Assembly (NCBI GenBank): GCA_016778895.1
Contig: JADHOR010000019.1
Span: 1-33,409, forward strand
DNA from: Candidatus Puniceispirillum sp.
GTDB lineage: Bacteria; Pseudomonadota; Alphaproteobacteria; Puniceispirillales; Puniceispirillaceae
Reading direction: 5' to 3'
DNA: 33,409 nucleotides
The position numbers and the translations under genes are program-made. Position 1 is the first letter of the stretch; the number at the start of each line of letters is the position of its first letter. Positions 1 to 33,409 of this stretch are shown one piece after another. The notes below the pieces were generated by a model. It searched no databases and was not told the DNA's origin. It saw only the letters and a list, made by a program, of their open reading frames with translations.

Positions 1-74
1 TGGTGCCGGATGAGGGAATCGAACCCCCAACTAACCATTACGAATGGTCTGTTATGCCATTTAACTAATCCGGC
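1..74 (-). tRNA. tRNA-Thr (anticodon CGT)
   Basis: Read on the minus strand this folds as a full cloverleaf. A 7-bp acceptor stem (GCCGGAT with ATCCGGC) is followed by a GTTA/TAAC D stem, an anticodon stem GACCA/TGGTT with loop TTCGTAA, and a T arm containing GGTTCGATTCC. The anticodon is CGT, which reads the threonine codon ACG. The discriminator base is A and CCA is encoded at the very edge of the window. Isoacceptor identity rests on the anticodon position. Confidence 0.95.
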
Positions 75-125
75 GATACGGCTGTTTTTGCCTTATCCAA
101 TGCAGCGAAACCTGCGATTGGCGCC

Positions 126-155
126 TTTATACCCTGTTCTCATCTTTGGCTTCAA
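126..155 (-). promoter_or_regulatory. Predicted sigma70-type promoter of tRNA-Thr
   Basis: On the minus strand a TTGAAG box (150-155) is separated by 18 bases from TATAAA (126-131), giving a 5' leader of about 45 bases before the mature tRNA end at 74. The match is reasonable but not perfect, and no experimental support is visible. Confidence 0.4.
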
Positions 156-171
156 TAGGCTTTGGCAGGTT

Positions 172-204
172 GCCAGCACGCTTATACCTGCCAGCACACT
201 TATA
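172..204. repeat. Imperfect 18-bp-period tandem repeat
   Basis: GCCAGCACGCTTATA (172-186) and GCCAGCACACTTATA (190-204) are two copies of a 15-base word with one difference, in direct orientation. They lie between the end of hemY and the predicted tRNA-Thr promoter. They could be two binding sites or a small local duplication; the sequence does not decide. Confidence 0.6.
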
Positions 205-222
205 GCAATTTAACAAGCTGGC

Positions 223-1476
223 TTAGGCCTGTTTAATTAGCGGGCTAATTCCGGTCGGCCGACACCAAACCAAGGCAGAAAACTCGTCACAGCTTGGGCA
301 AAATGCCTGCCATTCATCATGCCGGCTTTTACAGGCAATACATAGCCATATCGGATTGCTGTCCTCATCGCTGCCATCGATATCCCTTGCCTTGGCAAGC
401 AACCATTCAGCCTCACCTTCAATGCCAACGAGGCGCGCCTGTTCAGCAACCAGATGATACCCAGTCTTTTTGTGCACCGGATCAAGCTTTTGAAGCAGCT
501 TGATCAGTCGCGCAACAAACTGGCCGTCATTGCTTTCCCATGCCGTCTTTAACCGTGTTATAATCGCCTTGTGCGGGGCCAACCAAAATGCTTTTTCCAG
601 AATTTTTGCTGCACGTGAATATGCCTTATCGTCAATATAATGATCGGCAAGCATCATTACCGCCGGCAAAAACGCTGGATCAAGTTTCAGCGCTGCATTC
701 AGTTCCTTATCTGCCGCCGTCCTATCATCGGCAAAGCCTCTCGCCTTTAGGACATGCAGACTACAACGTTGCCGCAAAATTGCTGAGAAGCGATCTGCTG
801 ATGCAGTTTTCGCCTTTGATTTTTTCTGCTGGCGGCTGATTACCTCTAATGCGGGCAACGCTGCACTCCAGTCATTACGGTCAATCTCCAGCCTGAACAA
901 ATGATCAGCAGCCAGAACCGAATTTGGTCTTAATTTAAGCGCCGCCCGCGCCGCGTCACGCGCCATGGCCGGATCCTGATCATCAAGTGCCAGCCGCATC
1001 AGCCCAATATGCCCCAGAAATGCCGTTTCACGGTCATCCAACAGCAAGGTGAAGTAACGCCGCGCGGCTTGATAATCACCAGCGAGATGCGCCGCTTGAG
1101 CTGCCAGCAAACCGGTCAATTTTGGCGCCTTTAACAGCCGCTCAGCACGGCTTGCATATTTTCGCGCCTCGGCTGGCTCACCCGCCGATACCGCCATCAA
1201 ACCCAATGTCAGGGCATGATGCCCAGCGTCTTCCCTGCGTTGACGAAGCCGCCCACCAAGCCAGCCCGGCATACCACGGATGGCACGCCACAGACGATCA
1301 AAAAACACCAGTATGAGCGCAAAAACAACGATCAGCGCAACTGCAAGGCTGGTCGGCAATTCCATTCGCCAGCCAAGCCATTCAACCCGCACCACACCGG
1401 GCTGGGTTGCAAGCCAGCTCGCCGCCGCCGCCGCACCGATAACGATTGCAAAAAGAATAATGAGCTTTTTAAACAT
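223..1476 (-). CDS. hemY: HemY family inner-membrane TPR protein
   Basis: The 417-residue product has the HemY_N layout. A transmembrane helix at about residues 4-21 and a second at about 43-60 are followed by a long alpha-helical region of TPR-like repeats, which would face the periplasm in the known topology. The proteobacterial HemY of this type is linked to late heme synthesis by its operon position, but it is not the oxygen-dependent protoporphyrinogen oxidase that shares the symbol. Its biochemical role remains unclear. Near the C terminus are two CxxC pairs (residues 379-382 and 393-396), a zinc-ribbon-like knuckle, plus Cys405. It is the last gene of hemC-hemD-Mic60-like-hemY and starts 27 bases after the preceding stop. 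The ATG has no clear Shine-Dalgarno sequence, which suggests translation coupled to the upstream gene. Family assignment is firm; function is not. Confidence 0.88.
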   Translation of the reverse strand: MFKKLIILFAIVIGAAAAASWLATQPGVVRVEWLGWRMELPTSLAVALIVVFALILVFFDRLWRAIRGMPGWLGGRLRQRREDAGHHALTLGLMAVSAGEPAEARKYASRAERLLKAPKLTGLLAAQAAHLAGDYQAARRYFTLLLDDRETAFLGHIGLMRLALDDQDPAMARDAARAALKLRPNSVLAADHLFRLEIDRNDWSAALPALEVISRQQKKSKAKTASADRFSAILRQRCSLHVLKARGFADDRTAADKELNAALKLDPAFLPAVMMLADHYIDDKAYSRAAKILEKAFWLAPHKAIITRLKTAWESNDGQFVARLIKLLQKLDPVHKKTGYHLVAEQARLVGIEGEAEWLLAKARDIDGSDEDSNPIWLCIACKSRHDEWQAFCPSCDEFSALVWCRPTGISPLIKQA

Positions 1477-1503
1477 AATCTGATGACAATCCGGCTGGTA
1501 GCA

Positions 1504-2682
1504 TTACGGTAGCTCAATCGCGGCGGCAAGGTGGCTTGTAACCAGCGCATTAACCGCCTTATCGAGCGAGTGTCGCGCCACTGCCGCCTGCAACCAGTTA
1601 TCAAGTAGTGGCGGATCAGTACCTGACCATTGCCCAGCTGCCCGCATTGCCGCGGCAAGATCCTTAACCGCAAGCGCCGTCTCAAAATCGCGCAATGCCA
1701 TCGCATTGCCGCTAGCCAAATCACCAATTGGCCGCAACTGCACAAGCTGGCCAATCTTGGCACCAGTTTTTTCCAGAAAGCCTGCGTTATCACCAGCACG
1801 ATTCAAGGCCACAGTCATTTGCGGCACCAGATCATAGGCGTCTTGAATTAGTTGCGGGGCGCTTGCCGGCAGTGGGATTGCGGTCTGCCGCAATTGATCT
1901 AAACCGGCCATCGATATACCGCGATCTGCCAACCCTTGAAGAAGCGCTACCCATCGATCAAGCGGCTTACCCGCCAGATTATCTGCCAACAGGCCGCTGA
2001 CGACCAGCAGGCCAGTTTGGCTGATAAGTGACTGCTTGGCAGACTCCGCCAAAACCGATGCCCCCGGTGATGCTAGCGAGGGACTTGCCGGGATTGCAAG
2101 ATTGGCAAGCGCAGCCTCAAGCGCGGCAAATCGGCGATCCATATCAGCCCGGAACGCAACAGAATCCCTGCCCGCACGATCAGTCACCCCTGAGGCGGCG
2201 TCTGCAACCTGATGCGGGACTGGCGCTGATGCGATCTTGGCCAGCTGCTCCTGCATTTCAGCAAGCGCCGCCTGCTGGCGTTCACGTTCGGCCGCAAGCT
2301 GAGCCATAATCGCGGCGAATCTCTTATCCAGCGCGGCCTGATCTGTCACAGAATTGCGGTCTTGTGAAACTTGGCGTTGTTCTGGAGTCTGTTGACCGGA
2401 GACTGCAGCGCGAACTCCCACCATTTCTGCCGCGTGATGGCGTTGCTGCCAGATTGCAACTCCTGAAAGACCCATCGCAAAGACTGACAGACCGAGCGCC
2501 ACAAACGCAATTGCCTGAACCTTTGGCGATGGCTTGGCCAAAAATTTTGAGTCTATTGAAGCCGAAGCCGTGTCAGCGTGCGTGCCACCCTGTCTTGGCG
2601 ATGCGGTCTGGGCGGGTTTTTCGACCGCTTCACCGTCAATCATATCGCCTGACCCGGCAGATGGTTGCTTTGGTTTTGCCAT
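1504..2682 (-). CDS. Mitofilin/Mic60-like inner-membrane protein (COG4223 type)
   Basis: The 392-residue protein has a polar N-terminal segment of about 55 residues and one transmembrane helix at about 57-78. A Q/E/A/R-rich coiled-coil stretch follows (about 115-190). The helical C-terminal domain ends in a mitofilin-signature-like segment (about 335-392: AMRAAGQWSG, then LLDNWLQAA). Known biology: alphaproteobacterial Mic60 homologues, relatives of the mitochondrial cristae-junction protein, are typically encoded between the uroporphyrinogen-III synthase gene and hemY, exactly the position here. The inferred role is shaping or contacting the inner membrane, possibly tethering it to the outer membrane through the coiled coil. 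There is no strong ribosome-binding site. Length and architecture fit; sequence conservation in this family is low, so the call leans on context. Confidence 0.72.
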   Translation of the reverse strand: MAKPKQPSAGSGDMIDGEAVEKPAQTASPRQGGTHADTASASIDSKFLAKPSPKVQAIAFVALGLSVFAMGLSGVAIWQQRHHAAEMVGVRAAVSGQQTPEQRQVSQDRNSVTDQAALDKRFAAIMAQLAAERERQQAALAEMQEQLAKIASAPVPHQVADAASGVTDRAGRDSVAFRADMDRRFAALEAALANLAIPASPSLASPGASVLAESAKQSLISQTGLLVVSGLLADNLAGKPLDRWVALLQGLADRGISMAGLDQLRQTAIPLPASAPQLIQDAYDLVPQMTVALNRAGDNAGFLEKTGAKIGQLVQLRPIGDLASGNAMALRDFETALAVKDLAAAMRAAGQWSGTDPPLLDNWLQAAVARHSLDKAVNALVTSHLAAAIELP

Positions 2683-2830
2683 GATGCGCTATGGTGTGTC
2701 CTGTTTGCCATTTACCTGCGGTGATATCGTTCAATCACCCGTTAATCATAATCGCTTCAATAATATCATAGCACCGCGATAAGATACCAGCATGACCTAA
2801 ACTGCCATTGTGCGCAGTTTATTGGCCCAA

Positions 2831-3574
2831 TCAGCCTTGCTGCTCACGCTTATGGCGCAGAACCGCGATGGCCATTAACCGGCTACGGCGTGGCTGGCGC
2901 GCAATATAGATATTCTGCCAGCCGCTACCGGCGGCGCTGGCAATGGCATTGCTCCCAGCAATTAAACTGCTCGACGCCAGAGCTGCATCCTGCCTGGCAG
3001 CGCTAACACCCGCCCGAAAAAGCTGGATTGACCGCCGTGACATGGCAACCACTGCCGCAACGTTTCGATCAGCCAGGGCGCTGGTGATTACTGCGGTAAA
3101 CCCAGCCGCCGCAATCATCCGATAAACCGGCACCCGCACGACGTCTAAATCCGCTAGCGCCGCTGTCATATCAAAGCTGACATCAACCGCACTTGGCCAG
3201 ATTAGACGGCCAGTCGTCAATCTGGATGCCGCAACCACCTTCCGGATTGGCGTAATCAGGCCAGCCCCGCTGCCATTACCGGTGATTACTTGCGAAAATC
3301 CGGCATCATGTGCAGCTGCCGCTGTTGCCGCGCCAACGACAAAGACCGGTTTTGCCGCCCATGCCGCGGCTGTAGGCGATCGCCGGATCGCATCAACAGC
3401 ATGGCGGCTGGTAAAAATAACCCCGTCATAGCTGGCTGGATCGGGCATTTCATGCGCAACTTGTATACCGCGCATAACCGGGCTGGCAAGCGCCGGAACA
3501 CCATAGCGTTGCAGCCATAATACATCACGATCAGCATCAGGCTGAGGCCGTATGATTAGGGTGAATTTTGCCAT
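2831..3574 (-). CDS. hemD: Uroporphyrinogen-III synthase
   Basis: The product cyclises and inverts ring D of hydroxymethylbilane to give uroporphyrinogen III in the cytoplasm. The sequence has the two-domain HemD pattern: an N-terminal part with IIRPQPDAD and a FTSRHAVDAI segment near residue 60 (SxxAV-type motif), and a C-terminal part with AVVAMSRRSIQLF (compare the usual SP..A..F). Overall length is 247 residues, normal for the family. Three consecutive ATG codons occur at 3580, 3577 and 3574. The upstream AAGGG directly abuts the first, so the third, at 3574, has the best spacing (6 bases) and was chosen. HemD is poorly conserved, but the location between hemC and the Mic60-like gene makes the call secure. 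The 109-base gap to hemC has no terminator that I can see. Confidence 0.9.
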   Translation of the reverse strand: MAKFTLIIRPQPDADRDVLWLQRYGVPALASPVMRGIQVAHEMPDPASYDGVIFTSRHAVDAIRRSPTAAAWAAKPVFVVGAATAAAAHDAGFSQVITGNGSGAGLITPIRKVVAASRLTTGRLIWPSAVDVSFDMTAALADLDVVRVPVYRMIAAAGFTAVITSALADRNVAAVVAMSRRSIQLFRAGVSAARQDAALASSSLIAGSNAIASAAGSGWQNIYIARQPRRSRLMAIAVLRHKREQQG

Positions 3575-3683
3575 CATCATCCCTTACTGTCACAGATCTG
3601 CGAATGGTTGCCAGCTAGATTATCACCAGCATTTCGTCCACCACCCAAAACGATGCCGCGATAAACCAGCCGGTCAATCCTGA

Positions 3684-4619
3684 TCAGGCAAGAAACCCGC
3701 GGCCACCTGCAAGACCCAATAATTCAGCACCCAATTCGGCGCCAAGCCTTTCTGCCTGTTCAGCAGGCGCAGACATTTGGCGGCGATGCGCGGCGCTGCC
3801 ATCAGGCCGCAGGATCATCCCGTCAAGCGTCACGTGACCGGCCTCATCAAGCACTGCACTGGCCGAAATCGGTGTCTGGCATGACCCATCTAGAAAGCTG
3901 AGGAGCGCACGTTCAGCAGTAACCTCGACAAGTGCCGTAGGGCAAGTCAGCCCACCAACAAGCGCCTTTACCGCAACTGCCCGGGGGGTATCAGACGCCG
4001 CAATCTGCACAGCCAGCGCACCTTGTGCCACCGCAGATGGCATAATCTCGGCATCAATCGGCGTATAGTCAATCTCCACACCAAGCCGTTTGATACCGGC
4101 AACAGCAAGAATAAGAGCGTCATAATCGCCCGCTGCCAACAACCCTAGTCGCCGGTTGAGATTGCCACGGATTAGCTGGATTTGAAGATCAGGCCGGTAA
4201 TTCAGTAAAATAGCGGCACGGCGAACCGATGCGGTGCCAATTCGTGCGCCTTTGGGCAAATCATCAAGACTGCGATATGGCCCGACAAGCGCATCACGCC
4301 GGTCTTCACGCACCAGAACCGCACCAATTACGGTGCCGGGGGCAAAAAATATCTCCATATCCTTCATTGAATGCACAGCGGCATCGGATTCGCCAGCCAA
4401 AATTGATCGTTCCAGCTCCTTGATAAATAGCCCCTTGCCACCGGCCTTGGCAAGTGGGCGATCCAGAATCCGGTCGCCTTGGGTGGTCACCGGACGCACC
4501 TTAACCGCGGCAGGTTTCAAGGCAGAGCACACCATCTCAGCCTGCACCATAGCAAGCTGCGATGCGCGGCTTGCCAAGCGCAGCGGTTCGGCATCAAAAA
4601 ACGAGAAATCAACGTTCAT
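3684..4619 (-). CDS. hemC: Hydroxymethylbilane synthase (porphobilinogen deaminase)
   Basis: This enzyme polymerises four porphobilinogens into hydroxymethylbilane on a dipyrromethane cofactor. The 311-residue protein shows the hallmarks: PLRLASRASQLAMVQ at the start, TTQGDRILDRPL with GGKGLFIKELE, HSMKDM, IGTASVRR, and the GSCQTPI loop whose Cys247 would bind the cofactor. It is the first gene of the heme operon and is transcribed divergently from tsaD across about 155 bases. The ATG at 4619 has no good Shine-Dalgarno sequence, but no alternative start fits the N-terminal strand better. The 5' region on this strand contains a GGGG/CCCC-capped potential hairpin of uncertain meaning. Confidence 0.97.
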   Translation of the reverse strand: MNVDFSFFDAEPLRLASRASQLAMVQAEMVCSALKPAAVKVRPVTTQGDRILDRPLAKAGGKGLFIKELERSILAGESDAAVHSMKDMEIFFAPGTVIGAVLVREDRRDALVGPYRSLDDLPKGARIGTASVRRAAILLNYRPDLQIQLIRGNLNRRLGLLAAGDYDALILAVAGIKRLGVEIDYTPIDAEIMPSAVAQGALAVQIAASDTPRAVAVKALVGGLTCPTALVEVTAERALLSFLDGSCQTPISASAVLDEAGHVTLDGMILRPDGSAAHRRQMSAPAEQAERLGAELGAELLGLAGGRGFLA

Positions 4620-4774
4620 AGCACGCCATGTCTAAAGGGGCTGGAACGCAAATGCAAAGCCAAAAACCCCGCTTTTGACAAAAACCATCGTAACCCACCG
4701 CGTTACCGAGAGGACTGGCGTCTCAATCCGGCTTCAGATAAGGTGAGGCAAATCTGTTTTAGGGAATATGCTTC

Positions 4775-5848
4775 ATGGCCCAACGTACCGTCATTATGCT
4801 TGGAATTGAAAGTAGCTGTGATGAAACTGCGGCGGCGATTGTCGCGGCTGACAAGACCATTCACGCTAATGAGATCGCGTCGCAAATCGATACCCACGCA
4901 AAACATGGCGGGGTTGTACCCGAAGTGGCAGCACGTGCGCATCTTGAAATGATTGATCAGGTGATCCGTGACGCATTGGCAAATGCCGGCATGACAATGG
5001 CGGACATTGATGCGGTTGCTGCTACAGGCGGGCCGGGCCTGATTGGTGGGGTTGCTGTCGGCACGGTTACGGCCAAGGCCATCGCCGCAGCCCGGCAAAT
5101 TCCCTATTACGCGGTTAATCATCTTGAAGGTCATGCGCTCAGCCCCAGGCTTGCCGATGATGTGGCGTTCCCGTATCTACTGCTGCTGGTGTCAGGCGGC
5201 CATACGCAATTGCTGGCAGTGGTTGGTCCCGGACAATATCACCGTTATGGCACAACCATGGATGATGCGGCTGGCGAGGCGTTTGACAAGTGCGCCAAGG
5301 CAATGGGGCTTGGCTATCCGGGCGGGCCAGCTATCGAGGCGGCCGCAAAAGACGGTAACCCAAAATCAATTGCCCTACCGCGCCCGTTGAAAGGTAGCGC
5401 GAATTGCCATTTTTCCTTTTCCGGCCTAAAAACCGCGTTGGCCAACCGCCTCAGCCAGCTTGGCGGGCCAAAGGCCGCGCCCTTGGCCGATCTTGCCGCC
5501 AGCCTGCAAGTCGCTATCGCCGATTGTCTTGCCGACCGTACTAAAATGGCAATGGCACGTTTTCTTCAGGCTTTTCCGCCGCAAGATGGAAACCAGCCTG
5601 TCTTGGTAATCGCTGGTGGTGTTGCCACGAATAAGCATATTTTCACCTGTTTACAGAAGGTTGCGGATGCGTCTGGGTTTCGCCTGTCAGTACCGCCGGC
5701 CAAATTATGTACCGATAATGCGGCGATGATCGCCTGGGCCGCACTCGAGAGGCTAGACGCAGCGGATGACCTGGGCTTTGCGCCGCGCCCGAGATGGCCG
5801 CTTGATCCTGAGGCAAGCCCGCCGCCGGGCCGGGGTGTTCGTCAATGA
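4775..5848 (+). CDS. tsaD: tRNA N6-adenosine threonylcarbamoyltransferase
   Basis: TsaD transfers the threonylcarbamoyl group to A37 of ANN-decoding tRNAs, working with TsaB and TsaE. The 357-residue protein carries LGIESSCDETAAAIV at the N terminus, the NHLEGH metal site (His116 and His120), the LLLVSGGHTQL nucleotide-binding strand (about 136-146), DDAAGEAFDK (163-172), and VIAGGVATNK near the end. The start at 4775 is preceded by AGGGA at a workable distance; an internal ATG at 4796 would remove only seven residues. It heads the set running divergently from hemC, and its stop overlaps the gpsA start in ATGA. This divergent arrangement is common in Alphaproteobacteria. Confidence 0.97.
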   Translation: MAQRTVIMLGIESSCDETAAAIVAADKTIHANEIASQIDTHAKHGGVVPEVAARAHLEMIDQVIRDALANAGMTMADIDAVAATGGPGLIGGVAVGTVTAKAIAAARQIPYYAVNHLEGHALSPRLADDVAFPYLLLLVSGGHTQLLAVVGPGQYHRYGTTMDDAAGEAFDKCAKAMGLGYPGGPAIEAAAKDGNPKSIALPRPLKGSANCHFSFSGLKTALANRLSQLGGPKAAPLADLAASLQVAIADCLADRTKMAMARFLQAFPPQDGNQPVLVIAGGVATNKHIFTCLQKVADASGFRLSVPPAKLCTDNAAMIAWAALERLDAADDLGFAPRPRWPLDPEASPPPGRGVRQ

Positions 5849-6822
5849 GCCGCGCTGTTGTTATTGGTGCTGGCAGTTGGGGGGCGGCAATTGCCAGCGC
5901 ATTGCAACGCGCTGGGCAATCCAGCATAGTTCTCGCACGTCGTCAGGAAAGCGTTGATGCGTTGGCCACTGGACGCTGCCTGCAATTACCAGATGCGAAA
6001 CCGGCAGCGCCGATTGCCGCGACAATCGATCCCACCTGTCTTGAAAACGCCGCACTGATTTTTGTTGCAGTTCCGGTGATGGCGAATCAGGCCAGTTTTT
6101 TAACCATCTCTGACCGTCAAAGCAGCGGTCAGCCTGGCGTCGTTATTCTTTGCGCCAAGGGCATTAGCAAGGCCGATGATGGTAGTGCCATGCTGCTGAA
6201 CGATCTTGCCGCGAGAACCTTACCAAATCACCCCGTAGCGGTGTTTTCAGGGCCCAGCTTTGCCGATGAAGTCTTTGCCGGACTGCCCGCCGCACTGGTC
6301 GCCGCCAGCAAGGACCCCACCATTACCAACCGCATTCAAGATGCTTTTGAGGGCAGTAATTTGCGGCTTTACAGCAATGATGATCCGGTTGGTGTAGCGC
6401 TCGCTGGCGCGATGAAAAATGTCATTGCTATTGCCGCTGGCTGTGCTGTTGGGGCGGGATTTGGCGACAATGCCAAGGCCGCAATCCTAACCCGGGGCCT
6501 TGCTGAAATTGCCCGTTTCGCCAGCTTGATGGGGGCTAAGCCGGATACCATTTTTGGCCTTGCCGGTGTTGGTGATCTGGCATTGACCTGCGCCGGGCCA
6601 CATTCACGCAATATGGCATTTGGCATGGCGCTTGGGCGCGGTGAGACACCACCAGAAAAGCTTGCCGAAGGCAGCCATACCGTTGCGCAACTGGCGGCAT
6701 TAGCCAAAGCCAACGGGGTTGATTTACCAATCACCAACGCAGTGGACAAGCTGGTTAATCACGGGCAGGATTTACATAGCATTGTGGCTGGCCTGTTGGC
6801 GCGGCGTGCCGGTGCCGAATAG
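5845..6822 (+). CDS. gpsA: Glycerol-3-phosphate dehydrogenase [NAD(P)+]
   Basis: GpsA reduces dihydroxyacetone phosphate to sn-glycerol 3-phosphate, the backbone precursor of phospholipids. The 325-residue protein has a Rossmann GAGSWG loop at residues 8-13, a CAKG segment at 103-106, FSGPSFADE (134-142), the GAMKNV segment with the likely catalytic Lys191, and GVGDLALTC in the C-terminal helical domain. The start overlaps the tsaD stop by four bases, so translational coupling is likely. Length is typical and no defects are visible. Confidence 0.96.
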   Translation: MSRAVVIGAGSWGAAIASALQRAGQSSIVLARRQESVDALATGRCLQLPDAKPAAPIAATIDPTCLENAALIFVAVPVMANQASFLTISDRQSSGQPGVVILCAKGISKADDGSAMLLNDLAARTLPNHPVAVFSGPSFADEVFAGLPAALVAASKDPTITNRIQDAFEGSNLRLYSNDDPVGVALAGAMKNVIAIAAGCAVGAGFGDNAKAAILTRGLAEIARFASLMGAKPDTIFGLAGVGDLALTCAGPHSRNMAFGMALGRGETPPEKLAEGSHTVAQLAALAKANGVDLPITNAVDKLVNHGQDLHSIVAGLLARRAGAE

Positions 6823-6871
6823 CGCAACAAAGCGTAAAACAGATGAAAAGACAAATGACAAGAGGGTCATA

Positions 6872-7291
6872 TTGCAATATTGGCTGATGAAATCCGAACC
6901 ATCATCATGGTCATGGCAAAATCAGCTTGACCGTGGCGCGGCTGGCGAGAGCTGGGACGGCGTGCGAAACTATCAGGCTGCTAATAATATGAAAGCCATG
7001 CAGATTGGTGATCTGGCTTTTTTCTATCATTCGGTCGATGAAAAACAGATTGTTGGCATTGTCGAGATTTGCGCGCTTTATCATCCCGACCCGACTGATC
7101 CCTCTGGCCGCTTTGGCATGGTCACCATTCGCGCGGTAAAATCAATGAACCGCCCGGTTACCCTCGCCCAGATCAAAGCCGATGAACGCCTCACCAATAT
7201 GCCACTAGTGCGCCAATCACGCCTGTCGGTAACACCGGTTTCAGCCGGTCATTGGGCGGTTATTATGGAAATGGGTGAAACCAGCCTTTAA
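6872..7291 (+). CDS. EVE-domain protein, probable TTG start
   Basis: The product (139 residues from the chosen start) is a single EVE domain, a PUA/YTH-like fold. Recognisable blocks are YWLMKSEPSSWSW at the N terminus, WDGVRNYQAANNMKAMQIGDLAFFYHS, the IVGIVEI strand, and the end SRLSVTPVSAGHW. EVE/YTH-like domains are known or proposed to bind modified bases in DNA or RNA; the ligand of this stand-alone housekeeping form is not known. The reading frame is open back into gpsA, but the domain begins at TTG 6872. That codon has a good Shine-Dalgarno sequence, AGAGGG (6861-6866), 5 bases upstream, and no in-frame ATG lies nearby. It follows gpsA by 49 bases, the usual alphaproteobacterial order. 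Confidence 0.88.
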   Translation: MQYWLMKSEPSSWSWQNQLDRGAAGESWDGVRNYQAANNMKAMQIGDLAFFYHSVDEKQIVGIVEICALYHPDPTDPSGRFGMVTIRAVKSMNRPVTLAQIKADERLTNMPLVRQSRLSVTPVSAGHWAVIMEMGETSL

Positions 7292-7311
7292 CGATTATCC
7301 GCCGGAAACGA

Positions 7312-7689
7312 TTACTCGCTAGCCGATTGCGAACTACGCGAGCGTTTGATTAAAAACAGGTTGCGCAGATAGATAAACAGCCCCAGCCCCTGTCCGCAAA
7401 TGATTACCGGGTCCTGCCGCCAGATCGCATAGAGCAGCAGCACCGCTCCACCGCCAATCGAAAAATACCAAAACGCAATCGGGATAACCGAACGGCCCTG
7501 GCCTTCTGATGTCAGCCATTGTACGATAAAGCGCATGGCGAATAGCCCCTGACCGGCGAATCCAACGACAATCATGATCTGTTCGGGACGTGTCGCAAGG
7601 CTGTCTGGTAAGAACGGAAACGCCACCAATAGCGCGTTGGCAAATCCGCGCGCCACCATTTCAATTGATGCGGACAGATAGGCAATCAT
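7312..7689 (-). CDS. LAB_N (lipid-A-disaccharide synthase N-terminal-like) membrane protein
   Basis: This 125-residue protein is a stand-alone LAB_N domain: hydrophobic helices at about 38-58, 69-87 and 93-111, with the motifs GFAGQGLFAMRFIVQWLTSE and PIAFWYFSIGGG, then a short basic tail. Such proteins are found next to GT2 and GT39 glycosyltransferases. They are usually taken to be small membrane partners or flippase-like components of lipid-linked sugar transfer; they have no LpxB catalytic domain. Its ATG overlaps the stop of the GT2 gene (ATGA), so the two are almost certainly co-translated. The exact role is inferred from context. Confidence 0.85.
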   Translation of the reverse strand: MIAYLSASIEMVARGFANALLVAFPFLPDSLATRPEQIMIVVGFAGQGLFAMRFIVQWLTSEGQGRSVIPIAFWYFSIGGGAVLLLYAIWRQDPVIICGQGLGLFIYLRNLFLIKRSRSSQSASE

Positions 7690-8507
7690 CGCGCATTTCC
7701 TTTTGCCGGTTGCGTTTTCCCAGACGCCTTTTTGCCAGACACTCTTTTTGGCGCTCTACCTGCGGCGATTATCTCTTCGATTTCGCCTTGTATTGGGGCG
7801 CGGCGTAATAGCCACATCACCCCAAGCACGTCAGAGATGCCAACAAGCAATCGATCCAGAATCCGGTATTTTGAGGTTCCCGCGATCCGCGGCCGATGCG
7901 CCACCGGCACACCCAAAACAATGCCGCCATTTCGGCGGACAAGGCTTGGCATAAAGCGGTGCATATGATTGAAAAAGGGCAATTGCAAAAACAGCGCCCG
8001 TGGCAGAATTTTAATACCGCAGCCCGAGTCAGGATGCGTGTCGGCAAGCAGGCTCGCCCGCACACGTTTCGCCGCACGCGACGCCACAAGGCGCATAGGG
8101 CTATCATCACGCAGCTGGCGGATACCAGCGGCCATAACCATCCGACCGTCTTTGCTAGCGGCAATCATTGCCGCCTCAAGCGCCGGAAAATCAGCTGGCA
8201 CATTCTGGCCATCACCGTCAAGGACACCGATTAAATCGCCGCTTGCCTGCAAAAGACCAGACCGGATTGCCGCACTTTGGCCAGCGCGATGGGCATGACG
8301 AAGCACGCGTAATTGCGGCACCACGATCAGTGCTGCGGCCAGTTCATCTGCAGTTGCGTCATTACTTGCATCATCAATATAGATAATTTCAAACCGGCGG
8401 CCGGCAAAAACGCTGCAAATTTCGTCGATAAGCGGGCGGACATTACCAGCCTCATTCATCACGGGGACCAAGATCGAGATGTCAACAGGATGGCTGGTTG
8501 CGGTCAT
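7686..8507 (-). CDS. GT2 family polyprenyl/dolichyl-phosphate glycosyltransferase
   Basis: This is a DPM1/ArnC-like GT-A enzyme expected to load a sugar from a nucleotide donor onto undecaprenyl phosphate on the cytoplasmic face. The sequence has DISILVPVMNEAGNV at the N terminus, YIDDAS, and the metal-binding DGDGQN (Asp97-Gln101), followed by a basic stretch. There are no C-terminal transmembrane helices, as in DPM1-type rather than ArnC/GtrB-type proteins. An open frame extends upstream to a TTG at 8582, but the ATG at 8507 begins right before the conserved strand and is preferred (273 residues). It sits between a GT39 transferase and LAB_N, overlapping the latter by four bases, so it probably makes the lipid-linked donor used by the GT39 enzyme. 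Which sugar is used cannot be told. Confidence 0.88.
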   Translation of the reverse strand: MTATSHPVDISILVPVMNEAGNVRPLIDEICSVFAGRRFEIIYIDDASNDATADELAAALIVVPQLRVLRHAHRAGQSAAIRSGLLQASGDLIGVLDGDGQNVPADFPALEAAMIAASKDGRMVMAAGIRQLRDDSPMRLVASRAAKRVRASLLADTHPDSGCGIKILPRALFLQLPFFNHMHRFMPSLVRRNGGIVLGVPVAHRPRIAGTSKYRILDRLLVGISDVLGVMWLLRRAPIQGEIEEIIAAGRAPKRVSGKKASGKTQPAKGNAR

Positions 8508-8611
8508 TAGCGGACATGGGTCTTTCTGGTGGCGATTAATTATACGGCCTTTGTAGCTAGAGGAAATGCCGGTGAACGGCAAATCATATCAGCGGTTCCG
8601 ATTTTCCGCTT

Positions 8612-10285
8612 TTACTCCTTGCTCGCATTCGCGTCAAATATATCGGAGCGATATAGCAAAATAAGCACCTCCTGACCTTTTGATATATTGAATCCATTCA
8701 CCTGTAATGGCGGCAATAGCCCAAGCCCCAACTGGCTGGCTGCCTCAAGAAATGTCATCTGTTGGCGCGCTTCAATCAGCACCAGCCCACCAGGTGCCTC
8801 AACCAGGAACAAGGCAGCCTCTCTTGGGTCAAGCAATAGTAAGTCGCGCCCTAACAAAAATACCAGTGATGGCTCCTGATATCCGCTTGTCGCAATCGCC
8901 ACTGGCGGGGTTGGCAAATCGGCAATTTTGGCAGCGATAGCAGTGGAGACATGAATCCGCGACAGCGCCGGAATAACGCCAGAAAAGACGACCAGATGAA
9001 ATAACATTGCCGCACCGATCATGCCAAAGAACGGTCGCCACAAGGCCTGCCTTATCCATAGGTGACCATACCACCCCGCCAGCCCGGTAAAAACAAGTGC
9101 CAGCAACGCAAATAGCACCGCCTCACGGCTGGTCTCGCCGCCATAGCGCATTGCCCCCCAGAGGGTTACCGCAGCCAACAGTACGCCGACACCGATGCCA
9201 AGATAGCGGAAGATCGAACCAACAACATAACGCCATTTGGCGCCGCCATCTGATGGGGTTGACACTACGGTAACGCCGCCAATTAGTAGCAGGATAATCG
9301 CAGGCAAAACCGGCAATGGATAATGCGGCAATTTGGTCGGGATCAATTCGATCATCACCCAGAATGGTGCAATCCAGGCGAGCAAAAACCGGCTCTCGGC
9401 CTGTGTGCTGAAGTTCCTGACCTGACCCAATGCCCAGACCAGAAGCGGTGTCGCCGGCCAGATCAACAAGCCAATAATCAGCGCATAAACGCCCGGCGGT
9501 GCGCCGTGTGATTCCTGCCCCGATTTAACCTTTGCCATCAGATCGCTGCTTACTGCGGTTGATAAAAACGCGCCATCGGTTGCGGCAGTAACCAGCACCG
9601 CCCACGGCAAACAGAGTACTAAAACCAGCATTAGTCCACGCCAGAATCGGATAATCTGAAGCCAGCGATATTGGCGATGCCAGAGGCATAAGCCGACCAG
9701 TGTAAGTAATGCCATAACTGGCAGAACTGGGCCTTTAATCAAGACCCCCGCAGCCATTGCAAGCCAGAACCATAACCAGCCATATTGCGAGACCGGCTGA
9801 TCATGTTGCCAGGCCAGATAAAGCTGCATCAAGGCCCATTGCTGGGCCAGTGCCAACGCCATTAAAACCGTATCGGTTTTGGCAAGATGAACCTCGCCAA
9901 GCAGAAGAAACCCGCTGGAAAACAATGCCGCCGCCGCCAAGGCAGCACGCGGCTCGTATAAACGCAGACCAATATGGTAAAGCAGGAAAACCGCAGCCAG
10001 CAGCGCCACCAGGTTTACCAACCGGTAGGATGAAATCTCCTCTGCTCCTAAAACGCGGGCAAAACCCGACTGCAGCCAGTAGATACCCGCCGGTTTTTTT
10101 GCACGCAGCTCATCTTGAAAGCGAACCGTGACATAATCGCCTGTTTGCAGCATCTGTTTGCTGGCCTGAGCGAACCGCGACTCATCGCGATCCATCGGCG
10201 GTATCGAATGATGGCCTAGTAAAACCATCACCGACAAGATCGTCATCAGAGCATATAAAGCCGCGCGTGAATGAAAAAAGGGCAA
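8612..10285 (-). CDS. GT39/ArnT-like lipid-linked-sugar glycosyltransferase
   Basis: This 557-residue polytopic protein has about 11-12 hydrophobic helices. It has the GT-C signature in the first periplasmic loop, PPMDRDESRFAQASKQM (Asp32-Glu35 as the likely catalytic acidic pair), followed by GDYVTVRFQDELRAKKPAGIYWL, typical of ArnT-like enzymes. Relatives transfer aminoarabinose or galacturonic acid from undecaprenyl phosphate to lipid A or core. Acceptor and sugar here are unknown. The start is TTG at 10285, preceded on the minus strand by AGAGGA nine bases upstream. The next Met lies inside the first membrane helix, so the TTG start is well supported. It is the first gene of the GT39-GT2-LAB_N group and is divergent from the MATE exporter. 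Confidence 0.88.
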   Translation of the reverse strand: MPFFHSRAALYALMTILSVMVLLGHHSIPPMDRDESRFAQASKQMLQTGDYVTVRFQDELRAKKPAGIYWLQSGFARVLGAEEISSYRLVNLVALLAAVFLLYHIGLRLYEPRAALAAAALFSSGFLLLGEVHLAKTDTVLMALALAQQWALMQLYLAWQHDQPVSQYGWLWFWLAMAAGVLIKGPVLPVMALLTLVGLCLWHRQYRWLQIIRFWRGLMLVLVLCLPWAVLVTAATDGAFLSTAVSSDLMAKVKSGQESHGAPPGVYALIIGLLIWPATPLLVWALGQVRNFSTQAESRFLLAWIAPFWVMIELIPTKLPHYPLPVLPAIILLLIGGVTVVSTPSDGGAKWRYVVGSIFRYLGIGVGVLLAAVTLWGAMRYGGETSREAVLFALLALVFTGLAGWYGHLWIRQALWRPFFGMIGAAMLFHLVVFSGVIPALSRIHVSTAIAAKIADLPTPPVAIATSGYQEPSLVFLLGRDLLLLDPREAALFLVEAPGGLVLIEARQQMTFLEAASQLGLGLLPPLQVNGFNISKGQEVLILLYRSDIFDANASKE

Positions 10286-10348
10286 TATCCGTTATCCTCT
10301 TATGCCACAAATGCAAAAAGCATAGCCAAGGCATAACAAGTTTCTCTG

Positions 10349-10400
10349 GGGTTAGGCAATGCGGATGATCGGTTATTAACCCAAATGGGGCGCTGACCCC
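10349..10400. repeat. Two inverted repeats in a divergent promoter region
   Basis: In the 240-base region between the divergent GT39 and MATE genes, GGGTTA (10349-10354) is complementary to TAACCC (10377-10382), and GGGG (10387-10390) to CCCC (10397-10400). They could be an operator or RNA hairpins in a leader. The pairing is short and I see no T-run, so the role is open. Confidence 0.3.
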
Positions 10401-10525
10401 TTGTCACCAGCAGAAATGAAATCTGTTTAGCTACGCGCTTGGCTGCGCGTCATTCCAAGCCTTGGCGATGGTCGGTTTTTGTGCTGACATTGTGCAGACC
10501 TTCTGCGCAATCGAATAGGCATATA

Positions 10526-11896
10526 ATGCTGAAATCCTCTCCGACACCTAGCCAGCACGACCATGCCGGATGGCGTCATATCTGGCAGCTGGCCTGGCCG
10601 ATCATGCTGTCCAATGTCACAATCCCGCTTGTTGGCGCGGTCGATGTGGCAATGATGGGGCGGCTTGATGATCCGATATTTATCGGCGGTGTCGGGCTTG
10701 GCATGATCGTTTTTAATTTCATTTATTTCGGACTTGGTTTTTTGCGAATGGGTACAACCGGTCTGGTCGCGCAGATGTATGGCACCGGTCAGGACGATAA
10801 GATTGCGTTTTTATTGATCCGCGGTATTACCCTCGCTTTTGGCCTTGGCGGTGTGTTTATCATCGCATCACCACTGGTCAGCAGCGTCGCGGTCAGCGCT
10901 TTTTCCGCCAGCAATCTGGCCGAACAATTAATGGTCGATTATATCAGTATCCGAATTTTTGCGGTGCCGGCAGCACTTGCCAATATGGTGCTTCTTGGCG
11001 GGCTATACGGACGCCAGCAAATGCGGCTCGGGATGGGTTTGCTGTTTCTGGTGAATGGCATCAACCTAGTGCTGGATGTCATCCTTGTCAGCGGCTTTGG
11101 GTTGAGTGTGAATGGAGTTGCGCTGGCGTCGGTGGTGGCACAATGGGGCGGACTGGCTTTTATGATCTGGCGGATTACGCGGCGCTGGCCAGGCCAGCTT
11201 GGCCGCTTGTTTCGGCCACATGCCGGTATGTACCTGCCCGGCTGGTTTAACCTTGCCGCCTATCGCCAGTTCTTTACCCTTGGCCGTGATATTTTCATCC
11301 GTACAATCCTGCTGATCGGTTGTGAGGCATTATTGTTGAATGAGGCGGCCAAGCTTGATGATTTGGCGCTTGCCACTTGTCAGATCATGCTGTCGATCTT
11401 TGGCCTTCTGGCCTTTGCCATTGACGGGTTTGCCCATGCTGCCGAAGCACTTGTTGGCGAGGCTATCGGGCGACGAAATCCGGTCATGCTTCGCATTGTT
11501 ATTCGCCGGACAAATTATCTGGCAGGCATGATGGCGTTGATGCTGGCACTGCTGCTATGGGCTGGTCAGGGCATCATCTTGTCATTACTGACCAGCCAAG
11601 AAGAGTTGATCGCCTTTATTGCTGGCTATTGGAAATGGGTGGTTATTCTGCCTCTGGTTTCATTTCTAGCGTTTCAGATGGACGGTATTTTTGTTGGTGC
11701 AACAAAAGGCATGCAGATGCGCAATGCGATGACCATTGCCTCGGCTGGCTTTGCTGTGGCAATTTTCCATTTTTCATTCGGGCTGGCAGGTTTAATGACA
11801 AGTTTTGCGGGTTATCTAGCGCTTCGCGGCATCAGCCTTTGGTGCCTAATCGGTCATGTTCACGCCGCGGCAGAACCGGTGAGAAATGACACGTGA
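10526..11896 (+). CDS. MATE family efflux transporter (DinF-like)
   Basis: This 456-residue, 12-helix protein has the MATE organisation of two six-helix halves. It begins with WQLAWPIMLSNVTIPLVGAVDVAMMGRL, the conserved first-helix segment, followed by GVGLGMIVFNFIYFGLGFLRMGTTGLVAQ. MATE proteins export cationic drugs or metabolites in exchange for protons or sodium, and DinF-like members are common in Alphaproteobacteria. The substrate cannot be predicted. The frame is open upstream to a TTG at 10439, but that extension is Arg/Ser-rich and unlike the family. ATG 10526 gives the usual length, though its ribosome-binding site (AATAGG) is weak. It stands alone, divergent from the GT39 operon. 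Confidence 0.92.
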   Translation: MLKSSPTPSQHDHAGWRHIWQLAWPIMLSNVTIPLVGAVDVAMMGRLDDPIFIGGVGLGMIVFNFIYFGLGFLRMGTTGLVAQMYGTGQDDKIAFLLIRGITLAFGLGGVFIIASPLVSSVAVSAFSASNLAEQLMVDYISIRIFAVPAALANMVLLGGLYGRQQMRLGMGLLFLVNGINLVLDVILVSGFGLSVNGVALASVVAQWGGLAFMIWRITRRWPGQLGRLFRPHAGMYLPGWFNLAAYRQFFTLGRDIFIRTILLIGCEALLLNEAAKLDDLALATCQIMLSIFGLLAFAIDGFAHAAEALVGEAIGRRNPVMLRIVIRRTNYLAGMMALMLALLLWAGQGIILSLLTSQEELIAFIAGYWKWVVILPLVSFLAFQMDGIFVGATKGMQMRNAMTIASAGFAVAIFHFSFGLAGLMTSFAGYLALRGISLWCLIGHVHAAAEPVRNDT

Positions 11897-11905
11897 TCTG
11901 CCCAC

Positions 11906-11934
11906 TTGGTAACAGCTAAAGGGCGCGCTATGAT
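11906..11934 (+). promoter_or_regulatory. Predicted sigma70-type promoter of the M17 aminopeptidase gene
   Basis: TTGGTA (11906-11911) and TATGAT (11929-11934) are separated by exactly 17 bases in the gap between the MATE gene and the aminopeptidase gene. The -10 box matches consensus at five of six positions and the -35 at four of six. Transcription would start about 80 bases before the ATG at 12021. Confidence 0.5.
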
Positions 11935-12020
11935 CTGGCGCCGGAAAATCATATGTCGCCCGATATGTCGTGTTAGATGGGGCTGGATTACTAATGGTAT
12001 TTGAAAAAGGTGGTAAACAG

Positions 12021-13418
12021 ATGATTGAAAAATTTGGCTTGAAAAGCGCCGGCGCAAACGGCACTGAAATTCGCCTGATGACAGTAGATGATTTTGCCAG
12101 CTGGCTTGCTAGCGCCAATCAAGCCCACCAGAATTGGGTGACCGCGCAGGGCTTTTCTGCAAAGCCGGGTAAGGCGATCTGCTTTGCTTCAGATAATGGG
12201 CATGTTGATTTTGCCATTGGTGTGTTTGGCAATCATGTGGTGTGGGATGGGGCGGCATTGGCAGCCAACCTGCCAAAAGGGCATTGGCAATTCATCGCTG
12301 CATCAGATCAGCTTAACCAAAACCTGCTGGAAAGCCTCACTCTTGGATGGGGTCTTGGCCAATATTATTTTCACACCTATCGCGACACGCCCGAACCAGT
12401 GGCAAATTTCTTAACGGTGCATGATGATGTGAATGGCCCACGCCTTATTGGCCAGCTGGGCGGAATTTATTTATGCCGCGACCTGATTAACCAGCCACCA
12501 AACCATATGACACCGGCGGCCCTGCAGGCGGCAATGGAATCCCTTGCCAAAACCCATAACGCTGCACTGAAAACCCATAGCGGTGCAGCCCTCGAAAAAG
12601 ATTTTCCGGCGATTAACACTGTTGGCCGTGCCGCCGAAATTGGCCCCAGACTGATGGATCTTCGTTGGGGCAAAACCGGCCCTAAAATCACCCTGATTGG
12701 TAAGGGCATCACTTTTGATTCGGGCGGGCTTGACCTAAAGCCATCAAAGGCGATGGAGATGATGAAAAAGGATATGGGCGGGGCGGCAACGGTGCTTGGG
12801 CTTGCCGCGGCGCTGATGACCAGCAATGTCAATATCCAGCTTCGCGTTCTGGTTGCCGCCGCTGAAAATGCTGTCTCGGACCGGTCGATGCGCCCCCTTG
12901 ATATCATCAATACGCGCGCAGGCATCAAGGTAGAGGTTGGTAATACCGATGCAGAGGGCCGACTGGTTTTGGCAGATGCGCTGACCTATGCGCTTGAGGG
13001 CAAAGCAGAAGACGCACCGGATTTTCTGATTGATTTTGCCACCTTAACCGGGGCTGCAAGAGTGGCGTTAGGAACCGAATTGCCAGCGCTGTTCTGCAAC
13101 GACGACACAACCGCAAACGCAATTTTAAATGCCGCTGGCGAGGTCGCAGACCCATTATGGCGATTACCCTTATTTGATGATTATGACCGGCATCTTGACG
13201 CCGGTTATGCCGCGTTGTCCAGTACAGGCTTGTCGGGATATGCCGGGGCCATCACTGCCGCGTTATTCCTGCGGCGGTTTGCTGGCAAATCCAGCAATTG
13301 GGCGCATATTGATGTGATGGCGTGGAACCTTGCATCACGGCCGGGCCGACCAAAAGGCGGCGAGGCAATGGGGCTTCGCGCGATCTATAGCTTTATCGAG
13401 TCTTTTCAAAAAGCCTAA
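12021..13418 (+). CDS. Leucyl aminopeptidase family protein (M17)
   Basis: This is a di-metal cytosolic aminopeptidase that removes N-terminal residues from peptides. The 465-residue protein has the M17 metal-site segments GKGITFDSGGLDLKPS (from residue 227, with Lys228 and Asp233 as ligands), MKKDMGGAA, and the family signature NTDAEGRL (308-315). An RSMRPLDI stretch sits between them. It is shorter at the N terminus than E. coli PepA, as is common for the second alphaproteobacterial paralogue. The start at 12021 has AAGGTGG seven bases upstream; in-frame starts at 11970 and 11994 lack this. Its 3' end overlaps that of the convergent GhrA-like gene by four bases. Substrate preference is unknown. 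Confidence 0.93.
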   Translation: MIEKFGLKSAGANGTEIRLMTVDDFASWLASANQAHQNWVTAQGFSAKPGKAICFASDNGHVDFAIGVFGNHVVWDGAALAANLPKGHWQFIAASDQLNQNLLESLTLGWGLGQYYFHTYRDTPEPVANFLTVHDDVNGPRLIGQLGGIYLCRDLINQPPNHMTPAALQAAMESLAKTHNAALKTHSGAALEKDFPAINTVGRAAEIGPRLMDLRWGKTGPKITLIGKGITFDSGGLDLKPSKAMEMMKKDMGGAATVLGLAAALMTSNVNIQLRVLVAAAENAVSDRSMRPLDIINTRAGIKVEVGNTDAEGRLVLADALTYALEGKAEDAPDFLIDFATLTGAARVALGTELPALFCNDDTTANAILNAAGEVADPLWRLPLFDDYDRHLDAGYAALSSTGLSGYAGAITAALFLRRFAGKSSNWAHIDVMAWNLASRPGRPKGGEAMGLRAIYSFIESFQKA

Positions 13419-14341
13419 TAGCCGCGGCCCCAATCAACCCGGTTTTCAGGCTCGACACCAGCCATAATGGCGCGGATTGCTGCGGCAACCTGTATCGCGG
13501 CGGTATTTGGGTTCGTTTGTGCAGCCACGTGAGGCCAGATAGTGATTTTGGGATGCGACCAAAAGGCATGATCGGCTGGCAGTGGCTCGGTTGCAAACAC
13601 ATCCAAGGCCGCACCAGCAATCTGCCCACTAGCGATCGCATCCAGCAAATCCGCTTCCACCAGCTGGGCGCCGCGCCCCCCGTTGATGATATAGGCACCC
13701 TTGGCAAGCTGATGAAAAAGCTGGCTGTTCAAGATGCCGTGCGTGGCCGGCGTTAACGGCAGCACTGAAATCAGGATATTCAGCCCATCAAGAAAGGCCG
13801 GTAAATTATCCTCGCCGGCAAAAACAGCAACATTATCGACTTGCCGCATGGTGCGCGCCCAGCCGCGAACATCAAAGTCCAAGCTAGCAAAACGGCTTGC
13901 CATCACGCTGCCAATTGCACCAACACCCATAATTCCGACCTTGGCGCCGGTCGCCGGACGCTGGACAATAGGCGCCCATTTTGCCACTACCTGACAGTCG
14001 CGATAATAGGGCGCGTCCCGCCAGAAATCCAAAGCAGCTAAAATTGCCCAATGGCTCAGCGCGTTTGACATGTCCGGGTCGACCAGCCGTACCAGCGGAA
14101 TATCACGCGGCACGGTGGGATCACTCATCATATAATCGACCCCCTGGCCCTGCATGATGATGCCACGCAAATTCGGCATTTTGGCCAGCTGACCTTTTGG
14201 CGGTGCCCAGACCAGCGCGATATCAGCGCGCGCACCTTCGGGTGACATCAGATCGACAAGGGTAAAATTATCAAGATGCCGGCCAAGCTTGGTACGCCAT
14301 CCATCCATTTGTGAACTGCCATAAAAGCCGATTACTGTCAT
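13415..14341 (-). CDS. ghrA: Glyoxylate/hydroxypyruvate reductase A-like D-2-hydroxyacid dehydrogenase
   Basis: This NAD(P)H-dependent reductase is predicted to convert glyoxylate or hydroxypyruvate to glycolate or glycerate. The 308-residue protein has the dinucleotide-binding VGIMGVGAIG (Gly139, Gly141, Gly144). The catalytic triad is in place: Arg223 in NGGRGAQLVEADLL, Glu252 in LDVFATEPLP, and His271 in WPHVAAQT. The block ISVLPLTPATHGILN is GhrA-like. The ATG at 14341 has AAGGA seven bases upstream. It follows the phosphatase gene with an 82-base gap. The GhrA subgroup is well supported; actual substrates in this organism are not known. Confidence 0.88.
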   Translation of the reverse strand: MTVIGFYGSSQMDGWRTKLGRHLDNFTLVDLMSPEGARADIALVWAPPKGQLAKMPNLRGIIMQGQGVDYMMSDPTVPRDIPLVRLVDPDMSNALSHWAILAALDFWRDAPYYRDCQVVAKWAPIVQRPATGAKVGIMGVGAIGSVMASRFASLDFDVRGWARTMRQVDNVAVFAGEDNLPAFLDGLNILISVLPLTPATHGILNSQLFHQLAKGAYIINGGRGAQLVEADLLDAIASGQIAGAALDVFATEPLPADHAFWSHPKITIWPHVAAQTNPNTAAIQVAAAIRAIMAGVEPENRVDWGRGY

Positions 14342-14423
14342 GGGGTAATCCTTGGTTTAGATTGGTGATGCGAAGGGGTATGGGTGGCATCAGCACGCAC
14401 CGAATAATTATACCGGTAGATTA

Positions 14424-15260
14424 TCACTTTGCCGATATCAACGCCATTGCCGCCTGATGCAATTGCGGCGTTGCCGCCGCCAATATGCTTGTTGAATGAC
14501 CCAGCCTGATCGGCGTGCCTTCAAGATCGGTAACCGCGGCCCCGGCGGCCATCATCAGGGCAACGACTGCCATCATATCATGGGCGGCAAGGCTATCTTC
14601 CATCACAAGGTCAATATGACCCGCCGCCAGCAATGCGTAATTATGGCAATCGCCACCGTAATTTGTCACGGCAACCTGATCGGCTAGCCGATCAAAATCA
14701 ATCAGACGTTTGGGGCTTAATGCGCGCGGCGAGGTGGTTGCCAGCTTGGCCGCAGTTAATTCCGTTTGCCGGCTAGGCGTCACCGCAATGCCATTACATT
14801 CGGCATGACCCGCGCCGCCAAAACCATTAAGGCCGATATAGCACTCATCAAAAACTGGCATATCGACAAGGCCTGCGACTGGCCAATCATCGTGCAAAAG
14901 CCCGACAAGAGTGCCAAAAGCAGGCTTGCCACTGATAAAGGCCTTGGTGCCGTCAATCGGATCAATAATCCAGCAATAAGGGCTACCAGCATTGCCGGTA
15001 GTGCCATATTCCTCGCCCATGATCATATCTTCGGGAAACCGCGCCGCGATCGCCGCGCGCAGTGCAGCCTCGACCTCACGATCAGCAATTGTTACAGGCG
15101 ACAGGTCTTGTTTGTTTTCAGTCAAAGGGTTCTGGCGAAACCATTTCGAAATGATAGGCCGGCTTATCAATGGCAAGCCGGCCAGAAAGGCAATTATATC
15201 AGCCGGCGTGCCGGCCGCAATGTCAGACGCGTTAGTTGGCACCTTCAGCTGCGATATCAT
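14424..15260 (-). CDS. Inositol-monophosphatase-family phosphatase, probably HisN-type histidinol phosphatase
   Basis: This magnesium-dependent phosphatase has the complete IMPase metal site: GEEYG (Glu83/84 from the chosen start), WIIDPIDGTKAF (Asp100, Asp103) and a late Asp in SLAAHDMMAVVALMMAAG. LSPVTIADREVE at the N-terminal side is typical of HisN-type histidinol-phosphatases, which complete histidine synthesis in many Alphaproteobacteria. A related sugar or inositol phosphatase cannot be excluded. The start is uncertain. ATG 15260 overlaps the cytochrome c gene by 29 bases; a GTG at 15242 is the alternative, and neither has a strong ribosome-binding site. Overlap suggests co-translation with the cytochrome gene. 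Confidence 0.8.
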   Translation of the reverse strand: MISQLKVPTNASDIAAGTPADIIAFLAGLPLISRPIISKWFRQNPLTENKQDLSPVTIADREVEAALRAAIAARFPEDMIMGEEYGTTGNAGSPYCWIIDPIDGTKAFISGKPAFGTLVGLLHDDWPVAGLVDMPVFDECYIGLNGFGGAGHAECNGIAVTPSRQTELTAAKLATTSPRALSPKRLIDFDRLADQVAVTNYGGDCHNYALLAAGHIDLVMEDSLAAHDMMAVVALMMAAGAAVTDLEGTPIRLGHSTSILAAATPQLHQAAMALISAK

Positions 15261-15801
15261 CAGCGCTTGGCAATGCAACCGGGCTATCCGCCTTGTCACG
15301 CATCCATGCGATCAGATTTGCCCTGTCTTGCGGCTTTTTCAAACCGGCGAAATTCATTTTCGTGCCGCTGATATAGGCCTTCGGCTTCGCCAGAAACGCG
15401 TTCATTGACTGGTAATCCCACTTGCCACCAAACTCGGCAAGTGCTGTTGAATAGGCATAGCCCTCAGACGCCCCCATTTGCCGGCCCATAACATTCCACA
15501 ACGCCGGGCCAACTTTATTTGCACCGCCCGCATCGAACACATGACAAGCCGAACATTTCTTTGACAATTTCTCGCCAGCAGCAAGATCGGCATCAGCTAA
15601 CAGCGCCAGAATTGGTTCAGGTCCAGTGTCTATCGGGGCAGCAGACGCAACCTCGGCGGTCTCAGCAACCTCAATGACATAAGCGTTTTCAGCAAGGTCT
15701 TGATGCGGCACCAAAACCTCGGCGATTTTGATCCCTGCCATTAACAGCAAAGCAGCAAACAAAAACCCTGCGAACACTTTATTAAAGCGCAACTCATCCA
15801 T
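15232..15801 (-). CDS. Membrane-anchored class I cytochrome c (CycM/c552-like)
   Basis: The 189-residue protein has an uncleaved-type N-terminal membrane anchor (about 9-30) and a negatively charged linker. A class I cytochrome domain follows, with one heme site CSACH (Cys83, Cys86, His87) and a probable axial Met149 in SGTKMNFAGLKK. NKVGPALWNVMGRQ is the usual mitochondrial-type segment. It would carry electrons from the bc1 complex to a terminal oxidase at the periplasmic face. It is transcribed divergently from kdsB, as in many Alphaproteobacteria. The short Ala/Glu-rich tail after the domain is unremarkable. Confidence 0.93.
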   Translation of the reverse strand: MDELRFNKVFAGFLFAALLLMAGIKIAEVLVPHQDLAENAYVIEVAETAEVASAAPIDTGPEPILALLADADLAAGEKLSKKCSACHVFDAGGANKVGPALWNVMGRQMGASEGYAYSTALAEFGGKWDYQSMNAFLAKPKAYISGTKMNFAGLKKPQDRANLIAWMRDKADSPVALPSADDIAAEGAN

Positions 15802-16008
15802 GCGTCATTCCCGAAACCGGGCTCCCAATTGCAACCAGCCCCAGCGGGCAAGGCCTGTGATCGACATTCTTGCGGTCAAAAAACCAAACAATCCGTGGTT
15901 AATTAGCGAAATTCCAGCCGCCCCTCAACCCCCTATCGTATGCTTCAGCACGTTATTTCAATAAATTGCTTTGCGCAAAACTGAAATATGTGATGAATTG
16001 CCGGAATA

Positions 16009-16764
16009 ATGGCAAAAAATGACACGAGAATCATCATTATTCCGGCACGGCTTGCTGCCAGCCGCCTACCGGGCAAACCACTGGCCGAAATTGGTGGAAA
16101 AGCTATGATTCAGCTTGTGTGGGAACGTGCCATGGCCGCCGATATGGCGCCCGTCTATGTTGCGACAGATGATCGCGCTATTGCCGATGTTATCACTTCG
16201 GCGGGCGGCAAGGCAGTTATGACACGTGGGGATCACCCGTCCGGATCTGATCGTGTCTTTGAAGCCATCGAGACAATTGACCCCAACAAGCATTTTTCAC
16301 AGATTTTAAATTTGCAGGGCGATTTGCCCGATTTATCACCGGATATTCCTCATTTACTTGGCAAAACACTGGATAGAGGTAATGCCGATCTGGCAACGCT
16401 GGTCACACCAGCTAGCAAAGCCGAAGCCGCACGCCCGCAAGTGGTAAAAGCAGTGGTAAGCTGGCAGGATGCCGATTATGGCACGGCGCTTTATTTCAGC
16501 CGTGCCGCAATCCCCACCGGCACCAGCGATCTTTATCACCATATTGGCGTTTATGGATGGCAGCGAGGTGCGTTGGCGCGTTTTGTTGCCTTACCGCCCT
16601 CAAGGTTAGAGCAGGCGGAAAAGCTGGAGCAGCTGCGTGCACTGGAAGCTGGGATGACAATTGGCGTTGGCATAACAGCAAACGCACCGGGCGGGATTGA
16701 TACAGCTGAGGACCTTGAGGCTGCGCGCCACCGCGCTACACTCAAAGCCAAGCTGGCATGCTGA
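16009..16764 (+). CDS. kdsB: 3-deoxy-manno-octulosonate cytidylyltransferase (CMP-Kdo synthetase)
   Basis: KdsB activates Kdo with CTP for addition to lipid A, an essential LPS step. The 251-residue protein opens with IIIIPARLAASRLPGKPLAEIGGKAMIQ, the nucleotide-binding loop. It also has VYVATDD, DHPSGSDRVFEA, NLQGDLPDL, and the dimer/active-site segments HHIGVYGW and LEQLRALEAG. The ATG at 16009 has a weak GGA-containing ribosome-binding site. The gene is followed by pheA after a 102-base gap; kdsB-pheA is a conserved pair. Function is secure. Confidence 0.97.
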   Translation: MAKNDTRIIIIPARLAASRLPGKPLAEIGGKAMIQLVWERAMAADMAPVYVATDDRAIADVITSAGGKAVMTRGDHPSGSDRVFEAIETIDPNKHFSQILNLQGDLPDLSPDIPHLLGKTLDRGNADLATLVTPASKAEAARPQVVKAVVSWQDADYGTALYFSRAAIPTGTSDLYHHIGVYGWQRGALARFVALPPSRLEQAEKLEQLRALEAGMTIGVGITANAPGGIDTAEDLEAARHRATLKAKLAC

Positions 16765-16866
16765 AAGATTGACAGCACAGCGTCACGCTCGTAAAAACGG
16801 CCGACCAGACGGGTCAAGATGAAACGAAGGTTTGGAATAGAAATTTGCCAGGCCAAAGGAAAGTCA

Positions 16867-17712
16867 ATGCCAAACGCAGCACATAAAATTGCCTTTCAGG
16901 GCGTTCCGGGGGCCTATTCGCACATGGCGTGTCAGGCTGTTATGCCGAACATGGAACCGGTTCCGTGCGCGTCTTTTGAGATTATGCTGACCGAAGTACA
17001 GGAAGGCCGGGCAAAACTTGCTATGGTGCCGGTTGAGAATTCGACTGCTGGCCGGGTTGCAGATATTCACCATCTGTTACCATCATCAGGTCTGTATATT
17101 ATCGGCGAACATTTTCACAGGGTAAATCATCACATCATGGCGCCGCGGGGGGCGACGCTCGACAGGCTGACCCATGTTCACAGCCATGCGCAAGGTCTGG
17201 CACAATGCCGCGAGCGCATTCGCAACCTTGGCCTGACGCCAGTTATGCATCCTGACACCGCAGGCGCCGCCAAAGATGTTGGTGCTGCTGGTAATCCTAA
17301 GGTCGGGGCGATCGCCTCGCGGCTGGCAGCCGAGATCTATGACCTCGATATATTGTTTGAATCAGCCGAGGATGATGAGCATAACACCACACGCTTTTTG
17401 CTAATGTCGGCAACGCCAGAACTACCTGAACGCGGCGGTGCAATGATGACCACGCTGGTCTTTCAACTCCGCAGCGTTCCGGCAGCGCTGTACAAGGCCC
17501 TTGGCGGATTTGCCACAAATGGCATCAATCTGACCAAGCTCGAATCCTACATACGGGCTGGTGTTGCCGAGAAGGCGCAATTCTATATGGATGTTCAGGC
17601 ACATATTGATGATCCGGCGATGCAGAACGCGATGGAAGAATTGCGCTTTTACTGCACTAAGGATGAGGTTCATGTTCTTGGCACCTATGCGGCAAGTCCG
17701 GCGCGGGCATAA
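16867..17712 (+). CDS. pheA: Prephenate dehydratase
   Basis: This monofunctional enzyme converts prephenate to phenylpyruvate for phenylalanine synthesis. The 281-residue product contains IAFQGVPGAYSHMA at the N terminus, PVENSTAGRV (55-64) and the catalytic-loop Thr-Arg-Phe (175-177). A C-terminal ACT domain follows, with GALYKALGGFA-like and INLTKLESYI elements; the last is the alphaproteobacterial version of the ESRP phenylalanine-binding motif. There is no chorismate mutase domain. ATG 16867 has AAAGGA close upstream; the in-frame ATG at 16819 adds 16 non-conserved residues. Feedback inhibition by phenylalanine through the ACT domain is expected from the family. Confidence 0.95.
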   Translation: MPNAAHKIAFQGVPGAYSHMACQAVMPNMEPVPCASFEIMLTEVQEGRAKLAMVPVENSTAGRVADIHHLLPSSGLYIIGEHFHRVNHHIMAPRGATLDRLTHVHSHAQGLAQCRERIRNLGLTPVMHPDTAGAAKDVGAAGNPKVGAIASRLAAEIYDLDILFESAEDDEHNTTRFLLMSATPELPERGGAMMTTLVFQLRSVPAALYKALGGFATNGINLTKLESYIRAGVAEKAQFYMDVQAHIDDPAMQNAMEELRFYCTKDEVHVLGTYAASPARA

Positions 17713-17719
17713 CCGGCCA

Positions 17720-17774
17720 CCAGCAGCCGATATGAGATTGCTGGACTTGCATATCGGAAAACCCTGATTTTTTT
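17720..17774 (+). terminator. Terminator-like hairpin after pheA, with an alternative pairing
   Basis: A perfect 8-bp inverted repeat CCGATATG (17727-17734) and CATATCGG (17750-17757) lies just after the pheA stop and is followed by seven T at 17768-17774. The ten-base gap before the T-run is long for an intrinsic terminator. A competing stem CCAGCA (17720-17725) with TGCTGG (17739-17744) shares bases with the first hairpin loop. Confidence 0.55.
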
Positions 17775-17806
17775 CAGCTATCGCCGTGCTCTTGACGATA
17801 AAAAAC

Positions 17807-17835
17807 TTGTCCAAGCCGCCGCTTTGTTTCATACA
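17807..17835 (+). promoter_or_regulatory. Predicted promoter of the SRP RNA gene
   Basis: TTGTCC (17807-17812) and CATACA (17830-17835) are spaced by 17 bases, and the expected start seven bases downstream coincides with the 5' base of the SRP RNA stem near 17842. The hexamers are imperfect, so the positional agreement is the main support. Confidence 0.45.
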
Positions 17836-17840
17836 GTTAA

Positions 17841-17936
17841 ACAGGAAGGCTGGGTGGACGTTGCCCCTGTCGATCCGGTCAGATCCGAGAGGAAGCAGCC
17901 GAGGTGGGATGTTTACGGGTCATTCAGTCTTCCACC
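17841..17936 (+). ncRNA. ffs: Signal recognition particle 4.5S-type RNA
   Basis: The apical domain is the diagnostic SRP motif: GGTCAG at 17877-17882, the tetraloop region, and AGGAAGCAGCC ending at 17900, which forms the symmetric and asymmetric internal loops that bind Ffh. The ends pair as GGAAGGCTG (17844-17852) with CAGTCTTCC (17925-17933), one G-U included, giving a hairpin of about 90-95 bases. This is the length of the small bacterial SRP RNA. Its position just upstream of dnaX is the usual alphaproteobacterial site. It would act with Ffh and FtsY in co-translational targeting of membrane proteins. Exact ends are approximate. Confidence 0.9.
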
Positions 17937-18153
17937 GCCCTTTGGCGTTTGGCGGATCGCGGGCTGCGGTTACTATTCCCCCGATAGCAGGGATTAGAAA
18001 CAGGATCAGTGGATCAGTGAGATCTTGCGCTGCCACACGGCACCATCCGCAACCGACCCGATCAGTCGCAGATATTTTTTGGGTGACCATGAGTTAAGAG
18101 ACCGCAGTTAAAAGACAAGAGACTGCAAGAAAAAGATAGGTGTTTACCAGCCA
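17937..18153 (+). other. Non-coding gap between SRP RNA and dnaX
   Basis: I see no gene here. A weak CCGCC/GGCGG hairpin just after the SRP RNA has no T-run. Further on is a perfect 8-base tandem duplication GGATCAGT (18003-18010 and 18011-18018), and two AAGAGAC-type words near 18100-18125. The dnaX ATG at 18154 has only a distant AGG as ribosome-binding site. Confidence 0.5.
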
Positions 18154-19944
18154 ATGACTGACACCGCCAAGCCAGCTTATCGCGTATTGGCACGCAAATA
18201 TCGCCCCGAGACGTTTTCCGAATTGATTGGTCAGGATGCGCTTGTTCGCACGCTTGGCAATGCGTTGTCACTTGGCCGGCTGGCGCATGCTTTTGTGCTG
18301 ACCGGTGTTCGCGGTATTGGCAAAACATCGACTGCCCGCCTACTTGCCAGGGGCTTGAATTGTATTGGACCCGATGGCAATGGCGATGCCACGCTGGAAC
18401 CTTGCGGTGCGTGCGAGCCATGCCGTTCAATCACCCAAGGCCGCAATGTTGATGTTCTGGAAATTGATGCGGCAAGCCATACCGGCGTTGACGATGCGCG
18501 TGAAATTATTGAAGGGGTTGGTTATCGCCCCGTCTCGGCACGCTATAAAATCTACATCATTGACGAAGTGCATATGATGTCGAAAAGCGCGTTCAACGCC
18601 CTGCTGAAGACATTGGAAGAACCACCTGATGCAGTGAAATTCATCTTTGCCACAACCGAGATCAGAAAAGTGCCAGTGACGATCCTATCGCGCTGCCAGC
18701 GTTATGATCTTCGCCGGGTTCCAGCGGCCATGCTGGCCAGCCACCTCTGGATGATCTGCCAGCGCGAGTCAATCGAGGCTGATAAGGATGCGTTGGCCGC
18801 GATTGCGCGCGCAGCCGAAGGCTCAGTTCGTGATGCGTTGTCTTTGCTTGATCAGGCTGCCGCCATGACTGCCGATAAGCTAACGAACGATATGGTTGCC
18901 GCTATGCTTGGCCGGCCCGGGCGGCGCGAATCGCAGACCTTACTGACCGCGGCGCTGGCTGGTGATGCGACAACTGCACTGGCTGCGTTTGCCGCGGCCT
19001 ATAGCCGCGGCGCCGAACCTGAAATGCTGGTCAGTGATCTGCTTGATTTGATTCATCTTGCCAGTATGCAGGCCGCCGGCGGCAGTGATGAGGCGGTGAT
19101 CGAAAGCGAGCGCGAGATGATCACCAGCCTTGCCTCTAGCGGAATTGCCCGCCTTGGGCGTGCCTGGCAGTTAATGCTGAAGGGGCATGGCGAGTTAGGA
19201 CAAGCGCCTAATCCAGCTGCCGCTTGTGAGATGCTGATTATCCGGTTGGCTCATGCCGCCCAAATGCCAACGCCGGGCGAATTGATGCAAAAACTACCAA
19301 CTGCCAGCACCCCGGCGGCAATAACAACAGCAGGAGCCAGTGTCGCACCACAACCAAAAAACCCAAGCGCTGCGGCAACAATCAGCCAAACCACCGCCGG
19401 GAACTTTGATCAAACGCCGGCCAAAGCCAGCACGGCGACCAATCCGGCGGCCGTGCCAATTGTCCCTCAGATGGTAGAGCCGTCCACTTCTAAGACACCA
19501 CCAGCGCCGGACTCGCTTGTCGATATTGTTGCGCTGGCCGAGACCAATGGGGAAATGCTGCTGGCGGCGCGCATTCGCAATCATGTGCAACTTGTTTCCC
19601 TGAAACCCTGTAATCTGCAGATCAGTCTGGTGGGGAGTGCGCCAGATCAGCTGGCAGGTGATATCGCGCGTTACCTCAGCCAATGGACCGGTCAGCGCTG
19701 GCTGGTTTCATTAGCCGAGTCTGGCGGCGAGAAAACCCTTGCCGAGCAGCAGCGGGATGCCAACGAGAAGCTGCGCGATACGATTGCCAGCGAACCTTTG
19801 GTTGCTCAAATTCTTGAAATTTTCCCCGGTGCCATTATTGATGAAGTCAAAGCCAGCCAAGCCGCAGATCCCGATATTCTGGCCGGTTATGATGGGGCTT
19901 TAGACACCGAACAGGATACCGATGATGAGGAGATCTCAAAATGA
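18154..19944 (+). CDS. dnaX: DNA polymerase III subunits gamma and tau
   Basis: DnaX is the ATPase of the sliding-clamp loader and, as tau, bridges the polymerases and helicase. The 596-residue protein has a Walker A GVRGIGKTST (residues 51-60), a four-Cys zinc site (Cys70, 84, 87, 90), Walker B IIDEVHM (Asp137-Glu138), the ATTEIRKVPVTILSRCQ sensor/SRC region, and domain III to about 375. A Pro/Ala/Thr-rich linker (about 380-450) leads to a tau-like C-terminal domain. At the linker the frame contains a potential -1 slippery heptamer, listed separately. Its stop overlaps the ybaB start in ATGA. dnaX-ybaB-recR is a classic operon. Confidence 0.96.
   Translation: MTDTAKPAYRVLARKYRPETFSELIGQDALVRTLGNALSLGRLAHAFVLTGVRGIGKTSTARLLARGLNCIGPDGNGDATLEPCGACEPCRSITQGRNVDVLEIDAASHTGVDDAREIIEGVGYRPVSARYKIYIIDEVHMMSKSAFNALLKTLEEPPDAVKFIFATTEIRKVPVTILSRCQRYDLRRVPAAMLASHLWMICQRESIEADKDALAAIARAAEGSVRDALSLLDQAAAMTADKLTNDMVAAMLGRPGRRESQTLLTAALAGDATTALAAFAAAYSRGAEPEMLVSDLLDLIHLASMQAAGGSDEAVIESEREMITSLASSGIARLGRAWQLMLKGHGELGQAPNPAAACEMLIIRLAHAAQMPTPGELMQKLPTASTPAAITTAGASVAPQPKNPSAAATISQTTAGNFDQTPAKASTATNPAAVPIVPQMVEPSTSKTPPAPDSLVDIVALAETNGEMLLAARIRNHVQLVSLKPCNLQISLVGSAPDQLAGDIARYLSQWTGQRWLVSLAESGGEKTLAEQQRDANEKLRDTIASEPLVAQILEIFPGAIIDEVKASQAADPDILAGYDGALDTEQDTDDEEISK
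19332..19362 (+). promoter_or_regulatory. Possible programmed -1 frameshift site in dnaX
   Basis: The heptamer A-AAA-AAC (19356-19362) is read in the zero frame as CCA AAA AAC (codons 401-403), the phase required for -1 slippage. A Shine-Dalgarno-like AGGAG lies upstream at 19332-19336. After slipping, the new frame meets TGA about 15 codons after the CCC codon at 19362. The spacing to AGGAG (19 bases) is longer than in E. coli dnaX, and no strong downstream stem is evident. Confidence 0.35.
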
Positions 19945-20267
19945 TGCGCAATATGGCAGGCATGATGAAAAAAGTGCAGGAAATGCAAGCCCGTATGGAA
20001 ACAATGCAGGCCGACCTTGCCGAAATGGAATTTACTGCAATGGTTGGTGGTGGCGCGGTAAGCGCAACGGTTAATGGCGAGGGCAAGCTGCTGAAATTAC
20101 AGCTGGACCCCGATGCTTTAGACCCGAATGAAGCCGATATGTTGGAAGATATGATTTGCCTCGCGACGAACAATGCGCTGGATCAGGCAACAGCCGAGAA
20201 GGCCCGTATTATGAAAGACATTACTGGCGGCTTGCCACTGCCGCCCGGTATGAATTTACCATTCTAG
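19941..20267 (+). CDS. ybaB: YbaB/EbfC family nucleoid-associated protein
   Basis: This 108-residue protein begins with [31 protein letters not shown], the amphipathic Met-rich helix of the family. It continues with the [25 protein letters not shown] strand region and the helix that completes the tweezer-like dimer. Members bind DNA non-specifically and have been tied to RecFOR-dependent repair. The start lies within the dnaX stop (ATGA) behind GAGGAG, so it is efficiently coupled. recR follows after one base. Identification is secure; the cellular role is only generally known. Confidence 0.95.
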
Positions 20268-20268
20268 G

Positions 20269-20865
20269 ATGCATGACTCGCTTGAAAATCTGATCCGTAG
20301 GCTTGGTCGTCTGCCCGGACTTGGTCCGCGGTCGGCGCGGCGTGCGGTTTTATTTCTGTTGAAAAACCGTGACCGGCTAATGGTGCCACTTGCCGAGGAA
20401 CTGCACGAAGTTGCCAGTAATGTTCGGGCTTGTGTTGAATGCGGTAACCTTGACATTACCGACCGATGCAGCATCTGCGCTGACAACCGCCGCGACCGCA
20501 GCCGCATTTGTGTGGTTGAGGATGTTGGCGATCTGTGGGCGATGGAACGCGCCGCGGTTTATCGCGGGCTATATCATGTTTTAGGTGGAACACTCAGCGC
20601 GCTTGACGGACGCGGGCCAGAGGATTTGCATATTGACCGGCTAATCCGCCGCGCCAGTACTGACGAAATAACAGAAGTGATTCTCGCGCTGTCGGCGACC
20701 GTTGATGGGCAAACCACCGCACATTATATTGGCGAGAAACTGGCCGGCCTGTCATTGGAAATCACCAGGCTGGCGCATGGCATGCCTGTTGGCGGTGAGC
20801 TAGATTACCTTGATGACGGCACATTGGCACAAGCACTCAAAGCCCGTACCAAGCTAGAGCTATAA
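20269..20865 (+). CDS. recR: Recombination mediator protein RecR
   Basis: RecR works with RecO and RecF to load RecA on gapped DNA. The 198-residue protein has the N-terminal helix-hairpin-helix [20 protein letters not shown] and a C4 zinc finger (Cys55, Cys58, Cys67, Cys70). A TOPRIM domain follows, beginning [15 protein letters not shown] with [21 protein letters not shown], and a C-terminal segment THYIG-like TAHYIGEKL with [19 protein letters not shown]. It starts one base after the ybaB stop. Length and motifs are all standard. Its stop faces that of rmuC only four bases away. Confidence 0.97.
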
Positions 20866-20869
20866 GCCT

Positions 20870-21946
20870 CTAGCTGATCAGATTGGGCTTCGGTGCGGCA
20901 GCTGCGGCAGGTGTAGCCTGATCAGCATCCAGCACCTCAATCTCCTCAATCTTGTCGCCCCGCGAGACAATCTTACGTGTTGAGGTTTGAATATCTGAGA
21001 TATCTTTTTCGGCCTGGGAAAAATGCGTTGCCAGCTTGCCAACACGCTCTTCGAGGCGATGGACATCCTTCATCATCAAATCGACCTGTGTCTGGATCAA
21101 ACCCGCCGCTTCATGCATACGGGCATCGCGCAAGATCGCCCTGACTGTGTGCAATAGCAGCATCAGATTATCAGGCCCCGCCATATAGACTCGCGCCTTG
21201 CGGCTCGCCTCAACCAGCTTTGGCAACTGAATATTGATTTCTGCGTAGACCGACTCTGACGGCAGAAACAGAATGGCACTTTCAGCAGTTTCGCCCGGGA
21301 TAATATATTTTTCGGCGATATCCTGAATGTGTTTTTTAACATCCGAATCCAGCAAACGCCGCGCCGCCTCACGTTCGGCGTCATTTTCCGCACCAGTCAG
21401 CCGCCGATAGGCCTCAAGCGGAAATTTCGAGTCAATCGCAATTGGTCCGGGCGGGTTAGGTAGCCGCAGCAGACAATCAACCCGGCGACCATTGCCAAGT
21501 GTGGCCTGAAAATCAAACGCATTTTCCGGCAAGGCATCACGCACAAGATTTTCCAGCTGCACCTCGCCAAAACTACCGCGCGCCTGTTTGTTTGAAAGGA
21601 TATTTTGCAGCTGTGTTACCTGATTGCTCAGGGCAGAAATATGGGTGTTTGCCTCGGTGATTACTGCCAGCTTTTCGGCCATGCCGGTCAATGATTTGGT
21701 TGTGCGTTCATTCTGATCACGTAGCGATTGCTCCAGCCGATTGCCAAGTCTTCCCTCACTTTGAGCCATCTGCTCGGCGATTAGCCGTTGCAATTCATTG
21801 GATTGGCTTGCCATCTGGGCAAGCTGGCCGCGCAACTCGGCAAAATCCTGACCGTTTTCTGGTGTCCGGCCACGCCGAAATAGCAACAGCCCCAGCAATA
21901 TCACGCCCACGAGGGCTAGGATCAGTATCATTTCTGTGCTGGTCAT
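20870..21946 (-). CDS. rmuC: DNA recombination protein RmuC
   Basis: This 358-residue protein has an N-terminal transmembrane helix (about 6-22), a coiled coil of about 100 residues (Gln/Glu/Arg-rich), then the RmuC nuclease-fold core. Diagnostic blocks are GSFGEVQLENLVRDALPENAF, VDCLLRLPNPPGPIAIDSKFPLEAYRRL, FLPSESVYAEI, and VYMAGPDNLMLLLHTV. RmuC limits DNA inversions and has been proposed to cleave foreign or recombining DNA, with Asp/Ser/Lys of the IDSKFP segment in the active site. ATG 21946 is preceded by TAGGTGA and is preferred over the in-frame codon at 21982. The gene is divergent from def and convergent with recR. Confidence 0.93.
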   Translation of the reverse strand: MTSTEMILILALVGVILLGLLLFRRGRTPENGQDFAELRGQLAQMASQSNELQRLIAEQMAQSEGRLGNRLEQSLRDQNERTTKSLTGMAEKLAVITEANTHISALSNQVTQLQNILSNKQARGSFGEVQLENLVRDALPENAFDFQATLGNGRRVDCLLRLPNPPGPIAIDSKFPLEAYRRLTGAENDAEREAARRLLDSDVKKHIQDIAEKYIIPGETAESAILFLPSESVYAEINIQLPKLVEASRKARVYMAGPDNLMLLLHTVRAILRDARMHEAAGLIQTQVDLMMKDVHRLEERVGKLATHFSQAEKDISDIQTSTRKIVSRGDKIEEIEVLDADQATPAAAAAPKPNLIS

Positions 21947-21990
21947 TTTATCACCTACATAGCCCCTGCCCGGTAAAGCCATTCGCCTTT

Positions 21991-22022
21991 AAATATACTA
22001 TCGATCAAATATACTACTGATC
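21991..22022. repeat. 16-bp tandem repeat upstream of rmuC
   Basis: AAATATACTATCGATC (21991-22006) is followed immediately by AAATATACTACTGATC (22007-22022), 14 of 16 identical, then a partial third copy AAACATGC. On the minus strand each unit offers a TTGATC -35-like and a TAGTAT/TATATT -10-like word, so the repeat may duplicate promoter elements for rmuC or be an operator pair. Confidence 0.65.
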
Positions 22023-22035
22023 AAACATGCTTTCA

Positions 22036-22056
22036 GGCAGGTCTCATCATCCTGCC
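22036..22056. promoter_or_regulatory. Perfect 6-bp inverted repeat GGCAGG/CCTGCC
   Basis: GGCAGG (22036-22041) and CCTGCC (22051-22056) are separated by nine bases between the divergent rmuC and def genes. The 21-base symmetric span is the size of a typical dimeric repressor site, but a chance hairpin is equally possible. No T-run follows on either strand. Confidence 0.3.
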
Positions 22057-22225
22057 CAAGCCAAGTTTGCCACGCTAGCAACTTGACTGCAACGACACCA
22101 TCTTCTAATCCATGAAAGCAGAACAACCCACCGTGGGGTGACAGGGTATTTTGCCCGTCATATCAGCCATTTTCGATTGGCCATATTCACATATTGGTCG
22201 CGTGCATATTTAGGAAATTTCGATC

Positions 22226-22756
22226 ATGCCAGCCACTGCCAAACTTATACCAATTATCAAAGTGCCGGATCCGGTTTTGCGCAAAGTCGCAACATCGGTT
22301 GCCGAAATCACCGACGGCACGCGTCAATTGCTGGATGATATGGCAGCGACAATGTATGATGCACCCGGCATCGGGCTTGCCGCACCGCAGGTTAATATCA
22401 GCCAGCGTATTATCGTCATGGATTGTGGTAAGGATGAAAACCCTGAGCTGTTCAAGATGATCAACCCGGAGATCATTAGCCAGTCAGATGTACTTTCGGT
22501 GCTTGAGGAAGGCTGTCTGTCAATTCCTGATCAAACGGCAGATGTTGAACGGCCGGCCGAGGTCGAAGTCCGCTATCTAGACGAGAACGGCAAAAGTCAA
22601 TCACTGTTCGCAACCGGATTATTGGCGGCCTGTGTTCAGCATGAAATTGACCATTTAAACGGGGTATTGTTTGTCGATCATATTTCACGACTGAAACGTG
22701 ATATGATCCTGCGCCGGGTTATGAAGGAAATGCGTCAATCCGCGTCAAGCAACTAA
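22226..22756 (+). CDS. def: Peptide deformylase
   Basis: This iron-dependent enzyme removes the formyl group from nascent N-terminal formyl-methionine. All three family motifs are present in the 176-residue protein: GIGLAAPQ (48-55), EGCLS (95-99, metal ligand Cys97) and QHEIDH (138-143, ligands His139 and His143, catalytic Glu140). The ATG at 22226 has AGGAA nine bases upstream. It is followed by fmt after 13 bases, pairing the enzymes that add and remove the formyl group. The length and motif set are those of the type found in Gram-negative bacteria. Confidence 0.97.
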   Translation: MPATAKLIPIIKVPDPVLRKVATSVAEITDGTRQLLDDMAATMYDAPGIGLAAPQVNISQRIIVMDCGKDENPELFKMINPEIISQSDVLSVLEEGCLSIPDQTADVERPAEVEVRYLDENGKSQSLFATGLLAACVQHEIDHLNGVLFVDHISRLKRDMILRRVMKEMRQSASSN

Positions 22757-22769
22757 TCGGGGGCCAAAT

Positions 22770-23816
22770 ATGACTGCCTCGCATTCAGCCGCCATGCTCG
22801 GCCCTAGTAACGGCCGGCAGCATCATTCGGGCGTCAGGCAACGCATTGTCTTCATGGGCAGTCCGGCATTTGCCATTCCCACGCTTGATCGGCTTGTCAA
22901 AACCCACGATGTTTGCGCCGTCTATAGCCAGCCAGCGAAAAAGTCGGGCCGCGGCATGAAAACAAAAGACGTTCCGGTTGCAGCCTATGCAAACGCCTTA
23001 AACCTCCCACTATTTACTCCAACACATCTGAAATCTACCGATATTGAGGCGCAGCTTGCCGGGCATGAGGCTGATTTGTTTGTCGTTGTCGCCTATGGAT
23101 TAATACTGCCAAGATCAATTCTGGAGATCCCCCGGCTTGGCTGTTTGAACGGCCATGCCTCACTATTGCCGCGCTGGCGTGGAGCAGCCCCAATCCAACG
23201 CGCAATCGAAGCTGGTGACACTGAAACCGGCATTTCCGCGATGCTAATGGAAGCCGGCCTTGATACCGGGCCGGTTGTTTGCAGCCAACGCACTCCGATT
23301 AGCAAAAGCGACACCGCCGGAAGCCTGCATGACCGGTTGGCCACGTTGACCGCAACCTGTCTTGGCGAGGTTATTGACGGCGCCCCCACTAGCCTGGCAG
23401 CCCCGATCCCGCAGCCCGATGACGGGGTGATCTACGCGGCTAAAATCACCTCTGATGATGCGATGATCGACTGGCAACAACCAGCCAGCATACTTGATTG
23501 TCATATCCGTGCCTTTACGCCCTATCCGGGAGCGTGGTGTGGTGGGCCAAAGGGACGGTTGCGTATTCTTGAGGCGCATCCGGTGCCTCGACCCGCCGAA
23601 CATATGGCAGCTGATGCGGGAATCTTTCTTGGTAAAGATTCGGGTAGCAAACATTGCGAAAGCAACATGATGATTGCGTGCAGTGAGGGTGCGCTGGCGA
23701 TCACCCGCGTACAACCAGCAGGAAAAAAACCTATGTTGGCCGTTGATTTTTTAAATGGCGCAGGGCTGAAAATTGGCGATCATCTGCAATCAGAAACCGG
23801 CATATCAAACCTATGA
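22770..23816 (+). CDS. fmt: Methionyl-tRNA formyltransferase
   Basis: Fmt formylates initiator Met-tRNA using 10-formyl-tetrahydrofolate. The 348-residue protein contains RIVFMGSPAFAIPTL, GRGMKTKDVPV (the flexible loop that reads the acceptor stem), and VVAYGLILPRSIL. The catalytic set is Asn127, His129 (GHASLLPRWRGAAPIQRAI) and Asp165 (LDTGPVV). A C-terminal OB-like domain follows. Compared with E. coli it has about 20 extra N-terminal residues of low complexity (Ser/His/Gly-rich). An ATG at 22794 would remove eight of them, so the exact start is a little uncertain. The stop overlaps truA in ATGA. Confidence 0.95.
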   Translation: MTASHSAAMLGPSNGRQHHSGVRQRIVFMGSPAFAIPTLDRLVKTHDVCAVYSQPAKKSGRGMKTKDVPVAAYANALNLPLFTPTHLKSTDIEAQLAGHEADLFVVVAYGLILPRSILEIPRLGCLNGHASLLPRWRGAAPIQRAIEAGDTETGISAMLMEAGLDTGPVVCSQRTPISKSDTAGSLHDRLATLTATCLGEVIDGAPTSLAAPIPQPDDGVIYAAKITSDDAMIDWQQPASILDCHIRAFTPYPGAWCGGPKGRLRILEAHPVPRPAEHMAADAGIFLGKDSGSKHCESNMMIACSEGALAITRVQPAGKKPMLAVDFLNGAGLKIGDHLQSETGISNL

Positions 23817-24577
23817 CGCGGCGTATTCTCATCACCATTGAATATGATGGCAGCCCTTTTGCCGGTTGGCAGCGCCAGGATAATGGCGACACGGTTCAGG
23901 CCAGAATTGAAGATGCGGCAGCGGCCTTTTTGCTGGCACCTGTGGCGGTTGCTGGTGCCGGGCGGACAGACTCCGGCGTTCACGCAACCCAGCAGGCTGC
24001 GCATCTTGACGTTCCCGATAAATTCAACGCAAATCGCGTGATGGAGGCACTGAATGCGCATCTTACCCATGTGCCAATTAGCATTCGGAGCGCCATAGAG
24101 GTTCCGGCTGATTTCCATGCCCGCTTCAGCGCCATTAGCCGGCGCTATCTATACCGGATATTGCCCCGCCGCCAGCCGCCTGCACTTGATGCTGGGCGAG
24201 TCTGGCATCACAAGCACCCCCTTGATGCCGCACGTATGGCAATCGCGGCCAAACATCTTGTCGGTCGGCATGATTTTTCCAGCTTTCGGGCCAGGCAATG
24301 TCAGGCTCAGTCACCGATCCGCACGCTTGATCGTCTCGATGTTGAAATGGCAGGCGATGAAATTCATCTTCATGTCGAGGCGCGTTCATTTCTGCATCAT
24401 CAGGTGCGCAACATCACCGGCACGTTGGCACTGGTCGGAACCGGAAAATGGCAGCCCGATGATGTCAAAGCCGCATTATATGCCGCCAACCGCAGTGCCG
24501 CAGGCCCAACAGCCCCGCCACAAGGCCTTTACCTTACTGGCGTTTATTACCCACCAATTGCCGGTAGTCGGGACTGA
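23813..24577 (+). CDS. truA: tRNA pseudouridine(38-40) synthase
   Basis: TruA makes pseudouridine at positions 38-40 of the tRNA anticodon arm. The 254-residue protein starts with RILITIEYDGSPFAGWQRQ and has the catalytic Asp53 in AGAGRTDSGVHATQQ. It also has FHARFSAISRRYLYRIL, and RSFLHHQVRNITGTLALVGTGKW near the end. It is coupled to fmt by a four-base overlap. Its last 31 bases overlap antisense with the end of the small membrane-protein gene, so the two transcripts converge without room for a terminator between them. Confidence 0.96.
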   Translation: MTRRILITIEYDGSPFAGWQRQDNGDTVQARIEDAAAAFLLAPVAVAGAGRTDSGVHATQQAAHLDVPDKFNANRVMEALNAHLTHVPISIRSAIEVPADFHARFSAISRRYLYRILPRRQPPALDAGRVWHHKHPLDAARMAIAAKHLVGRHDFSSFRARQCQAQSPIRTLDRLDVEMAGDEIHLHVEARSFLHHQVRNITGTLALVGTGKWQPDDVKAALYAANRSAAGPTAPPQGLYLTGVYYPPIAGSRD

Positions 24578-25113
24578 AGCATATAAAGCAGGCTGACATC
24601 AATCATGAATGAGATGCCAATAAAGGCAGCCGCCACCCAGCCACCTTTGCCAACAATATCGCGGCCAACCCGCCAAAGCCAGTAGCAGGTCCAGACCGCC
24701 ACCGGCAATATCATGATAAGTAAAGACTGATCGTCAGTCATCACGACAAGGCTTTGGATGATGCCGCCAAGCAGCTGTTGCAGATTTTCAATCCACAGAA
24801 ACGGCACGACAAAGGGCAATAGCTTGGCTGGCCGGCCAAGTGCCCGCAATAGAACATTTATCATTAGAACCAGCAGAACAATACCGATCACATGAAGCAG
24901 TATTGCTGCAAAAAACAGGCCAGGCGTGCTATCAAGCCCCGGATAGATGGTCACCAGAACGGTAAAGACAACTGACGCGGCAATGGCTTGCCACAAACCG
25001 GATGGGGTCGCATCATAACTGCCGATTGCTGGCCGCCGACCAACCATCACAAGCAGCGTTGTGCGCACCATTAATAACAGGCTGGATGGTGATAGATCAG
25101 GCCATGATGCCAT
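24547..25113 (-). CDS. Small polytopic inner-membrane protein of unknown function
   Basis: I do not recognise a specific family. The 188-residue product has about five hydrophobic helices: roughly residues 41-58, 65-90, 97-123, 130-147 and 158-178. It has few charged residues outside short loops, no cleavable signal peptide and no obvious catalytic motif. The first 40 residues are amphipathic, with MVRTTLLVMVGRRPAIGSYDATPSGLW preceding the first helix. A loose Yip1-like resemblance is possible but unproven. Its ATG directly follows the dapE stop with no intervening base, so it is probably translated by reinitiation after dapE. Its 3' end overlaps that of truA by 31 bases on the other strand. 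Confidence 0.75.
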   Translation of the reverse strand: MASWPDLSPSSLLLMVRTTLLVMVGRRPAIGSYDATPSGLWQAIAASVVFTVLVTIYPGLDSTPGLFFAAILLHVIGIVLLVLMINVLLRALGRPAKLLPFVVPFLWIENLQQLLGGIIQSLVVMTDDQSLLIMILPVAVWTCYWLWRVGRDIVGKGGWVAAAFIGISFMIDVSLLYMLQSRLPAIGG

Positions 25114-26256
25114 TTATGATTCGCCCTCAAAAAAACGAACCAGCATTTGATGATAGATTTTGGCAAGCTGGTCAATATCAGCCGAATCAACATATTCATC
25201 AATTTGGTGCATGGTCTGGCCAACAAGGCCAAATTCTGCAACCGGACAGATTGTGGTAATGAAGCGGGCATCAGACGTGCCACCGCTGGTCGACAGGGTC
25301 GGTGTTTGGCCGGTTACTGCCAAGATTGCGTCCTGCATCAATTCGGTTAGCCTGCCGGCAGGGGTTACAAAAGGCAATGCCGAGACACGCCAATTCGCCG
25401 TCCACTGGCCGCCGATGCGATCAAAATGTTCTTCCAGCCATTCAATTAGATCTTCAGATTTATGCTCGGTATTAAACCGGATATTAAACCTCGCCTCAAC
25501 CGTGGCCGGGATCACATTGCCAACCTCATTGCCGGTATCAATGCTGGTCACATTCGCAGTTGACGGGTCAAAATAATCATTACCACCATCAAGTGCAGTG
25601 CCATTCACTGGTGCCAGCATTGCCAGCAGGCGGGTGATCGGATTATCCGCCAGATGCGGATAGGCAACATGGCCCTGCACCCCATCAACCCGCAAATGAC
25701 ACGATAGGCTGCCACGGCGGCCATTTTTGATCACATCACCAAGACGAGCCAGATTGGTTGGCTCGCCAACGACACAGATATCAGGGACCTGATCATTCGC
25801 TTTCAGCCATTCAACCATTTTGACCGTGCCAAAATTGGCATCACCTTCTTCATCGCCGGTAATGATCATACTAATTGAGCCGGCTTGTTCTGCAGCGTCA
25901 AACATTTCCGCTGCGGCAACAAAGGCAGCAACCCCACCTTTCATGTCGGCCGCTCCACGGCCATATAGCCTTCCATCAACAAGCGCACCGCCAAATGGGT
26001 CTTGTTGCCATTGCGTGATATCGCCAACCGGCACAACATCAGTATGACCGGCAAAGGCGAAATGCGGGCCATCGGTGCCACGGCGAGCAAACAGATTATC
26101 AATCCGCTTTTCACCACTGCCAAATGGCAACCGGCTACATTCAAAACCCAGCTTGTCCAATTCATCCTGCAACAGATCAAGCGCACCGCCCTCAGCCGGC
26201 GTAACCGACGGACAGCGCACAAGCTTCTGAGCAAGTTGAATAGCATAGGAAGACAT
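25114..26256 (-). CDS. dapE: Succinyl-diaminopimelate desuccinylase
   Basis: DapE is the M20-family zinc hydrolase that releases succinate from N-succinyl-LL-diaminopimelate in the lysine and peptidoglycan pathway. In the 380-residue protein, zinc ligands and catalytic residues are visible at His71 (FAGHTDVVPVGD), Asp104 (GRGAADMKGG) and Glu136-Glu137 (TGDEEGDA). A late His in GLVGQTMHQIDEYV is present, and TLSTSGGTSDARF is typical of the dimer-forming DapE class. It follows dapD by four bases and leads directly into the small membrane-protein gene. There is no strong ribosome-binding site, consistent with coupling to dapD. Confidence 0.97.
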   Translation of the reverse strand: MSSYAIQLAQKLVRCPSVTPAEGGALDLLQDELDKLGFECSRLPFGSGEKRIDNLFARRGTDGPHFAFAGHTDVVPVGDITQWQQDPFGGALVDGRLYGRGAADMKGGVAAFVAAAEMFDAAEQAGSISMIITGDEEGDANFGTVKMVEWLKANDQVPDICVVGEPTNLARLGDVIKNGRRGSLSCHLRVDGVQGHVAYPHLADNPITRLLAMLAPVNGTALDGGNDYFDPSTANVTSIDTGNEVGNVIPATVEARFNIRFNTEHKSEDLIEWLEEHFDRIGGQWTANWRVSALPFVTPAGRLTELMQDAILAVTGQTPTLSTSGGTSDARFITTICPVAEFGLVGQTMHQIDEYVDSADIDQLAKIYHQMLVRFFEGES

Positions 26257-26260
26257 TGAC

Positions 26261-27121
26261 TTAATCTCTCAAAAGATCATTCACAGATGTCTTGGCACGG
26301 GTCTTTTCGTCGACCTTCTTGATGATAACCGCACAATAAAGTGACGGACCGGGTGATCCATCGGCCAACGGCTTGCCCGAAAGGCTACCCGGCACAACGA
26401 CTGAATAAGCTGGGACGCGGCCAATATAAACCTCACCTGTTACCCGATCGACAATTTTTGTCGACGCACCGATAAAAACACCCATCGACAGCACCGCGCC
26501 AGTTTCCACGACGACACCTTCAACGACTTCGGAACGCGCGCCGATAAAGCAATCATCCTCGATAATGACCGGGCCAGCCTGAAGCGGCTCAAGAACCCCA
26601 CCAATGCCTGCACCACCTGAAAGATGCACATTCTTGCCGATCTGTGCACAGGAACCGACGGTTGCCCATGTATCAACCATCGTGCCGCTGCCAACATAGG
26701 CGCCAAGGTTAACAAAGCTTGGCATCAAAACAGCATTTGGCGCGATAAATGCCGAATGGCGGACAATACAACCAGGAACCGCACGGAAACCGGCATCACG
26801 GAACCGCGCTTCATCCCATCCACTAAATTTCGGCGGCACCTTATCCCACCAGACTGACTCACCAGCACCCTCATAGATAGTGCCGCTTGGGATGGTTTGC
26901 ATATCATTAAGACGGAATGACAAAAGCACCGCTTTTTTTAGCCATTGGTTAACCTGCCATTGGTGATTGCCCAGCGGCTCGGCAACGCGTGCCGCGCCGG
27001 AATCAAGCATCGCAAGTGCCGCGTCAACAGCGTCACGCACCGCCCCTTTGGTTGCCGCTGTTACGGTGTCTCGATTATCCCATGCAGCATTGATTTCGGT
27101 TTCAAGTTGCGCCAAGTCCAT
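26261..27121 (-). CDS. dapD: 2,3,4,5-tetrahydropyridine-2,6-dicarboxylate N-succinyltransferase
   Basis: DapD succinylates tetrahydrodipicolinate, the step before transamination and DapE. The 286-residue protein has an N-terminal helical domain and then the left-handed beta-helix of hexapeptide repeats (from about residue 115: [44 protein letters not shown]). [35 protein letters not shown] follows, and then a C-terminal beta-strand region. AAGGAGAG lies just upstream of the ATG, one of the best ribosome-binding sites in the window. A 134-base gap separates it from the nucleotidase gene upstream, so it may have its own promoter. Confidence 0.97.
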
Positions 27122-27255
27122 TCTTTTCTCTCCTTGCTTTTGAAAGGCCAGCCACCCTTCATCATCCTTATAGCTGTTACCGGCTCATGCGTCCATGACA
27201 GCATAAATGAACTGCGTTAATAAACCAGCTGGCGCTTCTAATCGGTGCTTATCTC

Positions 27256-27930
27256 TTACCTGCCAAGCGCAAGCGACCGCAAAAACCCTTTCAGATCATC
27301 GGCTTTATGATGCACAAATGGTTCATCAGAGCCGCGATTTGCCCATTCAATGTCGCTTGCCAGCCAGACTGTGCGCATACCCAGTGCCGCCGCCGGCCGA
27401 AGATTGGCTGCCATATCTTCGATCATAACGGCGCCATTCGGATCAATGCCGGTTTGCTGCAAAAAACAGTCAAACGCATATTGATCCGGCTTGGGGATAT
27501 AATCTGCGGCGACAATATCAAAAATCTTATCAAAATGATGCCGTACACCATAAGCGGATAGAATATTCTCTGCGTGTGGAACGGTGCCGTTGGTAAAGAT
27601 ATGTTTCCGGCCGGGTAGGGCCGCCAGCATTGCATCCAATTCATCGTCATGAGCCAGATCGCTGACATCAATATCATGGACGTAATCAAGGTAAACTTTA
27701 GGCTGAATGTTTTCTTCGCTCATCATACCGCGCATGGTCGTTCCATAGCGATGGAACAGATCCTTTTGAATCACCCGCGCATCATCAGCGGGAACATTAT
27801 AATGCGCCGCAACGAATTCGGTAATCCGTACCGATACACGACGAAACAAGTTCGTCTTCGCCGGATAGATCGTATTATCCAGATCAAAAACCCAATCGCC
27901 GATTGAATCAGTTGGAAAAGCAGCGGTCAT
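27256..27930 (-). CDS. HAD-family pyrimidine 5'-nucleotidase (SDT1-like)
   Basis: The 224-residue HAD hydrolase has motif I FDLDNTIYP (Asp16, Asp18), motif II FTNGT, a lysine near YIPKPDQYAF and motif III MIEDMAANLRPA. The helical cap contains RYGTTMRGMM, typical of the SDT1-type nucleotidases that dephosphorylate UMP and CMP. It lies between argB and dapD, 33 bases after argB; this placement is common in Alphaproteobacteria although no pathway link is obvious. Phosphatase activity on pyrimidine nucleotides is inferred from the subfamily and could extend to other small phosphates. Confidence 0.87.
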   Translation of the reverse strand: MTAAFPTDSIGDWVFDLDNTIYPAKTNLFRRVSVRITEFVAAHYNVPADDARVIQKDLFHRYGTTMRGMMSEENIQPKVYLDYVHDIDVSDLAHDDELDAMLAALPGRKHIFTNGTVPHAENILSAYGVRHHFDKIFDIVAADYIPKPDQYAFDCFLQQTGIDPNGAVMIEDMAANLRPAAALGMRTVWLASDIEWANRGSDEPFVHHKADDLKGFLRSLALGR

Positions 27931-27963
27931 AACGGTTATCGTTCTTTCTTAAAAAAATCAGAT

Positions 27964-28872
27964 TTAATCGGCAGTGATGATGGTACCCATACCATGTTCA
28001 GTGAACAGCTCGACCAGCAAGGCGTGTGGCGCGCGGCCATCCATAATAACAGCGCCTTCAGCACCGCCCTGCACCGCGTCGATGCAGGTCTCGACCTTGG
28101 GGATCATCCCGCCTGAAACCGTGCCATCATGGATCAACGCTTCAGCCTCGCTAATCTTAAGACTGCTGATCAATTTGCCATTCTTATCCAGGACTCCCTG
28201 AACATCGGTCAGCATCAACATTCGTTTTGCGTTCAGCGCCGCGGCGATTGCGCCGGCAGCAGTATCGGCATTGATGTTGTAGGTCTTACCATCCTCGCCA
28301 TTACCAACTGGTGCAACCACCGGAATAATATTATGCGCCATCAGCGCGTTCAGCACGGTCACATCAACATGCGCCGGCTCGCCAACAAAGCCAAGATCAA
28401 CCGCCTGCTGGATTGCGCTATCATTACTTTTTGAGACTGCCATTAATTTACGGGCGGTGATAAGACCACCGTCTTTTCCCGAAACCCCGACCGCGCGTCC
28501 CCCGGCACTGGCAATCGCTGCAACAAGCGCCTTATTGATGCCGCCAGCAAGCACCATCTCAACAACCGAAATGGTTGCCTCATCAGTTACACGCAGACCG
28601 TCAACAAAGCTGGACTCGATTTTCAGTTTCTTCAGCATATCACCAATCTGTGGGCCGCCGCCATGCACAACGACCGGCCGTGCGCCTACCTGATCAAGTA
28701 GCGCAATATCGGCGGCAAAGGCGTTTACATAATCTGCCTTGCCCATCGCATGACCGCCGAATTTAATCAGAATGGTTTTGCCGGAATAGCGACGCATATA
28801 AGGGAGCGCCTCAACAAGCATCCCGGTTTTGGCAAGCAGATCAATTTGCACCTGGTCGGCTGAGTTTTCCAT
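27964..28872 (-). CDS. argB: Acetylglutamate kinase
   Basis: ArgB phosphorylates N-acetylglutamate, the usual control point of arginine synthesis. The 302-residue protein shows [10 protein letters not shown] (Lys37), [13 protein letters not shown] (from residue 69), [42 protein letters not shown], and [11 protein letters not shown]. The ATG at 28872 is preceded by AAAGG; an upstream in-frame codon at 28938 would add 22 residues not found in the family. The N-terminal helix ([21 protein letters not shown]) matches the arginine-sensitive hexameric enzymes, so feedback inhibition is likely. A GATAAT box with a TTGCGC 16 bases upstream lies in the 146-base gap before it. Confidence 0.96.
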
Positions 28873-29018
28873 CTTAATAGCCTTTAAAGTACGGCCCGTC
28901 CGAGGCCGGATTTTATAGAAAAAGGACGCAGTTGCCACAGGCGCACCACATATACACCGCGGTGATTATCGGCAATCCGGCCAATTGCGCAATAGCTTGA
29001 CGCAATTTAATTCGGTTT

Positions 29019-29702
29019 TCAGCGCAAAGCTGGATTATGACCATTTTTAGGCAAGGCAAAGCCTGTCAGATGTGCCCGCAAGGCTTCGATTCCGGTGCCA
29101 TCCTCAGATGAGGTAACAAACAGCTCCGGATAAGCCGCAACATATTTGCTGATTTTAGTTTGAGTGTCCCGACAAACCTTTGCCAGGGCTTCGGATTTCT
29201 GTTTATCTGCCTTGGTAATGACCACCGCCCAAGACACTGCCGTTTCATCTAGCAGAGCCATAATCTCGTGATCGGTCGGGCCAATACCGCGGCGGCTATC
29301 AATCAGCAAAAACACCCGCTGCAGCGATGGCCGGCCAGCAAGATATTTTCGCGTCAGTGTCGTCCATGCTTTGATGTCGGCCTTTGGCGCTGACGCATAT
29401 CCATAGCCCGGCAAATCAACCAATTGCAGCCGGTCCGCCAAATTGAAAAAAATCAATTGCCGGGTACGCCCGGGGGTTTGTGACGTGCGGGCCAGCATCC
29501 GCCTGCCGGTCAGGCCATTGACCAGCGATGATTTGCCAACATTTGAACGACCTGCAAAGCATATTTCCGGCAAGGTCACCGGCGGTAGTGCCTTCATGTT
29601 ATTGGCGGCGGCAATGAAATCACACTGGCCAGCAAATAAAAGGCGGCCAGACTCAATTACACTGGCTAGCTGCTCTTCGCCACTTGTTTCATGATATACC
29701 AT
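29019..29702 (-). CDS. engB: Ribosome biogenesis GTP-binding protein YsxC/EngB
   Basis: This GTPase is needed for assembly of the large ribosomal subunit. From the chosen start the protein is 227 residues with G1 GRSNVGKSS (about 51-59), RTSQTPGRTRQL (switch I), G3 DLPGYGYA (about 96-103), and G4 TKAD (163-166). ATG 29702 lies inside the 3' end of yidC, overlapping by 37 bases. The frame stays open to 29885, but that portion is only the antiparallel reading of yidC codons and is not family-like. No good Shine-Dalgarno sequence precedes 29702, so coupling to yidC translation is likely. Confidence 0.93.
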   Translation of the reverse strand: MVYHETSGEEQLASVIESGRLLFAGQCDFIAAANNMKALPPVTLPEICFAGRSNVGKSSLVNGLTGRRMLARTSQTPGRTRQLIFFNLADRLQLVDLPGYGYASAPKADIKAWTTLTRKYLAGRPSLQRVFLLIDSRRGIGPTDHEIMALLDETAVSWAVVITKADKQKSEALAKVCRDTQTKISKYVAAYPELFVTSSEDGTGIEALRAHLTGFALPKNGHNPALR

Positions 29703-31423
29703 TGCTGCGCCATTGAAAGGAGGTTGTTCCATGTCCAGTAGATCACCAAACCAGCCGGAAAAGTAGCTAATAGGAATGTGAAGAAAACGGGCATCCATTG
29801 GAATATCTTGGCTTGTATCGGGTCCGGCGGCGCTGGGTTCAACCGCATTTGCAGAAACATTGATATGCCCATGAAAATAGGCCAAAGGCCTAGCTGCAGG
29901 AACGGGGGTAGAAAATCGACTGAATAAGGAAGCAATCCGAAAATATTAAAAATTGATGTCGGGTCAGGCGCCGACAAATCAGCAACCCAACCAAAAAATG
30001 GCGCATGGCGCATTTCTATAGTTACGAACAGCACCTTATAAAGCGCAAAGAAAACCGGTATCTGTAACAGAACAGGTAAACAGCCCGCTGCCGGATTCAC
30101 TTTTTCCGCCTTGTAGAGAGCCATCATTTCCTGATTTAAGCGCATCCGGTCATCACCAAAACGTTCGCGAAGGGACTGTAATTTTGGCGTTAGAATCCGC
30201 ATTTTTGCCATTGATCTGTATGATTTATTGGCCAGCGGAAAGAATGCCAGCTTGATCACCACTGTAAAGGCAAGAGTCGCAACCCCAAAATTTCCAAACA
30301 GCTGGAACAGATAGTCAAGTGCATAGAAGAATGGCTTAGTCAGGAAATAGAACCAGCCAAAATCAATCGCTAGATCAAAATTTGGAATGCCCATCTCTTC
30401 CTTGTAAAAATCGAGCAGCGCAACTTTCTTGGCACCCGCAAACAGTCGGCCTTGAGTGCTGACCGCAGACCCCGCTGCTAGTGTTAGCCCCCTATTATCG
30501 ATGTAATCAACTTGATACCGGTCGGCAGTACCGGGCAAAGTCTGAAAGCTGTATGTGTATTTTTCCTGCTGCGATGGCAATAGAGCGGCCAGCCAATATT
30601 TGTCAGTAATGCCAATCCAGCCACCAGTGCCCTCCGGGGTAACCGTAATACCGCCAGCAGCCGCGTCTTTCAAGTCAGAGTAATCTTCTTCTTTGAGGGT
30701 TTCGTCAAACACCCCAAGCGGGCCTTCATGCAAAATATAGATACCGCTTGTTGGCGGCGTCCCCTGACGACGGACCAGACCAAACGGATACATCGTGATC
30801 GCGTTGCCTAGCGTGCTGGTGACAGTATCATCATAAGTAATCAGATAATCATCATTTATCGAAATTTTCCGCGTAAACTCTAATCCCTTGCCATTATTCC
30901 AACGCAATGTCACCGGGCTTGACGGCGACAATAGATCACGATCAGAACTCCACAAGGTTTGTGCCGAAGGCATAGGCTGATCAGCATCCGAGCTTGCCCA
31001 GCCGAATTCGGCAAAAAACGGCGCCTTGGAACTGGTCTTCTTAAAGAAATGAATATTGTCAGACTCGCTGTCCAGCGTCTCCCGATAGCTTGTCAGGATA
31101 ATATCGTCAATGCGTGCACCCTGCAGTGAAAACGATCCTTGGACCAGCGATGCATCAATGGTGATCCGCTTAGCGTTATCACCAGTGGTAATTTCCTGCA
31201 CGGTCATGCCGGGCGTTGGGTTTGCCACGTTGCCATTGCTAGCAATTGTTGGCGTACCCGCAGCAATATCGGCTTCGCGTTTGGTCGCTTGCTGCTCAGC
31301 AATCAGGGCTTGCTGTGCCTGTTCCTTTTCGATTTCGGGCTGAATGACAAATATCTGCCAGCCAAATAAGACAGCCATTGACAGCGCAACAGCCAGAATC
31401 AGATTACGATTTTCGGGAGTCAT
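29666..31423 (-). CDS. yidC: Membrane protein insertase YidC
   Basis: YidC inserts and folds inner-membrane proteins, alone or with SecYEG. The 585-residue protein has an N-terminal signal-anchor helix (about 6-26) and a large periplasmic P1 beta-domain up to about 350. The conserved five-helix insertase core starts at FGWFYFLTKPFFYALDYLF. A cytoplasmic hairpin follows (YRSMAKMRILTPKLQSLRERFGDDRMRLNQEMMALYK), then NPAAGCLPVLLQIPVFFALYKVLF and the last helices ending in the WNNLLSMAQQW signature. AGGTTAGGTG precedes the ATG. It lies between yidD and engB in the rpmH gene string. Confidence 0.98.
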   Translation of the reverse strand: MTPENRNLILAVALSMAVLFGWQIFVIQPEIEKEQAQQALIAEQQATKREADIAAGTPTIASNGNVANPTPGMTVQEITTGDNAKRITIDASLVQGSFSLQGARIDDIILTSYRETLDSESDNIHFFKKTSSKAPFFAEFGWASSDADQPMPSAQTLWSSDRDLLSPSSPVTLRWNNGKGLEFTRKISINDDYLITYDDTVTSTLGNAITMYPFGLVRRQGTPPTSGIYILHEGPLGVFDETLKEEDYSDLKDAAAGGITVTPEGTGGWIGITDKYWLAALLPSQQEKYTYSFQTLPGTADRYQVDYIDNRGLTLAAGSAVSTQGRLFAGAKKVALLDFYKEEMGIPNFDLAIDFGWFYFLTKPFFYALDYLFQLFGNFGVATLAFTVVIKLAFFPLANKSYRSMAKMRILTPKLQSLRERFGDDRMRLNQEMMALYKAEKVNPAAGCLPVLLQIPVFFALYKVLFVTIEMRHAPFFGWVADLSAPDPTSIFNIFGLLPYSVDFLPPFLQLGLWPIFMGISMFLQMRLNPAPPDPIQAKIFQWMPVFFTFLLATFPAGLVIYWTWNNLLSMAQQWYIMKQVAKSS

Positions 31424-31434
31424 TCACCTAACCT

Positions 31435-31725
31435 TTAATTTTTGGCATTCCTATTTTCAACGGTCGTTTGTCCGTTCAATAATTCGGGCACTGGATCAAC
31501 CTTTGGTTCAGCCCAAGGGTGGCAGCGCAGAATACGTTTTAGCGCATAGTTAGATCCATGCAAGGGTCCATGTCGGATTACTGCATCTTTCGCATATTGC
31601 GAGCAGGTTGGCAAATGCCGGCAATTCGCCCCCAAAAGCGGCGAGATCAGCAGGCGATACGCGCCGATCAGCCCAAGCAACAGCTTTACCGCAGCATTAT
31701 GCAGAAAAGCGCCAGCCCGGCTCAT
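31435..31725 (-). CDS. yidD: Membrane protein insertion efficiency factor YidD
   Basis: This 96-residue protein contains the family core: [49 protein letters not shown], with the conserved Cys pair and final CHPW. YidD is a small amphipathic inner-membrane-associated protein that assists YidC-dependent insertion. Its start overlaps the rnpA stop (ATGA) and yidC follows after 11 bases. The C-terminal 20 residues are variable, as usual. Confidence 0.95.
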
Positions 31726-32087
31726 GACTGTGCCTTTGGAAGTGGTGCTGATTTGGCAGCAATGGCGCGATGCAGGTAGCGAACCGCCTTTTCAAGCCCC
31801 TGCCCCATCTCTTGCCAGTTCGCAGTCGCCGTGTCATGGCGCGCAATCAGCACGTAATCCATACCCGGCTTGGCAAGCCGTGACAAATGCTCACGCGCCA
31901 GAGCGCGCATACGACGGCGCGCCCGATTACGGGTGACGGCATTACCAATTTTTTTCGTAGCAGTGAGCCCGATCCGCCATTCATCCGATTCGTACGAGAC
32001 GGCTTGGATCACTAGGCCCCGAGCAAGGGCTTTTTCGCCCTTAGAACGCGCCGCGATAAACCCGGCACGTGACGGTATGGTTTTCAT
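31722..32087 (-). CDS. rnpA: Ribonuclease P protein component
   Basis: RnpA is the basic protein that binds the catalytic RNase P RNA and helps mature tRNA 5' ends. The 121-residue product has the N-terminal [19 protein letters not shown] strand and the RNR motif in [24 protein letters not shown], followed by DYVLIAR. Two starts compete: ATG 32087, used here, and GTG 32096, which adds three residues and has AAGGA 12 bases upstream. It is preceded by rpmH (the usual neighbour) and overlaps yidD by four bases. Homology is clear from the RNR motif and position. Confidence 0.93.
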
Positions 32088-32123
32088 CTCAGACACCAGA
32101 AACAGGTATCCTTCAAAACGTAT

Positions 32124-32258
32124 TTACGCTGAGAGGCGCGCACGACCTTTTGCACGACGAGCTTGGATAACCCGGCGACCACCAACGGTGGCCATACGTG
32201 AACGGAAACCGTGACGGCGCTTGCGAACCAATACGCTAGGCTGATAGGTGCGTTTCAT
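32124..32258 (-). CDS. rpmH: 50S ribosomal protein L34
   Basis: The 44-residue product reads [20 protein letters not shown] and continues with [24 protein letters not shown], a complete and typical L34. It is highly basic and sits in the large subunit. AAGGAG lies eight bases before the ATG. A strong promoter is predicted about 50 bases upstream, and rnpA follows after 36 bases. Confidence 0.98.
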
Positions 32259-32306
32259 CAGAACGCTCCTTTATAACTGTTACTCAACAAAAACCACTGA
32301 GTGCGG

Positions 32307-32335
32307 GGTATAGGCGGCATACTCTTATCTGTCAA
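32307..32335 (-). promoter_or_regulatory. Strong predicted sigma70-type promoter of rpmH
   Basis: On the minus strand TTGACA (32330-32335, perfect) and TATACC (32307-32312) are spaced by exactly 17 bases. The predicted start near 32300 would put an ACTCA/TGAGT hairpin (32282-32302) at the extreme 5' end of the mRNA, which could stabilise it. This is the best promoter match in the window. Confidence 0.75.
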
Positions 32336-32427
32336 TGATGTTTGCACCTGTATGACACGGATTTTGACTTAAAACAGTGGCATTAAAGTGATCAAATGGT
32401 CGCTTAAGCTGCAACGCAGTCTGAATT

Positions 32428-32480
32428 TTTGTCATATTTGGCAAGTTTTGTATGAGTTTGGCACCATTTGCATGAGCAAA
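32428..32480. repeat. Helically phased TTTG repeats upstream of rpmH
   Basis: TTTG occurs at 32437, 32447, 32457 and 32467, exactly every 10 bases, with a further one at 32428 and an inverted CAAA at 32477. Within this, two 20-base units (32437-32456 and 32457-32476) agree at 16 of 20 positions. The block sits about 100 bases upstream of the rpmH -35 box. The remaining sequence of the 309-base gpt-rpmH gap (32259-32567) holds no gene I can support. Confidence 0.7.
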
Positions 32481-32567
32481 CTTGACATAAGTGTCATACG
32501 ATTTAGGCAGAGTTACCAACAGGTGTAAGGTTTTGCGAAAATAGAAAACTTTTCTTCCGGATACCGG

Positions 32568-33047
32568 CTAACGCTGGCCGATAATCGGCGTTGATGGTTG
32601 TGGCTCAAGATCCCACGGAAAGAAAATCCATGTGTCTTGTGAAACTTCAGTGACAAAAGTGTCAACAAGCGGCCGGCCTGCCGGTTTTGCATAAACCGTT
32701 GCCAGATGAGCTCTGGGCATCATGGCTTTTAGGGCTTTCGCCGTCTCGCCAGTATCGACAAGATCATCAACAATCAGCCATCCGTTGCCATCCCCTGCCA
32801 TCGGTGACGGTTTCAAAATATCAAGCTCACCACGCTTGTTACCCGAATAGGACGAGATACAAGCCGTATCGATAAGACGAATTTCTAGTTCACGCGCAAC
32901 AATGGCCGCTGGCACCAGCCCACCGCGTGTGACGGCGATTAACCCTTCAAAGGGGCCAAGCTCAAGCAGGCGCCATGCCAACGCTTTCGAGGTTCGGTGC
33001 AGCTCTTCCCACGACACTGGGAATGATTTGATGCGCGGTTCTGTCAT
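32568..33047 (-). CDS. gpt: Xanthine-guanine phosphoribosyltransferase
   Basis: Gpt salvages xanthine and guanine with PRPP to make XMP and GMP. The 159-residue protein has the GLIAVTRGGLVPAAIVARELEIRLIDT segment, the PRPP-binding WLIVDDLVDTGETAKAL (two adjacent Asp then a third three residues on), and the C-terminal WIFFPWDLEP that is characteristic of XGPRT. Of two in-frame ATGs, 33047 is preferred because AAGGATGG then lies at correct spacing; 33056 would have the SD directly abutting it. A good promoter is predicted 50-80 bases upstream. It is separated from rpmH by 309 bases and is probably monocistronic. Confidence 0.93.
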   Translation of the reverse strand: MTEPRIKSFPVSWEELHRTSKALAWRLLELGPFEGLIAVTRGGLVPAAIVARELEIRLIDTACISSYSGNKRGELDILKPSPMAGDGNGWLIVDDLVDTGETAKALKAMMPRAHLATVYAKPAGRPLVDTFVTEVSQDTWIFFPWDLEPQPSTPIIGQR

Positions 33048-33097
33048 ATTATCCATCCTTGACCAAAAACGAAGGCGCCTGGGCCCGTTGCCGCGCC

Positions 33098-33127
33098 ATC
33101 ATATCTGTTTGACGCAAAAGCTGTAAA
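33098..33127 (-). promoter_or_regulatory. Predicted sigma70-type promoter of gpt
   Basis: On the minus strand TTTACA (33122-33127) and TATGAT (33098-33103), each five of six to consensus, are spaced by 18 bases. The start site would be about 45 bases before the gpt ATG. Confidence 0.6.
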
Positions 33128-33332
33128 GCCAAAGCAAGCTCGACGCTCTTTTTTTGCTATAAGGACTTGAGACCGCCATTATCATCCATAAAAGTCGCCT
33201 CAAAAGAAAGTAGATGAAGAAGGGTGAATATTCACTTGCAAGCACGTCAGGCTTGACCTATGTTCCGGCGTATTGGACGACACTAATGCGCGCCGCTGCA
33301 AAGCGCCGCCTTTTTTGCAAAAAGCCAAGGAT
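33128..33332. other. Intergenic region before tRNA-Arg
   Basis: No convincing gene is visible. Near the tRNA it contains GCGCCGC twice around TGCAAA and a 12-base palindrome TTTTTGCAAAAA. A weak TTGCAA-N17-TATGTT pair around 33237-33265 could serve as the tRNA promoter. A 42-codon ATG frame from 33214 ends inside the tRNA and is treated as spurious. Confidence 0.45.
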
Positions 33333-33409
33333 GCGCTCGTAGCTCAGCTGGATAGAGCACCAGACTACGAATCTGGGGGTCGGGAGTTCGAATCTTCCCG
33401 AGCGCGCCA
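33333..33409 (+). tRNA. tRNA-Arg (anticodon ACG)
   Basis: The 77-base sequence makes a complete cloverleaf: acceptor GCGCTCG with CGAGCGC, D arm GCTC/GAGC, and anticodon stem CCAGA/TCTGG with loop CTACGAA. The T arm contains AGTTCGAATCT, and CCA is encoded at the window end. Anticodon ACG, modified to ICG, reads the CGU/CGC/CGA arginine codons. Confidence 0.97.

Follow-up and report, generated by a model that had tools for sequence, protein, structure and literature searches.

The open reading frame at positions 1504-2682 (reverse strand) of the window, i.e., of the whole 33,409-nucleotide stretch of Candidatus Puniceispirillum sp. contig JADHOR010000019.1 analyzed here, is a conserved gene and not a chance reading frame. 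Its product is best read as a fast-evolving, divergent Mic60 ortholog, orthodox and in its usual place in the heme operon. With the alphaproteobacterial Mic60 of Cereibacter sphaeroides and its kin (COG4223) it has in common the membrane helix, the coiled coil, an LBS1-like motif, the C-terminal bundle and the position before hemY, whereas the window protein lies below Pfam detection, evolves faster and carries an N-terminal motif specific to its order. The pairing of Mic60 with the heme operon and the gene neighborhood are already known in Alphaproteobacteria; possibly new are the Mic60-profile proteins at hemY slots below the Pfam cut-off and a SAR116 clade whose slot protein has no mitofilin bundle. 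The added value lies in the Pfam blind spot, the speed of divergence and the bundle-less clade, and Mic60 in the heme operon extends to SAR116, the streamlined marine group from which the window probably comes and in which the standard profile sees nothing.

Gene and protein features

The frame starts with ATG and encodes 392 amino acids. In a single-sequence search, 27 of the 61 family genomes (own genome counted) yielded a match at E<=1e-3. The protein diverges faster than its operon neighbors: between the window and genome G020 the identity was 95.2% for tsaD, 94.2% for hemC, 86.1% for hemY and 77.3% for hemD, and 73.1% for the Mic60-like protein.

The architecture given in the preliminary description (one N-terminal helix, a coiled coil and a helical C-terminus) is seen in the Kyte-Doolittle and AlphaFold predictions. 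The only hydropathy peak above 1.6 has a mean of 2.13 over 19 residues starting at residues 57-59, which places a single transmembrane helix at about residues 55-77 (2452-2520, reverse strand, as are all parts of the gene given below), within an AlphaFold helix at 53-95 of low confidence. Two AlphaFold models (mean pLDDT 67.5 and 74.0) further show long helices spanning 111-152 and 167-195, and from 209 to 390 the C-terminus is helical throughout; the first 50 residues are of low confidence. The coiled-coil region was assigned to about residues 111-196 (2095-2352) from the predicted long helices and from the coiled-coil PDB chains that the profile matched, and the C-terminal helical domain of mitofilin type to residues 209-392 (1507-2058) from profile alignments and the invariant residues R317 and W363. 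Residues 299-321 (NAGFLEKTGAKIGQLVQLRPIGD; 1720-1788) form an LBS1-like helix with the motif [VI]x[VIL]R, as located with a 23-position model, and residues 326-390 (1513-1707) form the last helices of the mitofilin-type bundle (326-338, 342-350 and 358-390).

The N-terminal motif MIDGEAVEK (residues 14-22; 2617-2643), expected on the cytoplasmic side, conforms to a pattern, [VIMTFL][IVL][DE][GA], that is kept across the order. This pattern, which is loose and was picked post hoc from the same sequences, occurs within the first 70 residues of 43 of the 45 proteins of the order (shuffled sequences: mean 2.4, maximum 6), and in two of 20 unfused Mic60-like proteins from the rest of the class. Written as [VIMT]I[DE]G-x-A-x-E-K, the motif is present at 2617-2643 of the window and at the equivalent place in 42 other proteins of the order.

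Relationship to Mic60

The search with the Pfam mitofilin profile PF09731 that the preliminary description had proposed gave no match in the 392-residue protein at E<=10. The profile found nothing elsewhere in the same genome and, across 136 genomes from the order, nothing over its cut-off, which it exceeded in 124 of 289 genomes drawn from the class; Pfam and NCBIfam scans of the protein likewise gave no mitofilin match. As the standard profile is blind in SAR116, surveys based on PF09731 undercount Mic60.

The identity as a Mic60/mitofilin protein claimed in the preliminary description is nevertheless borne out by profiles built for the purpose. A profile was built from 30 alphaproteobacterial Mic60s that Pfam detects, using the 330 C-terminal residues of each. 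It matched the window protein with an E-value of 1.1e-9 (34.5 bits) among 1377 open reading frames, and the reciprocal family profile recovered 27 of the 30 Mic60s at E<=7e-5 from the same set. A profile-profile comparison of 18 family sequences (A1) with 29 of the 30 Mic60s (A2) yielded 99.1% and an E-value of 5.9e-19 over 272 columns. As this alignment takes in the coiled coil, the weight rests on a narrower result, in which ten sequences of the same genus alone aligned to Mic60 over residues 223-382 only (97.6%, E 4.6e-12). The C-terminal part thus matches Mic60 by profile. Of the two observations that the preliminary description had named as contrary evidence, a missing mitofilin profile match was indeed made, whereas an unrelated C-terminal fold is contradicted at the profile level. 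R317 and W363 are invariant in the joint alignment of 39 family and Mic60 sequences. Regarding the family rows, the two pieces of G029 (L011 and L028), L018 (at a contig edge), L024 (containing X), L027 (shorter) and the duplicates L029 and L030 were left out, and 23 of the remaining rows formed the local family set. In G029 itself the Mic60 gene is broken into three overlapping frames and HemY, too, is short there, at 251 codons; sequencing errors in this assembly may be the cause.

Compared with the PDB, the best match of A2 was 7pv1 (C. thermophilum MIC60 fused to MIC19; E 4.1e-11). With A3, which consists of A2, the window protein and the family, two coiled-coil chains ranked ahead of 7pv1, which came third (E 3.4e-6) with its last helices aligned; the stretch equivalent to residues 326-390 was placed on MIC60 residues 26-88 of 7pv1 (i-Evalue 2.9e-5). 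The likeness to mitochondrial Mic60/mitofilin concerns the C-terminal helices and is a link by profile, drawn via A2 and A3. Foldseek and VIA-align searches with the two AlphaFold models returned varied helical bundles and nothing distinctive, the Mic60 bundle 9qwr_B standing at rank 38 (E 2.4).

The LBS1 model was built from 73 Mic60-type proteins outside the order; the window protein scores 15.4 bits at residues 299-321, a score reached by none of 5450 shuffled decoys. F302 occupies the conserved aromatic position, and the arginine that precedes the aromatic residue in fungal LBS1 is absent (G301-F302). At the 1% decoy level, three of the 23 family proteins fell below the model, and of 11 other forms from the order that were scored, only L115 and L240 passed it. 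The stretch is only moderately amphipathic (moment 0.415, rank 33 of 378 windows, shuffle fraction 0.076). An argument from the helical moment was dropped, the value being moderate here and low (0.149 to 0.348) in six bundle-less relatives.

Operon and conservation of the slot

The gene is the third of four in the order hemC-hemD-mic60-like-hemY, all on the reverse strand: hemC at 3684-4619 (PF01379, E 2.2e-68; TIGR00212 over cut-off), hemD, the preceding gene, at 2831-3580 (PF02602, E 1.8e-20), and hemY, the next gene, with HemY_N and TPR parts, at 223-1476 (PF07219, E 1.4e-25). The operon diverges from a forward-strand group of tsaD, head to head with hemC, at 4775-5848 (PF00814, E 3.2e-87), gpsA at 5845-6822 (PF07479, E 3.2e-45) and a listed reading frame for an EVE-domain protein at 6719-7291 (PF01878, E 8.2e-46); the match in the last spans residues 53-185, so that the true start is probably downstream. 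According to PMC7641849, TsaD-GpsA-YciI-EVE stands head to head with HemC-HemD-IMMP-HemY, and the slot protein is described there, citing Huynen 2016, as a diverged HemX homolog that is also a mitofilin homolog. Between 5845 and 7291 of the window, gpsA and the EVE frame nearly abut, leaving no space for the yciI of the published alphaproteobacterial unit. The contig carries a tRNA-Thr at 1-74 and a tRNA-Arg at 33333-33409, and the assembly may thus have broken off on both sides at tRNA genes that are repeated.

The place before hemY, also claimed in the preliminary description, holds across the class. Among 124 typed Mitofilin rows from 121 genomes, at least 97 immediately preceded a HemY_N match, at a median distance of 133 bases, and four did not; in the remaining 23, HemY was outside the matches listed and the position was undecidable. 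(Note that the number of genomes over the cut-off is also 124, and that two of three G158 rows as well as G365, which is over the cut-off only when neighboring pieces are summed, were left out of the typing.) For 48 of the listed HemY rows, no neighboring Mitofilin row exceeded the cut-off on its own; with G151 omitted and L186 and L206 cut by contig ends, 45 of them remained for inspection. A Mic60-profile protein (E<1e-3) was found at 43 of these 45, the exceptions being L191, where the slot holds hemD, and L231, which has no open reading frame; the PF09731 threshold, which concerns detection and is in itself no defining trait, therefore misses real members, and the window protein is classed as Mic60 despite it. 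A Mitofilin row below the cut-off accompanies 14 of the 48, G365 passing when its pieces are summed.

Slot frames of at least 560 residues numbered 15 of 44, and those inspected start like HemD, which indicates that fusions of hemD and mic60 are common. Seemingly single frames of hemD and mic60 were noted in L054, L056, L061, L063, L067, L068, L070 and L072 and among the long frames in L185-L230. A helix-turn-helix-like start (GGIRPMAxKLxxxVTTVQGWKxRG) precedes the membrane helix in the Mic60 frames L044, L047, L048, L049, L051, L057, L058, L059, L204 and L209.

Proposed function and alternative readings

The protein is probably a divergent alphaproteobacterial Mic60. Its short N-terminus would be cytoplasmic, followed by the one membrane helix and a periplasmic coiled coil that probably dimerizes; the LBS1-like helix would probably enter the inner membrane shallowly from its periplasmic side, with the C-terminal mitofilin-type bundle behind it. 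Such a protein would most likely bind the inner membrane and bend or tether it, and its production together with HemY, a membrane TPR protein, and with the enzymes of heme synthesis might keep membrane sites in step with the supply of heme for respiratory complexes. In fungal Mic60, LBS1 mediates the binding and tubulation of liposomes (PMC5460017), and the review PMC12136173 describes alphaproteobacterial Mic60 as deforming membranes and its deletion as impairing growth where intracytoplasmic membranes are needed. Homology, architecture, the operon slot and its conservation are established by the present analysis; topology, dimerization, membrane bending and any functional tie to heme, including the one between membrane shape and heme or respiratory-complex assembly suggested in the preliminary description, are inferred. 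To our knowledge, no intracytoplasmic membranes are known in the SAR116 group, which was counted against this reading.

A different emphasis, rather unlikely on balance, would make the protein primarily a membrane scaffold of HemX type, which handles tetrapyrroles or heme together with HemY, membrane shaping being secondary or a gain of mitochondria and of those lineages that form intracytoplasmic membranes. HemX (PF04375) fills the equivalent slot in other proteobacteria and was found in 78 of 249 genomes of the phylum; E. coli has a hemCDXY operon. Operon slot and architecture are alike and homology is probable, but HemX has a different domain after the IRR motif, and PF04375 matched neither the 392-residue protein (Pfam scan, E<=10) nor anything in its genome. 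A first set of 30 mostly close, enteric-heavy HemX proteins gave only 43.9%, and diverse HemX proteins were therefore used: A2 against 25 of 64 HemX (A4) yielded 90.3% (E 1.4e-6) over 83 columns covering the LBS1/IRR region together with the helices that follow, with decoy profiles of HemY, HemC, HemD and TsaD all at 0.5% or less. All 64 HemX against Mic60 scored 55.3, whereas none of 60 column shuffles exceeded 20.8 and the reversed profile reached 24.7. Domain-cut or family-only comparisons with HemX were weaker (24.0, 37.0, 60.3, 65.9 and 8.8%), and the family alone against whole HemX reached 95.0%, but in the part with membrane helix and coiled coil. The LBS1 model was passed by 14 of the 64 HemX at the 1% decoy level, the other 50 falling below it, and neither HemX nor Mic60 was among the other's Pfam matches (best 25 families each). 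In the literature, homology of HemX and mitofilin is in print (PMC7641849), whereas PMC9764997 restricts Mic60 to Alphaproteobacteria and mitochondria. A literature search, in which subscription papers were mostly absent and which is therefore weak evidence, yielded no paper joining SAR116 with Mic60 or HemX with Mic60. Homology of HemX and Mic60 is considered likely, the values of the comparisons other than the best ranging from 8.8 to 95.0%.

Two further explanations weigh much less. That a generic anchored coiled-coil protein fills the slot and resembles Mic60 by coiled-coil composition is very improbable: Pfam is silent and A1 alone found coiled coils only, without 7pv1, among the best 60 of 74 PDB matches, but the alignment of the same-genus profile with Mic60 is confined to the C-terminal part outside the coiled coil, and the two invariant residues, the LBS1 score beyond all decoys and the class-wide slot likewise speak against it. 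The function of a uroporphyrinogen-III C-methyltransferase, a label borne by HemX, has a negligible probability, as it is suggested by the PF04375 label only, while no methyltransferase domain was detected in Pfam or NCBIfam scans at E<=10 and the AlphaFold model is all-helical.

Relatives without the C-terminal bundle

In all 11 genomes from three SAR116 genera (g2, 8/8; g6, 2/2; g11, 1/1) the protein between hemD and hemY was found to have no mitofilin bundle. These loci (L103-L106, L111, L112, L116 and L232-L235) belong to genomes of the order that were missed by the family profile and in which the slot was read directly. The proteins have 228-274 residues and consist of N-terminus, membrane helix, coiled-coil region and linker; where an LBS1-like stretch was found, e.g., DWFSGLVTIRK or GWWQDVSEWFGSLVSVER, they stop 3 to 33 residues past it. 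At the 1% decoy level the LBS1 model recognizes nine of these 11 proteins and misses L103 and L111, although L103 is similar by eye. The N-terminal motif, by the same loose post-hoc pattern, is present in 10 of the 11. In the loci measured, the stop codon overlaps or abuts the start of hemY, so that a bundle simply shifted into another frame is not the explanation.

The g2 profile matched the full-length family with 94.2% (reversed 3.3%) over membrane helix and coiled coil only, and the C-terminal domain with 16.9%; the values against the full-length family were 86.4% for g6 (reversed 22.4%) and 85.0% for g11 (reversed 1.7%). In a tree of HemC and HemY with 19 taxa, the seven bundle-less genomes included formed one group (UFBoot 99), which suggests that the mitofilin bundle was lost once in SAR116.

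According to PMC5460017, C. thermophilum Mic60 without its mitofilin domain shows slightly enhanced liposome binding and tubulation; when LBS2 is removed as well, binding decreases and tubulation remains, and removal of LBS1 abolishes both. The bundle-less SAR116 proteins resemble those fungal constructs that still tubulate liposomes without the mitofilin domain. It is tentatively proposed, at somewhat less than even confidence, that Mic60 of this subclade has naturally shed the whole bundle and left the N-terminal motif, the membrane helix, the coiled coil and a terminal LBS1-like helix, in which case the anchored core would hold the ancestral function in the heme operon and the bundle would be a dispensable regulator. 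If so, the membrane-anchored core would be the part that is common also to HemX. The series from full-length to bundle-less proteins within one order offers a ready test of the role of the bacterial mitofilin domain and of the part linked to heme.

Other genera of the order show further forms of the slot. Genus g8 (L113) has the reverse arrangement, with a C-terminal mitofilin-like part and apparently little coiled coil (33 residues masked or unknown). In genus g7 the slot is kept and holds a long protein with a poor profile match, and in L114 the slot is broken up.
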